The notes under the pieces are model-generated. The model was not told the origin of the DNA. It saw only the letters and a list, made by a program, of their open reading frames with translations, and did not search any database. The translations under genes were made by a program, and so were the position numbers. Positions 1 through 64,000 of a stretch of 64,000 nt of DNA are shown here, in pieces (position 1 is the stretch's first letter; each line of letters starts with the position of its first letter). The DNA is from Microbacterium sp. cf046 (GTDB taxonomy: Bacteria; Actinomycetota; Actinomycetes; Actinomycetales; Microbacteriaceae), in contig NZ_FOZJ01000001.1 in NCBI RefSeq assembly GCF_900114345.1, positions 1,054,001 to 1,118,000 on the forward strand. The letters are read 5' to 3'.

Positions 1-1
1 C

Positions 2-100
2 GACGTGGACACCGCGAGCAAGACCGGTGCGAACCGGCTGTACGAGCGGCTCGGATTCCGCGCGACGCAGCGCCAGCAGGCGCTCGTGCGCCACTTCTAG
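2..100 (+). CDS. GNAT N-acetyltransferase, C-terminal fragment (cut by window edge)
   Basis: Only the last 32 codons are inside the window; the reading frame enters from the left edge and ends at TAG 98-100. The visible stretch ...VDTASKTGANRLYERLGFRA matches the end of the GNAT fold (N-x-x-LYERLGF, the last acetyl-CoA-facing helix and strand). Substrate cannot be told from this fragment. A 162-bp gap with a TATCCT -10-like box near 165 separates it from the cyclase, so the two are probably separate transcripts. Confidence 0.7.
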   Translation, partial: DVDTASKTGANRLYERLGFRATQRQQALVRHF

Positions 101-262
101 TCCGGCCGGCGGTTTCGGTATCACAACGGCCCTCTGCGCGCTCTATGCCCGAGAGAACGCGCGGGGCTATCCTGGGCGAACCCTCTGTGCAGCAGGGAAC
201 GGCCGGGGGTCTGGGGATCTGCGGCATCGTCCGCTAGGGCAGAGCGCATCAGGGAGCGCACG

Positions 263-2473
263 ATGGCAGCACCGAACATGCCGGTTGCGGCATCCGGTGC
301 GCCTGCCTCCAGTCCGGCATCCACCGAATGGGTGGGCACTCCGCGCGCCCGCCGTCGTGCCGGTCTGTCGATCTACAGCATCCTGCTGATCATGCTGCTG
401 TCGGTGAGCGTGCTCTCGAGCATCGTCGTGGGCATCATCGGATACGTCAACGGCACCGAGGCGCTGCGCACGATCGCGTACGAGAAGCTCGTCGAGATCC
501 GTGAGAACCGCGCGCGCGAGGTCACGCAGCTGTTCTCGACGATCGAGAACGCCGTGCGACTCGGAGCGATGAACGAGACCAGCAAGCAGGCGGCGATCGC
601 CTTCACGGAAGGCTTCGCCGCGCTCGACCAGCAGCCGGTCGACTCGGCCGACAGCTCCGCATTGGCGGCCTACTACCGCGACGAGTTCGCCGCCGATCTG
701 TCGGAGGCGACGGGGGAGGACGTGGACGGTGCGAGCTTCGCGCCGCGCACCCCGGCCGCAAAGTACCTCCAGGCCAAGTACGTGATCCCCTACGACAGCT
801 GGGAAGAGGCGATCCTCACCGACGACGCGGGCGACGGCAGTGCCTGGTCGGCGGCGCACGCGAAGTACCACGACTACTTCCGGGCGATGACGCAGCTGCA
901 GGACTTCGAAGACGTGCTCATGATCGACACGCAGGGCAATGTGGTCTACAGCGCGTTCAAGGGCGTCGACCTCGGCACGAACCTGCTCGACGGCCCGTAC
1001 CGCCTCTCGAACCTGTCGGAGGCGTACCGCAAGTCGATGAGCCACAACATCGTCGGCGAGGTCGTGCTCGCCGACTTCGCCGCGTACAGCCCGAGCCTGG
1101 GCAATCCGGCGGGCTGGGCGGTGACCCCGGTCGCCGTGGACGGCGAGGTCGTCGGCGCGCTCGCGATCGAGCTGCCGATCGACCGCATCAACGAGGTGAT
1201 GACCGCCTCGGGCGAGTGGCAGATCAACGGCCTCGGCGCGACCGGGGAGACCTATCTCGTCGGACGCGACGGACTCATGCGCTCCATCTCGCGCGAACTC
1301 GTCGACGACCCCGCCGCCTACGAGGATGCCGCCGTCTCCGCAGGTCTGTCGCCGAACTCGGCGGCGATGAGCGTGCAGAACGGCAACACGCTGCTGCAGC
1401 AGATCGTGAGCGGCGCAGCGGTGACCGCCGCGCTCGCCGGCGACAGCGGCACGATGCTGGAGCACAGCTACCTCGGCCGTGACAGCCTCACCGCGTTCGC
1501 CCCGCTGAACATCGACGGACTGAACTGGGTGATCGTCGCGCAGGAGGCCTCGGCCGAAGCGCTCATCCCGGTCGAGGACTTCACGCGCAACCTGATCCTG
1601 TCCACCGCCGGGATGATCATCTTCGTCTGCCTGCTCTCGCTCGTGCTCGCGCAGGTGTTCGTGCGGCCGCTGCGGCGACTGAAGACCGCGGCCCGGCGCA
1701 TCGCCGCGGGCGAGGAGGGCGTGCAGGTCGATGCCGGCTCCTCCGATGAACTGGCGGACGTCGCCACGGCGTTCAACGACATGAGCCGCAGCCTGCAGGT
1801 CAAATCGAATCTCATCGAGGAGCAGGAGCGCGCGAACGAGAACCTCATCCTCTCGTTCATGCCCGAGGGCATGGCCGACCGGTACAAGCACGGCGACGAG
1901 GCCATCACGCAGGAGAACGAGGACGTCACGGTCATCTTCGCCGACATCGTCGGCTTCGAGGAGATGGCGCTGTCGATGACCTCCGAGGAGGCGGTCGCCA
2001 AGCTCAACGACCTCATCCGCACATTCGACGAAGCTGCGGAGCGGTTCGGCGTCGAGCGCGTGCGCACGACGCGGCAGAGCTATCTGGCCAGCTGCGGCCT
2101 GGGCACCCCGCGCGTGGACAATGCCCGCCGCGCGGTGGAGTTCGCGATCGAGATCGACACGATCCTCGAGCGCTACTCGGCGCAGCAGGGGGTCAAACTC
2201 GATCTTCGCGCCGGGCTGGACTCGGGCCAGGTCACCAGCGGACTCATCGGGCGGGCGCGGGTCGTGTACGACATGTGGGGGGATGCCGTGAACCTCGCGT
2301 TCCGCGTGCAGGGCGACTCCGACGAGCCGGGCATCTACATCACGCAGCGCGTCGCCGACCGCATCCCGGACACCGTCCAGATCACGCCGGCCGGTGACGT
2401 CTCGACGCAGAGCGGCACCCAGCGGGTGTGGCGCATCGAGACCGTGGTTCCGGTGGTCGAAGGCTCCGGCTGA
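263..2473 (+). CDS. Membrane class III nucleotide cyclase (Cache-like sensor, HAMP, cyclase domain), probably degenerate
   Basis: 736 aa. A transmembrane helix lies at about 34-62, followed by a large extracytoplasmic Cache-like region, a second helix at about 442-467, HAMP at about 467-520 and a class III cyclase domain from about 550. The first metal Asp is present in FADIVGF. Where active cyclases have the second metal Asp (T-I-G-D-x-Y), this protein reads TTRQSYLA, so Gly-Asp is Arg-Gln. The later WGDAVNLAFR keeps the Asn and Arg transition-state residues. Catalysis is therefore doubtful. SD AGGGAG lies 7 nt before the ATG. The stop overlaps the next start (ATGA) encoding a MscS/cNMP-binding protein, so sensor and channel look translationally coupled. 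From memory, Mycobacterium tuberculosis Rv2435c/Rv2434c has the same architecture. Confidence 0.85.
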   Translation: MAAPNMPVAASGAPASSPASTEWVGTPRARRRAGLSIYSILLIMLLSVSVLSSIVVGIIGYVNGTEALRTIAYEKLVEIRENRAREVTQLFSTIENAVRLGAMNETSKQAAIAFTEGFAALDQQPVDSADSSALAAYYRDEFAADLSEATGEDVDGASFAPRTPAAKYLQAKYVIPYDSWEEAILTDDAGDGSAWSAAHAKYHDYFRAMTQLQDFEDVLMIDTQGNVVYSAFKGVDLGTNLLDGPYRLSNLSEAYRKSMSHNIVGEVVLADFAAYSPSLGNPAGWAVTPVAVDGEVVGALAIELPIDRINEVMTASGEWQINGLGATGETYLVGRDGLMRSISRELVDDPAAYEDAAVSAGLSPNSAAMSVQNGNTLLQQIVSGAAVTAALAGDSGTMLEHSYLGRDSLTAFAPLNIDGLNWVIVAQEASAEALIPVEDFTRNLILSTAGMIIFVCLLSLVLAQVFVRPLRRLKTAARRIAAGEEGVQVDAGSSDELADVATAFNDMSRSLQVKSNLIEEQERANENLILSFMPEGMADRYKHGDEAITQENEDVTVIFADIVGFEEMALSMTSEEAVAKLNDLIRTFDEAAERFGVERVRTTRQSYLASCGLGTPRVDNARRAVEFAIEIDTILERYSAQQGVKLDLRAGLDSGQVTSGLIGRARVVYDMWGDAVNLAFRVQGDSDEPGIYITQRVADRIPDTVQITPAGDVSTQSGTQRVWRIETVVPVVEGSG

Positions 2474-3903
2474 TGGCCGACATCGTCTCCCAGCCCTGGT
2501 TCTGGCCGGCGGTCATCGTCTCGGTCGGACTCCCGCTGCTGCTGATCGGGCTCACCGAGATGCACAACGCCATGGCGCGCCGCGGCAGCCGCGCCGCGCC
2601 GATCGTGCTGATGGTGCGCAACTACCTCGTTCCGGTCGCCGGCGTGCTGGTGCTGATCAGCCAGCCCGGTGCGTGGGAGGGCGAGGGCACCTGGCCGAAG
2701 GTCGTCACGACGATCTTCGGGCTGCTCGTGATCCTCGTCGTGATCAACGCGATCAACCACCTCGTGTTCCACCGCGCCGAGAAGGGCTCGTGGCGCGACC
2801 GGTTCCCGACGATCTTCAGCGACCTGATCCGGTTCGTGTTCATCCTCGTCGGGATCGCCCTGCTGTTCTGGTGGGTGTGGGGCGCCGATGTCGCCGGCAT
2901 CTTCGCGGCACTGGGCGTCACATCGATCGTGGTCGGCCTCGCGCTGCAGAACGCGGTCGGCTCCGTGGTGTCGGGCCTGTTCCTCATCTTCGAGGCGCCG
3001 TTCCAGCTCGGCGACTGGATCGAGACCGGCGACGTGCGCGGTCAGATCATCGAGGTGAACTGGCGGGCGATCCACCTCGACGTCGGGAACGGGACCGTGG
3101 TCATGCCGACCTCCGAGCTCGCGGGCGGATCGTTCACGAACCTGTCGCGCAGCCCGGAGCCGTACGCGGCCCAGCGCGCGTTCTCGTTCGCGACCGATGA
3201 TCCGCCGGCCCGGGTGCGGGCGCTGCTGGTCGATGTCGCGCGCGACATCCCGCTCGTCTCCGCCGACCGCGACCCCAGCGTCGCGACCCTCGACGGCGCG
3301 CAGTTCCAGGTCTCGATCCCGCTGCAGTCCCCCGGGGACAAGGATGTGGTGCTCGACGCCTTCTCGACGCGTCTCTGGTATGCCGCGCGCCGCGCCGACC
3401 TGCACCTGAACGGGGACGTGACCGACGAGTGGAACACTCCCGGCCGCCTGCAGGACGCCCTGCACCAGATCGCCCCGATCCTCAGCCTGCGTCCGGAGGA
3501 TGCCGAGGCGCTCGCCGTCTCGGCTCGCCTGGAGCGCTTCTGCCAGGGCGAGGTGATCCTGAGGCCCGGTATGATCCCGACCGCGACCAGGTACATCCTC
3601 GCCGGCCGGGTGATGCTCGGGATCCCGACCGATGCGGGCCTGGTCCAGGTGACCGAGCTCGGGCGGGACGACGCGGTGGGGCTGACCGCGCTGACGCGCA
3701 CCCAGACGATCTCTCGCGCCATCGCCCTCACCGAGCTCGAGGTGCTCACGATCCCGGTGCATCTGCTCGATGACGTGGTGCGCGCGCACCCGGTGCTCGC
3801 CCGTGAGATCGTGCGTGAGAACGACAACCGCGTGCGCCTCGCCCGCAGTGCGCTCGCGGCGGTCGGCGAGCACCTCGCCCCGGGGCGCAACGTCTTCGGC
3901 TGA
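2473..3903 (+). CDS. MscS-family mechanosensitive channel with C-terminal cyclic-nucleotide-binding-like domain
   Basis: 476 aa. Start chosen at the ATG overlapping the cyclase stop by 4 nt. The N-terminal third has several hydrophobic helices. The MscS pore helix and beta domain follow: GVTSIVVGLALQNAVGSVVSGLFLIFEAPFQLGD, then IIEVNWRAIHL and VMPTSEL, at about 150-230. Residues about 345-465 look like a cNMP-binding fold (EVILRPGM, then GRDDAVGLTAL...ISRAIA), but the usual phosphate-binding Glu of the cassette is not evident. Expected role: membrane channel gated by tension and possibly by a ligand made or sensed by the upstream cyclase. Given the degenerate cyclase, coupling by direct contact rather than by cAMP is possible. 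Confidence 0.85.
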   Translation: MADIVSQPWFWPAVIVSVGLPLLLIGLTEMHNAMARRGSRAAPIVLMVRNYLVPVAGVLVLISQPGAWEGEGTWPKVVTTIFGLLVILVVINAINHLVFHRAEKGSWRDRFPTIFSDLIRFVFILVGIALLFWWVWGADVAGIFAALGVTSIVVGLALQNAVGSVVSGLFLIFEAPFQLGDWIETGDVRGQIIEVNWRAIHLDVGNGTVVMPTSELAGGSFTNLSRSPEPYAAQRAFSFATDDPPARVRALLVDVARDIPLVSADRDPSVATLDGAQFQVSIPLQSPGDKDVVLDAFSTRLWYAARRADLHLNGDVTDEWNTPGRLQDALHQIAPILSLRPEDAEALAVSARLERFCQGEVILRPGMIPTATRYILAGRVMLGIPTDAGLVQVTELGRDDAVGLTALTRTQTISRAIALTELEVLTIPVHLLDDVVRAHPVLAREIVRENDNRVRLARSALAAVGEHLAPGRNVFG

Positions 3904-3999
3904 GCGCCGCCGGTGCTCCCGACCCTCGAGTCCCCGGATTCGTCGGGTAGGCTCTCGCTCACGCGCATCAGCGTCGCGGCGCCCTATCGAGAGGCCCGC

Positions 4000-4524
4000 A
4001 TGACTTCCGCTGACGCACCCGACCGTCGTCCCCGCAGCTCCTCGCGCGCGATCGCGAGAGCCCTCCTGACGGTGTACGCGATCACGCTCGCGCTGATCGC
4101 CTTCTGGCCGGTGCCCGTCGATTCCGATGCGGGGCCGCTGCTGCGCCAAATCACCCTGGCGTTTCCGCCCCTGACCTATCCGCGCATCGAGCTGCTCGCG
4201 AACATCCTGCTGTTCGTCCCGCTCGGCGCGCTGCTGATGCTGATCATCCGCCGGCGGTACCTGATCCTGCCGATCGCGGTCGCGGTCACCGCGGTGATCG
4301 AGTGCTCGCAGGCCCTCATGCTCGACAGGCGCACGCCGAGCATGCTCGACATCATCGCGAACACGGTCGGGGCATGCGTGGGAATCCTGATCGTCGCAGC
4401 ACTCCAAGGGGTTCGGCGACGCGAGGCGGACCACGCCGTTCCGAGGACCGTCGGCGCGCGGTCGTCCCGGACGCTCCCGCCGAGCCGGTCGCCCGGCCTG
4501 CGCGGCGCCCGGTCGCGGGTCTAG
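4000..4524 (+). CDS. VanZ-family membrane protein
   Basis: 174 aa. Start ATG 4000 is preferred over an upstream in-frame start because TAGGCT at 3947-3952 looks like a -10 box and a purine-rich stretch (GAGAGG) precedes 4000. About four transmembrane helices are visible (ALLTVYAITLALIAFWP, IELLANILLFVPLGALLMLII, LILPIAVAVTAVIECSQAL, IIANTVGACVGILIVAAL). The NILLFVPLG...E-S-Q...D-I-I-A-N-T-x-G pattern is the VanZ-like signature. VanZ proteins give low-level teicoplanin resistance in enterococci; in chromosomal actinobacterial copies the role is unknown. Its TAG stop shares the tetranucleotide CTAG with the stop of the convergent glycosyltransferase. Confidence 0.85.
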   Translation: MTSADAPDRRPRSSSRAIARALLTVYAITLALIAFWPVPVDSDAGPLLRQITLAFPPLTYPRIELLANILLFVPLGALLMLIIRRRYLILPIAVAVTAVIECSQALMLDRRTPSMLDIIANTVGACVGILIVAALQGVRRREADHAVPRTVGARSSRTLPPSRSPGLRGARSRV

Positions 4525-5627
4525 GCCTGCTCGGCGACCCAGTCCTGGATCTGTCCGATGAAGCGCGCGCGCGAGAAAGCGAGCGTGCGCTGACGGAAGT
4601 CGGCCGGATCGAGGTCGGTGGCGCGCTGGAGCAGATCGTTCCAGTCGGTGCCGTGATCGAGGTCGGCCGTGATCCCGCCGCCGACCAGTGTCACGCTCTC
4701 GTGCACACCTCCGATGTCGCTGCCGATCACCGGAGTGCCGCACGCCATCGCCTCGACGGGCATGATCCCGAAGTCCTCGACGGCCGGGAAGACGTACGCG
4801 ACCGCGTTCGCGTAGAGCGCGCGGATGAGTTCGTTCGAGGGCGAGATCACGAACGTGACATCGGCGCCGAGCTCGACGGCGAGGGACCGGAGGCGCGCTT
4901 CGCTCGGACCGGCACCGGCGATCACCACCGGGAGCCCCGTCGCCACGCCGGCCTCGATCACCTTGTGGAGCCGCTTGTACGTGACGAACCGCGATGCTCC
5001 GAAGAGGTAGGGCCGCTTGAGGGAGTCGAGCAGCCGCTGCTCGGAATCGACGAGCGGCGTGCGCCAGTCGTCGATGGCGGTGAGCAGCTCGGTGTCGACC
5101 GGCGGATAGATCACGCGAGAGGGCTGGTGCCAGGCGTTGCGCACGCGCTCCCCGGTGAACGAGCTGTTGACGGCGATCGAGGTGGCCTCGGCCGAGCGGT
5201 GCCGGTCGATGGGCTTCAGCGCGGCGCTCGCCGCGCGCACGAAGGGGTTGCGGCCGCGTCGATCCCGGTCCGGCTCCCAGATGTAGCGGGCCGGCGTGTG
5301 CGTGTAGACGAACTTCTTGGTCGCCTTGGGCGTGCGCACGTGGTGTGCGAACAGATGAGAGCTGACCAGCACCCAGTCCGGATCAGATCCGAGCGGCAGG
5401 CGCCAGGTCGGCAGCATCGCGGGAAGCGCCAGCGCCTTGTGGTGGCGCAGCGGAGTGCGGGCGAGCCAGGACTCGGTGACCGTGCGGTCGAAGAGCTCGG
5501 GTGCGTCGCTCCACAGCACCCGGACGTCGGCATCCGGGAATGCGTCGGCCATCGCCTGGAGAACACGCTCCGCGCCGCCCCAGCGTTCGACCCACTCATG
5601 GATGATCAGTCCGGACTGCGCGCGCAT
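4521..5627 (-). CDS. Glycosyltransferase, GT4 family (WbaZ-like mannosyltransferase type)
   Basis: 368 aa, normal length for the family. N-terminal acceptor domain begins IIHEWVERWGGAERVL. The donor domain carries LFGASRFVTYKRLHKVIEAG and the E-x7-E region EDFGIMPVEAMACGTPVIGSDIGG at about 300-325, typical of retaining GT-B enzymes using nucleotide sugars. Probable role: adding a mannose-like sugar during cell-surface glycan synthesis at the membrane; donor and acceptor are not determined by sequence. SD GGAG precedes the ATG at 5627. It is divergent from the HPr-kinase-like gene across a 249-bp gap and convergent with vanZ, sharing stop letters. Confidence 0.9.
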   Translation of the reverse strand: MRAQSGLIIHEWVERWGGAERVLQAMADAFPDADVRVLWSDAPELFDRTVTESWLARTPLRHHKALALPAMLPTWRLPLGSDPDWVLVSSHLFAHHVRTPKATKKFVYTHTPARYIWEPDRDRRGRNPFVRAASAALKPIDRHRSAEATSIAVNSSFTGERVRNAWHQPSRVIYPPVDTELLTAIDDWRTPLVDSEQRLLDSLKRPYLFGASRFVTYKRLHKVIEAGVATGLPVVIAGAGPSEARLRSLAVELGADVTFVISPSNELIRALYANAVAYVFPAVEDFGIMPVEAMACGTPVIGSDIGGVHESVTLVGGGITADLDHGTDWNDLLQRATDLDPADFRQRTLAFSRARFIGQIQDWVAEQA

Positions 5628-5864
5628 AGGAAGCTCCGTGTGCGCATGGCTCGCAATGGAAGTAGTGATGGCAAACTCCGTCTCCGAAGCAGGACGACGT
5701 CGAATCGTGGATTCGGGTTACCACGGCGACGCATCCCACCGGCGCCCGCTTCCCCAGGTCGCAGACGCACTTCAGGCAACGCTACCGTGTACCGGGGGAT
5801 AACGATAGACCTCACCTCCGCCCGTTCGCTACCCACTCGACCATGCCCGGCGACGCGTTCCACG

Positions 5865-5870
5865 TACACT
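5865..5870 (+). promoter_or_regulatory. Leaderless-type -10 box (TACACT)
   Basis: TACACT ends exactly 6 nt before the GTG at 5877. This is the TANNNT-6/7-start spacing expected when transcription begins at the start codon, as in many actinobacterial leaderless mRNAs. No SD is visible. Confidence 0.6.
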
Positions 5871-5876
5871 TCCGGT

Positions 5877-7271
5877 GTGCCCCGTACTCTCCTCGTCGAT
5901 GCCGTCGGCTCCTGCATCGCCATCGATCTGAGCGCGCTCGATGACGGCGACGAGGCGGCCGTCCGGGCCGCCTGGGCGGATGCCGCGGCCGACGCCGGTG
6001 CCCGCGCCGTCGCGACCGTGACGCCGTACGACACCGATCGTTCGAGCATGCTCTCGGCCCTGTCGCAGCAGGTCACGCTGGCGGCGATCGAAGCGGCGCG
6101 CGGGCGTGCCTGGATGCTGCACGCCGCGGGGATCGCGACACCCGACGGAGACGTGGTGGTGCTGGTGGGTCCCTCGGGGCGAGGCAAGACCACCGCGTCG
6201 CGGGCGCTCGGCGCCGTGTACGGCTACGTGTCCGACGAGACGATCGCGATCGACCACGACGGCCGGGTGTGGCCGTACCGCAAGCCCCTGTCGGTCATCG
6301 AGGATCCCGCGGCGCCGAAGACGCAGCATCCACCGTCCGCCCTGGGCCTGCGGCCGCTGCCGTCCGCCGAGCTGCGCGTCGCGGCGGTCGTGCTGCTCGA
6401 TCGCGACGAGGAGCACCCGGAGTCGCCGCTCGTCGAGGTGACCGACCTCGGGACCGCGCTCGAGGCGCTCGTGTCGCAGACGAGCTTCCTGCATGACCAA
6501 CCCGCCCCGCTGCGATTCATCGCGGCGCTCGCGACGGCGACAGGCGGCGTCCGGACCGTGAAGTACCGGGACGCCGCGACGCTCCCCTCCGTGATCGCGG
6601 ACCTCATCCGCCCGTCGGCGGCGATCGTGCTGCCCGAACGGCCGGCTCACATCGCCCCCGTCGCCGACCCCGAGCACCTCGGGCCGCGGTTCTCGCGGGT
6701 CGAGGTCGTCGACGAGGTCTCGGTCGAGGATCCGGACCGCATCGCCCTGCTCACCATCACGGGCCACCAGGGGCACGTGACCCTCCTGGGAGGGATCGGG
6801 CCGGCGGTGTGGCGTGCCGCCGATGGCGCGACGCTCCGGCAGCTGACGGACGCTGCGGTCACCGCTCACGACCCGCCCGAGGACTTCGATGCGGAGAGCG
6901 CTGTGCTCGCCGCGGTGGGACTGCTGCTGGATGCCGGACTGCTGAGCTCGGACGAGCCGGTCATCGCCCGGCGCGACGAAGTGGTCTGGGTCGATGTCGA
7001 CGATCCGGCTACCGCTCGGCCGGTCGGCCCCGACATCGACGACCAGCTCGCACGGGCGGCGGCGCTCACGGGGTCCACGGCGCTCATCTGGGAATGGCTG
7101 GATGAGCCTCGCACCATGACGCAGCTGATCGTCCGAGCGATGATGACAGGATCGGACCCCGCAGGCGATGCCGTCGACGACGTGCCGACGGCGGTCGCGG
7201 AACTGATCGAATCCGGCCTGCTCGAGGAGCGGGTCCTCCAGCCGGGCGCGCCGACCTTCGTGGTGCGCTGA
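5877..7271 (+). CDS. HPr-kinase-like P-loop protein of unknown function
   Basis: 464 aa. The open frame extends far upstream, but those codons are antisense to the glycosyltransferase; GTG 5877, 6 nt after a TACACT box, is the sensible start. A Walker A motif (VGPSGRGKTTASRAL) lies at about 100, followed by YVSDETIAIDHDGRVWPYRKPLS, the arrangement seen in HPr kinase-like (HprK-like) ATPases. The C-terminal 170 residues contain a winged-helix/PqqD-like stretch (GGIGPAVWRAADGATLRQLTDAAV...). Such proteins occur near peptide-modification or surface-polysaccharide genes; here the divergent partner is a glycosyltransferase. Substrate and reaction are unknown. Confidence 0.75.
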   Translation: MPRTLLVDAVGSCIAIDLSALDDGDEAAVRAAWADAAADAGARAVATVTPYDTDRSSMLSALSQQVTLAAIEAARGRAWMLHAAGIATPDGDVVVLVGPSGRGKTTASRALGAVYGYVSDETIAIDHDGRVWPYRKPLSVIEDPAAPKTQHPPSALGLRPLPSAELRVAAVVLLDRDEEHPESPLVEVTDLGTALEALVSQTSFLHDQPAPLRFIAALATATGGVRTVKYRDAATLPSVIADLIRPSAAIVLPERPAHIAPVADPEHLGPRFSRVEVVDEVSVEDPDRIALLTITGHQGHVTLLGGIGPAVWRAADGATLRQLTDAAVTAHDPPEDFDAESAVLAAVGLLLDAGLLSSDEPVIARRDEVVWVDVDDPATARPVGPDIDDQLARAAALTGSTALIWEWLDEPRTMTQLIVRAMMTGSDPAGDAVDDVPTAVAELIESGLLEERVLQPGAPTFVVR

Positions 7272-7335
7272 GGCGGCGCGTCAGCACCACGCCCTCTCGC
7301 CGAACGGGCTGATAGGCCGTGCCAGGGTGCGCACT

Positions 7336-7341
7336 TAGGCT
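7336..7341 (+). promoter_or_regulatory. Leaderless-type -10 box (TAGGCT) of truA
   Basis: TAGGCT, 6-nt spacer, then GTG at 7348, so the truA mRNA probably starts at its start codon. Confidence 0.6.
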
Positions 7342-7347
7342 TGGCGG

Positions 7348-8226
7348 GTGCGCATCCGCCTCGACATCGCCTACGACGGGACCCACTTCCGCGGGTGGGC
7401 GCTGCAGCCCGGCCTGCGCACCGTCCAGGGCACGGTCGAGGGCGCCCTCGCGCGGATCCTCGGCGGTCAGCCGCGGCTCGTCGTCGCCGGTCGGACTGAC
7501 GCCGGCGTTCACGCGACCGGACAGGTCGCCCACCTCGATCTGGATGCGGACCAGGAGCGGCGCCTGAGCCAGGGCAGGGGAGGGGTCTTCGACGATCCGA
7601 CGGGCTCGGCGACCCAGCCGGATCCGGCCGCCGCGGCGGCCGCCGGCAGGCTGGCCACGCGCGTGCGCGGTGTCGTGGGCGCGTACTCGGATGTCGCGGT
7701 GCAGCGCACCACGCTCGCCCCCGACGGCTTCGACGCGCGATTCTCCGCGGTGTGGCGCCGATACTCGTACCGGATCGCCGATGAGCGGTACGACCCGCTC
7801 GAGCGGCACCGGACCACGACCGTGCGCGGGCGCCTCGACGCGAACGCGATGGATGCCGCTGCCCGCTCGCTCATCGGCCTCCACGACTTCGCCGCGTACT
7901 GCAAGCCTCGCGAGGAGTCGACCACGATCCGCACCCTCCTCGAGTTCGACTGGCGACGGGATGCCCAGGGCGTGCTGCTGGCGAACGTGAAGGCCGACGC
8001 GTTCTGCCACAGCATGGTGCGCGCACTCGTCGGCGCGTGCGTCGCGGTGGGTCAGGGCCGGCTCGCCGTCGAGGATGTCGTCGGCATCCGCGATGCCGTC
8101 CGGCGCACGAACGACTTCACGGTGCTCGCTGCGCGCGGGCTCACCCTCACCGAGGTCGGCTACCCCGCCGATGAGCTTCTCGCCCAGCGAGCGGAGCAGA
8201 CCCGGGCGCGACGGGACCGCGAGTGA
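7348..8226 (+). CDS. truA: tRNA pseudouridine(38-40) synthase TruA
   Basis: 292 aa. It opens with the family signature MRIRLDIAYDGTHFRGWALQPGLRTVQGTVE. The catalytic Asp lies in AGRTDAGVHATGQ at about 52. LHDFAAYCK, WRRYSYRI and the C-terminal F-C-H-S-M-V-R-A-L-V-G segment are all present. It isomerises uridines 38-40 of the tRNA anticodon stem in the cytoplasm. A residue stretch at about 70-110 (QERRLSQGRGGVFDDPTGSATQPD...) looks like a lineage-specific insert. The stop overlaps the downstream ydcF-like start by 4 nt (GTGA), indicating coupling. Confidence 0.95.
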   Translation: MRIRLDIAYDGTHFRGWALQPGLRTVQGTVEGALARILGGQPRLVVAGRTDAGVHATGQVAHLDLDADQERRLSQGRGGVFDDPTGSATQPDPAAAAAAGRLATRVRGVVGAYSDVAVQRTTLAPDGFDARFSAVWRRYSYRIADERYDPLERHRTTTVRGRLDANAMDAAARSLIGLHDFAAYCKPREESTTIRTLLEFDWRRDAQGVLLANVKADAFCHSMVRALVGACVAVGQGRLAVEDVVGIRDAVRRTNDFTVLAARGLTLTEVGYPADELLAQRAEQTRARRDRE

Positions 8227-8771
8227 GCCGGCTGCTGCGTGTTCTGCTCACGATCATCGCGGGGGTGTGGCTTCTCGTCCTGATCGCCCTGCCGCTGTGC
8301 GTGTTCCCCGCCGTCGATGAGATCCGCCCGAGCGATGCCGTCTTCGTGCTGGGACCCCCGATGGATGCGCGCCTGGAACTCGCGGAGCGGCTGCGAGATG
8401 AAGGCATCGTCGACGAGATCGTGATCTCGGTGCAGCCATCCGGAGGTCAGACGGCGGGCGACACGGCCCTCTGCCGGGAGCCGGGGGTCACGTGCGAGGT
8501 GCCCGATCCGTACACGACGCGCGGCGAGGTGCTGCTGATGAGCGAGCACGCGCGAGCGACCGGGGAGTCATCGGTCATCGTCGTGACGAGCGTGCCGCAC
8601 GTCGCGCGTGCGCGCTACATCTTCGGCAAGTGCTACCCCGGAGAATTCACGGTGCTGGCCGTCGGGCGTCCGGCCGACGCATGGCAGTGGGCGCAGCAGT
8701 CCGCCTACCAGTCGGCCGCTCTCGCGAAGGCCCTGTTCGAACCCTGCCCGGTCGCCGCAGACGTGCGGTGA
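8223..8771 (+). CDS. YdcF/SanA-like (DUF218) membrane-anchored protein, copy 1
   Basis: 182 aa. One N-terminal transmembrane helix (LLRVLLTIIAGVWLLVLIALPLCVF) is followed by an extracytoplasmic Rossmann-like DUF218 domain: DAVFVLGPP...ELAERLRDEGIVDEIVIS...TTRGEVLLMSEHARATGESSVIVVTSVPHVARARYIF. The family is linked to envelope integrity and vancomycin sensitivity (SanA, ElyC), but the biochemical role is unknown. Several Cys (LCREPGVTC, FGKCYPG, EPCPV) could form disulfides. The same spacing of Cys and motifs appears in the paralogue at 22248-22844. GTGA overlap with truA. Confidence 0.85.
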   Translation: MSRLLRVLLTIIAGVWLLVLIALPLCVFPAVDEIRPSDAVFVLGPPMDARLELAERLRDEGIVDEIVISVQPSGGQTAGDTALCREPGVTCEVPDPYTTRGEVLLMSEHARATGESSVIVVTSVPHVARARYIFGKCYPGEFTVLAVGRPADAWQWAQQSAYQSAALAKALFEPCPVAADVR

Positions 8772-8772
8772 C

Positions 8773-9168
8773 TCAGGCGCTGACGCTCAGCGCGCCCGGC
8801 CGCTTCGAGGCGAACAGCTGGATCAGATTGTCGGCAGCGTCGTGGCCGGCCGGATCCGACTCGTCGTCGAACGCCTTCGCCAGCACGTCGGCAGCCTGCT
8901 CGATCGCGAGCGCGCGGTCGAAGGCGCGGCGGTGGCGCTCGACCGAGCCCGCGGCATCCGCGTACGTGGCACGGAGGCGAGCGCGAGCCGCTTCGCCGAT
9001 CGGCGATGGTGCGAGGTTCGACTCGAGGGCCCGCGCGGCCTGATCGCGCTCCAGTTCGCTTCGCCGCAGCGCGCGTTCCGCGAGCAGTCGATCGCGGTGG
9101 GCCGACTCGAGCAGCTCCGTGCGACTGTGCTCCGTGCGACTGTGCTGCGCGCTCATCTGAATGGTCAT
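8773..9168 (-). CDS. Small hypothetical protein, helical
   Basis: 131 aa, not recognised. A strong SD (GGAGGG) lies 7 nt before the ATG at 9168, which supports a real gene. The sequence is Ala/Arg/Glu-rich and predicted helical throughout, with no signal peptide or membrane helix. Near the N-terminus HSRTE is repeated in tandem, reflecting a 15-bp direct duplication at about 9115-9144. It is convergent with the ydcF-like gene, with only 1 nt between the stops. No function can be assigned. Confidence 0.6.
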   Translation of the reverse strand: MTIQMSAQHSRTEHSRTELLESAHRDRLLAERALRRSELERDQAARALESNLAPSPIGEAARARLRATYADAAGSVERHRRAFDRALAIEQAADVLAKAFDDESDPAGHDAADNLIQLFASKRPGALSVSA

Positions 9169-9242
9169 CGCGAGACCCTCCTGTCGGTGTCAGTTCTCAC
9201 ACCTGAAGAGGCGGCAGCGGCCGTTTTCGTACATCGAGTCCG

Positions 9243-9941
9243 CTAGAGCGCACTCCAGCGGGTGAAGGGCCAGAAGACCAGGGCGGCCTTGCCGACGATG
9301 TCGGATCGCACCGCCCATCGCCAGCAGTCCGCGGCAGAGTCCTCGCTTCGGCAGGCGGCTGCCGAGTCCGAGGAGTTCGCCCGGTTGTCGCCGAGCATCA
9401 GGTACGAGTCGGCGGGCACGGTGATCGGGTCCAGGCAGCGCGCCGAACGGGGGGTCGTGTCGCAGTCGAATTCACCCGGTTCGAAGGGGAAGTCGTTCGT
9501 GACGTACGGCTCATCCAGGGCTTCCCCGTCGACCAGCAGTCGCCCGTCGTCGCTGCAGCACTCGACTGTCTGGCCGGGCGCGGCGATCACCCGCTTGACC
9601 AGGGTGTGCGCGCTGGAGGGCCCGAAACCGGTGACCTCGCCGACCCATCGCAGCGCTCCGCGGATCGGATCGGAGGGGGATTCACCCTCGATGTCCCAGG
9701 TCGGGCCCGCGTCGAACACGACCACATCGCCGGTCGCGGGCGATGCGCCGAGATATGCGAGCCGGTTCACCAGCACGCGGTCCCCGGGCTGCAGAGTGGC
9801 CTCCATGGACCCCGACGGCACCCAGTACGGCTTGGCGACGAAGCTCAGGATCAGCCCGGTCACGACCAGCGCCGCGGCGAGGTGGAACCACGTGCTTCCG
9901 AGGACGCGTCGCCACCAGGGGCGGGGGGTTGTCTCGGACAC
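9243..9941 (-). CDS. lepB: Signal peptidase I
   Basis: 232 aa. One N-terminal membrane helix (STWFHLAAALVVTGLILSFV) is followed by the family boxes: catalytic Ser in VPSGSMEATLQPGDRVLVNR (about 43), catalytic Lys in TLVKRVIAAPGQTVE (about 107) and GDNRANSSDS near the C-terminus. It cleaves Sec and Tat signal peptides on the outer face of the membrane. Start GTG 9941 sits 6 nt after TACCGT, a leaderless arrangement. Cys residues in VECCSDDGR and the C-terminal CRSEDSAADCW are unusual additions that could form disulfides outside. Confidence 0.95.
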   Translation of the reverse strand: MSETTPRPWWRRVLGSTWFHLAAALVVTGLILSFVAKPYWVPSGSMEATLQPGDRVLVNRLAYLGASPATGDVVVFDAGPTWDIEGESPSDPIRGALRWVGEVTGFGPSSAHTLVKRVIAAPGQTVECCSDDGRLLVDGEALDEPYVTNDFPFEPGEFDCDTTPRSARCLDPITVPADSYLMLGDNRANSSDSAAACRSEDSAADCWRWAVRSDIVGKAALVFWPFTRWSAL

Positions 9942-9947
9942 CCCCTC

Positions 9948-9953
9948 ACGGTA
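9948..9953 (-). promoter_or_regulatory. Leaderless-type -10 box (TACCGT) of lepB
   Basis: On the minus strand TACCGT is followed by 6 nt (GAGGGG) and GTG at 9941. The spacer also resembles an SD, but the -10 spacing fits leaderless transcription. Confidence 0.55.
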
Positions 9954-10059
9954 CCTGGTGGCCGGGGCGGCGCTCGGCGGCGTTCGCTCGTCACTCCGCG
10001 TCGGCTGTGAGGTCGGCCAGTGATTGTCAAGGGGACACCCGCGCGAAACCTCACCGCCC

Positions 10060-10065
10060 TAGGCT
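10060..10065 (+). promoter_or_regulatory. Probable -10 box (TAGGCT) with very short leader
   Basis: TAGGCT is followed by 10 nt to ATG 10076, predicting a leader of only a few nucleotides for the EEP-family gene. Confidence 0.5.
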
Positions 10066-10075
10066 GGGGATCGAT

Positions 10076-10762
10076 ATGAAGGTCATCTCATACAACCTCC
10101 GCAAGCACCGGGCCGCAGGCGAGCTCACGGCACTGGTCCAGCGCCACGGCGCGGACGTGCTGTGCCTGCAGGAGTGCGACACTGCCGACATGCCGGCATC
10201 CATCGGAGATCTGCGTCTGGCCGAAGCCACCTCGCGCAATCGTCTGGGTCTGGCCGTCTATTACCGCGAGAACACGTTCCGCCTCATGGAGGTGCGCTCG
10301 ATGGCGCTGAAGAAGTCGATGCACGACCGCGTGCTCAAGCCCGCCGAAGAGCGGATGCTGGGCGTGAGGCTGCACGACATCGACGAGAACAGGGACGTGA
10401 TCGTGGCGTCGTTCCACGCCGCGCCGCTCACCGCGCTCAATTCGCTGCGGCGCCATCAGATCCGCACCGCGCTCACCGAGCTCCAGCAGCTCGGTGACGG
10501 GCTTCCCGTGCTGATGGTCGGCGACTACAACTATCCGGTCTTCAAGGAGAACCTGAGCCAGAAGGTGCGCGAGCACGGGTACGAGCTGAACCTCAGTGAC
10601 GCGCGGACGTACACCCGCTACCGCTTCTTCCGCGGCCACTACGATTTCGCGACGTCGGTCGGCCTCGAGATCGACCGCGTGCGAACCCTCCCGCAGGGTC
10701 GGAGCGACCACCTGCCCATTCTCGTGACGGCCACGATCTCAGAGGCGGCGAAGGCCGCCTGA
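10076..10762 (+). CDS. Endonuclease/exonuclease/phosphatase (EEP) family protein
   Basis: 228 aa. The EEP fold is visible in order: ISYNLRKHR, DVLCLQECDT (metal-binding Glu), VIVASFHAAPLT, LMVGDYNYPVF (catalytic Asp and Asn) and the terminal RSDHLPILVT (general-base Asp-His). Such Mg-dependent enzymes cleave phosphodiesters or phosphomonoesters of nucleic acids, inositol phosphates or lipids. No signal peptide, so cytoplasmic. It is shorter than typical exonuclease III and lacks a clear family-specific motif, so the substrate is open. It is convergent with ugd. Confidence 0.85.
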   Translation: MKVISYNLRKHRAAGELTALVQRHGADVLCLQECDTADMPASIGDLRLAEATSRNRLGLAVYYRENTFRLMEVRSMALKKSMHDRVLKPAEERMLGVRLHDIDENRDVIVASFHAAPLTALNSLRRHQIRTALTELQQLGDGLPVLMVGDYNYPVFKENLSQKVREHGYELNLSDARTYTRYRFFRGHYDFATSVGLEIDRVRTLPQGRSDHLPILVTATISEAAKAA

Positions 10763-10772
10763 GGCCGCGGCG

Positions 10773-12083
10773 TCAGGGCCTGCCCATGCCGTAGTACTCC
10801 CACCCGGCCGCGCGCCAGGCGGCGGCATCCAGGCAGTTGCGTCCGTCCACCACGATCCGGCCCGCGACGAGGCCGGCAGCGTGGGCCGGCGAGAGCTCCC
10901 GGCGGTACTCGTCCCACTCGGTGACGACGATCACGGCATCGGCGCCGGTCAGCGCTTCGTCGCGGTCGGTCACGAAGCCGAGCTGCGGGTGGGTCCTGCG
11001 CGCATTGTCGATGGCTGCCGGATCGGTGACGGTGACGAGTGCACCGAGCCCGCGCAGCTGTGTCGCGACGTCCAGCCCGGGGGAGTCGCGGATGTCGTCG
11101 CTGTGGGGTTTGAATGCCGCGCCGAGCACGGTGACCCTCTTCTCGAACACCGTGCCGCCCAGAGCCGCGACGACCAGCTGCACCGCGCGCTCGCGCCGAC
11201 GGAGGTTGATCGCGTCCACCTCGCGCAGGAAGGCCACCGACTCACCCCGGCCGAGCTCTTCGGCCCGCGCAGAGAATGCACGGATGTCCTTGGGGAGGCA
11301 TCCCCCGCCGAAGCCGATGCCGGCGCCGAGGAAGCGGCGGCCGATGCGGGCATCGTGTCCGATGGCGTCGGCGAGCTGAGTGACGTCCGCGCCGGTCACT
11401 TCGGCGATCTCGGCCATGGCGTTGATGAAGGAGATCTTCGTCGCCAGGAACGCGTTGGCGGCCACTTTCACGAGCTCGGCGGTGGGCCGGTCGGTCACGA
11501 GGAACGGGATGCTGCGGGCCACGGCGGGATGGTAGACCTCACGCAGCACATCGGCTGCGCGCTCTCCGGCAGCGCCGGATGCGACCCCGACGACGATGCG
11601 GTCGGGGTCGATCGTGTCCTGGAGCGCCCAGCCCTCGCGCAGGAATTCGGGATTCCAGACCAGGGTGGCGCCGGTCGCCTCGATCCGGGGCGCGAGGTCC
11701 GCGGAGGTTCCCACGGGCACTGTCGACTTGCCGGCGACCACGTCGCCGGGCCGGAGGTGGGGCAGCAGTGCGTCGACCGCCGCGTTCACGAACGTGAGGT
11801 CGGCCGCATTGCCGTCCTTCTGCTGCGGGGTGCCCACGGCGATGAAGTGCACGGCCGCCCCGGCTGCGGCGGCCATGTCCGTCGTGAAGGTCAGGCGGCC
11901 GGACGCGATGCCGTCCGCGAGGATCTCGGGCAGTCCGGGTTCGAAGAAGGGCGCCTCTCCGCCGGAGAGCGCGGCGATCTTGCGGCGGTCCACGTCGATG
12001 CCCACCACCTCATGGCCGATCGAGGCCATCGCCGCCGCGTGGACGGCGCCCAGGTAGCCGCATCCGATCACGGACAGCTTCAT
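10773..12083 (-). CDS. UDP-glucose 6-dehydrogenase
   Basis: 436 aa, normal length. NAD-binding GCGYLGAVHAA at about 8-18, KSTVPVGT, NPEFLREG, the catalytic Cys in GFGGGCLPKD at about 262, and the C-terminal UDP-binding FKPHSDDIRDSPG. It oxidises UDP-glucose twice to UDP-glucuronate for uronic-acid-containing envelope polymers. SD GAGGGG precedes ATG 12083. The phospholipase C-like gene lies 34 bp upstream on the same strand, so they may be cotranscribed. galU, which makes UDP-glucose, is 6 kb away. Confidence 0.93.
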   Translation of the reverse strand: MKLSVIGCGYLGAVHAAAMASIGHEVVGIDVDRRKIAALSGGEAPFFEPGLPEILADGIASGRLTFTTDMAAAAGAAVHFIAVGTPQQKDGNAADLTFVNAAVDALLPHLRPGDVVAGKSTVPVGTSADLAPRIEATGATLVWNPEFLREGWALQDTIDPDRIVVGVASGAAGERAADVLREVYHPAVARSIPFLVTDRPTAELVKVAANAFLATKISFINAMAEIAEVTGADVTQLADAIGHDARIGRRFLGAGIGFGGGCLPKDIRAFSARAEELGRGESVAFLREVDAINLRRRERAVQLVVAALGGTVFEKRVTVLGAAFKPHSDDIRDSPGLDVATQLRGLGALVTVTDPAAIDNARRTHPQLGFVTDRDEALTGADAVIVVTEWDEYRRELSPAHAAGLVAGRIVVDGRNCLDAAAWRAAGWEYYGMGRP

Positions 12084-12117
12084 GCTCGAACCCCTCTTCG
12101 ACCGCGGATCCCGCCGG

Positions 12118-13887
12118 TCACTTGGCGTCGTCGGTGGTGCCGAACAGCCCCTTGCCGAAGCGGCTGATCGCTTCGTAGGCCTCCGCGTACGTCTGCGGAG
12201 CCTTGCTGCCCGGATTGAATCGGGCCAGCAGCAGCCCGGTCAGTCCTTGCGCCGGGGCCGTGAGCGGACGGTGCTTGTGCTTGGTGGCCGCGGCGGCAGC
12301 GTCGTCCTCCTCCGGATTGCGCCCCTTGTAGAGCGCCTTCGGCTTGGGCCAGCTGTACGGCTGGCGGGGCTCCGTCAGGTTCACCGAGTTGAAGATCGGA
12401 TTCGCGCTCTGGTCGCGGAGCGTGAGCGGCGGCAGGCCGTGCTGGCGGCAGATCGTGTTGATCACCGACCCGTGATGCATCTCGTCATGGATCACCGTGT
12501 TCGGCGCGGTGTAGGCGCTGACCACGATCGTCGGGACGCGGCATCCCAGCCGGTCGAACGTGAATCCCATCTCACCCGATCCGCTGCGATCCGGTGGCGT
12601 CGCGGTCGGCGGGGGAACATGGTCGTACGTGCCGCCGTGCTCGTCGAAGGTGATGACCAGCGCGGTGTTCATCGCGTTCGAGCCTTTGGTCGCCTTGCTC
12701 GTGCGGATCGCGTCATAGACGTGCTGAACGAGCTTGTCGCCCGCGCGCACATCCGAGAGGGCGCTGTTGTACACCGGGAACATCCGGCCGTCGATCTCGA
12801 CGTCGTCCTCGTGGATCTTCTGGCCCCACGGCGGATGCATGTCGTTGTGGTTGAAGACCATGCGCGGCTCGATGAAGCTGTATGCGGGGAGGTCGCCGTT
12901 CTTGGCGTCCTCCAGGAACTGGCTCATCACGCGGAAGTGGGTCTTCCAGTACTGCTGCAGCACCGGCGCGTGCAGCAGTCCGGTCAGCGACACGAGCTGC
13001 GACGGGTCGTAGTAGATGCGCCACGGGATGCCGGCCTCTTCGAGCCGGTTGAAGATCGTGGTGGCGGGCGGGCCGTTGATCCACTTGTAGTAGCTGTCTC
13101 CACCGTGATTGGTGACGTACCCGTTCGATGTCGAGGCGTGGAAGAAGAGCCGGTTGCAGAACGTCTGCGAGGGCACCCCGGCGTGCCAGGCGTCGTACAC
13201 GGCGAACTCGCGGGCGAGCGTTGACAGGACCGGCATCATCTCGGGCGAGAATCCGCCCATCGCCACTTTGTACTCGGCGGCGGTCGGGAGCCTGCCCTTG
13301 TCCCGCTGGAAGTTGATCGCGAAGTCCCTCACGAAGCCGGACATGTCGGCCGTCGCCTCGATCGGCGGGGTGTTGAACGGCGGCAGCTGACTGTGGTGAC
13401 GGATGTCGGCGTTCGTCGGCGGGTCGACCGTGCCGAACAGCTGCGTGTTGACGTGGGGATACGTCTCACCCGGGTCGGGCTGCGGCGACTGCATGACCGT
13501 GTCGGTGGCGCCGTCGTACACATAGGCCGGAACCGTCTCGCCGTCGAGTCCGAGGTTGGAGTAGCTGCCCTGGGCGAGCCCGTCGAACTCGTCCTTGGAC
13601 TTCTCATCCGCCGTGTAGAGCCACCCGAGCATGTTGTCGAAGCTCCGGTTCTCGAACATCACCACGACGATGTGGTCGAATCCGGGCGTCGTGCGCTTGG
13701 GGAGCGGATCGAACTCGGGGGGATGCGCGGTCGCCGCAGCCGTGACCGCAGCTCCGGCGGCCCCGCCGATCGCGATGCCCGCCGCCCCGATGCCGGCTTT
13801 GCGCAGAAAGTCGCGGCGGGAGGTCGCCGGCGGCTCACCGGGTGAGGCCGGCGTGTTCGATTCGCTCACGGCCCCCCTAGATCGCAC
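12118..13887 (-). CDS. Tat-exported phosphoesterase, phospholipase C (PlcC/AcpA) family
   Basis: 589 aa from GTG 13887; GTG 13869 is an equally good start just after a G-rich SD-like run. The twin-arginine signal SRRDFLRKAGIGAAGIAIGGAAGAAV is near residues 23-50. The catalytic domain begins IVVVMFENRSFDNMLGWLY (metal-binding Glu-Asn) and later shows FDEHGGTYDHVPPP and MHHGSVINTICRQHGLP. These enzymes hydrolyse phospholipids or phosphomonoesters outside the cell. A TATACT -10 box lies at 13899-13904 on the minus strand, giving a short leader. Downstream is ugd. Confidence 0.88.
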   Translation of the reverse strand: MRSRGAVSESNTPASPGEPPATSRRDFLRKAGIGAAGIAIGGAAGAAVTAAATAHPPEFDPLPKRTTPGFDHIVVVMFENRSFDNMLGWLYTADEKSKDEFDGLAQGSYSNLGLDGETVPAYVYDGATDTVMQSPQPDPGETYPHVNTQLFGTVDPPTNADIRHHSQLPPFNTPPIEATADMSGFVRDFAINFQRDKGRLPTAAEYKVAMGGFSPEMMPVLSTLAREFAVYDAWHAGVPSQTFCNRLFFHASTSNGYVTNHGGDSYYKWINGPPATTIFNRLEEAGIPWRIYYDPSQLVSLTGLLHAPVLQQYWKTHFRVMSQFLEDAKNGDLPAYSFIEPRMVFNHNDMHPPWGQKIHEDDVEIDGRMFPVYNSALSDVRAGDKLVQHVYDAIRTSKATKGSNAMNTALVITFDEHGGTYDHVPPPTATPPDRSGSGEMGFTFDRLGCRVPTIVVSAYTAPNTVIHDEMHHGSVINTICRQHGLPPLTLRDQSANPIFNSVNLTEPRQPYSWPKPKALYKGRNPEEDDAAAAATKHKHRPLTAPAQGLTGLLLARFNPGSKAPQTYAEAYEAISRFGKGLFGTTDDAK

Positions 13888-13940
13888 GGCTTTTCGCCAG
13901 TATAAGGTCTCGCTGAAAGGGCCGGCCGGGGCCCAGCCGC

Positions 13941-13946
13941 TAGTGT
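13941..13946 (+). promoter_or_regulatory. Leaderless-type -10 box (TAGTGT)
   Basis: TAGTGT, 6-nt spacer, ATG at 13953; no SD. Confidence 0.5.
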
Positions 13947-13952
13947 CGAGCC

Positions 13953-14588
13953 ATGATTCCAGAGGTCCGCTTCGACCGGAACGCGCGGTACGGGGCCGCG
14001 ATGGTGGGTGTGATGTTCGCCGCGTTCCTGAACATCGCCACCGACTTCAGCGCCTTCATCCAGGCTGCCAATTACGCGGGCGCCCTGGGCACGGATGTGC
14101 CGGCGGTGGACTTCGTGCAGTTCGTGGTGCTGCTGGGCCTGTACATCGCGTCGTTCATCCTCATGCCCGCCTCCGGCGCCCGCAGGCTGGGCGCGGTCAC
14201 GCTCGCGAGCGTCGTGCTGCTGCTGTGGGCGACGGTCGGCATCGAACGCGGAATCGGCAACATCACCGAGCCGATCGCGTTCTGGACCTTCGTCGTGAAT
14301 CAGGGCATGATCACGCTGGTGGTCGCACTCGGCGGCTGGCTGATCGTCCGCGGACGGCATCCGCTGTGCTTCGTGGTGCTGCTGCTGGCGCTCATCCCGC
14401 CGATCGTGAGCCGGATCCTCGTGGACGTCTCGGCCACGTCGGGCGCGTACACCCTCGTCACGGAGGCGATGGTGGTCGTCTTCGGGCTCGGCGGGGCGTG
14501 GCTGGCCGCGCTGATCGACCATCTGGTGCGAGGGCGCTCGAAGGTCGCGACGACGGATGCCGAAGACGGGGTGGCTGTCGAGGCGTAG
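13953..14588 (+). CDS. Multi-pass membrane protein, unknown
   Basis: 211 aa, not recognised. Five or six hydrophobic segments are visible: AAMVGVMFAAFLNIATDF, DFVQFVVLLGLYIASFILMPA, LGAVTLASVVLLLWATVGI, MITLVVALGGWLIV, FVVLLLALIPPIVSRIL and TEAMVVVFGLGGAWLAALI. The C-terminal tail is acidic. It ends 25 bp before the tRNA-like element, which is antisense; a GGGTC/GACCC hairpin at 14596-14610 lies between and may end both transcripts. No functional link to the AlaRS-like gene can be shown beyond proximity. Confidence 0.7.
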   Translation: MIPEVRFDRNARYGAAMVGVMFAAFLNIATDFSAFIQAANYAGALGTDVPAVDFVQFVVLLGLYIASFILMPASGARRLGAVTLASVVLLLWATVGIERGIGNITEPIAFWTFVVNQGMITLVVALGGWLIVRGRHPLCFVVLLLALIPPIVSRILVDVSATSGAYTLVTEAMVVVFGLGGAWLAALIDHLVRGRSKVATTDAEDGVAVEA

Positions 14589-14595
14589 ACGGCGC

Positions 14596-14610
14596 GGGTC
14601 GTCAGGACCC
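14596..14610. terminator. Small hairpin between membrane gene and tRNA-like RNA
   Basis: GGGTC-GTCAG-GACCC, a perfect 5-bp stem readable on both strands, 8 nt after the membrane gene stop and 3 nt beyond the CCA end of the minus-strand RNA. There is no real U-tract, so it is a weak terminator candidate at most. Confidence 0.4.
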
Positions 14611-14613
14611 TTG

Positions 14614-14666
14614 TGGTGGAGGACTCAGGAATTGCACCTGCGAGGCGCCTCAAGTGCGCGTCCCCC
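14614..14666 (-). ncRNA. 53-nt tRNA-Ala-like mini-RNA (acceptor stem with G3:U70, T-like arm, encoded CCA)
   Basis: Read on the minus strand, GGGGGAC (14666-14660) pairs with GUCCUCC (14624-14618) over 7 bp with a single G:U wobble exactly at position 3:70, the main identity element of tRNA-Ala. Next come discriminator A (14617) and an encoded CCA (14616-14614). A T-like arm follows normal geometry: stem CAGG/CCUG (14640-14637, 14629-14626), a G:A mismatch at the fifth pair, and a 7-nt loop UGCAAUU with C56 and A58 equivalents. Between acceptor and T arm is one hairpin, either GCGC-(7-nt loop ACUUGAG)-GCGC or GAG-GCGC-CUC. There is no D arm. A TTGTCT-18-TACACT promoter ends 10 nt upstream. 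Divergent neighbour: a stand-alone AlaRS catalytic domain. What is seen is the fold and promoter; that it is an alanylated RNA is inference. Confidence 0.65.
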
Positions 14667-14676
14667 GAAGAGTTCG

Positions 14677-14706
14677 AGTGTATCGATCCCCCGGGGTGGT
14701 AGACAA
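14677..14706 (-). promoter_or_regulatory. Promoter for the tRNA-like RNA
   Basis: On the minus strand TTGTCT (14706-14701), an 18-nt spacer and TACACT (14682-14677). The start site is expected near 14671, leaving a 4-5 nt leader before the first acceptor-stem G, as for a small stable-RNA gene trimmed by RNase P. Confidence 0.6.
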
Positions 14707-14752
14707 GTCGCGAAGGGAGACGTGCCGAGGCTCTCCAGCCGACGGGGGATCG
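14684..14752. repeat. Inverted repeat between tRNA-like RNA and AlaRS-like gene
   Basis: CGATCCCCCG at 14684-14693 and CGGGGGATCG at 14743-14752 are perfect 10-bp inverted arms 49 nt apart. One arm lies in the spacer of the minus-strand promoter. In the AlaRS mRNA leader the arms could close a long stem. A shared operator or leader structure is possible. Confidence 0.45.
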
Positions 14753-14765
14753 GCGCGTCAGGTGA

Positions 14766-16160
14766 ATGACCGCTGACGAGATCCGACGCATATTCCTCGA
14801 GTTCATGGCCGAGCGCGGTCACATCGTGATTCCCCGGGCCCCGCTGATCCCGAAGGACGATCCGACCACGCTGTTCACCGGGAGCGGGATGCAGCCGCTG
14901 CTGCCCTACCTGCTCGGCGCGGATCACCCGGCAGGTGCACGACTCGCCGACAGCCAGACGTGCCTGCGCGTCCAGGACATCGAGGAGGTCGGCGACAACC
15001 GCCATACGACCTTCTTCGAGATGCTCGGCAACTGGAGCCTCGGCGACTACTTCAAGCAGGAGCAGATTCCGCAGGTGTGGACGTTCCTCACCGAGAAGGT
15101 CGGCCTCGATCCCGCGCGCATCTACGTGTCGTGCTTCAGCGGCGACCCCGAGAACGGCATCCCGAAGGACGACGAGTCCGCCGCGATCTGGACGGGGCTG
15201 TTCGAGAAGGCGGGGATCTCGAGCGCGCAGGTGGATCTCGGAACGGAGGAGCACGCGGCTGCTGTCGGCACCGACGGTGCCCGGATCGCGTTCTACGGCA
15301 AGAAGAACTGGTGGTGCCGCGGCGGCAAGGCCGAGGACATGCCGGTCGGGGAGCCCGGTGGTCCCGACACCGAGATCTTCTACCTCTTCCCGACGGTGGA
15401 GCACGACCCCGCGTACGGCCGGCACTGCCATCAGAACTGCGACTGCGGCCGGTTCATCGAGCTCGGCAACTCGGTGTTCATGGAGTACCGACGCACCGAG
15501 TCGGGCTTCGAGCCGCTTCCGCGACGCAACGTCGACTACGGCGGAGGGCTCGCCCGCATCGCCGCTGCCGCGATGGACACTCCTGACGTCTTCCGCATCG
15601 GTCTGCTCTGGCCGATCATCGAGCGACTGCAGGAGCTCTCGGGGAAGACCTACGAAGACGAGACGCGCGCGATGCGCGTGATCGCCGACCATCTGCGCGG
15701 CGCGACCTTCCTCGCCGTAGACGGCGTGCAGCCGGGCAACAAGGCGCAGGGATACGTCATGCGCCGCCTCATCCGCCGAGCCGTGCGATTCGCGTTCGAG
15801 CTGGGCCTCGAGGAGAACTTCTTCCCCCAGATCATCCCGACGATCGCCGGAATCTACGAGGCGCACTTCCCCGAGGTCGCCGAACACGCCGAGTACGTCG
15901 AGCGCATCCTCGTGAAGGAGGAGCAGGCGTTCCGGCGGACCCTGCGGAAGGGCCTGAAACAGCTCAACGCGTACCGCGCCACCGGCGTCACAGGGCAGGA
16001 GCTGTTCGTCCTCTACGACACATACGGATTCCCGGTCGAGCTTTCCACGGAAGAGGCGGAGCGGAAGGGCATCGCCGTCAGCGCGGGCTGGCAGGCGGAG
16101 TTCGACGAGCAGATGGCCGCTCAGCGCGCCAGGTCGCAGCATCCCGTTCCGCACACCTGA
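14766..16160 (+). CDS. Stand-alone alanyl-tRNA synthetase catalytic domain (no editing or C-Ala domain)
   Basis: 464 aa against about 880 for full AlaRS. The N-terminus is typical: TADEIRRIFLEFMAERGH...LIPKDDPTTLFTGSGMQP. Class II motif 2 is HTTFFEMLGNWSLGDYF (about 79-95). Motif 3 is VDYGGGLARIAAA (about 256-268). The tRNA-recognition helices are RVIADHLRGATFLAVDGVQ and GYVMRRLIRRAVRFAFELG, then LYDTYGFPVELS. The protein stops just after the position where the E. coli fragment 461N, active on tRNA-Ala and minihelices, was cut. Editing domain and C-Ala are absent and no remnants follow, so this is a clean short form, not a fresh frameshift. WWCRGGKAEDMPVGEPGGPDTEIFY departs from the usual sequence. 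Start is fixed by the conserved N-terminus; the SD is weak. Divergent from the tRNA-like RNA. Confidence 0.88.
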   Translation: MTADEIRRIFLEFMAERGHIVIPRAPLIPKDDPTTLFTGSGMQPLLPYLLGADHPAGARLADSQTCLRVQDIEEVGDNRHTTFFEMLGNWSLGDYFKQEQIPQVWTFLTEKVGLDPARIYVSCFSGDPENGIPKDDESAAIWTGLFEKAGISSAQVDLGTEEHAAAVGTDGARIAFYGKKNWWCRGGKAEDMPVGEPGGPDTEIFYLFPTVEHDPAYGRHCHQNCDCGRFIELGNSVFMEYRRTESGFEPLPRRNVDYGGGLARIAAAAMDTPDVFRIGLLWPIIERLQELSGKTYEDETRAMRVIADHLRGATFLAVDGVQPGNKAQGYVMRRLIRRAVRFAFELGLEENFFPQIIPTIAGIYEAHFPEVAEHAEYVERILVKEEQAFRRTLRKGLKQLNAYRATGVTGQELFVLYDTYGFPVELSTEEAERKGIAVSAGWQAEFDEQMAAQRARSQHPVPHT

Positions 16161-16219
16161 TACTGCCGCCTCGACCGTGTAGGCTGACGCCGCTTCTATC
16201 CTGAAGCGAGGTGGCGCAC

Positions 16220-17764
16220 GTGACAGCATCCCGAGAGCCAGACATCCAGCCGCAGAAAGACGCGGCAACGGTGCCTGGCGCGCCCGCGGCCGGCGAGGAA
16301 TCCGAGCGTGCGCGGGAGCTGGCTGAGCTCTTCGGACGCGCTGCCGAGCAGGAGACCGAACGGGCCGACGAGCAGTCGGATGACGCCGGCGAGAGGCTCG
16401 CGGCGCTCTTCGCCGAACCCGCTCGCGAGGAGGCATTCTCGACCGCGCCGGTCGCTGCTGCTGCGAAGGACAGGCTGCCGGCGACACCGCCGGCGGCTGT
16501 CGAGCCATCCGCGTACCAGGACGACCTGCCGGACGACGAGCCGATCGTGATGGCCGGTGCCGGCGCCGTCGCATCCGCGGCCGTCGTGGAGCCGGTCCGG
16601 CAGGACGACGCGCCGGCGGAGGCCGTGGAGGACGACCCGCTGGCCTGGCTCGGCCTGGTCGAGGAGCCGGCAGTCGAACCGACGGAGAAGAAGAGCGCGG
16701 CCGCGACGGCGGGCTGGGCGGGCATCGTCGGCGGGGCAGCCGTTGCCGGGTCGGCGTCCGCGGCGGCGCCGGAACCTCCGGCGGCCGAGAAGACTGCGGT
16801 GCTTCCCGCAGCCACCGAGGTCGGCACCTCGGCCGGTGCGTTCTTCCCGGCGGAGCGCCGGCGCGGCATCCGGGGCTGGAGCACCCGCGTGCGGTGGTCG
16901 GTCGCCGTGTCGATCGTGCTGCTGATCGGCGTCATCGCCGGTTCGGTCGTGATCGCTCAGATGCTCGCCGCGAACAACCTCGCCGCGCAGGAGCTCGCCG
17001 CCGCCGTCGCCGAACTCGAGGCGGCCGAGACAGCGGCCACGGAGCCCGAGTCGGTGCTGAAGGACTCGGTCGCCGCATACGACGAGAGCGTGCTGCTCGC
17101 CCGCGGCACCGCAGACAGCGCGGGGCCGGCCCTGGCGGCGGTGGTCGGCGTCACCGAGCAGGCACCCCTCGATGCGGCCAATGCGGCCCTGGCCGCCCTG
17201 ACCGCCCAGCTCGACGCCGACTCGCTCGCCGATCCTCCCGCGCCGTATGAGCGCGGCGACGTCGATCTCACCGACATCGATGCCGTGCGCGCGGCAACGG
17301 CGACAGCCGAGGATCACGGGGAGAGCATCACAGCCGCGACACGCGCAGTGGGGGCCGCGCAGACCTCGCTGCAGGAGAAGCTCGTCGCCCTCCGCAACGC
17401 GCAGGTCGCGCTCGGAGTCACGATCCCCGAGACCGCCGTGCGCATCGTGGGCGAGAACGAGGAGGCGGAGCAGAGCCTGCGCGACGCGGTGATCGCGGCG
17501 TCGCTCGCGGTCGGCGCCGCGCAGAACGCCGGCGCATCCGGGGATCCCGAGCTGATCGCGTACGCGGCCGCTGTCGCCGCGATGCGCGCCGATCAGGAGC
17601 GTGTGATCAACGGCGACACGCAGGAATCCGAGACTCCGACGACGGAGACGAACCCCGAGCCTGCGCCGGCGCCCGCGCCGACGCAGGAGCCGGTCCCGGA
17701 GCCTGTGCCGCCACCGACCGAGCCGAGCACTCCACCGGGCCCGACGCCGCCCACGCTGCCGTAG
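16220..17764 (+). CDS. Alanine-rich single-pass membrane protein with coiled-coil and Pro-rich tail, unknown
   Basis: 514 aa from GTG 16220, preceded by SD GAGGTGG at 5-nt spacing; GTG 16211 is an alternative. The N-terminal 220 residues are acidic, Ala/Glu-rich and probably disordered. One transmembrane helix (WSVAVSIVLLIGVIAGSVVIAQML) lies near 230-253. The external part is a long helical Ala/Glu region and the C-terminus is rich in Pro, Thr and Glu. The layout suggests a cell-wall-spanning protein. I do not recognise a family. TAGGCT at 16180-16185 could be its -10 box, so it is probably transcribed separately from the AlaRS-like gene 60 bp upstream. Confidence 0.65.
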   Translation: MTASREPDIQPQKDAATVPGAPAAGEESERARELAELFGRAAEQETERADEQSDDAGERLAALFAEPAREEAFSTAPVAAAAKDRLPATPPAAVEPSAYQDDLPDDEPIVMAGAGAVASAAVVEPVRQDDAPAEAVEDDPLAWLGLVEEPAVEPTEKKSAAATAGWAGIVGGAAVAGSASAAAPEPPAAEKTAVLPAATEVGTSAGAFFPAERRRGIRGWSTRVRWSVAVSIVLLIGVIAGSVVIAQMLAANNLAAQELAAAVAELEAAETAATEPESVLKDSVAAYDESVLLARGTADSAGPALAAVVGVTEQAPLDAANAALAALTAQLDADSLADPPAPYERGDVDLTDIDAVRAATATAEDHGESITAATRAVGAAQTSLQEKLVALRNAQVALGVTIPETAVRIVGENEEAEQSLRDAVIAASLAVGAAQNAGASGDPELIAYAAAVAAMRADQERVINGDTQESETPTTETNPEPAPAPAPTQEPVPEPVPPPTEPSTPPGPTPPTLP

Positions 17765-17809
17765 GACGGCTGCCCGGCGCGCGCCCGCCTCCGACCCGGT
17801 GCGGGTGGG

Positions 17810-18715
17810 TCAGTTGCGGGCCGGAATCAGCGTCGGTGCCATCTCGGCGATCCACGCGGCGAGCTCGGGGCCGAGATCTTCGCGATCCAGGGCGAGCAGG
17901 ATGCTGGATTTGAGGTAATCGAGCCGGTCACCGGTGTCGTACCGGCGGCCGGAGAAGATCACGCCGAGCACGGGCCCGGCGATCGCCTCGTCCGCGGCGA
18001 GCTCCTCGAGGGCGTCGGTGAGCTGGATCTCGCCGCCCTTGCCGGGTTCGGTGTTCTCGAGCACCTCGAAGATCTCCGGCTTGAGCACGTATCGGCCGAT
18101 GATCGCGAGATTGCTCGGAGCCTCGGCGGCGGCGGGCTTCTCGACGAGCGCCCTGATCCTGACGACATCGGCCTCATCGGTCGGTTCGACGTCCGCGCAC
18201 CCGTACAGGTGGATCTGCGAGGGCTCGACCTCCATCAGCGCCACGACGGTGGCAGACCGGGCGAAGGACACCTCGATCATCCGCGAGAGGAGCGGGTCGC
18301 GCGCATCGATGAGGTCGTCGCCGAGCATGACGGCGAACGTCTCCCGGCCGACGTGCTTCTTGGCACGCAGGACTGCGTGGCCGAGACCCTTGGGATCCCC
18401 CTGGCGGACGAAGTGGATGTCGGCCAGCGAACTCGGCTCCATCACACGTGCGAGCTTGCCGTGATCGCCCTTCGCCTCGAGCGTGTGCTCGAGTTCGGTG
18501 ACGCGGTCGAAGTGATTCGCCAGGGCGTTCTTGTTGCGCCCGATGATCACCAGGATGTCGTCGATGCCTGCCGCGACCGCCTCTTCGACGACGTACTGGA
18601 TCGCCGGCTTGTCGACGACCGGAAGCATCTCCTTCGGCATCGCCTTCGTGGCGGGGAGGAAGCGGGTGCCGAGGCCGGCCGCGGGGATGACTGCCTTGAT
18701 GGAGGGAGTGGTCAT
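17810..18715 (-). CDS. galU: UTP--glucose-1-phosphate uridylyltransferase
   Basis: 301 aa, normal length. Begins IKAVIPAAGLGTRFLPATKAMPKEMLPVVDKPAIQYVVEEA, the nucleotide-binding signature. HFVRQGDPKGLGHAVL, FAVMLGDDLID and KPEIFEVLENTEPGKGGEIQLTDAL follow. It makes UDP-glucose from glucose-1-phosphate and UTP, feeding glycans and the ugd product nearby. ATG 18715 is preferred because it sits 6 nt after TACGGT, a leaderless configuration. Confidence 0.95.
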   Translation of the reverse strand: MTTPSIKAVIPAAGLGTRFLPATKAMPKEMLPVVDKPAIQYVVEEAVAAGIDDILVIIGRNKNALANHFDRVTELEHTLEAKGDHGKLARVMEPSSLADIHFVRQGDPKGLGHAVLRAKKHVGRETFAVMLGDDLIDARDPLLSRMIEVSFARSATVVALMEVEPSQIHLYGCADVEPTDEADVVRIRALVEKPAAAEAPSNLAIIGRYVLKPEIFEVLENTEPGKGGEIQLTDALEELAADEAIAGPVLGVIFSGRRYDTGDRLDYLKSSILLALDREDLGPELAAWIAEMAPTLIPARN

Positions 18716-18721
18716 GTGCCG

Positions 18722-18727
18722 ACCGTA
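18722..18727 (-). promoter_or_regulatory. Leaderless-type -10 box (TACGGT) of galU
   Basis: Minus-strand TACGGT, 6-nt spacer CGGCAC, then ATG 18715. Confidence 0.5.
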
Positions 18728-18794
18728 ACGGCGGGATGTGAACCGCGGGTTTCGCAACGGTCACGCCAAGTGGCGGTCCACTCGCGCTCGCGGT

Positions 18795-18823
18795 TTGGTC
18801 GCGGCATCCGGATGCCGTAGAAT
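18795..18823 (+). promoter_or_regulatory. rplM-rpsI promoter with palindromic spacer
   Basis: TTGGTC (18795-18800), 17-nt spacer, TAGAAT (18818-18823). The spacer contains a perfect 16-bp palindrome, CGGCATCC-GGATGCCG (18802-18817). Start near 18830 leaves a leader of about 137 nt before the rplM GTG; its content was not recognised as a known L13 leader. Confidence 0.6.
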
Positions 18824-18966
18824 CGATCCTTGGTGCCTGCGCCCTGCTGGCCGTGCACCGCGAACGTGAGCCCTCCACTGGCGTGTTCCGTCGGCCCTCG
18901 GCCGGAGAACCACCCCGGAGCGGGATTCACGAACATCTCCGTTCGAATCAAGAAAGCAGCACTATT

Positions 18967-19413
18967 GTGACGCGCACGTACACCCCCAAGGCTGGCGAAG
19001 CTCAGCGTGAGTGGCTTGTCATCGACGCCACCGACGTCGTCCTCGGCCGCCTCGCGAGCCACGCCGCGGCTCTCCTCCGCGGCAAGCACAAGGCGACCTT
19101 CGCTCCCCACATGGACATGGGCGACTTCGTCATCATCATCAACGCCGACAAGGTCGCGCTGACGGGCCAGAAGCTCCAGAAGAAGAAGGCCTACCGCCAC
19201 TCGGGCTACCCGGGCGGGCTCAAGTCGGTCACCTACGAAGAGCTCCTCGCGAAGAACCCCGAGCGCGCTGTCGAGAAGGCCGTCCGCGGCATGCTCCCGA
19301 AGAACAGCCTGGGTGCGCAGCAGCTCACCAAGCTCAAGGTCTACCGCGGCGCCGAGCACCCCCACGGTGCGCAGCAGCCCAAGACCTTCACCCTCGACCA
19401 GGTCGCCCAGTAA
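18967..19413 (+). CDS. rplM: 50S ribosomal protein L13
   Basis: 148 aa. [46 protein letters not shown] and [27 protein letters not shown] are the conserved L13 blocks. It is an early assembly protein of the large subunit. Start GTG 18967 matches the family N-terminus. Followed after 30 bp by rpsI, the universal L13-S9 pair. Codon use is more biased to C-ending codons than in neighbours, as for highly expressed genes. Confidence 0.97.
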
Positions 19414-19443
19414 GCGCCTCCCAGACTGACTAAGGACACACTC

Positions 19444-19923
19444 GTGGCGAAGATCGAAGAATCCACCGAAAGCAACTTCTCGACCGAGACCCCGGTCGAC
19501 CAGGCGGCTGTCGCCGCCCCGCGCCCCGTGCTCAGCGTTCCCGGCGCTGCGGTCGGCCGTCGCAAGCAGGCCATCGCCCGCGTGCGCATCGTCCCCGGCT
19601 CGGGCGTCATCACCGTCAACGGCCGCTCGTTCGAGGACTACTTCCCGAACAAGCTGCACCAGCAGCTGGTGACCGACCCGTTCACGGTGCTCAACCTCAC
19701 CGACGCGTACGACGTCATCGCGCGCATCTCCGGCGGCGGCCCCTCGGGCCAGGCCGGCGCGCTGCGCCTCGGCATCGCCCGCTCGCTGAACGGCATCGAC
19801 GAAGAGAACAACCGGGCCACCCTGAAGAAGGCCGGCTTCCTCTCGCGCGACGCGCGCGTGAAGGAGCGCAAGAAGGCCGGTCTCAAGAAGGCCCGCAAGG
19901 CTCCTCAGTACTCGAAGCGCTAG
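19444..19923 (+). CDS. rpsI: 30S ribosomal protein S9
   Basis: 159 aa, with a variable N-terminal extension of about 35 residues usual in actinobacteria. Core: [52 protein letters not shown], and the C-terminal tail [12 protein letters not shown] whose terminal KR reaches the P-site tRNA. Cotranscribed with rplM (30-bp gap); glmM starts 15 bp downstream and may be in the same operon. Confidence 0.97.
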
Positions 19924-19938
19924 GTCGGAATCCCTCCG

Positions 19939-21297
19939 ATGCCGCTCTTCGGCACGGACGGGGTGCGGGGGCTGGCCAACGGCCCCCTCACCGCCGACCT
20001 CGCTCTCACCCTGGCCCAGGCGACTGCCGTCGTCCTGGGCCAGGGCCGCACTGCCGAGGCTCGCAAGGCCGCCGGCAAGCGGCTGACTGCCGTCGTCGCG
20101 CGTGATCCGCGTGTCTCCGGCGAATTCCTCGCGGCTGCTGTGTCGGCCGGGCTCGCCTCGTCGGGAGTCGACGTCCTCGATGCGGGCGTGCTGCCGACGC
20201 CTGCGACCGCGTACCTGATCGCCGACATCGACGCCGACTTCGGCGTGATGGTCTCGGCATCCCACAATCCGGCGCCCGACAACGGCATCAAGATCTTCGC
20301 GCGCGGGGGTGTCAAGCTCCCCGACGTTGTCGAGCAGCGCATCGAGCACGCGATGAGCCTCCCGAAGCTGCAGCCCACCGGGGCCGGGGTCGGCCGCATC
20401 CGCAGGTTCGCGGATGCCGAGGACCGCTACGTCGTCCACCTCCTGGCCTCCCTGCCGCACCGGCTCGACGGTCTGCATGTCGTCCTCGACTGCGCGCACG
20501 GTGCGGCATCCGGCGTCTCGCCCGAGACGTTCCGCGACGCCGGAGCGCGTGTGACCGTGATCGGGGCCGATCCGGACGGCCTCAACATCAACGACGGCGT
20601 CGGCTCCACCCACCTCGATTCACTCGCCGAGCACGTCGTGCGCGTCGGGGCCGATGTGGGCATCGCCCACGACGGAGACGCCGACCGCTGCCTCGCGGTG
20701 GACGCCCGCGGTCGAATCGTCGACGGCGACCAGATCATGGCGATCCTCGCGGTCGCGATGAAGGATCGCGGACACCTCGTCGAGGACACCCTCGTCGCCA
20801 CGGTGATGAGCAACCTCGGACTGCACCGCGCCATGACCGATCAGGGCATCACGGTCGTCCAGACCGGCGTCGGCGACCGCTATGTGCTCGAGGCGATGAA
20901 CGAAGGCGGATTCAGTCTCGGCGGCGAGCAGTCCGGGCACGTGATCATGAGCGAGTACGCGACCACCGGCGACGGGCTGCTGACCGGACTGCACCTGATG
21001 GCGGAGATGGCGCGACAGGGCAAGACCCTCGCCGAGCTCGCGTCGATCATGACCGTGTATCCGCAGGTGCTGGTGAACGTGCGGCACGTCGATCGCTCGC
21101 GCGCGGCCTCGGACGAGGGCGTGGCGGATGCCGTCGCCTCCGTCGCCGCGGAGCTCGGAGACTCCGGGCGGGTGCTGCTGCGCCCGTCGGGCACCGAGGA
21201 GATGGTCCGCGTCATGGTCGAAGCCGCCGACGCCGCCGCCGCCCAGGACTACGCAGACCGTCTCGCGGGCGTCGTGCGGGAGCGTCTCGCGCTGTAG
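19939..21297 (+). CDS. glmM: Phosphoglucosamine mutase
   Basis: 452 aa. N-terminal [15 protein letters not shown], the phosphoserine loop [16 protein letters not shown] (about 100-115), the metal loop [11 protein letters not shown] (about 245) and the sugar loop [13 protein letters not shown]. The C-terminal [14 protein letters not shown] binds phosphate. It interconverts glucosamine-6-phosphate and glucosamine-1-phosphate for UDP-GlcNAc and peptidoglycan. glmS, the preceding enzyme, is in the same window at 29591. Terminated by the hairpin at 21304-21325. Confidence 0.96.
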
Positions 21298-21303
21298 GCC
21301 GAC

Positions 21304-21325
21304 CGCCGTCCTGAGCCGGACGGCG
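21304..21325. terminator. Hairpin after glmM
   Basis: CGCCGTCC-(TGAGCC)-GGACGGCG, an 8-bp perfect stem between the convergent glmM and surface-protein genes. No U-tract; likely bidirectional. Confidence 0.6.
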
Positions 21326-21342
21326 AGGGCGACCGCAGGGAT

Positions 21343-22080
21343 CTACTCGGAAGGCGTCTTCCGTCCCCGACGACCCCGGATGAACAGGCCCGCGGCGACG
21401 GCCATGATCGCGGCCGCGGCCAGGAGCAGGGTTCCTCCGATCGCGGTGCCCGTCTGGGCGAGCCACCCGCCTTCGGCCCCGGCCGGCACCGGAGTCGTGC
21501 TCGGAACGGGCGTCACCACCGGCGTCGGGGTGATGGTCGGCGTGGCCGTCGGTGTCGGTGTGATCGTCGGAGTGGGCGTGATCGTGGGAGTGGGCGTGAT
21601 CGTGTGCGTGGGTGTCGGCGTCGGGGTCGGCCCGCAGCCGATCACGGTGACGCGCGGGTCGGGATAGCCGACGACACCGGACGTCCATTCGGGGGTCTCA
21701 TCGGACAGGTCGGCGAATCCGTATGCGGCTGCCGACATCTTCCCGACATCGGAGCACGGGTGGCCGGGCAGCGCCGCGGCGAAGGTGCGCGTCTCACCCG
21801 CCGCGTACAGCGACGGACCGAAGTCGTAGCGGTTCCCGTTCGGGATCGTGATGTACGCGGCACCGTAGGCCGGCACTCCCGACAGGTTCGTGGTCGTGAT
21901 CTCGACGCCGAGGTGCGCGGTCGAGCTGAAGTCCAGCACGACCGTGGTCTCGCCGAATATCCCGTCGTCCTGCGCCGCAAGGGCGGGAGTCGCCAGCATC
22001 AGTCCGCCCGCGACGGCGAGTGCGATCCCGGCTGCGCCGACACCGATCGCGGCCTTCGGAACATGTGTGAAACGGCTCAT
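21343..22080 (-). CDS. Secreted surface protein with Thr-Pro repeats and LAQTG sorting signal
   Basis: 245 aa. Signal-like N-terminus (AAIGVGAAGIALAVAGGLMLATPALAAQ) is followed by a small beta-rich domain of about 110 residues. Then comes a low-complexity TP-rich stalk (TPTITPTPTITPTP...) and a cell-wall sorting signal: LAQTG, a hydrophobic helix (GTLLLAAAAIMAVAAGLFI) and the basic tail RGRRGRKTPSE. LAxTG is the motif of class E sortases common in high-GC actinobacteria; no sortase gene lies in the window. The small domain is not recognised. Two Cys may form a disulfide. Confidence 0.8.
   Translation of the reverse strand: MSRFTHVPKAAIGVGAAGIALAVAGGLMLATPALAAQDDGIFGETTVVLDFSSTAHLGVEITTTNLSGVPAYGAAYITIPNGNRYDFGPSLYAAGETRTFAAALPGHPCSDVGKMSAAAYGFADLSDETPEWTSGVVGYPDPRVTVIGCGPTPTPTPTHTITPTPTITPTPTITPTPTATPTITPTPVVTPVPSTTPVPAGAEGGWLAQTGTAIGGTLLLAAAAIMAVAAGLFIRGRRGRKTPSE
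21505..21625. repeat. Low-complexity Thr-Pro coding repeat
   Basis: Imperfect 18-nt repeats encoding T-P-T-I-T-P within the surface-protein stalk. Repeat number is likely to vary between strains. Confidence 0.6.
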
Positions 22081-22247
22081 GGCCTCATCCCAACCTGCTT
22101 GGGTCCGGGCCTGCCGCGTCGTCGACGGACGATGCGGAATCGCAACCCTGACGACGTGCCTTCACGCTATCGCGGCCGCGGACGCGCATGCGCGCCGGCG
22201 TGAGTCGGGGGCGTTACAAGTGTGTCAACAGTTCGTGGCGGACCCGG

Positions 22248-22844
22248 CTACAGGTCGGCGGCGTCCGCGCACGGGGTGACGATCGCCTTCACGAACGCCG
22301 CGGTCTGATACGCGTACTGGAAGGCCCACTGATCGGGCCGGAGTCTCTGCTCGACGGCGATGACGACGGCGTCTCCGTCGAAGCACTTGTCCAGGATGAA
22401 GCGAGTCCTCGCCACATGGGGCGTGAAGGTGATGACGATCACCTTCGCGCTGCGGTCCCCGCTCAGGAAGTCGGAGAGCATCGCCACCTCGCCTTTCGTG
22501 GAGAAGGGCGTCGGTGTCTCGCACGTGACCTCCGGACGGGCGCACGCACTGAGCTTGCGCGCGGACTGGCCTCCGCTGCGCGGAACCGACACGAGGATCT
22601 GCTCCACCACCCCGTCCGCCCGCAGCTGCTCCGCGAGTGCGACGCGCTGTTCGGTCGGCGGTCCGATGACGTAGGCGACGTCAGCGCGCCCCGTCTCGCC
22701 CTCCGGCGGGAACACGTAGACGGGGAGTCCCGCGACCGCGACGACGAGGACGGCGGCGACGAGCGCCACGGCGAACAGCACGATGCGCCGCATTCCCGGG
22801 TGTCGGGAAGCAGCGTGGCCGGGCTTCGCAGAGCGGGAGGTCAT
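22248..22844 (-). CDS. YdcF/SanA-like (DUF218) membrane-anchored protein, copy 2
   Basis: 198 aa. ATG 22844 overlaps the stop of the upstream membrane gene (ATGA), which decides the start. One membrane helix (RRIVLFAVALVAAVLVVAVAGLPVYVF) precedes a DUF218 domain: DVAYVIGPPTEQRVALAEQLRADGVVEQILVSV...FSTKGEVAMLSDFLSGDRSAKVIVITFTPHVARTRFIL. The Cys spacing (SACARPEVTC, DKCFDG, TPCAD) matches the copy at 8223-8771, so the two are paralogues. Probably envelope-linked; reaction unknown. Confidence 0.82.
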   Translation of the reverse strand: MTSRSAKPGHAASRHPGMRRIVLFAVALVAAVLVVAVAGLPVYVFPPEGETGRADVAYVIGPPTEQRVALAEQLRADGVVEQILVSVPRSGGQSARKLSACARPEVTCETPTPFSTKGEVAMLSDFLSGDRSAKVIVITFTPHVARTRFILDKCFDGDAVVIAVEQRLRPDQWAFQYAYQTAAFVKAIVTPCADAADL

Positions 22845-23710
22845 GCCGAGCGGCGGGTGCGCAATTCCATGCCGACCACCAGGGCGGCGTAGCCGGCGAA
22901 CGCGACTGCGATCAGCGCGAGGAATGCGGGTGTGGCAACCCGATCCCACTGCAGCGCATCCCGGCCCGCGATCAGCGAGCATGCGATCGCGATGAGGCTG
23001 ACCAGCTGCGCCTGGAACAGGATGCGGAACGAGCTCCAGCGGTCATCGCGCAGGAATCCCACCGCGACGACGCCGGGCAGCGACAGCACCGCACCCAGCA
23101 CCCGTGCGGTCAGGGGCGTGAGCTCCCACGCCCACACCGGGATGACCAGCGTCGGCGCGATGAACATCACCGCGCCGGTGACGAGGGATGCCGCGCCGAC
23201 CGCCAGCATCATGCCCCGCACGAGCCGTGGGACCCGGGCGTCGACCGCGTCGGGCCGCCCGTCATCGCTGCGGCGCTGCAGCCACCACAGCCACGCGACC
23301 GCGAACGGAGTCGTCGCGTACAGCGTCACCCAGGTGAAGAAGGAGAGGTTCTGCGAGAACCGGTCGAGGTGCAGCAGGGTCGCGACCAGCAATGCGCCGG
23401 CGAACACGACGACGGCGGGGAAGCCGGGCGCGACGCGGTGCCACCGCCTGGTCACCGCGACCCCGACGAAGAACCAGATGCCCCCCACGTATGCTGAGGC
23501 GAGCATGTACGCCGACAACGGCGGATCGATCGCCCACGCGAACAGCTCGCCGGTGCGGTGCGGGAAGCCGAACAGCAGGATCGCGGCCACGACCAGGAAC
23601 GGCACGATCACGATCGCGACGACGCGTGTGACGAGCAGGACGCGGTCATCGCCGGCATCCGCCTCGTCCGTGCGCGTCGGCTCGCGCACCTCGCCGTCAG
23701 TGTGCGACAC
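22841..23710 (-). CDS. Multi-pass membrane protein, unknown
   Basis: 289 aa, about eight hydrophobic helices (VVAIVIVPFLVVAAILLFGFP, AYMLASAYVGGIWFFVGVAV, FPAVVVFAGALLVATLLHL and others). No motif recognised. It starts inside the end of the DUF4062/STAND gene (14-nt overlap) and ends overlapping the second ydcF-like gene, so the three are probably one operon. Its role is unknown. Confidence 0.7.
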   Translation of the reverse strand: MSHTDGEVREPTRTDEADAGDDRVLLVTRVVAIVIVPFLVVAAILLFGFPHRTGELFAWAIDPPLSAYMLASAYVGGIWFFVGVAVTRRWHRVAPGFPAVVVFAGALLVATLLHLDRFSQNLSFFTWVTLYATTPFAVAWLWWLQRRSDDGRPDAVDARVPRLVRGMMLAVGAASLVTGAVMFIAPTLVIPVWAWELTPLTARVLGAVLSLPGVVAVGFLRDDRWSSFRILFQAQLVSLIAIACSLIAGRDALQWDRVATPAFLALIAVAFAGYAALVVGMELRTRRSA

Positions 23711-26285
23711 GGGCGATCACTTCGGAGACCGGCAGCTGCGCGCCCTCGTCGATCGCGGAATCCAGCGCAGTGCCTCCGCCACCCGCACGGAGCCCGTCGA
23801 CGAGGTGCCCGTAGAGGGTGAATCCCGCCGGCCCCACCAGGCCGGTGCGCCGACGCAGGCGATCCGCGGCACCGAGCAGCAGCCCGGTCTGCGCGATGTC
23901 CCCGCGAGCGGCGCGCACCGATGCGAGCCCCTCGAGCCCGTACGCGATGCCTTCGTCGTGTCGCATCGCCAGCGACGTGTCGAGCGACTCCGCGAAATCC
24001 TCCTCGGCGCCGTCGATGTCGCCGGCGAAGAGCTTCGGCCAGCCGCGGTGGTGCTGCGCGATCACGATCCCGAGCATCTCGCCCGCCGAGGAGGCCAGGC
24101 GCAGACTCTCCTCGAAGCGGCCGGCCGCCCCGGCGATGTCCTGCGTCGCCAGGTCGATCCGGCCCAGCGTCACCAGGGTCATCGCCTGACCCCAGGAATC
24201 GCCGGCGCCGGTGAAGCCCGCCAGACCATCCTCGAGGGTCGTCCGGGCTGCGGCCAGATCGGGTCCGGTCGGCGCGGACAATTGGGCGAGGGCGACCGAT
24301 ACGCGCGCAAGGCCCGCGCTGGCGGGGTCGCCGGACTCCTCGAAGAGGGTGGCGCTGCGCTGCAGCCCGGGCAGCACGTCGAAGCCCGGCTCCTGCCAGT
24401 ACGCCACCGCGCGGGTGAAGTACAGCGCGATCGCCTCCGTGCGAGGTGCGAGGAGGAGGCCGTCGCGCTCCGCGCGCTCGAGCAGTTCGGTCATCCAGTC
24501 CCTGACGACGCCCAGCAGGCCGCCGATCCACAGGTAGAGGTAGAGCGACCACGCGTACTCGGCGGCCTCGTCGAGCCGCGACGAGTCCAGGAGCCGGCGC
24601 ATGACCGACGCGAGGTTCTCCGACTCGGCGTTCAGCCGGCGCATCCACTCCATCTGGCCGGCCGCGCGCATGCGCATCGGCGCCTGGCGGGCAAGGTCCA
24701 CGTAGTAGGACACCCACCGCTCGCTCGCGAGGGTCGCGGCTTCGGTCGATGCCTCGGCGGCCGCCTGCTCGCGGGCGAACGCGCGCACGAGGACGAGCAT
24801 GCCGAACACGCGGACACCGTCGCGCTCGTGCTGCCACAGAAGGCTCGCATCGACGAGCGCCTCGATCGGTGCGAACGCACCGTCGATGTCGCCATCCGTG
24901 CCGAGCACGGCCTCCGCGGCCTCGAACGTGAACGGTCCGGAGAAGACCGAGAGCGCTTCGAACGCGGCAGTCGCCTCGGCATCCAGCAGCCGGACGCTCC
25001 ATGCGATCGTGTCGCGCACCGCACGCTGCCGCTCGGGCAGATCCCGCGAACCGCCGACGAGCAGGCTCAGCGCGGAGTCGAGCCGATCGAGGATCTCGCG
25101 CGGCGACATCGTCCGGGTCCTCGCGGCGGCGAGCTCGATCGCCAGCGGCACGCCGTCCAGTGCCCGCACGATTCCGGAGACCGCGGCGGCGGACTCGTCG
25201 GTCAGGCGGAACGCCGGGTTGATCGCAGTCGCGCGCTGCACGAACAGGTCGACGGCGCTCGCGGCGACGGCATCCGCCCTCGTCGCCTCGGTGTCGGGCA
25301 CCGCGAGCGGTCCGAGCTCGAAGGTGTGCTCGGCGCGCACCCGCAACGGGGACCGGCTGGTCACGAGCAGCTGCAGTCGCGGCAGATCGGTGATCAGGCG
25401 CACGAGGTCACCGGTCGCGTCGAGCAGATGCTCCATGTTGTCGACCACGATCAGCATGTCCCGCCCGGCGAGGGCGGTGACGAGCTTGGTCTCGACGCGT
25501 TCCTCGCCCGTCTCGCGGACTCCAGCCGCGCGCGCGATCACACTGATGACCCGCTCGGGCGAGGTGATCGACTCGAGCGTCGCGAAGGCCACCTCGCGGC
25601 CGGTCGCAGCGATCGTCTCGGCGACCTCGATCGCCAGCCGCGACTTGCCGATCCCGCCCGGACCCACGACCGTGACGATGCGGACACCCGGCGTCGACAG
25701 CAGTTCCAGCAGCCGCGCCTGCTCGTCGCCCCGACCGACGATCGTCGTGAACGGGGCGGGGATGCTGAGCATGGACTCGGGCGCGACCGGCGCCGAGGCG
25801 GCGCGGGCCGCGTCGAACCGATCCGCCAGCAGGGTCGCGACGTCGGCCACGATCAGCTCGGCGAGCTCTGCCGGATCCGAGAACGCGCGATACGAGCTGT
25901 GATCGTCGCCGCGGATGCGGTCGAGGAGATCTGCGAGCCGCGGATCGCGCTTGGGCGCCGGGTCCTTGATGTAGATCAGATGCGGCATCGCGCCGGAGAG
26001 CCGGTACTCGTCCTCCAGGCCCGAGATCTCCTCGTCGGGCGCGACCCACCCGTAGCTCTCCCAGTACAGGCCCACGAAGATGTCGCTCTGCGCGAGGTAC
26101 GCGCGGTACAGCGAGCGCGGCGGATGCGGTCGTGCCCCGAGTTCGAACATGACCGGTGCCAGGCGGAGTGACTCGATCGCGGCACGTGCCGCCTCGCGCT
26201 CGGGCTCCAACTCACGGAGGGTGGAGCTCAGGAAGACCCGGATGCGCTGGTCGGGAGTGCGGATCGACGCCGGGTGAGCGTCCAT
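23697..26285 (-). CDS. DUF4062 + STAND NTPase + TPR protein
   Basis: 862 aa. ATG 26285 follows a CACACT box by 6 nt; the frame continues upstream but over noncoding sequence. Residues about 15-110 are DUF4062 (IRVFLSSTLRELEPEREAARAAIESL...SDIFVGLYWESYGW). A STAND/NB-ARC ATPase follows: P-loop VTVVGPGGIGKSRLAIEVAE (about 205), kinase-2 DMLIVVDNMEH and GVPLAIELAAARTRT. The last 450 residues are helical TPR-like repeats. No HTH or DNA-binding domain is visible, so it is not an ordinary AfsR-type regulator. DUF4062-STAND proteins are signal-transduction or immunity candidates with unproven roles. Confidence 0.8.
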   Translation of the reverse strand: MDAHPASIRTPDQRIRVFLSSTLRELEPEREAARAAIESLRLAPVMFELGARPHPPRSLYRAYLAQSDIFVGLYWESYGWVAPDEEISGLEDEYRLSGAMPHLIYIKDPAPKRDPRLADLLDRIRGDDHSSYRAFSDPAELAELIVADVATLLADRFDAARAASAPVAPESMLSIPAPFTTIVGRGDEQARLLELLSTPGVRIVTVVGPGGIGKSRLAIEVAETIAATGREVAFATLESITSPERVISVIARAAGVRETGEERVETKLVTALAGRDMLIVVDNMEHLLDATGDLVRLITDLPRLQLLVTSRSPLRVRAEHTFELGPLAVPDTEATRADAVAASAVDLFVQRATAINPAFRLTDESAAAVSGIVRALDGVPLAIELAAARTRTMSPREILDRLDSALSLLVGGSRDLPERQRAVRDTIAWSVRLLDAEATAAFEALSVFSGPFTFEAAEAVLGTDGDIDGAFAPIEALVDASLLWQHERDGVRVFGMLVLVRAFAREQAAAEASTEAATLASERWVSYYVDLARQAPMRMRAAGQMEWMRRLNAESENLASVMRRLLDSSRLDEAAEYAWSLYLYLWIGGLLGVVRDWMTELLERAERDGLLLAPRTEAIALYFTRAVAYWQEPGFDVLPGLQRSATLFEESGDPASAGLARVSVALAQLSAPTGPDLAAARTTLEDGLAGFTGAGDSWGQAMTLVTLGRIDLATQDIAGAAGRFEESLRLASSAGEMLGIVIAQHHRGWPKLFAGDIDGAEEDFAESLDTSLAMRHDEGIAYGLEGLASVRAARGDIAQTGLLLGAADRLRRRTGLVGPAGFTLYGHLVDGLRAGGGGTALDSAIDEGAQLPVSEVIARVAH

Positions 26286-26291
26286 CCCAGA

Positions 26292-26297
26292 AGTGTG
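26292..26297 (-). promoter_or_regulatory. Possible -10 box (CACACT) for DUF4062/STAND gene
   Basis: CACACT, 6-nt spacer TCTGGG, ATG 26285. First base departs from TANNNT, so it is weaker than the other leaderless boxes here. Confidence 0.35.
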
Positions 26298-26389
26298 GCG
26301 CACGCGGGCGCGCACCGCTACCCTTTCGGGTCGGTGCGGCTCCGCCCCCGCGCGCGGCTTCCGTGATCGGGCGTCGACGGCCCGGATCG

Positions 26390-27334
26390 CTACGCGGCCG
26401 GAGCGTTCCAGGACAGGGACTCGATGTAGCGGAGCAGCACGCCCTCGCGCAGTGCCCAGGGGCTCACTTCGAGTTCGTCGATCTCCATCGCCTTCATCGC
26501 CTGATGCAGCACGACCGCACCTGCGACGATCTGGAAGGTCCGGTCGGCCGTGATGCCGGGCAGCTCCTGACGCGTCTCGGCGGGGATGCGGGCCAGCCGC
26601 GGGATCCACGCCTTGAGGTCGCGCCGCGGCAGCACCATCCGCTCGATGCTCGACCACCCCGGCGCGGGGTAGCCGGCGAGCCTGGCCAGCGATCGGATCG
26701 CCTTGGACGATCCCACGACATGGTCGGGCCGCGGCTGTGACGCGAAGCGTTCGGCGACCGGGCGCAGGACCTCCGCGGCGTGCGTGCGGAGCGCCTCGAT
26801 CGCCTCGGGACCTGGAGGATCGTCCGGCAGGAATTGCACCGTCATGCGTCCGGCGCCGAGCGGCACCGACTCGGCCGCGTCGGGGAGCTCATCGGATCCT
26901 GCCGCGATCTCGAGCGACCCGCCGCCGATGTCGAACAGCAGGATCTGGCCGGCAGCCCAGCCGAACCATCGCCGCACTGCGAGGAAGGTCAGCCGCGCCT
27001 CGGTCTCGCCGCCGAGCACCTGCAGCGGCTGGCCCAGCGCCGCCTCGATGCGGGCGATCACATCCGCGCCGTTGGCCGCCTCGCGCACGGCCGATGTCGC
27101 CGTCGCGAGAAGCTCGTCGACCCGCTCGGACTCGGCGACCGCACGCGCCTCCGCGACCGCGGCGACGAGGGCGCGGACGCCGTCCTCGATGATCGAGCCG
27201 TCCGGCGCGAGATAGCGCATGAGGCGCAGCACCGTGCGCTGGCTCGTGGTCGCAAGGGGCCGCCCACCGGGCCGGACGTCAGCGACCAGCAGGTGGACCG
27301 TGTTCGAGCCGATGTCGAGAACTCCGAGGCGCAC
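26390..27334 (-). CDS. Ppx/GppA family exopolyphosphatase
   Basis: 314 aa, the short actinobacterial form. N-terminal [34 protein letters not shown], the ATPase-like [15 protein letters not shown], and [13 protein letters not shown]. It belongs to the ASKHA fold and hydrolyses polyphosphate or pppGpp. Start GTG 27334, 6 nt after TACGCT, divergent from coaA (125 bp). Two short forms often coexist in actinobacteria, so the exact substrate is not settled. Confidence 0.88.
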
Positions 27335-27340
27335 GGGTGA

Positions 27341-27346
27341 AGCGTA
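27341..27346 (-). promoter_or_regulatory. Leaderless-type -10 box (TACGCT) of ppx/gppA
   Basis: Minus-strand TACGCT, 6-nt spacer TCACCC, GTG 27334. Confidence 0.55.
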
Positions 27347-27446
27347 GCGCGGGGCGCCCGCGCTCGTCTCGGGCCGACTGTGTGCGCCGGGGCTCCGGGC
27401 GACGGGGGGACCGTCTCGCCGGAGCAGGGCGCGGCATCCGACCCGA

Positions 27447-27452
27447 TACGAT
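27447..27452 (+). promoter_or_regulatory. Leaderless-type -10 box (TACGAT) of coaA
   Basis: TACGAT, 7-nt spacer, ATG 27460; an in-frame ATG at 27451 falls inside the box and is therefore disfavoured. Confidence 0.5.
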
Positions 27453-27459
27453 GTTCGGG

Positions 27460-28416
27460 ATGCCCGCCGATGACGCAGCCACCACGGTCACCCCGTCGCT
27501 CTCGCTCTACCGCGAGATCGATCGCGGGGAGTGGGCGCGACTGGCGGCCGACATGGCCCAGCCGCTGTCCGAGACCGAGATCGTGCAGATCCGCGGGCTC
27601 GGCGACATGCTCGACATGGCCGAGGTGCGAGAGGTCTACCTGCCGCTGAGCCGCCTGCTGAGCCTCTACGCGAACGCGACGAAGCGCCTCGGGGCCGACA
27701 CGAGCGCGTTCCTGCGCGAGCCCGACACGACGACGCCGTTCGTCGTGGCGGTGGCCGGCTCGGTCGCCGTGGGCAAGTCGACGATCGCCCGCCTCCTGCG
27801 CGAGCTCATGAGCCGTTGGCCCGGGACGCCGCGGGTCGAGCTGATCACGACCGACGGATTCCTCTACCCGAACGCCGAACTCGAGCGCCGCGGCCTCATG
27901 GATCGCAAAGGCTTTCCCGAGTCATACGACCGTCGCGCGATGGTGCGGTTCCTCACGGACGTCAAGAGCGGGGCTCCGGAGGCGCGTGCGCCCTTCTACT
28001 CCCACATGCGCTACGACATCGTGCCGGACGCGCACATCACGGTGCGGCGGCCGGATGTCGTGATCGTGGAGGGACTCAACGTCCTGCAGCCGTCGCCCTC
28101 GCCGAGCGACATGGCCGTCAGCGAGCTCTTCGACTTCTCGATCTACGTGGATGCCCAGACCGACCACATCGCCGCCTGGTACGTCGATCGGTTCCTGGCG
28201 CTGCGGCGGGGCGCGTTCGCGAACCCGAGCTCCTTCTTCAACGTCTTCGCGCATCTCACCGACGAGGAGGCCGTGCAGACGGCCATGGGCTACTGGAACG
28301 AGATCAACCTGCCGAACCTCCGGGAGAACGTGCTTCCGACCAAGCATCAGGCGACGCTGATCCTCGACAAGGCCGCCAGTCACAGCGTCGCGCGGGTGCT
28401 GCTGCGCAAGCTCTGA
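27460..28416 (+). CDS. coaA: Type I pantothenate kinase
   Basis: 318 aa. [22 protein letters not shown] is the P-loop at about 95-116. It is followed by [54 protein letters not shown] and [24 protein letters not shown], all hallmark blocks of CoaA. It phosphorylates pantothenate, the first and CoA-inhibited step of coenzyme A synthesis. Start placed at ATG 27460 from the leaderless -10 spacing. Single-gene unit, divergent from ppx/gppA. Confidence 0.95.
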
Positions 28417-28503
28417 CCGGTCCACCGCGGCGAATCGCAACATGCGGAAAACCTGAGCGATCAGTTGTGGCGCGACGTTTTTAGGCTGTGCTAAGTTCTG
28501 CTT

Positions 28504-28532
28504 GGGACCGTCATTTGGGGTGACGGTGTCCC
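28504..28532 (+). promoter_or_regulatory. Stem-loop in the leader of the Tat-secreted protein gene
   Basis: GGGA + CCGTCA pairs with TGACGG + TCCC across a TTTGGGG loop and a 2-nt bulge, about 45 nt before the start codon. TAGGCT and TAAGTT -10-like boxes lie at about 28480-28500. Could be mRNA-stabilising; not a riboswitch class I recognise. Confidence 0.4.
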
Positions 28533-28576
28533 GGCTGTGACCCGAAAGCACAGCCGTACCGCTGAGAACACTGGGG

Positions 28577-29410
28577 ATGAACATGTCATTTGGCGCGCCT
28601 GAAAACGACGGCCGGATCTCGAACGGCGTCAGCCGCCGCACGCTCGTGAAAGGCGCCGCCTGGGCCGTTCCGGTCATCGCATTCGCGGGGCCGGTGCCCG
28701 CAATGGCCGCATCGCCGTGCACGCCCACGACGGCCCTCGACACCTTGAAGCCCGGGACGAAGCCGACCTCGATCGCCTTCTTCCCGTCGGACCCGCTGGT
28801 CACGGCTGGACTCGCGTTCACCTCGTCGTCCGGCAGCGTCAACCGGGGCAACACGGGCGAAGTCGCGGCGACGAACACGAACCCGTCGTGGAACTACATC
28901 GAGATCGAGATGGAGCAGAACGGCCAGCGCCCGCTCACGCAGGGCGACTGGGTGCAGCTCACGATCACGCTGAACCAGCCGGTCACCGGCCTGTCCTTCG
29001 TCATCCACGACATCGACCAGACCCAGTCGGGCTGGCGCGACCTCGTCAACATCCGCACGGCTGGCTACACGGCCAACCTCGGCAACCCGACGAACATCCA
29101 GGGCGACGGCTCGGACGGCAATCCGTTCCGCCCGATCGCCAACGGGGATCTGCCGATCGACAGCGGCGCGAACGCGATCCGCCTCACCTGGGCCGGCAGC
29201 GTCCAGGTCGTCGTGATCCGCTACATCGCGGGCATCACCGGCAACTCCGGCAACCAGCACATCGGCCTCGGCAACCTCAGCTACAGCGCCTGCGTGTTCC
29301 CGACGGCCAAGTCGTCGTCCGCGCGCAGCTCTGCGGTGGTCGCGCCTGAGCTGATCGTGCCGCCCACCGATCTGGTGCTCGTCGACAGCGACGGCTCGGC
29401 CGACCTGTAG
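28577..29410 (+). CDS. Tat-exported protein, unknown
   Basis: 277 aa. Twin-arginine signal VSRRTLVKGAAWAVPVIAFAGPVPAMA (about 18-44) with an A-M-A cleavage site. The mature part is beta-rich with VQLTITLNQPVTGLSFVIHDID...NAIRLTWAGSVQVVVIRYI, resembling a secreted jelly-roll or Ig-like adhesive domain. No catalytic motif, no sorting signal; the tail is short and polar. Two Cys may pair. Function unknown. Transcription ends at the 29433-29466 hairpin. Confidence 0.72.
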   Translation: MNMSFGAPENDGRISNGVSRRTLVKGAAWAVPVIAFAGPVPAMAASPCTPTTALDTLKPGTKPTSIAFFPSDPLVTAGLAFTSSSGSVNRGNTGEVAATNTNPSWNYIEIEMEQNGQRPLTQGDWVQLTITLNQPVTGLSFVIHDIDQTQSGWRDLVNIRTAGYTANLGNPTNIQGDGSDGNPFRPIANGDLPIDSGANAIRLTWAGSVQVVVIRYIAGITGNSGNQHIGLGNLSYSACVFPTAKSSSARSSAVVAPELIVPPTDLVLVDSDGSADL

Positions 29411-29432
29411 GAGTCGCCCCCACGAACCCGGG

Positions 29433-29466
29433 ACGGGATGCTGCAGTGGGGACCGCGGCATCCCGT
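29433..29466. terminator. Hairpin after the Tat-secreted protein gene
   Basis: ACGGGATGC at 29433-29441 pairs with GCATCCCGT at 29458-29466 (9 bp, 16-nt loop). It contains the GGATGC/GCATCC pair common in this genome. Confidence 0.6.
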
Positions 29467-29577
29467 TCCGTCTCACCCCAACGCATCCGGTCCCCTCTGA
29501 GCGCGGCGTCCGGGGCCGTGCGGGTATGGCACCCGGTCCGTGGGTGCCGCGCTCAGGATGCTTGCACCCGGCGCCCA

Positions 29578-29583
29578 TAGGAT
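29578..29583 (+). promoter_or_regulatory. Leaderless-type -10 box (TAGGAT) of glmS
   Basis: TAGGAT, 7-nt spacer TGATCCC, ATG 29591. A leaderless glmS mRNA leaves no room for a glmS riboswitch, and none is seen. Confidence 0.55.
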
Positions 29584-29590
29584 TGATCCC

Positions 29591-31444
29591 ATGTGTGGAA
29601 TCGTCGGATACGTGGGCCCTCGCGACAGCCAGGCCATCCTTCTCGCGGGCCTTGCCCGACTCGAGTACCGGGGCTATGACTCCGCCGGTGTCGCGGTCAT
29701 CGACGGTCACGGCGACCTCGGGATGCGCAAGCGCGCCGGGAAGCTCAAGGTGCTGCGCGACGACCTCTCCGCGAACCCCCTGGCAGACGGCACCACCGGC
29801 ATCGGCCACACGCGCTGGGCGACCCACGGCGGCCCGACCGACACGAATGCCCACCCGCACCTCGCCGACGATGACAAGCTCGCCGTCATCCACAACGGCA
29901 TCATCGAGAACTTCAGCGACATCAAGGCGGACCTGCTCTCCGAGGGGTACACCTTCCGCAGCGAGACCGACACCGAGGCCGCGGCCATCCTGCTCGGCCG
30001 TGAGTACCAGGCGGCCGGCGGAGATCTCGAAGCGGCATTCCGCGCGGTCGTCAGCCGCCTGGAGGGCGCGTTCACGCTCCTCGCGATGCACGAGGACCAC
30101 CCCGGACTCGTCGTCGGCGCGCGCCGCAACTCGCCGCTCGTGATCGGCCTCGGCGAGGGCGAGAACTTCCTCGGCTCCGACGTCGCGGCGTTCGTCGAGC
30201 ACACCCGCAACGCGCTCGCGATCGGACAGGATCAGATCGTCGCGATCACCCCCGGCGGCGTCACCGTGACCGACTTCCAGGGCAACGCTGTCGAGGTCGA
30301 GCCGTTCGAAGTGCTGTGGGACGCCTCGGCCGCCGACAAGGGCGGCTGGTCGAGCTTCATGGCCAAGGAGATCAGCGAAGAGCCGGAAGCGGTCGCGAAC
30401 ACGATCCTCGGTCGTGCACGCGACGGCCAGGTCGTGATTCCGGAGCTCGACGGGCTCGACGAGCTGTTCGTCGGCATCCAGCGCATCATCGTCGTCGCGT
30501 GCGGCACCGCGGCGTACGCCGGCGTCGTCGGCAAGTACGCGATCGAGCAGTGGGCGCGCGTTCCCGTCGACGTCGAGCTCGCCCACGAGTTCCGCTACCG
30601 CGACCCCGTGATCGGACCCGACACCCTGGTCGTCTCGATCAGCCAGTCCGGCGAGACCATGGACACGCTCATGGCCGTCAAGTACGCCCGCGAGCACGGC
30701 GCGCGGACCCTGTCGATCTGCAACACCCAGGGCGCGACGATTCCGCGCGAGTCCGACGCGATCGTCTACACGCACGCGGGGCCCGAGGTCGCCGTCGCGT
30801 CGACCAAGGCCTTCGTCGCCCAGATCACCGCGCTGTACCTTTTGGGCCTGCACGTCGGGCGCGTCCGCGGCACGCTCGGCGCGACCGAGGCCGCACAGCA
30901 CGTGCTGGAGCTGGAATCGATTCCCGACAAGATCCGCAGGATCCTCTCCGGTGAGCAGGAGCGCATCGAGCAGCTCGCCCACTGGATGGCCGACACGCGC
31001 TCGGTGCTGTTCCTGGGCCGACACGTCGGATACCCGATCGCGATGGAGGGCGCGCTCAAGCTCAAGGAGCTCGCGTACATCCACGCCGAGGGGTTCGCCG
31101 CCGGTGAGCTCAAGCACGGCCCGATCGCGCTCATCGAAGCCGGTCAGCCGGTCTTCGTGATCGTTCCGTCGCCGCGCGAGTCCGGTGAGCTGCACAAGAA
31201 GGTCGTCTCCAACATCGAGGAGATCCGCGCGCGCGGTGCACGCGTGATCGCGATCGCGGAAGAGGGCGATGCCGCTGTGCTGCCCCACGCGGACGAGGTG
31301 CTGCGCATTCCGCTCGCGGGACCGCTGTTCGAGCCGCTTCTGGCCGTCGTGCCACTGCACATCTTCGCGATGGGGCTTGCCACCGCCAAGGGCCTGGACG
31401 TGGACCAGCCCCGCAACCTGGCGAAGTCCGTCACCGTCGAGTAG
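29591..31444 (+). CDS. glmS: Glutamine--fructose-6-phosphate aminotransferase (isomerizing)
   Basis: 617 aa. ATG 29591 puts the catalytic Cys at position 2 (MCGIVGYVG), as required after Met removal for the N-terminal nucleophile. Glutaminase domain to about 240 with GHTRWATHGGPTD and HNGIIEN. Two SIS sugar-isomerase domains follow (VACGTAAYAG, SISQSGETMDT, LKLKELAYIHAEGFAAGELKHGPIALIE), ending PRNLAKSVTVE. It makes glucosamine-6-phosphate for peptidoglycan; glmM is 9 kb upstream. Confidence 0.97.
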   Translation: MCGIVGYVGPRDSQAILLAGLARLEYRGYDSAGVAVIDGHGDLGMRKRAGKLKVLRDDLSANPLADGTTGIGHTRWATHGGPTDTNAHPHLADDDKLAVIHNGIIENFSDIKADLLSEGYTFRSETDTEAAAILLGREYQAAGGDLEAAFRAVVSRLEGAFTLLAMHEDHPGLVVGARRNSPLVIGLGEGENFLGSDVAAFVEHTRNALAIGQDQIVAITPGGVTVTDFQGNAVEVEPFEVLWDASAADKGGWSSFMAKEISEEPEAVANTILGRARDGQVVIPELDGLDELFVGIQRIIVVACGTAAYAGVVGKYAIEQWARVPVDVELAHEFRYRDPVIGPDTLVVSISQSGETMDTLMAVKYAREHGARTLSICNTQGATIPRESDAIVYTHAGPEVAVASTKAFVAQITALYLLGLHVGRVRGTLGATEAAQHVLELESIPDKIRRILSGEQERIEQLAHWMADTRSVLFLGRHVGYPIAMEGALKLKELAYIHAEGFAAGELKHGPIALIEAGQPVFVIVPSPRESGELHKKVVSNIEEIRARGARVIAIAEEGDAAVLPHADEVLRIPLAGPLFEPLLAVVPLHIFAMGLATAKGLDVDQPRNLAKSVTVE

Positions 31445-31465
31445 TCCTCGCGGACCTTCACCCCC

Positions 31466-31544
31466 GGCGAAACCACCCCTTCTCGGCGAAACCAGCCGTT
31501 TTGGCGCGTCCGAAGCGGGTGGACTCGACGAGCAGGGGTGGTTT
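31466..31544. repeat. Intergenic inverted/direct repeat element between glmS and acpS
   Basis: AAACCACCCCT (31470-31480) and AGGGGTGGTTT (31534-31544) are perfect 11-bp inverted arms. GGCGAAACCA occurs twice directly (31466-31475, 31485-31494). The structure suggests a dispersed palindromic repeat or a terminator for glmS. Confidence 0.5.
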
Positions 31545-31575
31545 GGTCGAAGAGAACGCGGGCCGCGCTGCGAGA

Positions 31576-31581
31576 TAAAGT
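31576..31581 (+). promoter_or_regulatory. -10 box (TAAAGT) upstream of acpS
   Basis: TAAAGT with a GTG exactly 6 nt after its end (31588). Transcription starting there would open a 7-codon frame whose TGA (31609-31611) overlaps the acpS ATG, or simply give a 20-nt leader with an SD-like GAGGGCAGG. Confidence 0.45.
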
Positions 31582-31607
31582 GGCGGAGTGCGCAGACGAG
31601 GGCAGGA

Positions 31608-31994
31608 ATGATCGTCGGGATCGGCGTCGACCTCGTCGACATCGCCCGCTTCGAGCGCACGATCGAGCGGACGCCGAGACTTCTCGCGCGACTCTTCTCG
31701 CCCGCTGAGCAGCTGCGCTCGCCGCGCTCGCTCGCCGCGCGCTACGCCGCCAAAGAGGCGCTCATCAAAGCCCTCGGCGGCTCCGACGGCGTCCACTGGA
31801 CCGAGATCGAGATCACGCCGGAGGAGTCCGGCCGGCCGTGGTTCACGCTCACCGGCTCGACCGCCGGGGTGATCGAACAGCGCGGCATCACGGGGCTGCA
31901 CCTGTCCATGTCGCACGACGCCGGATTCGCGACCGCGTTCGTCGTCGCGGAGTCGGATGCCGCGAGCGGATCGAGCGCGGCGGTTCGGGCATGA
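31608..31994 (+). CDS. acpS: Holo-[acyl-carrier-protein] synthase
   Basis: 128 aa. MIVGIGVDLVDIARFERTIE (metal-binding Asp) and RSLAARYAAKEALIKALG (metal Glu, catalytic Lys) are diagnostic; the C-terminus has HLSMSHDAGFATAFVV. It transfers 4'-phosphopantetheine from CoA to ACP. Start ATG 31608 is fixed by the conserved N-terminus. Stop overlaps the alr start (ATGA), beginning the compact acpS-alr-tsaE operon. Confidence 0.95.
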   Translation: MIVGIGVDLVDIARFERTIERTPRLLARLFSPAEQLRSPRSLAARYAAKEALIKALGGSDGVHWTEIEITPEESGRPWFTLTGSTAGVIEQRGITGLHLSMSHDAGFATAFVVAESDAASGSSAAVRA

Positions 31995-33115
31995 GCCGCC
32001 TTCCGGCGGGCGTGCTGCGCGAGGCAACGATCGACGTCGGCGCGATCACCGCGAACGTTCGTCACCTGCGCCGACTGACCGACTCCGAGGTGATCGCCGT
32101 CGTCAAAGCCGACGGCTACGGTCACGGTGCGGTCCGCTCGGCGGTCGCCGCGCTCGACGGCGGAGCGAGTCGGCTCGGCGTCGCCGACATCGGCGAGGCC
32201 ATGGCCCTGCGGCGCGGTGGGATCATGGCGCCGATCCTCGCGTGGCTCCATGCGCCCGGCACCTCGTTCGTCGAGGCCGCATCGGTGGGCGTCGAGCTCG
32301 GCATCTCGAACTTCGACCAGCTGCTGCAGGCCGCCGCCGCGGCATCCCAGGACCGCGCGGTCGGCGTCCACCTCAAGCTCGAGACCGGGTTGGGGCGCAA
32401 CGGCATCGCACCCGAGGACTACCGAGTGGTGTTCTCGGAAGCCGCCCGGCTCGAGCGCATCGGCAAGCTCCGGGTGATCGGCCTGTTCAGCCACCTCTCC
32501 AACGCGTCCGCCGAAGACGACCGCGCGGCGCTCGGCGTGTTCCGTGACGCGGTCGCGGTCGCGGCATCCGCAGGGCTTGCCCCACCGCTGCGCCACATCG
32601 CGGCGACGCACGCGGCGATCGCACTCCCCGAGTCCCGGCTCGGGTGCGTCCGGATCGGGATCGGGATCTACGGGCTCTCACCGTTCGCGAACCGGTCGTC
32701 GGCCGACCTCGGCCTGCGTCCGGCCATGACCCTGCGGGCGCCGGTCGCCGCGGTGCGACGCGTGCCGCCCGGGCACGGGGTCTCCTACGGCTACGACTAC
32801 CGCACCGATCGCGAGACGACCCTCGCGCTCGTGCCGCTCGGATATGCGGACGGCGTGCCGCGCAACGCGTCGGGCGCCGGCGCGGTCACGATCGCCGGCG
32901 AGCGATTCACCGTGTCCGGACGCATCGCGATGGACCAGTTCGTCGTCGACGTCGGCGACCACCCGGTCGCGGTCGGCGATGAGGCGGTGCTCTTCGGCGA
33001 CCCGACCCTCGGGGTGCCCGCAGCGGACGACTGGGCGGACGCGGCATCCACGATCAACTACGAGATCGTCACGCGGATCGGACCGCGGGTCGCACGGCGA
33101 CAGGTCTCCGCGTGA
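31991..33115 (+). CDS. alr: Alanine racemase
   Basis: 374 aa. ATIDVGAITANVRHLRR, the PLP Lys in VIAVVKADGYGHGA (about 36), LKLETGLGRNGI, LFSHLSNAS, and the catalytic Tyr region GHGVSYGYDYRTDRETTLALVPLGYADGVPR. SGRIAMDQFVVDVG and the C-terminal NYEIVTRIGPRV complete the family. It supplies D-alanine for peptidoglycan. ATGA overlap with acpS; GTGA overlap with tsaE. Confidence 0.96.
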   Translation: MSRLPAGVLREATIDVGAITANVRHLRRLTDSEVIAVVKADGYGHGAVRSAVAALDGGASRLGVADIGEAMALRRGGIMAPILAWLHAPGTSFVEAASVGVELGISNFDQLLQAAAAASQDRAVGVHLKLETGLGRNGIAPEDYRVVFSEAARLERIGKLRVIGLFSHLSNASAEDDRAALGVFRDAVAVAASAGLAPPLRHIAATHAAIALPESRLGCVRIGIGIYGLSPFANRSSADLGLRPAMTLRAPVAAVRRVPPGHGVSYGYDYRTDRETTLALVPLGYADGVPRNASGAGAVTIAGERFTVSGRIAMDQFVVDVGDHPVAVGDEAVLFGDPTLGVPAADDWADAASTINYEIVTRIGPRVARRQVSA

Positions 33116-33606
33116 GCGGAATCGACCCGCTCGTCGGCCGGTACGAGATCGCTTCGCCCGGCGAGATGGAGGAATTCGGCGATCGCGTCGGGCGGATGCT
33201 GCGCCCCGGCGACCTGGTCGTGCTCACGGGTGCGCTCGGAGCCGGCAAGACGACGTTGACCCGGGGGATCGCCGCCGGGCTGGGCGTTCGCGGGCCCGTG
33301 CAGAGCCCCACGTTCGTGATCGCGCGGACGCATCCGTCACTCGTCGGGGGGCCGCCGCTCGTGCACGTGGACGCGTACCGGCTCGGATCAGCGCTCGAAC
33401 TCGACGACCTGGACATCGACGCCGACCGGTCGGTCGTGATCGTCGAGTGGGGGCGCGACATGGTGGACGGCATCCGGGATTCGTGGTGGGAGATCGAACT
33501 CGAGCGCGAGCTCGGCGGCCGGGGGGCCGACACGATGTGCGGCGACCCGTCGGATGCGCTCGACGCAGACGCGCCCCGCGTGGTCACCGTCTCCCGGCGA
33601 CCCTAG
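33112..33606 (+). CDS. tsaE: tRNA threonylcarbamoyladenosine biosynthesis ATPase TsaE
   Basis: 164 aa. Walker A LTGALGAGKTTLTRGIA (about 39-55), switch VQSPTFVIAR, LVHVDAYRL and VVIVEWG. It energises the TsaB-TsaD complex for t6A37 formation on tRNAs reading ANN codons; tsaB, rimI and tsaD follow after one antisense gene. The C-terminus (GRGADTMCGDPSDALDAD) is a variable tail. Its TAG stop shares CTAG with the stop of the convergent hydrolase. Confidence 0.93.
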   Translation: MSGIDPLVGRYEIASPGEMEEFGDRVGRMLRPGDLVVLTGALGAGKTTLTRGIAAGLGVRGPVQSPTFVIARTHPSLVGGPPLVHVDAYRLGSALELDDLDIDADRSVVIVEWGRDMVDGIRDSWWEIELERELGGRGADTMCGDPSDALDADAPRVVTVSRRP

Positions 33607-34610
33607 GCTGACGCGCGACCGGCGCTGAACGGCCGCTCCGCTGCGGCCCGAAGCGGCCGGTCGGCGCGGGTGACCGCATCCATCGCCGCAAGCACCGCGT
33701 CGGGACGCTCCACGTGCGCGAAGTGCCCGGCATCAGGCAACCGGACCTCGCCGAAGTCGGGGATGAGCCTGACGAAGGCACCGGCATCCTGCTCCCCGGC
33801 GAAGACGTCGCGAGCGCCGCGGACGGATCGCACGGGGCACCGGATGCCGGTCCACGTGCGCTCCTCGTAGTCGGCTGCCAGTCGCGCGGCACGGGCGAAC
33901 GACGCGGGCCGCACCTCCTCGGCGAAAGCGGAGATCACAGATGGGTGAACCGCCTGCGCGAACAGCGGCGACGTGAGCGCACCCAGCCACCCGAGGCGTC
34001 CGATCAGCCGGACGAGCCCGGTGCCCGCGGCCCGGATCCTCCGCCTCAGCACACCCTTGCCGCCGACAGGAGGGCCGGCGAGCGTCCGCATCGTGAGCAG
34101 CATCCCGGCGAACCAGGGGAGTCCGATCCCACCGCGCAGCGGACGGCGGATCGCGTCGAGGACACCCGTGCCGGTGGCCGATACGAGGGTGACACCGAGT
34201 GTGTCGTCCGGGTACCGCGCCGCGACGTCCAGGGCGACGAACCCGCCGAGGGAGTGACCCACGACGTGCCACGACGAGTATCCGAGCGCGCGGGCGAGTT
34301 CGACGACGGCGTCGGACATGTCCTCCACGGTCCGGACGCGATCGAGCTCGCCGCTCTCGCCCCAGCCGGGCAGGTCGACGGCGACGACATCGGAGAGCCC
34401 TGCTCCGCCGCGCAGATCGGATGCCGCGATGAGCGGCGTCCACGTCGTCCACGACCCGGCGGCGCCGTGCAGCAGGATCGTCGCAGGCCCGCCTGCGTCA
34501 CGACCGGTGCGGACGGCGACCTCGCCGATCGAGGTCGGCACGACGAGTCGGCGCAGTCCCAGGGCGGCTTCGTCGGTGCGCAGCGGCAGCGGGTGCGGGA
34601 ACGGGTTCAC
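33603..34610 (-). CDS. Alpha/beta hydrolase
   Basis: 335 aa from GTG 34610; the frame runs further upstream but over the tsaB promoter and coding region. ILLHGAAGSWTTW (oxyanion loop), DLPGWGESG, the nucleophile elbow HVVGHSLGGFVALD (Ser at about 130) and the late PDAGHFAHVERPD (catalytic His) are all present. No signal peptide. It could be an esterase, lipase-like or C-C hydrolase. It lies antisense in the middle of the tsa cluster, between tsaE and tsaB. Confidence 0.88.
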   Translation of the reverse strand: MNPFPHPLPLRTDEAALGLRRLVVPTSIGEVAVRTGRDAGGPATILLHGAAGSWTTWTPLIAASDLRGGAGLSDVVAVDLPGWGESGELDRVRTVEDMSDAVVELARALGYSSWHVVGHSLGGFVALDVAARYPDDTLGVTLVSATGTGVLDAIRRPLRGGIGLPWFAGMLLTMRTLAGPPVGGKGVLRRRIRAAGTGLVRLIGRLGWLGALTSPLFAQAVHPSVISAFAEEVRPASFARAARLAADYEERTWTGIRCPVRSVRGARDVFAGEQDAGAFVRLIPDFGEVRLPDAGHFAHVERPDAVLAAMDAVTRADRPLRAAAERPFSAGRASA

Positions 34611-34661
34611 GATGGGTATTCGGCGCCGCGGCGCCGACGGATTCCCCGGGTGCAGCCCGAC

Positions 34662-34667
34662 TACCCT
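34662..34667 (+). promoter_or_regulatory. Leaderless-type -10 box (TACCCT) of tsaB
   Basis: TACCCT, 6-nt spacer GGAGGG, GTG 34674. Confidence 0.55.
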
Positions 34668-34673
34668 GGAGGG

Positions 34674-35333
34674 GTGATCCTCGCCATCGACACCTCGGTC
34701 GGAACCGCCGTCGCGGTCCTCGAGGACGACGGCGTCGTGCTCGCGGAAGGACGGAGTCAGAACCCGCTCGGCCACGCGGAGGTGATCGGCGGACTGCTGC
34801 AGGACGCGCTGGCCGCGGCATCCGGTTCGATCGAAGCACGCGGCGAGCAGCTCACGCATGTCGCCGCGGGCATGGGGCCGGGGCCGTTCACCGGGCTGCG
34901 AGTCGGAATCGCCGCGGCGCGCGCATTCGCGCTGGGCCGCGGCATTCCGGTGGTGCCGGTCGTGAGCCACGACGCCGTCGCCCTCGAGATCTTCCTCGCA
35001 GGCGCGATGACCGACACCGAGGTCGCGCGATTCGCCGTCGTGACCGACGCGCGCAGGCGCGAGTTCGCCTTCACGGTCTACGAGGGGATCGATGACGACG
35101 GACTCCCGGTGCGGGTCACCGATCCGGGGCTCATCCCGCGCGACGAGCTGGATGCGCGCCTGGCCGAGCTCGGCGCCGAGCGACGGGACGCAGCCGGGAT
35201 CTCCGCGGCGATGGTCGCCGTCATCGCCGGCCGCGCGATCGCCGCTGGCCGATCGACCGCGCCCACCGAGCCGCTGTACCTGCGCTCACCCGACGTCACG
35301 ATGCCGCACGGACCGAAGCGGGTGACCGCATGA
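34674..35333 (+). CDS. tsaB: tRNA threonylcarbamoyladenosine biosynthesis protein TsaB
   Basis: 219 aa. ILAIDTSVGTAVAVLEDD, HVAAGMGPGPFTGLRVGIAAARAFALGRGIPVVPV and VVTDARRREFAFTVYE match TsaB, the inactive ASKHA partner of TsaD. Start GTG 34674 fits both the conserved N-terminus and the leaderless -10. ATGA overlap with rimI indicates the tsaB-rimI-tsaD operon. Confidence 0.94.
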   Translation: MILAIDTSVGTAVAVLEDDGVVLAEGRSQNPLGHAEVIGGLLQDALAAASGSIEARGEQLTHVAAGMGPGPFTGLRVGIAAARAFALGRGIPVVPVVSHDAVALEIFLAGAMTDTEVARFAVVTDARRREFAFTVYEGIDDDGLPVRVTDPGLIPRDELDARLAELGAERRDAAGISAAMVAVIAGRAIAAGRSTAPTEPLYLRSPDVTMPHGPKRVTA

Positions 35334-35824
35334 CGACGCGACCCGCGACCCCGGACGACCTCGCCGCCATCATGGCGCTCGAGCGTGCGTCCTTCCCGAA
35401 CGACGCATGGTCTGACGCCATGATGCGCGAAGAGCTCGCCTCTCCGCACGGCTGGTACGTCGTGGTCGAGGAGGGCGGGCGGCTGATCGGCTACGCCGGG
35501 CTGCGCGTCGCGCGCGGGGTGGCGGATGCCGACATCCAGACGATCACGATCGCCGAGAGCGGCCGCGGCCGGGGTCGAGGACGCGCGCTGCTCACATCGC
35601 TGCTGGAAGAGGCAGCCCGCCGGAATGTGAAGGACGTGTTCCTCGAAGTGCGGGCGGACAACCCGGTGGCGCAGGGGCTGTACGCCTCGGTGGGGTTCGT
35701 GGAGGTCGGGCGGCGAGCCCGTTACTACCAGCCCGACGACGTCGACGCGATCGTGATGCGCCTCGACCTCCCGGGCTGGACCGCGAGAGGCGGCGTCCGC
35801 ACGGACGCGGGAGCGTGCACGTGA
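35330..35824 (+). CDS. rimI: Ribosomal-protein S18 alanine N-acetyltransferase-like GNAT (RimI)
   Basis: 164 aa. [48 protein letters not shown] is the RimI-type N-terminus. The acetyl-CoA site [22 protein letters not shown], then [30 protein letters not shown], complete it. It acetylates protein N-termini; gene position between tsaB and tsaD is conserved. Both ends overlap neighbours by 4 nt. Confidence 0.92.
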
Positions 35825-36891
35825 ACCGCACCGACCCGCTCGTGCTGGGCATCGAGACGAGCTGCGACGAGACCGGCATCGGCATCGTCCGCGGTCGCAC
35901 GCTCCTGTCGAACACGATCGCATCGAGCATGGACGAGCACGCGCGCTACGGCGGCGTGGTGCCGGAGGTCGCGGCGCGTGCGCACCTCGAAGCGCTGACC
36001 CCGTCGATCGAGGCGGCTCTCGTCGAAGCGCGGGTGAACCTTCGCGACCTCGATGCGATCGCCGTCACGTCCGGTCCCGGCCTGGCCGGCGCTCTCATGG
36101 TGGGCATCGGTGCGGCGAAGGCGCTCGCCGTCTCGCTGGGCAAGCCGCTCTACGCCGTGAACCACCTCGTGGGGCACATCGCCGCCGACATCCTCGACCC
36201 GGACGCACCCGCGCTGGAGTACCCGACGGTCGCGCTGCTGGTGAGCGGCGGGCACACCTCTCTTCTGCTCGTGCGCGACCTCACCTCCGATGTGGAGCTG
36301 CTGGGCGAGACGATGGACGACGCGGCGGGCGAGGCTTTCGACAAGGTCGCGCGGCTGCTCGGACTGCCCTACCCCGGAGGTCCGGAGATCGACCGGGCCG
36401 CGCTGGTCGGCGATCATCGCGCGATCGCGTTCCCGCGGGGGCTGTCGCGTGCGTCCGATCTGGCGAAGCACCGGTACGACTTCTCGTTCTCCGGGCTCAA
36501 GACCGCGGTCGCGCGATGGACCGAGCAGCGCGAGGCCGGTGGCGAGCCCGTGCCGATCGCCGATGTCGCGGCATCCTTCCGCGAAGCCGTCGTCGACGTG
36601 CTCGTGACGAAGGCGCTCGCCGCCTGCGCCGACCACGGCGTGCCCCGGCTGCTGCTGGGCGGCGGCGTGATCGCGAACCGGCGCCTGCGCGAGGTCGCGA
36701 CGATGCGGGCGGAGGCAGCCGGTGTCGCGCTCCGCATCCCGCCGCTGTCGCTGTGCACCGACAACGGCGCGATGATCGCTGCTCTCGCGTCGGAATTGAT
36801 CATGGCCGGACATGAGCCCTCGACCTGGGGCTTCGGAGCGGACTCGACGCTGCCCGTCACCGAGATCCAGGTCGCGGAGGAGGCGGCATGA
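35821..36891 (+). CDS. tsaD: tRNA N6-threonylcarbamoyladenosine synthase TsaD
   Basis: 356 aa from GTG 35821, overlapping rimI (GTGA); an in-frame GTG at 35815 is less likely. [15 protein letters not shown], the metal-binding [11 protein letters not shown] (HxxxH), [54 protein letters not shown] and [12 protein letters not shown] are the TsaD blocks. It transfers the threonylcarbamoyl group to A37. ATGA overlap with the next membrane gene. Confidence 0.96.
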
Positions 36892-37478
36892 GCCGCGCAG
36901 AGGACGACAACGCACCGGATGCCGCGGCATCCGCCCCCGCGCCGACGTCTCCACCCGCGCCTGAGTCGGACGCCCCCGCGCCGACGTCGGAGACAGCCGG
37001 GCCGGCCCCCGCTCCGGCGTCCCAACCCGCTCAGGGTGCACCGACCGCGGCGGCGCTCGAGGCACCGTCGCCGGATGTCGCGCCCGTGGAGGCTGAATCG
37101 GCTCTGCCCGGAATGCACCGCGGGGGATTCGAGCGCTGGCCCACCGCTCCGGTCGCGGTCACGCCGATCCCCAGCGCGCCGGACCTCGACGCGCCGGTGC
37201 TGTGGGCCTCCGCCGAGCCGTCGGCTCCGTCGCGCGGAATGGCCGCGTGGGCCCTCGGATTCGCGATCGTCGCACTCGTGGTCTCGATGTTCGTCGGCTG
37301 GGGCTTCCCGATCGGACTCGTCGCGATCGTGACCGCCATCGTCGCACTGCGCAGGCCGCTCGAGAGCCGCGCGGTCGCAGTGTGGGCGCTCGTGCTGGGG
37401 GGCGTCTCGGTGCTCTACAGCGCCGGATGGCTGCTGTTCGCGGCCAGCATGGCCGATCAGATCGCCCTGTTCGGCTAG
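36888..37478 (+). CDS. DUF4190-like membrane protein
   Basis: 196 aa. The first 90 residues are Pro/Ala/Glu-rich and disordered. Residues about 118-196 hold two hydrophobic pairs, [39 protein letters not shown] and [27 protein letters not shown], of the DUF4190 kind found in many actinobacterial membrane proteins. Function unknown. ATGA overlap with tsaD; stop shares CTAG with the convergent methyltransferase. Confidence 0.75.
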
Positions 37479-38671
37479 CTCGGCGCCACGCGGTCGGCGA
37501 GGATCGCGACACGCTTCGTGCCGACCCGCGTCAGGATCAGCGTCGCCGACCCGTCGCCGCGCAGCTTGAGCGCGGTGCGCAATGCCGCAGGGTCGAGATC
37601 GACGCCGCGCTTCTTTATCTCGAGTCGGCCGATGCCGCGCTCGCGGAGTGCCCGGGAGAGTGCGCGCACCTCGGCCGGAAGCACTTCGCGCACCCGGAAG
37701 CTCGCGACGAAGGGACTGGTCAGTGCCGCGTCCGAAGTCAGATAGGCGATCTGATCGGCGAGCATCCCGGCATCCAGCGAGCGGGCGACCTCGCCGATGA
37801 GCCGTGCGCGGATGACCGCACCGTCCGGTTCGTGCACGAAAGTCCCGAGGTCGCGCACCGCCTCGTCGGGCGCGTCGCCCGAGGCGGTCAGCTCCCACGC
37901 GGCGTCGCCGCGCGTGACCAGCGCGGCGCGGCGGACGCCTTCGCGAGCGAGTCGGCCCGACCAAAGCACGAGTTCCACCGTGGATCCGTCTGCGCTCACC
38001 CACTGGGCCTCGACATCGTCGGGGATCACGGAGCGATCGATGCCGGGTCCCAGCTTGATGCCGGTCGGAACGCGCTCGGCGAGCCCGAAGGCCCAGTCCA
38101 GCGACGGCGACCAGTCCTCCGGGCGGGTGCGCGCCGTCTCGGAGTGGCCCGATGTCCGCCGCGCCGGGTCGAGCCACACCGCGTCGACGTCGGAGAGGTC
38201 AGCCGCCTCGGCGAGGCCCTGCTCGACGGTCACCGTGTCGTCGAACGGCGCCAGGTTGTACGCTGCGATCGCCGCCGTCACCTCGTCTGCATCGACTGCG
38301 CGGACGCGGATGCCGAGACCGGCGAATCCGAGCGCATCGCCTCCGATGCCGCAGCCGAGGTCTGCCACGCGGCCGACACCGGCATCCCGGAACCGGCCGG
38401 CGTGTCGTGCGGCGATGGAGAGCCGCGTCGCCTGCTCCAACCCCGCGCGGGTGAACAGCATCCGCTCCGCGAACTCCCCGAACTTCGCCTGCGCCCTGCC
38501 CCGCAGCCGCGCCTGCCCCACCACCGCCGAGACGAGATCGGGGGAGTATCCGGCCGCGCGCAGGCGCGAGACCGTGCGGGCGACGTCCTTCGTCGACTGC
38601 GCGGCATCGAGGCCGTCCAGCAGCCGCAGACCCTCGGGGGTGAGCAGCGCGGTGAGCTCGGCGATGTCCAT
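37475..38671 (-). CDS. Class I SAM-dependent methyltransferase with THUMP-like C-terminal domain
   Basis: 398 aa. The SAM site is VGRVADLGCGIGGDALGFAG with VRAVDADE (about 97-125). WLDPARR at about 165 resembles the D-P-P-R catalytic loop of nucleic-acid methyltransferases. The C-terminal 100 residues (VRALSRALRERGIGRLEIKKRGVDLDPAALRTALKLRG) match the THUMP-like domain of this actinobacterial family. An RNA substrate is likely; unproven. ATG 38671, 6 nt after TAGGCT. Confidence 0.88.
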   Translation of the reverse strand: MDIAELTALLTPEGLRLLDGLDAAQSTKDVARTVSRLRAAGYSPDLVSAVVGQARLRGRAQAKFGEFAERMLFTRAGLEQATRLSIAARHAGRFRDAGVGRVADLGCGIGGDALGFAGLGIRVRAVDADEVTAAIAAYNLAPFDDTVTVEQGLAEAADLSDVDAVWLDPARRTSGHSETARTRPEDWSPSLDWAFGLAERVPTGIKLGPGIDRSVIPDDVEAQWVSADGSTVELVLWSGRLAREGVRRAALVTRGDAAWELTASGDAPDEAVRDLGTFVHEPDGAVIRARLIGEVARSLDAGMLADQIAYLTSDAALTSPFVASFRVREVLPAEVRALSRALRERGIGRLEIKKRGVDLDPAALRTALKLRGDGSATLILTRVGTKRVAILADRVAPS

Positions 38672-38677
38672 CGCGCC

Positions 38678-38683
38678 AGCCTA
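38678..38683 (-). promoter_or_regulatory. Leaderless-type -10 box (TAGGCT) of the methyltransferase
   Basis: Minus-strand TAGGCT, 6-nt spacer GGCGCG, ATG 38671. Confidence 0.55.
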
Positions 38684-38701
38684 GGACCCGGTGGGGCCGC
38701 A

Positions 38702-38784
38702 CCCCATCGGCCCGATGGGGGGTTCCCCGTGCCTCCCCCCGCAATCCCCTACCACCCCCATCCGATCCCCGTCCGCGATGGGGG
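38702..38784. promoter_or_regulatory. Palindromes upstream of the iniB-like gene
   Basis: CCCCATCGG-c-CCGATGGGG at 38702-38720 and CCCCCATC...GATGGGGG at 38755-38784 put four copies of CCCATC/GATGGG in 83 bp. They lie 96-178 bp upstream of the iniB-like ATG, a plausible region for activator binding by the LuxR-type regulator of the locus. Confidence 0.45.
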
Positions 38785-38879
38785 ATTCTGCGGGATTGCA
38801 CCCGATGCCGGACCGGCCGCGAATCTCCAGACTCATACCAACGCGCCACTTGGCACTCCACGAACGAAGGAAAAAGATC

Positions 38880-39980
38880 ATGGCTGTGGAAGACAACATC
38901 AACGTTCTGGGCATCCAGACCAACCTCGACACGGACCTCCTGTCGAACAACAACCTCGGCTCGTTCAACGACGACGACCACTCCGACAACGACCAGGCCA
39001 ACGCGGACGACTCGTTCAACGTCGACACGGACGACCACTCCGACAACGACCAGGCCAACGCCGATGACTCGTTCAACGTCGACGACCACTCGGACAACGG
39101 CCAGGCCAACGCGGACGACTCGTTCAACGACAACTCCGACAACCACTCGAACAACGACGACTCGTTCAACACCGACTCGTACAACGACCTCTACTCGAAC
39201 AACGAGGACTCGTTCAACGACCACTCGGTGAACGCGGGCATCCGCCAGTACAACTCGGGCAGTGAGTTCAACCTCTTCAACGCCAACGACTTCGGCGCCG
39301 GCAAGAGCTGGGGCGGTGGCGGCGGAGACGTCGACATCGAGGTCGACAACCGTCAGACGAACCTCGACCAGTCCGTCAACCAGAACATCTCGACCTTCTC
39401 GGGCAGCGGTGGCGCAGCGCTCGCCGTCGGCGGCGACGCGGACGGCGGCTTCGGACCGACGGCTGCCGGCGCAATCGGCGGCGACACCGGCAACGCCAAC
39501 GGCGGCGACGGAGACGACGGAGTCGGCGTGGGCGTCGGCGGCCTCGGCCTCGGCCTCGGCGTGGGTGTCGGCGGCGACGGTGGCGACGGCGGCGAGACGC
39601 AGGGTGCGGGCGACGCCGGTGCACTCGGCCTCGGTGGCGGCAACGGCGGCGACGGCGGCGACGCCGACGCTGACGGCGGAGACGCGGAGGGCGGAAACGT
39701 CACCCAGTTCTTCGGCCAGAACGCCACGGTCGCGTCGGGTGACGGCTCGCAGGCTGCGGGCGACGACCTCACGAACGTCGAGACCGACATCGACATCGAG
39801 GTCGGCGACATCTGGACCGGCAACGAGTGGAACACCGACTCCTTCAACGACGACTTCTCGGACAACTGGTCCATCAACGACTCGTTCCAGGACAACTCGA
39901 TCGACACCGACGTGGACGTCGAGAACTCGAACGTGGCCAGCCCCTTCGGTGACGCCAACGAGTTCGACATCGACTTCTGA
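38880..39980 (+). CDS. Acidic Asn/Asp/Gly-rich repeat protein, IniB-like position
   Basis: 366 aa from ATG 38880 with SD GAAGG. Residues about 30-125 are repeats of the type DHSDNDQANADDSFN. Residues about 165-310 include a Gly/Asp-rich block (GGDGGDGG...), flanked by the module DQSVNQNISTFSG...NVTQFFGQNATVASGDGSQAAGDDLTNVETDIDIEVGD. The tail is again rich in DSFND repeats. No cleavable signal, helix or enzyme motif. It is first in an iniB-iniA-iniC-like row. The same DQS-NQNI/VASGD/AAGDD module recurs in the IniB-N protein at 44616-45425. Function unknown; perhaps an envelope or filament-forming protein. Confidence 0.75.
   Translation: MAVEDNINVLGIQTNLDTDLLSNNNLGSFNDDDHSDNDQANADDSFNVDTDDHSDNDQANADDSFNVDDHSDNGQANADDSFNDNSDNHSNNDDSFNTDSYNDLYSNNEDSFNDHSVNAGIRQYNSGSEFNLFNANDFGAGKSWGGGGGDVDIEVDNRQTNLDQSVNQNISTFSGSGGAALAVGGDADGGFGPTAAGAIGGDTGNANGGDGDDGVGVGVGGLGLGLGVGVGGDGGDGGETQGAGDAGALGLGGGNGGDGGDADADGGDAEGGNVTQFFGQNATVASGDGSQAAGDDLTNVETDIDIEVGDIWTGNEWNTDSFNDDFSDNWSINDSFQDNSIDTDVDVENSNVASPFGDANEFDIDF
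38976..39140 (+). repeat. Tandem 51-57 nt coding repeats in the iniB-like gene
   Basis: Three near-identical units encode DHSDNDQANADDSFN with small indels in multiples of 3, then degenerate into DDSFN copies. Units are close enough at the nucleotide level to recombine. Confidence 0.75.
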
Positions 39981-39996
39981 GTCGACGAGCAGGTCA

Positions 39997-40026
39997 TGCC
40001 CGGCCGCCCCTCGGGGCGGCCGGGCA
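39997..40026 (+). terminator. Strong hairpin after the iniB-like gene
   Basis: TGCCCGGCCGCCCC at 39997-40010 pairs with GGGGCGGCCGGGCA at 40013-40026 (14 bp, tight loop). Likely attenuates iniB-like transcription before the downstream genes. Confidence 0.7.
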
Positions 40027-40055
40027 CACCCTCATCCGGGATCGGGTGAGGGTGT
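40026..40055 (+). terminator. Second hairpin upstream of the 90-aa gene
   Basis: ACACCCTCA at 40026-40034 pairs with TGAGGGTGT at 40047-40055, immediately after the first hairpin. Could be part of a tandem terminator or the leader of the next gene. Confidence 0.45.
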
Positions 40056-40095
40056 CACACTGGAGTTCACAGAACCGGCCCGAAGGTGTTGAGAG

Positions 40096-40368
40096 ATGTC
40101 CCGTGACGACGCAGCGAGCTGGCAGGACCACCTGCCGCTCGATGACGTGCCGGAGCAGTCTGTCGACGCCGGCGATGCGCCCGGCGCGGACCTCTGGGGC
40201 GTCGACTTCGCGGACGCCGTCGCAGATCCCGGAGCCAACCTGTTCTCCGCGGAGATCGAGAACGTCAGTGCCACCGACTGGGACATCGATGCGGAAAGCA
40301 TCTGGGGCGATGTCGGAACCGACGCGGTCGACGACGGCGGCGCCATGGGACTCGACTTCCCGATCTAA
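40096..40368 (+). CDS. Small acidic protein, unknown
   Basis: 90 aa, very acidic (Asp/Glu/Ala), no membrane helix. It contains W-rich short motifs (SWQDH, LWGVDFADAVADP, DWDIDAESIWGD). Similar W-G-D/D-I-D strings end the iniB-like protein, suggesting a related or interacting piece. A purine-rich SD lies in front of ATG 40096, and strong hairpins lie on both sides, so it has its own transcript or is a processed segment. Not recognised. Confidence 0.6.
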   Translation: MSRDDAASWQDHLPLDDVPEQSVDAGDAPGADLWGVDFADAVADPGANLFSAEIENVSATDWDIDAESIWGDVGTDAVDDGGAMGLDFPI

Positions 40369-40398
40369 CAATCGCCCGGATCGAGGGCGCACACGCAT

Positions 40399-40428
40399 TC
40401 GGCAGGACGGGTCCACCCGTCCTGCCGA
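40399..40428 (+). terminator. Strong hairpin before the dynamin-like genes
   Basis: TCGGCAGGACGGG (40399-40411), TCCA loop, CCCGTCCTGCCGA (40416-40428): 13 perfect base pairs just after the 90-aa gene and 27 bp before the dynamin-like start. Confidence 0.75.
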
Positions 40429-40454
40429 TCTGTCACGATGGAACTGAGGATCAC

Positions 40455-42443
40455 GTGCCGGAAACGGGCAGCACCGAGGAGTTCGCAGTGATCGAACGCG
40501 AGCAGACATCGACGTCGAGCCAGGCGAGCGCGCCCGGTGTGAAGAAGGCAGCCGCACGCGGCGCAGTGCAGGCGGTGACGGGTGCGACCGTCACGCCCCC
40601 GCCGGTCGCCCCACAGCGGGCATCCGACATGACGGCCCTCGTCCACAGCTTGAGCGAGTTCGCCGCCGAGACCGGTCGGCCCGACCTCGCCAAGCGACTG
40701 GAGCACACTCACGCCCGACTGCTCGACCCCGACGTGCGGGTCATCGTCGTGGGGGAGTTCAAGCAGGGCAAGAGCAAGCTCATCAACGCGCTCGTCAACG
40801 CGCCGGCATGCCCGGTCGACGACGACATCGCGACCAGCGTGCCGACCTCGGTGGGCTACGGCGAGGAGCCCTCCGCGTGGATCATGACCCGCGAGGAGGA
40901 CTCGTCCCAGGCTCCCGGCACGGCAGTGGAGCGTCGAGAGGTGCCGCTCGAGGAGCTGTCGGACTATGTGTCGGAGCGTGGGAATCCGGGCAACGAGCGC
41001 CGCATCGTCTCGGCGGAGGTCCTGCTGCCTCGCGAGATCCTCAAGGGCGGACTGAAGCTCATCGACTCACCGGGGGTCGGCGGTCTCGACTCATCGAATG
41101 CGCTGGCGACGCTCTCGGCGCTGTCCTCCGCCCACGCCGTGCTGCTCGTCTCGGACGCCTCGCAGGAGTACACCGAGCCGGAGGTGCAGTTCCTCAAGCA
41201 CGCGATGCGCATCTCGCCGAACGTCGCCGCGGTGCTGGCCAAGACCGACCTCTATCCGGAATGGCGGCAGATCGAGCAGATCGACCGCGGCCACCTGAGC
41301 GAGGCGGGCGACGTGCCGATGTTCTCGGTGTCGAGCGACCTGAGACTGCTGGCGGCCGAGCTCCAGGATCGCGCGCTCAACGACGAGTCGGGATTCCCTG
41401 CGCTCGTCGTCCACCTGCGCCGAGAGGTGCTCGGACGCGCTGAGCTGCTCCACGAGCGCAGCGCGATCCACGACCTGCTCTCGGTCGTCGAACAGCTGAC
41501 GATCTCACTGCGCAGCGAGCTCAACGCGATCCTGAACCCCGAGGACACGCCGCGCATGATCGCCGAGCTTGAGGAGGCCAAGGCCCGCGCCGACGAGTTC
41601 CGCGGGCGCTCCGCGCGCTGGCAGGTCACGCTCACCGACGGCATCGCCGACCTGATCGCCGACATGGAGCACGATCTTCGGGACCGACTCCGCAAGGTGC
41701 AGCGCGAGGCGGAGACCGCGATCGACGAGGGCGACCCGGGTCCGATCTGGGACCAGATCACCGAGTGGATCGATCAGCGGGTGGCGGCGGCCGTCTCCGA
41801 GACGTTCGTCTGGACGGACGAGCGCTCCCGCTGGCTGTCCGAAGAGGTCGCCCAGCTCTTCAGCGACGGCGAGTCGGCACTGCCCGCCATCTACGTCGGC
41901 GACACGCAGGGCGTTCTGGACCCCGTGGAGCACATGGGCGGGCTGGATGCCGGCCGCCTCGGCGCGGGGGAGAAGATCTACATCGGCGTCCGTGGGTCGT
42001 ACGGCGGCGTGCTCATGGTCGGTCTCGCGACCGGCCTCATCGGCCTTTCGCTGATCAACCCGCTCTCACTCCTGGCCGGCGTGCTCGTGGGTCGGCGAGC
42101 GTACCGCGAAGACATGAGCAACCGGCTGTCGCGGCGCCAGCACGAGGCGAAGCTGCTCGTGCGCCGCTACATCGACGAGGTCATCTTCCAGGTGGGCAAG
42201 CAGCTCAAAGACCGCCTGCGTCTCGTGCAGCGGTCTGCGCGCGACCACTTCGGCTCCATGGCCGAAGAGCTGCATCGCTCGCTGTCCGAGGCGCTGAACG
42301 CATCGAAGCAGGCCGCCGGCATCTACACGTCCAAGCGCGACGAGCGGGTCGTGCAGCTGCAGGCGCAGCTCGAACGGCTCGAGTCGCTCCACAGCGCGAT
42401 GCCCGCACTGCCGCCGATGCGCCAGGGGGCGCTGCGGCGGTGA
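40455..42443 (+). CDS. Dynamin-like GTPase, IniA-like
   Basis: 662 aa. GTPase motifs: G1 GEFKQGKSKLINALVN (about 98), a downstream Thr in DIATSVPTSVG, G3 DSPGVGGLDSS (about 202) and G4 AKTDLYPEW (about 262). A long helical stalk with E-R-rich heptads follows. A hydrophobic hairpin at about 515-545 (VLMVGLATGLIGLSLINPLSLLAGVLVGRRAY) is the likely membrane paddle, then more coiled coil. Bacterial dynamin-like proteins remodel or protect membranes; mycobacterial IniA is induced by wall-targeting drugs. SD TGAGGA before GTG 40455. GTGA overlap with the second dynamin gene, as in iniA-iniC. Confidence 0.87.
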   Translation: MPETGSTEEFAVIEREQTSTSSQASAPGVKKAAARGAVQAVTGATVTPPPVAPQRASDMTALVHSLSEFAAETGRPDLAKRLEHTHARLLDPDVRVIVVGEFKQGKSKLINALVNAPACPVDDDIATSVPTSVGYGEEPSAWIMTREEDSSQAPGTAVERREVPLEELSDYVSERGNPGNERRIVSAEVLLPREILKGGLKLIDSPGVGGLDSSNALATLSALSSAHAVLLVSDASQEYTEPEVQFLKHAMRISPNVAAVLAKTDLYPEWRQIEQIDRGHLSEAGDVPMFSVSSDLRLLAAELQDRALNDESGFPALVVHLRREVLGRAELLHERSAIHDLLSVVEQLTISLRSELNAILNPEDTPRMIAELEEAKARADEFRGRSARWQVTLTDGIADLIADMEHDLRDRLRKVQREAETAIDEGDPGPIWDQITEWIDQRVAAAVSETFVWTDERSRWLSEEVAQLFSDGESALPAIYVGDTQGVLDPVEHMGGLDAGRLGAGEKIYIGVRGSYGGVLMVGLATGLIGLSLINPLSLLAGVLVGRRAYREDMSNRLSRRQHEAKLLVRRYIDEVIFQVGKQLKDRLRLVQRSARDHFGSMAEELHRSLSEALNASKQAAGIYTSKRDERVVQLQAQLERLESLHSAMPALPPMRQGALRR

Positions 42444-44113
42444 ACAGCCCGACGAAGGAGGATGCGGAAGTCCTGCTGCAGACGGCGGGCGTCGTCTACG
42501 ACGACGACCCTGCGGCACTGACCGTCATCGCCGAGCTCGAGCGGCGTTTGCACGAGCCGCTGCGGCTCGCGATCGCCGGGATGGTCAAGGCCGGCAAGTC
42601 GACCCTGCTGAACGCGATGCTGGGCGAGCAGATCGCGCCGACCGACGCCGGCGAGTGCACGCGGCTGGTCACGTGGTACCGGTACTCCAAGACGCCCACC
42701 ATCACCCTGCATACGCACGCGGGCGAGCCGCGCCGGATGCCGGTGCGACGCGAGCACGGGCGGCTGGTGATGGGTCTGGGCGGCGTGCCGGCGGAGGACG
42801 TCGACTGGATCGACGTCGGCTGGCCGCTCGAAGGGCTCAAGTCGATGATCCTGATCGACACCCCCGGAATCGCCTCGCTGTCCGAAGACACCTCCAAGCG
42901 CACGACCCGATTCCTCACCCCCGAGGAATCACCGTCATCAGCGGATGCCGTCGTCTACCTCATGCGGCACCTGCACGCGTCCGACGTGAAGTTCCTCGAG
43001 GCGTTCCGTGACACCGCCGCAGGTGCGGCGCAGACCGTCTGCGCGGTCGGAGTGCTCTCCAGATCCGACGAGATCGGGTCGGGTCGCATCGACTCGCTGC
43101 TGTCGGCCGGCAAGGTGGCGCGGCGCTATGAGCACGACGGCGACCTCGCATCCCTGGTGCTCGGCGTCATCCCCGTGGCCGGCCTGGTGGCGGAGGGTGC
43201 GAGAACGCTCCGCGAGAAGGAGTACGCCGCCTTCCGCGAGCTCGCCGCGCTCGAACGTGCGGACCGGGAACGGCTGTTCATATCGGCGGACCGGTTCACC
43301 GGAGAGTCCGACGCCACGACGCTGAGCGCGGCCGAGCGTCGCTCGCTGCTGTCGCGGTTCGGGATCTTCGGCGTGCGCCTGGCCACCGCCCTCATCCGCG
43401 GCGGTGCGAGCACCTCGTCCGAGCTGTCCGACGCCATGGTGAAGCAGAGCGGGCTGGTGGAGCTGCGCCAGTTCGTCAACGATCAGTTCCGAACCCGCGC
43501 GACGACCCTGAAGCTGCGCGGGGTGCTTCTCGAGCTGGAGAAGCTGATCCGCGACAACCCACGCGAGGGGACCGAGCAGATCCGCGCAGGCATCGAGCGC
43601 ATCTCGGCGGCGGCGCACACCCTGCGCGAGCTCGCGCTGCTGGCCAGCGCGCGCTCGGACGGACTTCCGTTCTCGCAGGAGGACGCCGCGGATGCGCAGC
43701 GGATCATCGGCGGTTCCGGCACGTTCGCGCACGTTCGGCTCGGTCTGCCCGACGACTCCGACGACGAGACGATGCGCGCGTGCGTCGACGCGAAGCTCGC
43801 CTACTGGCGCACGCTCGCGGAGTCTCCGCTCACCGAGCGCGCGGCCGTCGGAGTGTGTCGCGTGGTCATCCGCAGCCTGGACGAGGTGGCATCCGAGGTT
43901 GCACCGGCCCCTGAGCCAGTCGCAGACGCGTCAGAGGTCGCCGGTGCCGACGACCCCCTCGTGTCCTCTGCGGATGTCGTGCTGACGAGCGGACCAGGCG
44001 ATGGCCTTGGGCAGAGTGCTGAAGAGCAGGGCGAGGATCACAAGTCCCGCCTGCGCCGCAAGAAGAAGGAGAAGCGACTCGCGACGTTCGCCGAGCGCCA
44101 CCCACTCCGTTGA
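42440..44113 (+). CDS. Dynamin-like GTPase, IniC-like
   Basis: 557 aa from GTG 42440, overlapping the first dynamin gene by 4 nt; an upstream in-frame extension is shadow. G1 AGMVKAGKSTLLNAMLG (about 46), G2-like GECTRLVTWY, G3 DTPGIASLSEDTSKRT (about 139) and GVLSRSDEIGSGR as G4 region. The stalk is helical and no transmembrane paddle is evident, so it may act as a heteromeric partner. The last 60 codons, including the basic RLRRKKKEKR tail, overlap the 3' end of a gene on the other strand by 183 bp. Confidence 0.85.
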   Translation: MNSPTKEDAEVLLQTAGVVYDDDPAALTVIAELERRLHEPLRLAIAGMVKAGKSTLLNAMLGEQIAPTDAGECTRLVTWYRYSKTPTITLHTHAGEPRRMPVRREHGRLVMGLGGVPAEDVDWIDVGWPLEGLKSMILIDTPGIASLSEDTSKRTTRFLTPEESPSSADAVVYLMRHLHASDVKFLEAFRDTAAGAAQTVCAVGVLSRSDEIGSGRIDSLLSAGKVARRYEHDGDLASLVLGVIPVAGLVAEGARTLREKEYAAFRELAALERADRERLFISADRFTGESDATTLSAAERRSLLSRFGIFGVRLATALIRGGASTSSELSDAMVKQSGLVELRQFVNDQFRTRATTLKLRGVLLELEKLIRDNPREGTEQIRAGIERISAAAHTLRELALLASARSDGLPFSQEDAADAQRIIGGSGTFAHVRLGLPDDSDDETMRACVDAKLAYWRTLAESPLTERAAVGVCRVVIRSLDEVASEVAPAPEPVADASEVAGADDPLVSSADVVLTSGPGDGLGQSAEEQGEDHKSRLRRKKKEKRLATFAERHPLR

Positions 44114-44605
44114 CAGCAGCAGCAGGATGAGCTGCAGGCCGAGGGTGGCCAGCTGCCACCATCGGACGTGCGGCCGACGGCTCATGAATGACACGAGCAG
44201 CGTGATCTGCACCAGTAGCACGCCCACCATGACTCCGAAGACGATCCAGAACACGATGTCGGCGGCTGTGTCATAGGTCTCATCGCTGCGTCCCTCGGCG
44301 ACCTCTCGGACGAGCTCGGAGATGAGGGGCAACTGCTCCTGGCGGATGACGAAGAAGTAGATCGCGGTGAAGCCGCCGACTGCGAAGCTGAGGATCCAGA
44401 ACAGCTGGCTCATCCGCACCGAGAACGGTGGCGTCTTCTTCACCAGCACCGGCGCGGCGTTCGGATTGGCTGTGGGCGGGCGAGCCGGCGCCTCTCGCGC
44501 CGGAGCGGCGGGTGCGTCCCGGGCGGCCGGAGGCGGGGTCGCAGCTCGCGCTACGACCCCGCCTCCGGCACCAGGGCCCGGTTGTGGGTTCTGCTGATCG
44601 GTCAC
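43931..44605 (-). CDS. Membrane protein of the ini-like locus, unknown
   Basis: 224 aa from GTG 44605, 10 bp after the IniB-N gene stop. A Pro/Ala-rich N-terminus of about 55 residues precedes four hydrophobic helices: LFWILSFAVGGFTAIYFFVI, DIVFWIVFGVMVGVLLVQITLLVSFM, WWQLATLGLQLILLLLSTEWVAL and LLLLLAAQAGLVILALLFSTL. The last helix and tail are encoded antisense to the end of the IniC-like gene, with both frames intact over 183 bp. Not recognised as a family. Confidence 0.72.
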   Translation of the reverse strand: MTDQQNPQPGPGAGGGVVARAATPPPAARDAPAAPAREAPARPPTANPNAAPVLVKKTPPFSVRMSQLFWILSFAVGGFTAIYFFVIRQEQLPLISELVREVAEGRSDETYDTAADIVFWIVFGVMVGVLLVQITLLVSFMSRRPHVRWWQLATLGLQLILLLLSTEWVALGERRESLLLLLAAQAGLVILALLFSTLPKAIAWSARQHDIRRGHEGVVGTGDL

Positions 44606-44615
44606 GTGCCGGTCG

Positions 44616-45425
44616 TCACTGCTCCTCGATGGGTTCTTCGACGAAGGCGTCGTCCACGACGGCTGTGCTCGCATCCTCGGCCTCGTAGCTCTCCGTCGAC
44701 GTGAGGTCGGCAGCCAGCGGATCCTCCGCCGGTGCCTCGACGACGGCGGGCTGCTCCGTGACAGCCTCCGTGACGGTGTCCACGGCCGTGGTCGAGGCGT
44801 CCAGGCTCGCGTCGACAGCGGCCTCCACGGCGGCACCGGCGACGACGGCGGCATCGGCCGGATCGACATCGGCGGCGGCCGGGTCGGCGGCGACGTCCGG
44901 GGCTGCGGCTTCGCCGTCGCCTCCGGTCGTGTTGAAGCTTCCGTCGTTGGTGGTGTTGCCGATCGCGACATCGCCGATCGTGACGTCGACATCCGAGTCC
45001 ACCACGGTCGCGTCATCTCCGGCGGCGACGGCTTCGTCGCCCGACGCGACGACGGCTTCCTGGTCGAAGATCTGGGTCACATCGCCGCCCTCGGTCCAGA
45101 TGTTCTGGTTCGTGGACTGGTCGACGATCGTGGTGCGGTTGTCGATCGTGGCGAACTGATTGATGATGTGCTTGATCTCCTTGACCACCTCGTCCGGCGG
45201 GTCCGGCGGCGGCGGCGGACCGACGGGCTTGATGATCACATGCGGATTGTCGACGATGATGGGCTTGACCGCCTGGACGTCGGCCGCGCAGGCGTCCTGC
45301 AGGCCTTTGCTGGCCAGCATCGCCTTGGGCGCCGCATCGAACTCCTCGACCGCTGCGGGATCTCGCAGCAGGCTCAGGATGAACGAGATCAGTGCGTCGG
45401 CGACAGTTGCTACCGGGGTACTCAT
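44616..45425 (-). CDS. IniB N-terminal domain protein with shared DQS-NQNI module
   Basis: 269 aa. Residues 1-60 (VADALISFILSLLRDPAAVEEFDAAPKAMLASKGLQDACAADVQAV) match the IniB N-terminal domain of mycobacteria. The middle (DQSTNQNIWTEGGDVTQIFDQEAVVASGDEAVAAGDDATVVDSDVDVTIGDVAIGN) parallels the module in the protein at 38880-39980. The C-terminal 120 residues are Ala/Asp/Glu-rich and disordered. SD GAGGAG before ATG 45425. It heads the minus-strand arm after the regulator, with the membrane protein next. Confidence 0.82.
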   Translation of the reverse strand: MSTPVATVADALISFILSLLRDPAAVEEFDAAPKAMLASKGLQDACAADVQAVKPIIVDNPHVIIKPVGPPPPPDPPDEVVKEIKHIINQFATIDNRTTIVDQSTNQNIWTEGGDVTQIFDQEAVVASGDEAVAAGDDATVVDSDVDVTIGDVAIGNTTNDGSFNTTGGDGEAAAPDVAADPAAADVDPADAAVVAGAAVEAAVDASLDASTTAVDTVTEAVTEQPAVVEAPAEDPLAADLTSTESYEAEDASTAVVDDAFVEEPIEEQ

Positions 45426-45511
45426 GGTGGGCTCCTCAGCGTCGAAAAAGCATGAATGTCACGCAGGTTAAAGACTTGTACGGATCAGGCTATTGAGTTG
45501 TTCGGGATGGA

Positions 45512-45533
45512 GCATCGGGGGTTGCCCCGATGC
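45512..45533. promoter_or_regulatory. Palindrome between the LuxR-type gene and IniB-N gene
   Basis: GCATCGGGG-gttg-CCCCGATGC (9-bp arms) in the 129-bp gap. It shares CATCGG/CCGATG with the palindrome upstream of the iniB-like gene, so it may be an operator or a terminator of the regulator gene. Confidence 0.4.
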
Positions 45534-45554
45534 GGCTCGGGGGCACTAGGGGGT

Positions 45555-48119
45555 TCACACGCCGGCCCCCTCGTCGACCGGCACGCGTTCCCCGTTTCGA
45601 ACGGGCTGCTCGACGACCACCCGCAGTTTCGCGATGAGATCGGATCGAGACGTCGCGCCGAGCCGACGCCGGATGTGGGCGATGTGATGCTCCGCCGTTC
45701 GCGGCGAGATGAAAATCGTCTCGCCGATCTCGGCATACGTCTTGCCCTGGAGGACGAGCCGAGCGACATCGCGCTCGCGCTCGCTCAGGATGATGCGGTC
45801 GGACGTGGACGACTCCGCGCGGTCCCGATCATCATCGATGCGTGCGGGGGCCCGCAGCGTCTCGTTCGGGTGCAGCTCGCGGGCGCAGGAGAGCAGTCGC
45901 GCCGAGACCTTGCGATCCGTCGAGCGACTCGCGCCGTGACCGGCGAGCCGCGCGCCGTCCCAACCCAGGCCGGCGGAGGCGAGCCCGTGCGCAGCAGCCT
46001 CGACGGCGTCCGCATCCACGGACCCTGCGAGCGTGGCCGTCCACACGCGTCCTGCCTGCGACATCACCGCGGCGATGGGACTGTGCGACGAGGCCGCGAC
46101 GAGTGCGCGAGCGTGCGGCTTGAGGACGTCGGGCCGACCGCTCAGGATCCCCTGCTGGATGCCGGCCCAGTTCAGGTGCACCGACCACAGTGGAGGCGAG
46201 CCGAGTTGCGCCACGATCTCGAGGCCACGGAGGAAGTGCGGCTGCAGACGGGCCGTGTCACCCACCCGGGCCGCCGAGGTGACCAGCTCCGCCAGAGGCA
46301 GGAGCATGAACAGATCGGCTTCGGTGTGCAGCACACTGTCGCGTGCTTCGTTCCACGCGGCATCCAGGGCTGCCGCATCCTCGTAGCGTCGCGCGATCGC
46401 GACACGGACTGCTTGGGCGAGCACCTGATCGCGCGCTGACAGTGACGGGGCGGATCCGAGCGCACGCTCCAGCGCCTCGCGCGCCTCCTGCGGCCGTGAA
46501 CGCTGCACGGCGAGCCACGATCGCCACAGCAGCAACCGGGTGCGCGCCCAGTCGCCGCCGTGGCCGCCGCGGATGGCATCCTCGATGACGGTGTGCGCGA
46601 TGTCGAGGTCTCCGACGTTCATCGCGACGATCGCCGCGATCACCGCCGGAAGCTCGGGGATCGGCGACGAGGTCGCCGAGGACGTGTACATCTCGGATGC
46701 GCGCACGAGGTCGGCGACCGCGGATTCCGCACTGTCCGGGCTGAGCGTGGCGCGAAGGCCGCGGTCGAGCAGACTCATCGCGACGCCGAGCGTGGAGGGC
46801 AGGCCCTTCGTCGGCGTGCGCTGGCTGGGGACGGACTGCCCGGAGCCGATCGCGGCGATCGCCGCGCGGGCGCACGCCTCCTGTCCGACCGGGGGAAGTG
46901 ATCGGTAGGCGGCATCGCTCATGCGCATCATGGCGCGAAGCGACCAGATCGCGGCGGACGTGTCGGCCACGCGATCGCTGTCGGCCAGCCCGTCCAGCAG
47001 CGGCACGTCGTCCAGGATCGAGCTCGCGACCTCGGGACGTGCCGAGGCCCATGCTGCCTGCGCACGCCTCCCGGCCAGGATGATCGGCTCGACGCCGCAT
47101 TCGATCGCGCCGTCGTACAGGTCCAGCGCCCGAGCGGGGTCCTGCTCGAGCACGCGGTCGGCGTGCTCGACGAGCGCAGACCCGATGCCGGGATCGTGGA
47201 TGCCGCCGATCCAGTCGCGGTAGTCCGCGTCGCCCTCGGCGGCGGAGCGCGCCAGACCGTCGGCCATGTTCGCACTCAGATCGATCAGCCGGCCGACCGG
47301 TATCGTCGCCCGGACGGCCGAGCGCACCAGCGGGACGGGCTGGCCGTTGCGCATGAGCAGCCCCTCGGCGTAGCCCTGCGCGATGATGTCGTCGCGCTCG
47401 GTGACGGGTCGTGCGTGTGCGCCGGCGCTCACGCACAGCGATTCGATCTCGTGGCGGAGCAGAGAGGGGATCGTGTCCAGGCGATGGGCGATCCGATCCT
47501 CGATGGCCCGGATGACCGCATGGTGGCCGTCGTCGTCCGCGCAGTCGCGTTCGTCGTGCAGGGCGAGTGCCTCCGACACGAGCCACGAGACCCCGCCCGT
47601 GAACGCCAGGAGGTGGTCGACGCAGGAGCTGGAGATCACCCGATCGCCGTCGCTGAGGTAGGTCAGCACGTCGGAGCGGGACACGTGGCCGAGCACGATT
47701 GCGGGGCGACTGCGCTCGAGGCTCCGGGTGATGGTGGTCAGAGCATCCATGCGCGGCCAGGGGCGGCTGGTCACGACCAGTGCCGCGCTCGGGTCCTCCG
47801 AGCGAGCCTGGACCCGCTCGACCTGGTCGGGATTGAGCAGGTGGAGGTCGTCGACCAGCAGCACATGGGATCGCGGAACGCGCGAGACGTCCGTCGAATC
47901 AGCCAGGAGGCTCGCATGGGTCGCGTTGTCGGAGAACAGCCGGTGCAGCTCCCGCAGCATCGTCGACTTGCCCGATCCGGCATTGCCCACCACGACGGCG
48001 CGCGCCGGGCCGGCCGCCGGAGCGGAGATCGCGTCCATCACGGGACGCACCTGTCGCTCCCAGATGTACATGGTGTCGGCACGCCGCACGGTGGTTCCCT
48101 CAGTCTGAATCGTTGACAT
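45555..48119 (-). CDS. LuxR-family STAND transcriptional regulator, IniR-like
   Basis: 854 aa. N-terminal ATPase with P-loop VVVGNAGSGKSTMLREL (about 43-60), Walker B SHVLLVDDLHLL (about 88) and VVTSRPW. A long helical TPR-like middle follows. The C-terminal LuxR HTH at about 785-850 reads LSERERDVARLVLQGKTYAEIGETIFISPRTAEHHIAHIRRRLG. This large ATPase-LuxR form matches the mycobacterial IniR (Rv0339c, about 830 aa) that controls iniBAC. Likely activates this locus in response to an envelope signal. 21 bp after the Hsp70-like gene. Confidence 0.87.
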   Translation of the reverse strand: MSTIQTEGTTVRRADTMYIWERQVRPVMDAISAPAAGPARAVVVGNAGSGKSTMLRELHRLFSDNATHASLLADSTDVSRVPRSHVLLVDDLHLLNPDQVERVQARSEDPSAALVVTSRPWPRMDALTTITRSLERSRPAIVLGHVSRSDVLTYLSDGDRVISSSCVDHLLAFTGGVSWLVSEALALHDERDCADDDGHHAVIRAIEDRIAHRLDTIPSLLRHEIESLCVSAGAHARPVTERDDIIAQGYAEGLLMRNGQPVPLVRSAVRATIPVGRLIDLSANMADGLARSAAEGDADYRDWIGGIHDPGIGSALVEHADRVLEQDPARALDLYDGAIECGVEPIILAGRRAQAAWASARPEVASSILDDVPLLDGLADSDRVADTSAAIWSLRAMMRMSDAAYRSLPPVGQEACARAAIAAIGSGQSVPSQRTPTKGLPSTLGVAMSLLDRGLRATLSPDSAESAVADLVRASEMYTSSATSSPIPELPAVIAAIVAMNVGDLDIAHTVIEDAIRGGHGGDWARTRLLLWRSWLAVQRSRPQEAREALERALGSAPSLSARDQVLAQAVRVAIARRYEDAAALDAAWNEARDSVLHTEADLFMLLPLAELVTSAARVGDTARLQPHFLRGLEIVAQLGSPPLWSVHLNWAGIQQGILSGRPDVLKPHARALVAASSHSPIAAVMSQAGRVWTATLAGSVDADAVEAAAHGLASAGLGWDGARLAGHGASRSTDRKVSARLLSCARELHPNETLRAPARIDDDRDRAESSTSDRIILSERERDVARLVLQGKTYAEIGETIFISPRTAEHHIAHIRRRLGATSRSDLIAKLRVVVEQPVRNGERVPVDEGAGV

Positions 48120-48140
48120 GATCGGTGACGCTCCGGTGGA

Positions 48141-50084
48141 TCAGACCGGATCGGTCGGCGATGGCGAGGGTTCGGGTGCGGGCGGTTCGGGAGCGGGATC
48201 GCTCGTCGGCTCGGGCGCCGGGTCTCCGGTCGGCTCGGGCGCCGGGTCTCCGGTCGGCTCGGGCGCCGGGTCTCCGGTCGGCTCGGGCGCCGGGTCTCCG
48301 GTCGGGTCCGGTGCCGGGTCTCCGGTCGGGTCCGGAGTGGGATCCGTCGTCGGGTCGGGAGTCGGGTCGGTCGTCGGATCGGCGGTCGGAGCCGGGGTCG
48401 GGTCGGTCGTCGGATCGGTGGTCGGCGCCGGCGTCGGGTCGGTCGTACCGGTGTCGGTGCCCGTCGTGGTGTCGGTCGGCTGCTGCCCGGTGCCGCCTGC
48501 CGATGACGCGGGCGCCTGCGGTGCGGTGCTGGGCTTGGGCGCGTCGGCGGCCTTCTGCATGCTCTGCGAGCGAGGGTTGCTCGCCTTGGACGAGGAATTC
48601 GGCGACTCGTAGTCCGCGCGCTGGATGGCGGCGGGCGGGTCGGGCGGCGTCGCCGGCGTCGGCACGGCGGCCGCGGGCTCGTCGGCCGCGGCACCCGATG
48701 TGTCGAAAAGGCTCACGCCGAGCCACTCGGCGAATGACTGCGACTTGCCCTCGGAGTTCGAGACCGGACTGGACCCCAGTCCGGTCGCACTGACGAGCAC
48801 GATGCCGGTGGCGAGCACGACGGCACCACCGGCCATTGCTGCCGTCGCAGGCAGCCGTTCGAACCACCGGCGTCGCGCGGTCGCCGCGGCTGCGCCGACT
48901 CCGTCGAGGCCTTCGGCCGCTGCGGCCGGCGGCTCGGAGAGCAGAGCCACCTCTGCGCCGATCACGGCGCCTGCAGGCCCGGCCGCGAGCCCTGCCGTCG
49001 AGCGGGGATCCGCCATCGCACGGGCCGCGCCGAGCGCGACGATGGCCTTCGGATCGGCATCGATCGCTATCGGGCGGTCGAAGCGCTCGGAGAGCAGCTC
49101 GGCGATGCGCGGAATCCGCGATGAGCCGCCGGTGAGGAGAATCGCTTCGAGGTCGGCGGGGTCGACGGCTGCGGTCTCGAGCGCCTGCGCGAGCACCTCG
49201 ATCGTGCGGTCGACGCCGCTCTCGATCATCTCCTCGAACTCGGACCGTGTGAGGCGCACCGTGGAGTGGGACTGTCCGACGAGCACGGGCACGACGGCCT
49301 CGGAGTCGAACGAGAGCGCCTCCTTGGCCTCGACGCACTCGCGCCGGAGCGTCGAGAGCGCGACGCGCGACGCCGGGTCGGCCGAGAGCGCGGATGCCGA
49401 CAGGCCCGCCGCGGCGATCGTGTGGCGCAGGACGATGTCATCGAAGTCGGCGCCGCCGAAGTCGGCGAGACCGAGAGGCTCCCCGACGATCCGGACCGCG
49501 CCATCCCCCTGCTTGCGCAGCACCACAGCGTCGAAGGTCCCTCCGCCGAGGTCGTAGACGGCCAGTGCGCGGCCCGCCTCGAGCGGCGAGGTCGACTCGT
49601 AGTGACGTGCGGCGGCCTCGGGCTCGCTGATCAGCTGGATCTCGCCGGAGATCTCGCGGGCGAGCGCGGCGGAGATCAGTCCGGAGCGGTGTCCTCCCCA
49701 CGTGACCGGAATCGTCACCGAGATGCCCGCGGGACTCGAGCCCTCGCGTTCGGTGACGGCTTCCACCACCCACGCCACCATGCGCGCGTACAGGTCCTCG
49801 GGCGCGAAGCGCTGGTCGCCGGCGAGGATCGGAACGTCGTCGCCGACGCGCCGTTTGAACTCCCGGACCAGTCGTTCAGGCTGTGCCAGCCCCCGACGCT
49901 CGGCGGCCTCGCCGAACAGGAGCTCGCCGTCCGCCGCGAAGATCGCGCTCGGAGCGCTGTCCGAACTGCGGCCGAGTCCGAAGGTCGCGGTCAGAAGCGA
50001 ACCGTCGGGCGAAAGGCGCGCAGTGGAAGCTGCTGTCCTGCTCGTCCCCACATCGACGGCAAGAAAATACGACATCACTGTCAT
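48141..50084 (-). CDS. Membrane-anchored Hsp70-like nucleotide-binding domain with Pro-rich outer tail
   Basis: 647 aa from ATG 50084 (SD GGGGGAA). Residues about 3-365 are an Hsp70/actin-type ATPase: YFLAVDVGTSRTAAS, LISEPEAAARHYES, LAVYDLGGGTFDAVVLR and AILLTGGSSRIPRIAELL. No substrate-binding domain follows. Instead there is one transmembrane helix at about 405-430 (AAMAGGAVVLATGIVLVSATGL) and an external tail ending in D-P-T/E-P-T-G-D-P-A repeats. An NBD-only Hsp70 tethered to the membrane suggests a sensor or assembly factor rather than a general chaperone. It precedes the LuxR-type regulator by 21 bp, so the two are probably cotranscribed. Confidence 0.85.
   Translation of the reverse strand: MTVMSYFLAVDVGTSRTAASTARLSPDGSLLTATFGLGRSSDSAPSAIFAADGELLFGEAAERRGLAQPERLVREFKRRVGDDVPILAGDQRFAPEDLYARMVAWVVEAVTEREGSSPAGISVTIPVTWGGHRSGLISAALAREISGEIQLISEPEAAARHYESTSPLEAGRALAVYDLGGGTFDAVVLRKQGDGAVRIVGEPLGLADFGGADFDDIVLRHTIAAAGLSASALSADPASRVALSTLRRECVEAKEALSFDSEAVVPVLVGQSHSTVRLTRSEFEEMIESGVDRTIEVLAQALETAAVDPADLEAILLTGGSSRIPRIAELLSERFDRPIAIDADPKAIVALGAARAMADPRSTAGLAAGPAGAVIGAEVALLSEPPAAAAEGLDGVGAAAATARRRWFERLPATAAMAGGAVVLATGIVLVSATGLGSSPVSNSEGKSQSFAEWLGVSLFDTSGAAADEPAAAVPTPATPPDPPAAIQRADYESPNSSSKASNPRSQSMQKAADAPKPSTAPQAPASSAGGTGQQPTDTTTGTDTGTTDPTPAPTTDPTTDPTPAPTADPTTDPTPDPTTDPTPDPTGDPAPDPTGDPAPEPTGDPAPEPTGDPAPEPTGDPAPEPTSDPAPEPPAPEPSPSPTDPV
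48208..48303 (-). repeat. Four perfect 24-bp tandem repeats in the Hsp70-like gene
   Basis: Units at 48208-48231, 48232-48255, 48256-48279 and 48280-48303 are identical and encode EPTGDPAP on the minus strand, followed by diverged copies to about 48350. Copy-number variation of the outer tail is likely. Confidence 0.85.
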
Positions 50085-50127
50085 GTCCAGTTCCCCCAAG
50101 AACTTGACGTGTTACATCCCCCACATA

Positions 50128-50156
50128 TGTCTACCACCGGAGCGGCCCCTTGGTAA
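50128..50156 (-). promoter_or_regulatory. Candidate promoter for the Hsp70-like/LuxR operon
   Basis: Minus-strand TTACCA (50156-50151), 17-nt spacer, TAGACA (50133-50128), about 44 bp before ATG 50084. The 336-bp gap 50085-50420 also holds the groES promoter and CIRCE sites; 50160-50310 shows nothing else recognisable. Confidence 0.4.
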
Positions 50157-50311
50157 GAGGCGCCCACATTCGTGTCACAAATCGTCGTGACTCGTCCTTC
50201 TGGACTGCTCACGAATGCGAAGAGCAGGCTCGTCCGCGTCTGATACATCCATCGGCGAGGAAGTCCCTCGACGTTCCATTCGGAGTCGATGCGACTTCGG
50301 ATTGCGCGTCA

Positions 50312-50338
50312 CTGGCACTCACGTTGCATGAGTGCCAG
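50312..50338 (+). promoter_or_regulatory. CIRCE element 1 (HrcA operator)
   Basis: CTGGCACTC, 9-nt spacer, GAGTGCCAG: perfect 9-bp inverted repeat matching the CIRCE pattern. It overlaps the groES -35 box. Confidence 0.9.
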
Positions 50339-50352
50339 TGCTTGCCTAGACT
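50324..50352 (+). promoter_or_regulatory. groES promoter
   Basis: TTGCAT (50324-50329), 17-nt spacer, TAGACT (50347-50352). Flanked by two CIRCE elements, the second at the expected start site. Confidence 0.75.
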
Positions 50353-50357
50353 GGGAA

Positions 50358-50384
50358 TTAGCACTCTCAGGTGGAGTTTGCTAA
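50358..50384 (+). promoter_or_regulatory. CIRCE element 2 (HrcA operator)
   Basis: TTAGCACTC, 9-nt spacer, GTTTGCTAA: consensus left arm with two changes in the right arm. Placed over the transcription start. Confidence 0.85.
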
Positions 50385-50420
50385 TCAGTCTTGAAGTTTC
50401 AAGGAAAGCAGAGGTAGACC

Positions 50421-50717
50421 GTGTCGGTTTCCATCAAGCCGCTCGAGGACCGCATCGTCATCCGCCAGGTCGAGGCCGAGCAGACCACCGCCAGCGGCCT
50501 GGTCATCCCGGACACCGCCAAGGAGAAGCCCCAGGAGGGCGAGGTCGTGGCGGTCGGACCGGGTCGCATCGACGACAACGGCAATCGTGTTCCGCTCGAC
50601 GTCGCCGTGGGCGATCGCGTGCTGTACAGCAAGTACGGCGGCACCGAGGTCAAGTTCGGCGCGGACGAGTTCCTCGTCCTGTCAGCCCGCGACGTGCTCG
50701 CGGTCGTCGTCCGCTAG
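50421..50717 (+). CDS. groES: Co-chaperonin GroES
   Basis: 98 aa, full length. [48 protein letters not shown] includes the mobile loop; [25 protein letters not shown] closes the fold. It caps GroEL. SD AGAGGT before GTG 50421. No groEL follows: a strong terminator comes directly after, so this is a solitary groES, as is common in actinobacteria with unlinked groEL. HrcA-controlled via two CIRCE sites. Confidence 0.97.
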
Positions 50718-50730
50718 GACACGCAGCTCT

Positions 50731-50766
50731 GGAAGGGCCCGGATGCTTCGGCATCCGGGCCCTTCC
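50731..50766 (+). terminator. groES terminator
   Basis: GGAAGGGCCCGGATGC (50731-50746), TTCG loop, perfect 16-nt complement (50751-50766). The loop-closing end is GGATGC/GCATCC. Confidence 0.9.
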
Positions 50767-50855
50767 GCATGCCCGGTGGCAGATTCCACGCGGTGAACGG
50801 CAGTCGACGGATGCCGGAACCCCACCGCATCGGCAGCCTCACCCCGTCGCGCCCG

Positions 50856-50861
50856 TACGCT
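50856..50861 (+). promoter_or_regulatory. Leaderless-type -10 box (TACGCT) of rarD
   Basis: TACGCT, 6-nt spacer GGAGGG, GTG 50868. Confidence 0.55.
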
Positions 50862-50867
50862 GGAGGG

Positions 50868-51869
50868 GTGACCCGCGACGCGCCCTCCGCTTCGACCGAG
50901 GCGTCCGGCGCACCCGCTCAGGCGGACCCGACGACGGGCCCCCTCTCGGACAGCCCGCGGGAGCGCGCGCTGGGCGGTGTCTACGCGTTCACGGCGTACT
51001 TCCTGTGGGGCTTCCTCCCGCTGTACTTCCTGCTCCTGGCGCCGACCGGGCCGTTCGAACTGGTCGCCTGGCGGATCGTCCTCTCGCTCGCGTTCTGCGC
51101 GATCCTGCTGACCGTCCTGCGCGGATGGGGGCGGCTGATCGCGATCATGCGGCAGCCCAAGCTCCTGCTGTGGACCGGTGTCGCCGGCGGTCTGATCTAC
51201 ATCAACTGGCAGGTGTACATCGTGGCGACGCTGAGCGGCCACGTGATCGAGGCCAGCCTCGGCTACTTCATGAACCCCATCGTCACCGTGGTGCTCGGCG
51301 TCGTCGTGCTCCGCGAACGCCTGCGGCTCACCCAGTGGATCGCGGTGGGCATCGCGGTGATCGCGGTCGCGGTGATCGTCTTCGGCTACGGGGCGTTCCC
51401 CTGGATCGCGCTCACGCTCGCCTTCACCTTCGGGCTGTACGGGCTGGTCAAGAAGAGACTGGGCCCCTCTGTGGATGCCGTGAGCGGGCTCACCCTCGAA
51501 TCGCTCTGGCTCGTGCCCGTGGCGACCGTGATCCTCGTCGTCGTCGGCACGACGACGGGCCTCAGCATGGGTGCCGCCGGTCCGTGGCACGCGCTCCTGC
51601 TCAGTCTCGCGGGCGTCTTCACGGCGGTCCCGCTGCTGCTGTTCGCCGCGGGAGCCCGCCGCGTGCCGCTGACCGTGATCGGACTGCTGCAGTTCGTCGC
51701 GCCGATCCTGCAGTTCATCATCGGTGCGTGGCTGCTGGGCGAGCCGATGACGCTGGAGCGCTGGATCGGGTTCGCGCTCGTCTGGCTCGCACTCATCGTG
51801 CTCACGGTCGACTCGCTCCTGTTCGCCCGTCGGGCGCGCGGCGTCTCGGACGTCGGCGAGCTGACCTGA
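50868..51869 (+). CDS. rarD: EamA-family transporter RarD
   Basis: 333 aa, ten predicted helices. GVYAFTAYFLWGFLPLYFLLLAPTGPFELVAWRIVLS is the RarD-specific opening, followed by NWQVYIVATLSGHVIEASLGYFMNPIVTVVLGV and LLQFVAPILQFIIGAWLLGEPM. It belongs to the drug/metabolite transporter superfamily; substrate is unknown (chloramphenicol sensitivity is a historic annotation only). GTG 50868 is chosen from leaderless spacing; upstream codons run over the groES terminator. Convergent with csoR, 7 bp apart. Confidence 0.92.
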   Translation: MTRDAPSASTEASGAPAQADPTTGPLSDSPRERALGGVYAFTAYFLWGFLPLYFLLLAPTGPFELVAWRIVLSLAFCAILLTVLRGWGRLIAIMRQPKLLLWTGVAGGLIYINWQVYIVATLSGHVIEASLGYFMNPIVTVVLGVVVLRERLRLTQWIAVGIAVIAVAVIVFGYGAFPWIALTLAFTFGLYGLVKKRLGPSVDAVSGLTLESLWLVPVATVILVVVGTTTGLSMGAAGPWHALLLSLAGVFTAVPLLLFAAGARRVPLTVIGLLQFVAPILQFIIGAWLLGEPMTLERWIGFALVWLALIVLTVDSLLFARRARGVSDVGELT

Positions 51870-51876
51870 CCCGCGG

Positions 51877-52173
51877 TCAGCGCACCAGACGCGCGATCGC
51901 CGCGGTCGCCTCGGAGATCTTCGCGTCTGCCTCGTCGCCGCCCAGGCGTGCGGCATCCACGACGCAGTGTCGCAGGTGATCGTCCAGCAGGCCCACCGCG
52001 ACGGCCTCGAGCGCGCTGGTGAGCGCGCTGATCTGCGTGAGGATGTCGATGCAGTACTTCTCGTCTTCCACCATCTTGTGGATGCCGCGGGCCTGACCCT
52101 CGATCCGCCGCATGCGATTGAGGTACTTCTCCTTGTCGGTGATGTACCCGTGGTGGGCATGCACATCGGTCAT
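51877..52173 (-). CDS. csoR: Copper-sensing transcriptional repressor CsoR
   Basis: 98 aa. [55 protein letters not shown] carries the Cys-His-Cys Cu(I) ligands (KYC, DDHL, RHC) of CsoR. ATG 52173 overlaps the copA stop (ATGA). Cu(I) binding releases the repressor from its operators at 54671-54721, inducing copZ-copA-csoR; being last in the operon, it is autoregulated. Confidence 0.94.
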
Positions 52174-54437
52174 CGCAGCTCCTTCTCCTGAGTGGTGAGC
52201 GCCCGACTCCGAAAGGATCGCAGGCGCAGGCTGTTGCCGACGACGAACACGCTCGAGAACGCCATCGCCGCGCCGGCGATCATCGGGTTCAGCAGCCCCA
52301 GCGCCGCGAGCGGGATGGCGGCGACGTTGTAGGCGAAGGCCCAGAACAGGTTCACGCGGATCGTTCCGAACGTGCGCCGCGACAGCCGGATCGCGTCGGC
52401 GGCGCTGCGCAGGTCGCCGCGGACGAGGGTGATGTCGGAGGCCTCGATCGCGGCATCCGATCCCGTCCCCATCGCAAGACCGAGATCGGCCTGCGCGAGG
52501 GCTGCCGCGTCGTTGACGCCGTCGCCGACCATCGCGACCACGTGACCCTCGGCCTGCAGGGCGCGCACCTCGGCGACCTTCTGCTGCGGAAGCACGCCGG
52601 CGATCACGCGGTCGATGCCGACCTGCGCGGCGATGCGAGCGGCGACGGCGGCGTTGTCTCCGGTGAGGAGCACCGGCTCGAGCCCGAGCGAGCGGAACTG
52701 CGCGACGGCTTCGCCGCTTGTCGGCTTGACCTGATCGGCGACCACGAGGACGGCCCTCGCCGCACCGTCCCACGCGACGATCACGGTCGAGGACCCCTGA
52801 GCCTCCGCGGCATCCTTCGCGGCGGCGAGTGCCGGGCCGACCTGGATGGCCCAGTCGGCGAGGAGCGCTTCGCGGCCGATGACGAGCGCGTGCCCTTCGA
52901 CGACGCCTGAGACGCCGAGGCCGCTGGAGGCGACGAACGACTCGACCGGCGGGAGGTCGCCGAGCTCGTCCTTCGCGGCCCGGGCGATCGCTGCCGCGAT
53001 CGGGTGCTCCGACGCGTCCTCGAGGGCGCCGGCCAGTCGCAGGACATCCGCGCGATCGGTGCCCGGTGCGGTGATCGCGTCGATGAGCGCCATGCGCCCG
53101 CTGGTGACGGTGCCGGTCTTGTCGAGCAGGATCGTGTCGACGCTCCGCGTGGACTCGAGCACCTCGGGACCCCTGATCAGGATGCCGATCTGCGCCCCTC
53201 GACCGGTGCCGACCAGCAGCGCGGTCGGCGTCGCGAGTCCGAGCGCGCACGGGCACGCGATGATCAGCACTGCGACCGCAGCGGTCATGGCGGCGGCCGC
53301 GGGGTATCCGAGCAGCAGCCAGGCGGCCAGGGTCACGACCGAGATCACGAGGACCACCGGGACGAACACACCCGAGATGCGGTCGGCGAGCCGCTGGATG
53401 TCCGCCTTGCCCGACTGGGCCTCCTCGACGAGCCGGGCCATCTGGGCCAGCTGGGTGTCATCGCCCACGCGGGTCGCCCGAACGACGAGGCGACCGCCCG
53501 CGTTCACGGTCGCGCCCACCACGGCGTCGCCGGCGCCGACCTCCACGGGAACCGATTCGCCCGTGACCATCGAGGCGTCGATCGCGGACGAGCCCGACAC
53601 GATCACGCCGTCGGTCGCGATCTTCTCGCCCGGGCGCACGACGAACTCGTCGCCGACTCGCAGTGACGAGACCGGGATGCGCCCCTCGACCCCGTCGCGC
53701 ACGACCGCGACGTCCTTCGCGCCCAGCTCGAGGAGTGCCCGCAGTGCATCGCCCGCGCGGCGCTTCGAGCGCAGCTCGTAGTAGCGGCCCGCCAGGACGA
53801 ACATCGTCACTCCCGCCGCGACCTCGAGGTAGATGCTGTCGGCTCCGTCGCCCTGCTGAACGGACCATTGGAACTCGTGCGTCATTCCGGGCGTGCCCGC
53901 GCCTCCGAAGAACAGCGCATAGAGCGACCACAGGAACGCCGCCGACACTCCGATCGAGATCAACGTGTCCATCGTCGCGGCGCCGTGCCGGAGGTTGACC
54001 CACGCGGCGCGGTGGAACGGGTACGCCGCCCACACCACGACCGGCGCAGCCAGTGCCAGTGAGGCCCACTGCCAGAAGGTGAACTGCAGCACCGGGATCA
54101 TCGCCATCGCGATGACCGGCACCGACAGCACGACCGCGCCGATCAGGCGCTGCCTCAGCGAGGTGAGCTCGCGATCCTCGGGCGGATCAGCGGATGCCGG
54201 AGGCTGGGGGAGGGCCGCCGTATATCCGGTCTTCTCGACCTCTGAGATCAGGACGTGCGGATCCAAGCCCGCCGGAGCGGTCACCAGGGCCTTCTCGGTC
54301 GCGTAGTTGACGCTCGCCGACACCCCGTCGAGCCGATTGAGCTTCTTCTCGATGCGGCTCGCGCATGACGCGCACGTCATGCCGCCGATCTCGAGCTCGA
54401 CCCGGGAGATTCCCGGGGCGACGGCGGCGGCATCCAT
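52170..54437 (-). CDS. copA: Copper-exporting P1B-type ATPase
   Basis: 755 aa. One N-terminal HMA domain with [15 protein letters not shown], eight membrane helices, the CPC metal motif in [19 protein letters not shown], phosphorylation DKTGTVTSG, the SEHPIA nucleotide-site HP, and [10 protein letters not shown]. The TGES-like actuator is TGESVPV. It pumps Cu(I) out of the cytoplasm. Start ATG 54437 shares one base with the copZ stop (TAATG); stop overlaps csoR. Confidence 0.95.
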
Positions 54438-54655
54438 TAGATGCGCGCCGCCTCGTATCCGGCTTCATCGACCGCGGCGATGACGGCGGAGTCGGACAGG
54501 GGGAGTGCCGAGGTGATCAGGAGGCGCCCCGTGGCCGCACTCACGTCGACCTGCTCGACACCGTCGAGCTTGGAGACCTCATCGCGGACCGAGGTTTCGC
54601 AGTGGCCGCAGCTCATGCCCGTCACGCGGTACTCGTTCAACATCGTCATCGTCAT
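54437..54655 (-). CDS. copZ: Copper chaperone CopZ (HMA domain)
   Basis: 72 aa. Single HMA fold: [41 protein letters not shown] with the CxxC Cu(I) site, ending AVDEAGYEA. It delivers Cu(I) to CopA. ATG 54655, 54649 and 54643 are possible starts; the first is closest to the operator and promoter. First gene of the copper operon. Confidence 0.92.
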
Positions 54656-54670
54656 CGCTTTCGTTCAGGA

Positions 54671-54685
54671 TACCCCTAGGGGGTA
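54671..54685. promoter_or_regulatory. CsoR operator 1
   Basis: TACCCCTAGGGGGTA, the G/C-tract palindrome bound by CsoR, 15 bp upstream of the copZ start. Confidence 0.85.
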
Positions 54686-54704
54686 GGACGCTGCATGCAA
54701 CTCT

Positions 54705-54721
54705 ATACCGGTCAGGGGTAT
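54705..54721. promoter_or_regulatory. CsoR operator 2 (imperfect)
   Basis: ATACCGGTCAGGGGTAT: a second half-degenerate ATACC/GGTAT palindrome 20 bp further upstream, near the expected promoter (TATAGA on the minus strand). Confidence 0.55.
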
Positions 54722-54829
54722 CGACCTCCGGCGAGGCGGAATGCGCGCAGCGAGACCGTGCGCGTCGACCTCGGTCTCGTGACCTCTCGGCGGTCGCGCG
54801 GTGAGGATCGGGGTGAAAACGGGGCTTGA

Positions 54830-54858
54830 TAACGATTTGACTGCGTTACACATCGTTA
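54830..54858. promoter_or_regulatory. Inverted repeat upstream of the ABC receptor gene
   Basis: TAACGAT (54830-54836) and ATCGTTA (54852-54858), 15 nt apart, in an unusually A+T-rich stretch about 100 bp before the receptor ATG. A TAGGTT box lies near 54892. Probable regulator site and promoter; nothing else seen in 54722-54955. Confidence 0.4.
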
Positions 54859-54955
54859 ACGAAAGGCAACATTGGGAACACCCGTCCGCGGTTAGGTTTA
54901 GTGGAACTGGATCGGCGCCCGAGTCGAACCGCGTTCATTCACAGCAAGGAGCAAC

Positions 54956-56257
54956 ATGAGCGTCTTTTCCCGAGGCACTGCCTCCCGCTCGCGCGTGCGG
55001 ACGGTGATCGGCGGCATCGCCATCGCCGGCGCTAGCGCCCTCGTCCTCGCCGGCTGCGCCGGCGGTGGCGGCACCGCCGAGCCGTCGGAGTCTGCCGCGC
55101 CCGTCGAGGACCTCACCCTCAAGCTCGGCACGATCCTGCCGCAGACCGGAAGCCTCTCCTTCCTCGGCCCGCCCGAGGAGGCCGGCGTCGGTCTTGGTGC
55201 GCAGGATGTCAACGACTACGCAGACACGACCGGTCTCACGATCGACGACATCGTGTGGGGCGACTCGGGTGACACCGACAACAAGGCCTACGCGACCACG
55301 ATCCAGACCCTCATCTCCGAGGGCGTCACGGCCGCCATCGGCGCTGCGTCGTCCGGTGTGACGAAGCTGTTCCTCGACGACGCCGTCGCCGCGGGCATCA
55401 TCACCTTCTCGCCGGCCAACACGTCGCTCGACTTCACGTCGTGGGACGACAACGGCCTGTACTGGCGCACCGCTCCGTCCGACACGCTGCAGGGCGAGGT
55501 GCTCGGCAACCTTCTCGCGGAGGACGGCCACAGCAACGTCTCGGTCATCTACCAGAACGACTCGTACGGCACCGGTCTGAACGACGTGTTCCAGGAGGTC
55601 TTCACGGGCACCGGCGGCACGGTCGTCTCCGAGCAGTCCTACAACACGGGTGACACCACGTTCGACGCGCAGATCAGCGCGACGCTCGCGGCCAACCCGG
55701 ACGCGATCCTGCTGATCACGTTCGACGAGATCTACACGATCGGTCCGGCACTGCTGGCCGCCGGCTACCCGGCCGACCAGCTGTACCTCGTCGACGGCAA
55801 CCTGAAGCAGTTCGGCTCCGACGCCAAGTGGCCCGCAGCGGCCAACATGGAGGGCGCGAAGGGCACCACGCCCGCCGGTCCTCTCGAGGCCGACGAGGAG
55901 TTCCAGACCGCCGTCAGCGACTGGTGGGTCGCCGAGGGCAACGAGGCGCTGACCGACTTCTCGTACGCCAACGAGTCGTACGACGCCGTCGTCCTGCTCG
56001 CGCTCGCGTCGCTGGCTGCAGGGTCGACCGACCCGGGCGAGGTCGCAGGCAAGCTGCAGGAGGTCTCGGGCGGCACCGGCGACGGTGAGAAGTGCACGTC
56101 GTACGCCGACTGCGCCGACATCATCCTCGCGGGTGGCGTCGCCGACTACGACGGCAAGTCCGGTCCGATCACGTTCGATGAGAACGGCGACCCGACCGAG
56201 GCGACCGTCGGCATCTTCCAGTACGGTGCAGACAACCTGAACACCCGCATCGGCTGA
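54956..56257 (+). CDS. ABC transporter substrate-binding lipoprotein, branched-chain amino-acid (LivJ/K) type
   Basis: 433 aa. Lipobox ALVLAGC with Cys at 34, then the type I periplasmic fold: LKLGTILPQTGSLSFLGPPEEAGVGLGAQDVNDYADTTG...GDSGDTDNKAYATTIQTLISEGVTAAIGAASSGVTK, and FSYANESYDAVVLLALA. It delivers a hydrophobic amino acid or related ligand to livHMGF on the opposite strand. Cys pair KCTSYADCAD is typical. SD AAGGAG before ATG 54956. It is convergent with livF rather than leading its operon, so expression can be set separately. Confidence 0.92.
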   Translation: MSVFSRGTASRSRVRTVIGGIAIAGASALVLAGCAGGGGTAEPSESAAPVEDLTLKLGTILPQTGSLSFLGPPEEAGVGLGAQDVNDYADTTGLTIDDIVWGDSGDTDNKAYATTIQTLISEGVTAAIGAASSGVTKLFLDDAVAAGIITFSPANTSLDFTSWDDNGLYWRTAPSDTLQGEVLGNLLAEDGHSNVSVIYQNDSYGTGLNDVFQEVFTGTGGTVVSEQSYNTGDTTFDAQISATLAANPDAILLITFDEIYTIGPALLAAGYPADQLYLVDGNLKQFGSDAKWPAAANMEGAKGTTPAGPLEADEEFQTAVSDWWVAEGNEALTDFSYANESYDAVVLLALASLAAGSTDPGEVAGKLQEVSGGTGDGEKCTSYADCADIILAGGVADYDGKSGPITFDENGDPTEATVGIFQYGADNLNTRIG

Positions 56258-56271
56258 TCCAGCCGAACGCA

Positions 56272-56304
56272 GCGAGGGCCCCGGAGCGATCCGGGGCCCT
56301 TCGC
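56272..56304 (+). terminator. Terminator of the receptor gene
   Basis: GGGCCCCGGA pairs with TCCGGGGCCC around a GCGA loop, extended by GCGA/TCGC with one bulge, starting 15 bp after the stop codon. Confidence 0.85.
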
Positions 56305-56334
56305 GTGTGTGCGGTCCGCTCCCCGTGCGCCACG

Positions 56335-56414
56335 CCGAACCCATACGTCCCCCGCGAACCCACGCGCTCGTGCGCGCGGGAGCACATGGGTTCGCGGGGG
56401 CTGTGTGGGTTCGG
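56335..56414. repeat. Large intergenic inverted repeat between the receptor gene and livF
   Basis: CCGAACCCA-(5 nt)-CCCCCGCGAACCCA at 56335-56362 is mirrored by TGGGTTCGCGGGGG-(5 nt)-TGGGTTCGG at 56387-56414: 9 + 14 perfect pairs with a 24-nt centre. GAACCCA occurs four times. Looks like a dispersed palindromic repeat. Confidence 0.6.
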
Positions 56415-56457
56415 GGGTCCAGGGGTTCCTGGGAGGTGAGCCGGCCGAAGCGTCAGA

Positions 56458-56495
56458 CGAAGAAGAGCGGATGCCGCAGCATCCGCTCTTCTTCG
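56458..56495. terminator. Terminator of the liv operon
   Basis: CGAAGAAGAGCGGATGC (56458-56474), CGCA loop, perfect 17-nt complement (56479-56495). Ten bp from the livF stop; A/T-rich stem ends serve as a U-tract in both directions. GGATGC/GCATCC closes the loop. Confidence 0.85.
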
Positions 56496-56504
56496 CAGTG
56501 CGAG

Positions 56505-57290
56505 TCAGACCCCGTCGGAGCCGAGGGTTCCGAGATAGAGTCCGATGACCTTCGGGTCGTTCAGCAGGTCGCGCCCGCTGCCCTCGTAGGCGTCGCGGCC
56601 CTGGTCGAGCACGTAGCCGCGGTCGCAGATCTGCAGGCAGCGGCGGGCGTTCTGCTCGACCATGATCGTGGTCACACCGGCCTTGTTGATGTCGGAGACG
56701 CGGATGAAGGCGTCGTCCTGACGCACGGGCGACAGGCCCGCCGAGGGCTCGTCGAGGAGCAGCACCGCCGGGTCCATCATCAGGGCGCGAGACATCGCGA
56801 CCATCTGCCGCTCACCGCCGGAGAGCGAGCCGGCGCGCTGCTTCAGGCGCTTGCCCAGCTCGGCGAAGATGCCCTCGACGAACTCGAGGCGTTCCTTGTA
56901 CGTCTTCGGCGACTGGTAGAGGCCCATCTGCAGGTTCTCTTCGATCGTCAGCGATGGGAACACGTTGTTGGTCTGCGGCACGAACCCGACGCCGCGGGCG
57001 ACGAGCCGGTCCGACTTGAGTCCGACGACGCTCTCGCCGTTCACGGTGATCGTGCCCTCGCGCACCTTGACCATGCCGAAGATCGCCTTCAGCAGCGTCG
57101 ACTTGCCGGCGCCGTTGGGCCCGATGATGCCGATCAGCTCGCCCTTGCGCGCGTAGAGGTTGGCGCCGTTCAGGATGTTCACGCCCGGGAGGTAGCCCGC
57201 GACGACGTCCTTGAGCTCGACCACCATCCGGTCGGTCTTGCCCTCGGCCATTGCCGATGCGCCGGTGGACCCGGTGCTCGTGGATGCCAT
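56505..57290 (-). CDS. livF: ABC transporter ATP-binding protein LivF-type
   Basis: 261 aa from ATG 57290, which shares one base with the livG stop; a later in-frame ATG (MAEGKTDRM) is possible. Walker A GIIGPNGAGKSTLLKAIFG (about 55), signature SLSGGERQMVAMSRALM, Walker B AVLLLDEPSAGLSP, and MVEQNARRCLQICDRGYVLDQG, which is LivF-specific. Forms the ATPase dimer with LivG. Confidence 0.93.
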   Translation of the reverse strand: MASTSTGSTGASAMAEGKTDRMVVELKDVVAGYLPGVNILNGANLYARKGELIGIIGPNGAGKSTLLKAIFGMVKVREGTITVNGESVVGLKSDRLVARGVGFVPQTNNVFPSLTIEENLQMGLYQSPKTYKERLEFVEGIFAELGKRLKQRAGSLSGGERQMVAMSRALMMDPAVLLLDEPSAGLSPVRQDDAFIRVSDINKAGVTTIMVEQNARRCLQICDRGYVLDQGRDAYEGSGRDLLNDPKVIGLYLGTLGSDGV

Positions 57291-58315
57291 CACTTGCCCT
57301 CCTCGGCGTCGGCGATCGAGGCCTCTTCGGCTTCCTTGATCTCTTCGAGCAGCTCTTCTGCGGAGGCGTCGAGTTCGCCCTCCACGCGCCCGGTCACGAC
57401 GCCCAGGTCGACGTCCTGGTGGCTGCCCAGATAGGCGTCGATGACCGCCTGGTCGTGCATCACGGTCTCGGGCGGCCCCTCGGCGACGATCCGGCCCTCG
57501 GCCATCACGATGACCCAGTCCGCGATGTGGCGCACCATGTGCATGTCGTGCTCGACGAACAGCACGGTCATGCCCAGGTCCTTGAGGTCGAGGATGTGAT
57601 CCAGGAGGGACTCGGTCAGCGCCGGGTTGACGCCGGCCATGGGCTCGTCGAGCATGACCAGCGTCGGGTCGCTCATCAGCGCACGCGCCATCTCGAGCAG
57701 CTTCCGCTGGCCGCCGGAGAGGCTCGCCGCGTAGTCCTCCGCCTTCGCGTCGAGCTTGAAGCGCGCCAGGAGTCCCTGGGCCTTCTCCTCGATCTCGTTG
57801 TCCTGCTTCCGCCAGATCGCCGGGATCACGCTCGCCCAGAGCTTCTCGCCCTTCTGCGAGGTCGCCCCGAGCTTCATGTTCTCGAGCACCGTCAGGAGCG
57901 AGAGTGCCTTGGTCAGCTGGAAGGTTCGGACCTGACCCATGCGGGCGACCTTGAACGACGGGATGCCGGACAGGCTCTTGCCGTCGAAGCTCCAGGTTCC
58001 GCTGTTGGGCTTGTCGAACCCGCACAGCAGGTTGAACAGTGTCGTCTTGCCGGCACCGTTCGGCCCGATCAGGGCGGTGATGACACCGCGGGGCACCTCG
58101 ACATGGTCGACGTCCACGGCCGTGAGGCCGCCGAAGCGCCGCGTGATGTTGTCGGCGATCAGGATCGGATCGACCTTCGCGACGCCGGGGACGTTCTCGC
58201 CTTTCGCGAGCCCCTGCGCCTTGGGACGGCGGATGCTGCCCGTCGGGGTGACCTCGACCGGAACGTCGGCGGCATCGTGTGCGGTGCCGTTCTCTGGGAT
58301 GCCGTTACTTGACAA
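57290..58315 (-). CDS. livG: ABC transporter ATP-binding protein LivG-type
   Basis: 341 aa from TTG 58315, 11 nt inside livM, with an SD-like GGGAG upstream. Walker A ALIGPNGAGKTTLFNLLCGF, signature SLSGGQRKLLEMARALM, Walker B LVMLDEPMAGVNPAL, and the extra LivG loop FQLTKALSLLTVLENMKLGA. An N-terminal extension of about 45 residues and a Glu-rich C-terminal tail of about 35 residues exceed the usual 250-260 aa. Confidence 0.92.
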   Translation of the reverse strand: MSSNGIPENGTAHDAADVPVEVTPTGSIRRPKAQGLAKGENVPGVAKVDPILIADNITRRFGGLTAVDVDHVEVPRGVITALIGPNGAGKTTLFNLLCGFDKPNSGTWSFDGKSLSGIPSFKVARMGQVRTFQLTKALSLLTVLENMKLGATSQKGEKLWASVIPAIWRKQDNEIEEKAQGLLARFKLDAKAEDYAASLSGGQRKLLEMARALMSDPTLVMLDEPMAGVNPALTESLLDHILDLKDLGMTVLFVEHDMHMVRHIADWVIVMAEGRIVAEGPPETVMHDQAVIDAYLGSHQDVDLGVVTGRVEGELDASAEELLEEIKEAEEASIADAEEGK

Positions 58316-59282
58316 AGGTCAGCTCCCTCTTGTTTCCGAGGATGCCCTGTGGACGGAAGATCACGATCAGCATCAGGGCGACACCGACCAGGATGAAGCG
58401 CAGCGTTCCGGCCTGCACGGACGACAGCGGCAGGATGCCGGAGTTCGCCAGTGCGGGCAGCACGTTGCCCAGGAAGCCCATGATGACCCAGAAGATCACG
58501 GAACCCAGCACCGGTCCGAAGACCGTGGCCGCGCCGCCGAGCAGCAGGATCGTCCAGATGAAGAACGTGAGCGAGGTCGTGTATGTCGCCGGGACGACGG
58601 CCGACGGGAGCGCGAAGACCACGCCGCCCAGGGCGCCGAACACACCACCGATGATGAGCGCCTGCATCTTGTATGCGAAGACGTTCTTGCCGAGCGAGCG
58701 AACGGCGTCCTCGTCCTCGCGGATGCCCTTGAGCACGCGACCCCAGGGGCTGCGCATGATCGCCCAGACGATGTAGACCGCGATCGCCAGCAGGATCGCA
58801 CCGAAGACGCGCACCCAGAGCTGGTCGGCTGTCCATTGCCACGGACCGAAGCCGTACGTGCCCTCCGGGAACGGATTCGCCCCTCGGAAGCCTGCGTGGT
58901 ACCCGCCGAGGCCGTCCGCCGAGTTGGTGTAGTCGTCGAAGAGCTGCGTCGTCAGGAAGAGCCTGACGATCTCGGCCGCCGCGATCGTGACGATGGCGAG
59001 ATAGTCCGCTCGCAATCGCAGCGTCGGTATACCGAGGATGAACGCGAAGGCGACGGCCGCGAGGCACCCGACGATGATGCCGACCCACCATGGCCAGCCG
59101 AAGCTCAGAATCGAGATCGCGTAGCCGTAGGCGCCGAGGGCCATGAAGCCCGCCATACCGAAGTTCAGCAGGCCGCCATAGCCGAACTGAACGGCGAGTC
59201 CCACCGCCGCGAGGGCGTAGGCAATGGTCTCCGGGCTGAATACCCAGTAGGCCGTGTTGTTGAAGATCTGTCCCCAGTCCAT
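58305..59282 (-). CDS. livM: Branched-chain amino-acid-type ABC permease LivM
   Basis: 325 aa from ATG 59282, 8 bp after livH. Hydrophobic throughout: YALAAVGLAVQFGYGGLLNFGMAGFMALGAYGYA, LRLRADYLAIVTIAAAEIVRL and the coupling loop SPWGRVLKGIREDEDAVRSLGKNVFAYKMQALIIGG that contacts the ATPases. Ends IVIFRPQGILGNKRE, a family signature. Confidence 0.93.
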   Translation of the reverse strand: MDWGQIFNNTAYWVFSPETIAYALAAVGLAVQFGYGGLLNFGMAGFMALGAYGYAISILSFGWPWWVGIIVGCLAAVAFAFILGIPTLRLRADYLAIVTIAAAEIVRLFLTTQLFDDYTNSADGLGGYHAGFRGANPFPEGTYGFGPWQWTADQLWVRVFGAILLAIAVYIVWAIMRSPWGRVLKGIREDEDAVRSLGKNVFAYKMQALIIGGVFGALGGVVFALPSAVVPATYTTSLTFFIWTILLLGGAATVFGPVLGSVIFWVIMGFLGNVLPALANSGILPLSSVQAGTLRFILVGVALMLIVIFRPQGILGNKRELTFVK

Positions 59283-59290
59283 GTCGCCCC

Positions 59291-60610
59291 CTAACCGAGT
59301 CTCTCTTTGCGACCCAGGATGCCCTGAGGTCTGACGAGCAGGATGATGATCAGCACAGCGAGTGCGCCGACGTACTTCATGTCGGGCGGTATCCAGAGTG
59401 TCGAGATCTCGACCAGGATGCCGACGATGATCGAGCCCAGGAGGGCGCCGAAGGCCGTACCGAGACCGCCGAGCGTGACGGCCGCGAAGATCAGCAGCAG
59501 AACGCCCGAGCCCATGTCCCACTTGATGCCGGGTCGGAAGTAGGCCCACAGCACACCGGCGATCGCGGCGAGGGCGGTGGAGAGCACCCAGACGATGCGG
59601 ATCACGCGGTCGACGTTGATGCCGGATGCCGCCGCCAGGCCCGGGTTGTCCGAGATGGCTCGGGTTGCCTTGCCGATGCGGGTATAGAGCAGCCAGTAGG
59701 CGGTCGCGGCGATCAGCACGATGCTGATGCCCATCGAGACCACATCCAGCAGCGACAGCGAGATCGGACCGAACTTGATGTCGCGCGCCCCGCCCGCGCC
59801 AGGCAGCTGGTACGTGCTCCCGCCGATGAAGAACTGGAAGGTGTAGCGCGCTGCGAGCGAGAGGCCGATGCTCACGATCATGAGCTGCACGAGGCCGAGC
59901 CCCTTGCGTCTCAAGGGTTTCCAGAGGCCGGCATCGAGCACCCAGCCGAGTATCGCGCCCATCACGATCACGATCGGGATGACGATCCACATCGGCCACG
60001 CGAACCACACGCCGAACACCAGGGCGACGATCGCGCCGAAGGTGAGGATCTCGGCGTGCGCGAAGTTCGTCAGGCCGGTCGTGCCGAAGATCAGCGACAC
60101 ACCGATCGAGGCGAGGGCGAGGAGCAGACCGAAGTTCAGGCCGTTCGCCAGTCGCTCGACCACCTGATCAAGGAAGCTCGTCTGCGTGCGTTCGCCGGGG
60201 GCGAGGAAGCTGTTGATGATGACCGACCCGGTGAGGCCGAACTCCTCCTCCTTCGGGTTGTCCTCGACGATGACGCCCTCGGGGAGGGTCGACTCGTCGA
60301 CCTCGATCGTGTACGCGTCCTTCTCGGGCACGTAGAGCCTCCAGCGCCCGTCGGCGCCCGTGAGCGTCTCCGCCTCGAACCCGTTGCCCTCGACCGTCAC
60401 CCGGATGTCGGGAAGGGGTTCGTCCTTGTAGGTGATGACGCCGGCGAAGTAGAACGCGGTCTGCTCCTGATCACCGCCTGGTTCATCGGGTGCGGCGGCA
60501 TGGGCCGCACCGGGTGCCTGCAGAACGAGCAGCGTGGCCGCAACGAGCGTGCCGATGGCGATGATGAGCCATTTCAGCGAACGCCCCGCGAGCGTAGTCG
60601 TGGAACCCAC
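59291..60610 (-). CDS. livH: LivH-type ABC permease fused to an N-terminal secreted beta domain
   Basis: 439 aa from GTG 60610 (SD GGAGG); normal LivH is about 290. Residues 1-45 form a signal peptide or helix (WLIIAIGTLVAATLLVLQAPGAAHAAAP). Residues about 55-120 are a carboxypeptidase-regulatory/Ig-like beta sandwich: AGVITYKDEPLPDIRVTVEGNGFEAETLTGADGRWRLYVPEKDAYTIEVD. The permease follows from about 150: ANGLNFGLLLALASIGVSLIFGTTGLTNFAHAEILTFGAI, with the coupling loop AISDNPGLAAASGI and LVRPQGILGRKE at the end. The extra domain must lie outside and may dock the receptor or bind wall material. First gene of livHMGF. Confidence 0.9.
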   Translation of the reverse strand: MGSTTTLAGRSLKWLIIAIGTLVAATLLVLQAPGAAHAAAPDEPGGDQEQTAFYFAGVITYKDEPLPDIRVTVEGNGFEAETLTGADGRWRLYVPEKDAYTIEVDESTLPEGVIVEDNPKEEEFGLTGSVIINSFLAPGERTQTSFLDQVVERLANGLNFGLLLALASIGVSLIFGTTGLTNFAHAEILTFGAIVALVFGVWFAWPMWIVIPIVIVMGAILGWVLDAGLWKPLRRKGLGLVQLMIVSIGLSLAARYTFQFFIGGSTYQLPGAGGARDIKFGPISLSLLDVVSMGISIVLIAATAYWLLYTRIGKATRAISDNPGLAAASGINVDRVIRIVWVLSTALAAIAGVLWAYFRPGIKWDMGSGVLLLIFAAVTLGGLGTAFGALLGSIIVGILVEISTLWIPPDMKYVGALAVLIIILLVRPQGILGRKERLG

Positions 60611-62411
<1,801 letters not shown>

Positions 62412-62418
62412 GCGTCGG

Positions 62419-62424
62419 TATCCT
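62419..62424 (+). promoter_or_regulatory. Leaderless-type -10 box (TATCCT)
   Basis: TATCCT, 6-nt spacer GGGCCG, GTG 62431. Confidence 0.5.
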
Positions 62425-62430
62425 GGGCCG

Positions 62431-63054
62431 GTGATCAGGCAGCGGACCCACCCGGCGGCCACTCAGGGCACGACCCGCCTCGAGGCGTTCACCGACGGCG
62501 TCTTCGCGATCGCGGCGACGCTGCTCGTGCTGGATCTGACGACCCACACGATCGGCGAGATCACCTCGGACGCGCAGATGTGGGCGGCCTTCGCCGGCAT
62601 GTGGGAGCTGTTCCTCAACTTCGGGCTGAGCTTCGTGCTGCTCTGCCTGCTGTGGATGACGCACGTCCAGCAGTTCGAGCACGTCGCGCGCGTCGATTCC
62701 ACGCTGATCTGGCTCAACAACATCAGGCTGCTGTTCATCGTGCTGGTGCCGTTCGCCACGAGCATCACGACCGAGTACTCCGAGTGGCTGGCCGGGCGCC
62801 TGCTGATGCCCGCCACGTTCTTCATGGCGATCCTGTTCAGCTGGCTGCAATGGATGTGGGCGGTCGGCCATCGCGCCACGATGCTGCCCGACCTGTCCGA
62901 CGCCGACGCGCGCGCATACGGCCGCGGCGCCCTCAGCGCGCTCCTCATCTCGGCGACCGTCGTCGTCATCTCGCCCTTCCTCGGCTCGACGTCCTTCCTG
63001 CTGTTCCTGTTCGATCCGCTGCTGACCAGGGCACTGCGCGGCAGAGGCGACTGA
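62431..63054 (+). CDS. TMEM175/DUF1211-family potassium-channel-like protein
   Basis: 207 aa, six helices. RLEAFTDGVFAIAATLLVLDL is the TM1 signature of bacterial TMEM175 (F-S/T-D-G-V-F-A-I-A-x-T-L-L). WMTHVQQFEHV and LIWLNNIRLLFIVLVPFATSI follow as in the family. Bacterial members form tetrameric K+ channels. GTG 62431 is chosen from the leaderless -10 spacing. Confidence 0.87.
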   Translation: MIRQRTHPAATQGTTRLEAFTDGVFAIAATLLVLDLTTHTIGEITSDAQMWAAFAGMWELFLNFGLSFVLLCLLWMTHVQQFEHVARVDSTLIWLNNIRLLFIVLVPFATSITTEYSEWLAGRLLMPATFFMAILFSWLQWMWAVGHRATMLPDLSDADARAYGRGALSALLISATVVVISPFLGSTSFLLFLFDPLLTRALRGRGD

Positions 63055-63086
63055 GCAGTCGCGTGACGGATGCCGCGACCGCGGCG

Positions 63087-63092
63087 TACCGT
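63087..63092 (+). promoter_or_regulatory. Leaderless-type -10 box (TACCGT)
   Basis: TACCGT, 7-nt spacer TGTCGGC, ATG 63100. Confidence 0.5.
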
Positions 63093-63099
63093 TGTCGGC

Positions 63100-63378
63100 A
63101 TGTGCCGGAACATCCACACCCTCCACAACTTCGAGCCCGCGGCGACGAACGATGAGATCAATGCCGCCGCCCTCCAGTACGTCCGCAAGATCGCGGGGAC
63201 GACCAAGCCGTCCAAGGCCAACCAGGACGCGTTCGATCGCGCGGTGCACGAGATCGCGCACATCACGGGCCACCTCCTGCAGGATCTGGTCGCGGTGACG
63301 CCGCCGAAGAACCGCGAGGAGGAGGCGGCCAAGGCGAGGGCGCGCGCGATCGCCTCCGGGCGGTACTCCGCCGCCTGA
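63100..63378 (+). CDS. DUF2277 family protein
   Basis: 92 aa. MCRNIHTLHNFEPAATNDEINAAALQYVRKIAGTTKPSKANQDAFDRAVHEIAHITGHLLQDLV is the whole conserved DUF2277 sequence, beginning at ATG 63100. Role unknown; the invariant C-R-N-I-x-x-L-x-N-F start hints at a metal or ligand site. An upstream in-frame ATG would be inside the promoter and is rejected. Confidence 0.9.
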   Translation: MCRNIHTLHNFEPAATNDEINAAALQYVRKIAGTTKPSKANQDAFDRAVHEIAHITGHLLQDLVAVTPPKNREEEAAKARARAIASGRYSAA

Positions 63379-63605
63379 GCCCCGACGCTCCATCGCAGCG
63401 GCCCGCGGTCGGCGGACCAGCTTCAGCGAGTGTGTGACAAGCGGCACTCGAGGAGACATCTGCACCACTGCTCCGGCGACCGAGGGTGCACGGGCGCCTT
63501 CGGCGCGAGATAGTCTGGTCGGCTCGCCACTCGCGGGCCGGCGATTCCCGCCGACGCATGCCGCGGACTCGCGCGGCGAGGATAAAGAGCGGCAGGCAGC
63601 GAGTC
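63379..63605 (+). other. Leader region of the ABC-F gene
   Basis: 227 bp without a supported ORF. Two -10 candidates, TAGTCT (63511-63516) and TAAAGA (63583-63588), give leaders of about 90 or 15 nt. A G+C-rich hairpin could form in the long form. ABC-F genes are sometimes controlled by leader attenuation, but no clear leader peptide is seen. Confidence 0.35.
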
Positions 63606-64000
63606 ATGGGCTACATCGACATCAGCGGAGTCTCGTTCTTCCTGCCCGACGGCAGGCCGCTGCTCGACGAGGTGTCGTTCCGGGTCGGCGAGGGCTCCAC
63701 CACGGCGCTGATCGGCGCGAACGGCGCCGGCAAGACGACCCTGCTGCGCATCATCCGCGGCGACGAGCCCGCGCACGGCGGCGTCGTGTCGATCGGCGGC
63801 GCTCTCGGGGTCATGGACCAGTTCGTCGGCCACGGCGCCGCGGGGCTTACGGTTCACGACCTCCTGATCGACGTCGCGCCGCGGCGCATCAACGCGGCGG
63901 CGACCGAACTGGAAGCGGCGGAAGCCGCGATCATCGAGACCGACGACCTTCCGGCCCAGCTGCGGTACGCGACCGCGCTCGCCGACTACGCGGATGCCGG
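63606..64000 (+). CDS. ABC-F family ATPase, N-terminal part (cut by window edge)
   Basis: 131 codons visible, frame open at the right edge. MGYIDISGVSFFLPDGRPLLDEVSFRVGEGSTTALIGANGAGKTTLLRIIRGDEPAHGG carries Walker A (GANGAGKTT) and the Q-loop region GVMDQFVG. Lack of membrane helices and the following helical insert (INAAATELEAAEAAIIETDD) match the soluble ABC-F type that acts on the ribosome in translation or antibiotic protection. Which subfamily cannot be decided from the fragment. Confidence 0.85.
   Translation, partial: MGYIDISGVSFFLPDGRPLLDEVSFRVGEGSTTALIGANGAGKTTLLRIIRGDEPAHGGVVSIGGALGVMDQFVGHGAAGLTVHDLLIDVAPRRINAAATELEAAEAAIIETDDLPAQLRYATALADYADA

What the first reader, a model, noticed from the sequence alone, without database searches (positions are those of the whole stretch)
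14614..14666. A 53-nt tRNA-Ala-like mini-RNA with G3:U70 next to a mini-AlaRS
Seen directly: on the minus strand a 7-bp acceptor stem with one wobble pair exactly at 3:70, A discriminator, encoded CCA, 7-nt T-like loop, no D arm, and a TTGTCT-18-TACACT promoter ending 10 nt upstream. The divergent gene encodes only the alanyl-transfer half of AlaRS. Established: AlaRS identifies tRNA by G3:U70 and can charge minihelices. Inference: this is a dedicated synthetase/mini-tRNA pair making alanyl-RNA for something other than decoding (donor for lipid, wall or peptide aminoacylation, or regulation). I know of no described system of this form.
Basis: partly seen in the sequence, partly recalled or inferred. 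Interest (0 to 1): 0.93.

Follow-up and report, generated by a model that had tools for sequence, protein, structure and literature searches.

The report
Alanine tRNA without an anticodon arm
Many actinobacteria, this one included, carry a conserved gene for a roughly 52-base RNA predicted to fold like an alanine tRNA that lacks the arm that reads codons, and this RNA likely carries alanine to membrane lipids rather than to the ribosome, in some species with a small, likely alanine-loading enzyme encoded right beside it.

Summary
The feature is real and conserved. The minus-strand RNA at 14617-14666 (plus encoded CCA) is one of a family; I aligned 48 copies (37 distinct). All 48 keep G3:U70; 99.8% of paired cells pair and 60 cells changed on both sides. 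The second hairpin is a D arm: D-loop 18 and T-loop 55 change together (G-U 31, A-G 6, no exception), with G19, C56, T54, A58 constant. The whole anticodon arm is missing. In the window no Rfam family reaches its curated score and ARAGORN finds nothing. In 394 class-level genomes the RNA is in 8, the short AlaRS in 8, both in 6. In Micrococcaceae the RNA lives without the short AlaRS (0 of 39). The short AlaRS keeps catalytic and G3:U70-reading residues. An MprF-type aminoacyl-tRNA:lipid transferase lies within 6-10 kb in 12 of 34 actinobacterial short-AlaRS loci, often with an esterase, sometimes with aspartate 4-decarboxylase, which makes alanine. Best reading: a non-decoding alanine carrier for lipid alanylation. 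Transcription, charging and lipid use are inferred. In the window genome the only transferase gene lies 796 kb away, and in Micrococcaceae it is near the RNA in 1 of 32.

The parts
14614..14666 (-). anticodon-armless tRNA-Ala-like RNA with encoded CCA (body 14617-14666, 50 nt)
   Evidence: read; R1 76.2 bits, R2 70.3 bits, both models trained with this copy; conserved family
14660..14666 (-). acceptor stem 5' strand GGGGGAC (G3 = 14664)
   Evidence: G1-A6 identical in 47 of 48 copies
14645..14659 (-). D arm GCGC-ACTTGAG-GCGC
   Evidence: covarying stem and 18/55 covariation
14625..14640 (-). T arm CAGG-TGCAATT-CCTGA (4 bp here, 5 bp in relatives)
14617..14624 (-). acceptor stem 3' strand GTCCTCC (U70 = 14620) and discriminator A73
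   Evidence: U70 in 48 of 48
14677..14706 (-). promoter-like TTGTCT-18-TACACT, 10 nt upstream of G1
   Evidence: read; a site of this kind precedes 28 of 48 copies against a mean of 1.07 in shuffles
14766..16160 (+). short AlaRS, 464 aa: aminoacylation and tRNA-recognition domains only
   Evidence: PF01411 360.6 bits; catalytic and G3:U70-reading residues kept

Best explanation
The minus-strand RNA at 14617-14666 belongs to a conserved family of tRNA-Ala-like RNAs predicted to have an acceptor stem with G3:U70, a D arm and a T arm but no anticodon arm, and it is likely charged with alanine by the short AlaRS encoded beside it and would then give that alanine to membrane lipids through an MprF-type transferase. 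Shown by sequence: the family, its covariation, the elbow positions, the missing anticodon arm, its linkage to the short AlaRS in some lineages, and the linkage of that enzyme's gene to transferase, esterase and aspartate 4-decarboxylase genes in some. Inferred: aspartate 4-decarboxylase supplies alanine, an AlaRS (the short one, or the housekeeping one in Micrococcaceae) loads the RNA through G3:U70, weak EF-Tu binding (A51-U63 in 35 of 37) keeps it from the ribosome, the transferase makes Ala-diacylglycerol or Ala-phosphatidylglycerol, and the membrane esterase turns it over.
For: RNA: 48 of 48 aligned copies keep G3:U70; 99.8% of 591 cells pair (shuffled 89.3%, 0 of 500 as high); 60 cells changed on both sides (shuffled 13.2, 0 of 500), 7 covarying pairs. 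Elbow: 18/55 G-U in 31 and A-G in 6 of 37 distinct; G19, C56, T54, A58 in 37 of 37. Promoter-like site in 28 of 48 (shuffled mean 1.07, max 5 in 200 rounds); CCA encoded in 31 of 48. Link to short AlaRS: of 394 genomes 6 have both, 2 RNA only, 2 enzyme only (Fisher 1.6e-10), and all six are adjacent (gaps 92-141 nt). Enzyme: E. coli G3:U70 readers N303/D400 (PMC10036535) = N325/D418, kept in 34 of 34 aligned of the 120 listed and 20 of 20; in 5 of 5 Saccharibacteria genomes a member of this family is the only AlaRS with a catalytic match, which suggests that the family works as an AlaRS. Lipid link: a PF09924 transferase within 6-10 kb in 12 of 34 actinobacterial short-AlaRS loci, 9 from one and 3 from the other of two branches of the tree; esterase in 8 and aspartate 4-decarboxylase in 3 of 34; none of the three in 63 saccharibacterial or unnamed-bin loci of the same enzyme family. 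In Micrococcaceae PF09924 is in 32 of 39 RNA+ and 7 of 20 RNA- genomes (p 5e-4). Precedents: MprF1 recognises a minihelix-Ala, and S. aureus non-proteinogenic tRNA-Gly carry A49-U65 and A51-U63 (passages of PMC4052509); C. glutamicum alaDAGS and pesT are tied to Ala-DAG and Ala-PG, and LysX carries its own LysRS (passages of PMC10580965).
Against: No transcript, charging or lipid data. In the window genome the only PF09924 gene is 796 kb away and no partner gene lies in the window. In Micrococcaceae 7 of 39 RNA+ genomes have no PF09924 hit, and in only 1 of the other 32 (G1242) is it near the RNA. 5 of 22 RNA-minus short-AlaRS loci also sit by the transferase, so the enzyme does not need this RNA there. 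Most copies keep G18 and G19 (31 of 37), unlike the S. aureus carriers, so only the T-stem half of that signature is shared. The 18/55 change may be one event in related species. The RNA-minus Micrococcaceae set was the 20 of 81 that the output listed; the 34 loci are 17 named ones and 17 of 26 unnamed ones that I chose; relatedness is not removed from the Fisher tests. The window copy lacks one T-stem base.
Confidence: 0.6

Rival explanations
1. The RNA is a charged alanine carrier, but the acceptor is not a lipid: for example Fem-type building of peptidoglycan bridges in Micrococcaceae, or a small molecule.
For: 7 of 39 RNA+ Micrococcaceae genomes lack a PF09924 hit, and it is near the RNA in only 1 of 32. 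Fem enzymes use Ala-tRNA (passages of PMC4052509). Alanine-containing bridges in Micrococcaceae are recalled. AcmF shows that AlaRS-like proteins can serve nucleoside antibiotics (PMC12945691, section 4).
Against: Lipid-transferase, esterase and alanine-making genes were seen beside the RNA or the short AlaRS in several lineages. Fem genes were not searched for, so their absence is not shown.
Confidence: 0.2
2. The RNA is regulatory: a decoy that binds AlaRS (or EF-Tu or SmpB) and reports alanine or charging state, without donating alanine.
For: It lies next to the short AlaRS gene in several lineages. It probably has its own promoter.
Against: Its position relative to the AlaRS gene varies (divergent, downstream, several kb away, or no short AlaRS at all). 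CCA is encoded right after the discriminator in 31 of 48 copies. G3:U70 is kept in all 48.
Confidence: 0.1
3. A decoding tRNA whose anticodon arm comes from elsewhere, or a tRNA remnant such as an integration site.
For: It resembles a tRNA 3' half, and tRNA 3' ends are common integration sites (recalled).
Against: Conservation and covariation over Microbacteriaceae, Micrococcaceae, Williamsia, Gordonia, Humibacillus and Pseudonocardia with the same short linker in place of the anticodon arm. A 26-base pattern of the Micrococcaceae/Williamsia type has no match in viral contigs; the window type was not scanned there.
Confidence: 0.03
4. A chance hairpin on the minus strand.
For: Single-sequence folding is not exceptional (18 of 200 shuffles as good).
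Against: Eight held-out loci at E 3e-14 to 3e-5 and 0 of 500 shuffles reaching the observed covariation.
Confidence: 0.01

Closest known systems
tmRNA tRNA-like domain (SsrA)
   Same: Alanine identity by G3:U70, acceptor and T arm, no anticodon (recalled).
   Different: Here the RNA is about 52 nt, free-standing, has a paired D arm and no mRNA-like part; no Rfam tmRNA match in the window or beside the L212 copy.
Staphylococcal non-proteinogenic tRNA-Gly for wall bridges (PMC4052509, passages)
   Same: Dedicated non-ribosomal amino-acid carrier; A49-U65 and A51-U63, said there to fit weak EF-Tu binding, are the commonest pairs here too (26 and 35 of 37).
   Different: Those are tRNA-Gly isoacceptors with 18/19 changed to UU or CU; most copies here keep G18 and G19, lack the anticodon arm and have alanine identity.
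LysX of mycobacteria and corynebacteria (PMC10580965, passages)
   Same: A lipid aminoacyltransferase with its own dedicated synthetase.
   Different: There the synthetase is a fused LysRS; no dedicated RNA is mentioned in the passages that I saw.
C. glutamicum AlaDAGS and pesT (PMC10580965, passages)
   Same: MprF homologue tied, with pesT, to Ala-DAG and Ala-PG. That PesT is an esterase is recalled.
   Different: No dedicated AlaRS or RNA is mentioned in the passages that I saw.
Tupanvirus mini-AlaRS (PMC10036535)
   Same: Only the aminoacylation half; charges acceptor-stem RNAs with G3:U70.
   Different: Lacks the Asn and Asp readers, which the short AlaRS here keeps; viral.
AcmF (PMC12945691, sections 4-5)
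   Same: Truncated AlaRS-like protein outside translation.
   Different: AcmF is said to lack most residues for ATP binding and alanine activation and the Asp-plus-Asn pair; the window protein keeps that pair and the class II residues checked.

Membership tests
canonical tRNA (Rfam RF00005) | 7-bp acceptor, discriminator, CCA | tested here: met
   CCA encoded in 31 of 48
canonical tRNA (Rfam RF00005) | D arm and T arm with elbow positions | tested here: met
   18/55 covariation, G19 and C56 in 37 of 37
canonical tRNA (Rfam RF00005) | anticodon arm | tested here: not met
   only a linker of about 4-5 nt between D and T arms in 48 of 48
canonical tRNA (Rfam RF00005) | match at curated threshold | tested here: not met
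   window: Rfam none, best 16.3 bits tRNA-Sec, E 0.77, ARAGORN 0
tRNA-Ala identity | G3:U70 | tested here: met
   48 of 48
tRNA-Ala identity | is aminoacylated with alanine | not testable with these tools
   needs an acid gel or charging assay
tmRNA | mRNA-like domain with tag peptide | tested here: not met
   no tmRNA in the window by ARAGORN or Rfam
AlaRS (class II) | PF01411 over gathering score | tested here: met
   360.6 against 30.3 bits
AlaRS (class II) | full-length equivalog model | tested here: not met
   380 of 529 and 368 of 457 bits: editing and C-Ala domains absent
AlaRS (class II) | motif 2 Arg, motif 3 Arg, active-site Asn and Asp (motif names recalled), G3:U70-reading Asn and Asp | tested here: met
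   identical in 20 of 20 aligned
AcmF-type AlaRS-like transferase | absence of the Asn/Asp G3:U70 readers | tested here: not met
   N325 and D418 kept
MprF/AlaDAGS lipid alanylation system | PF09924 transferase linked to the module | tested here: inconclusive
   12 of 34 short-AlaRS loci, but 796 kb away in the window genome and near the RNA in 1 of 32 Micrococcaceae genomes that have both
MprF/AlaDAGS lipid alanylation system | makes alanyl-lipid from this RNA | not testable with these tools
   needs lipid analysis

The most novel reading that the evidence does not exclude
A new class of natural RNA: a stand-alone tRNA that has shed its anticodon arm to become a dedicated alanine carrier outside translation, inherited across actinobacteria and, in several lineages, paired with its own synthetase of the Saccharibacteria-type AlaRS family and with a lipid-alanylation gene set.
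Probability: 0.6. Interest if true: 0.95.

Novelty: categorically new. Interest (0 to 1): 0.88.

Why it matters
If true, cells keep a second, non-decoding set of aminoacyl carriers, separated from translation by losing the anticodon arm. It would explain how alanine is diverted from the ribosome to lipids, give a natural test of the idea that the acceptor, T and D parts of tRNA can work alone, and add an RNA family that the gene finder and RNA library used here do not report. It also makes the question of how aminoacyl-tRNA is shared between translation and envelope synthesis directly testable in easily grown soil bacteria.

Tried and rejected
Minimum-free-energy folding of the window copy was uninformative. 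The plus strand as a leader of the AlaRS gene was rejected: 3:70 is G:U on the minus strand in all 48 copies and would be C-A on the plus strand, and the RNA is not always upstream of that gene. A mobile or viral origin found no support: no match in viral contigs for a 26-base pattern of the Micrococcaceae/Williamsia type, no short AlaRS in plasmids at E 1e-100. Of the 11 weak rows (E above 0.01) I looked at six and set them aside: L153 as a degenerate relative, L155 as an ordinary tRNA, L154, L156, L158 and L159 as chance; five rows were not looked at. A motif scan of 48 loci found no further G3:U70 RNA near RNA-minus short AlaRS genes; its other hits look like chance or ordinary tRNAs (3 hits in 20 shuffled loci). 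Divergent RNAs could still be missed, and searches of more than 40 genomes use stricter filters that lose weak matches. A first count of 13 transferase loci was lowered to 12 on checking: in L066 only the membrane half matches. Papers: the ten searches of open-access full texts; in their listings I saw no paper that describes this RNA or the short AlaRS of actinobacteria, but searches had more papers than were listed, and subscription papers and preprints are not held. Seen: PMC10036535 (abstract, passages, introduction), PMC12945691 (abstract, sections 4 and 5), PMC10580965 and PMC4052509 (passages; abstract starts in listings); all others as search listings.

Full report
What is in the window. 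The minus strand of 14614-14666 reads GGGGGAC-GCGC-ACTTGAG-GCGC-CTCG-CAGG-TGCAATT-CCTGA-GTCCTCC-A-CCA. The acceptor stem has one wobble, G3:U70. A TTGTCT-18-TACACT element ends 10 nt before G1. The divergent gene at 14766-16160 encodes 464 aa that match PF01411 over positions 1-430 of 552 (360.6 bits) and stop before the editing domain; the full-length AlaRS models are not reached. The genome has a separate full-length AlaRS on another contig. ARAGORN and Rfam at curated thresholds find nothing in the window, and the best lax Rfam match at the RNA is 16.3 bits.

Is it more than chance. Folding alone does not say so (z -1.45). Relatives do. A covariance model of these four and the window copy (R1) run over 70 sources found the RNA at eight held-out loci: three Pseudonocardia, one from a genome of the window's family, three Williamsia, one Gordonia (E 3e-14 to 3e-5). 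A second model from 15 copies (R2) was run on 394 genomes of the class and on 120 genomes of one family, both with stricter filters. That family is Micrococcaceae by the names of the closest relatives of one neighbouring mycothiol synthase (L207); 39 of its 120 genomes have the RNA at E 0.001 or better.

Anatomy. 48 copies, 37 distinct, were aligned to the model (A4); 31 of them are from Micrococcaceae, where 8 of the 39 hits had no fetched locus and were left out. Such an alignment leans to the model's structure; RNAalifold on it gives the same 16 pairs. 99.8% of 591 cells pair; 60 cells changed on both sides; sliding the partners by 1-3 columns drops pairing to 29-68%. G3:U70 is present in 48 of 48; pairs 2 to 6 never vary. 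The D stem appears as GCGC/GCGC, GCGT/ACGC, GCAC/GTGC, CCAC/GTGG and others. D-loop position 18 and T-loop position 55 are G-U in 31 and A-G in 6 distinct copies without exception, with G19, C56, T54 and A58 constant. This is the pattern of a tRNA elbow. Between D and T arms there is a linker of about 4-5 nt instead of an anticodon arm. So the RNA looks like a tRNA without its anticodon arm and could not read a codon by itself. A promoter-like site (TTG, 15-19 nt after the hexamer, TANNNT) precedes 28 of 48 copies, against a mean of 1.07 and a maximum of 5 in 200 rounds of mononucleotide shuffles of the same upstream stretches. CCA is encoded in 31 of 48. The window copy is one base short in the T stem.

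The short AlaRS. Actinobacterial members are 463-494 aa; members from Saccharibacteria and unnamed bins of the same family are 623-662 aa. In 5 of 5 saccharibacterial genomes that AlaRS is the only one with a catalytic match (one has in addition a 60-bit match to the end of the model), while 5 of 5 actinobacterial genomes in the same call also have a full-length AlaRS. Active-site residues and the Asn and Asp that read G3:U70 in E. coli (N303, D400; PMC10036535) are kept in 20 of 20 aligned proteins, one of them the genome's full-length AlaRS. In a quick maximum-likelihood tree of 55 rows (one of the 14 rows that I grouped as Saccharibacteria, L049, is titled only 'bacterium') the actinobacterial proteins fall in two places: one branch (13 rows, none with the RNA found in its flanks) lies inside Saccharibacteria with starred support, and the other 23 rows, 13 of which have the RNA, lie outside it. 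Three rows have long branches, so details are unsure.

Do RNA and enzyme belong together. Of 394 genomes of the class, 8 have the RNA, 8 the short AlaRS, 6 both (the two draws have the same size and the same visible handles; Fisher 1.6e-10, not corrected for relatedness); in all six the two lie 92-141 nt apart. But the RNA lives without the enzyme: 0 of 39 Micrococcaceae genomes with the RNA have it (38 show one AlaRS hit of 38-44% identity, one shows none at E 1e-40), and one genome of the window's family has the RNA beside an esterase gene and its short AlaRS on another contig. The enzyme also lives without the RNA: 23 of 36 actinobacterial rows (flanks searched 1.5 to 10 kb). The pair is therefore a frequent partnership, not a unit.

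What it serves. Neighbour genes point to lipid alanylation. I examined 34 actinobacterial short-AlaRS loci with flanks of up to 6-10 kb: all 17 named ones and 17 of 26 unnamed ones, chosen by me. In 12 there is a membrane protein with PF09924, the MprF transferase domain; in a thirteenth, L066, only the membrane half matches. A membrane esterase (PF00756) is in 8 of 34; aspartate 4-decarboxylase, over its curated cut-offs in the two that I scanned, in 3 of 34. None of the three is in 63 loci of the same enzyme family from Saccharibacteria and unnamed bins. With the window counted, 10 of 13 RNA+ loci have at least one of these genes and 7 have the transferase; the window and two others have none. 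Among 22 RNA-minus loci 5 have the transferase. Both branches of the tree contain transferase neighbours (9 and 3). The closest solved structures of the transferase domain include lysyl- and alanyl-phosphatidylglycerol synthases, so the amino acid is not told by similarity. In Micrococcaceae PF09924 is found in 32 of 39 RNA+ genomes and 7 of 20 RNA- genomes, two of these seven weak, but within 10 kb of the RNA in only one, G1242. In C. glutamicum an MprF homologue, AlaDAGS, with pesT, is tied to Ala-DAG and Ala-PG; LysX carries its own LysRS (passages of PMC10580965). An MprF1 recognises a minihelix-Ala, and the wall-specific tRNA-Gly of S. aureus have A49-U65 and A51-U63, said to fit weak EF-Tu binding (passages of PMC4052509). 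Here 51:63 is A-U in 35 of 37 and 49:65 is A-U in 26 of 37, while the 18/19 change of those tRNAs is not shared by most copies. The simplest story is a carrier that AlaRS can load, that an MprF-type enzyme can unload, and that the ribosome cannot use.

Limits. No expression, charging or lipid data were available. The window genome has its only PF09924 gene 796 kb away. Seven RNA+ Micrococcaceae genomes have no PF09924 hit, which leaves room for another acceptor such as peptidoglycan; Fem genes were not searched. Genome draws are not independent of phylogeny. The view that this is undescribed rests on Rfam 15 (window and one further copy), ARAGORN (window and 23 loci) and the listings of the ten paper searches named under Tried and rejected.

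Noticed in passing
L115, L117, L119, L120, L122, L124, L125, L128, L130, L131, L133, L138, L139: A second set of actinobacterial short AlaRS genes nests inside Saccharibacteria with starred support, suggesting transfer between Saccharibacteria and actinobacteria; three of these genomes (G410, G287, G235) have PF09924 beside it.
   Followed up: partly
L212-L240, L207, L208: In Micrococcaceae the RNA gene has a largely fixed place between a response-regulator-like gene and a mycothiol synthase gene (30 of 31 loci hold the synthase cluster).
   Followed up: partly
L151 (G824:C49:137327-137379): A second copy of the RNA in Williamsia sp. 1135, away from the short AlaRS and with none of the lipid genes in the 20-kb stretch around it (L184).
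   Followed up: no
L153:1501-1554 (G155): A degenerate-looking relative of the RNA (28.5 bits) with encoded CCA and a G3:U70 acceptor, in a genome with an RNA-minus short AlaRS.
   Followed up: no
L034 and L035: Humibacillus xanthopallidus KV-663 has two short AlaRS genes about 50 kb apart; only one has the RNA beside it.
   Followed up: partly
L039 and L040 upstream of the short AlaRS: A cobalamin-riboswitch-like leader reads divergently (by eye, recalled consensus; not run through Rfam).
   Followed up: no
window 12118-13887 (-): A phosphoesterase family protein (PF04185) with a weak, below cut-off TAT-signal match close to the RNA locus.
   Followed up: no
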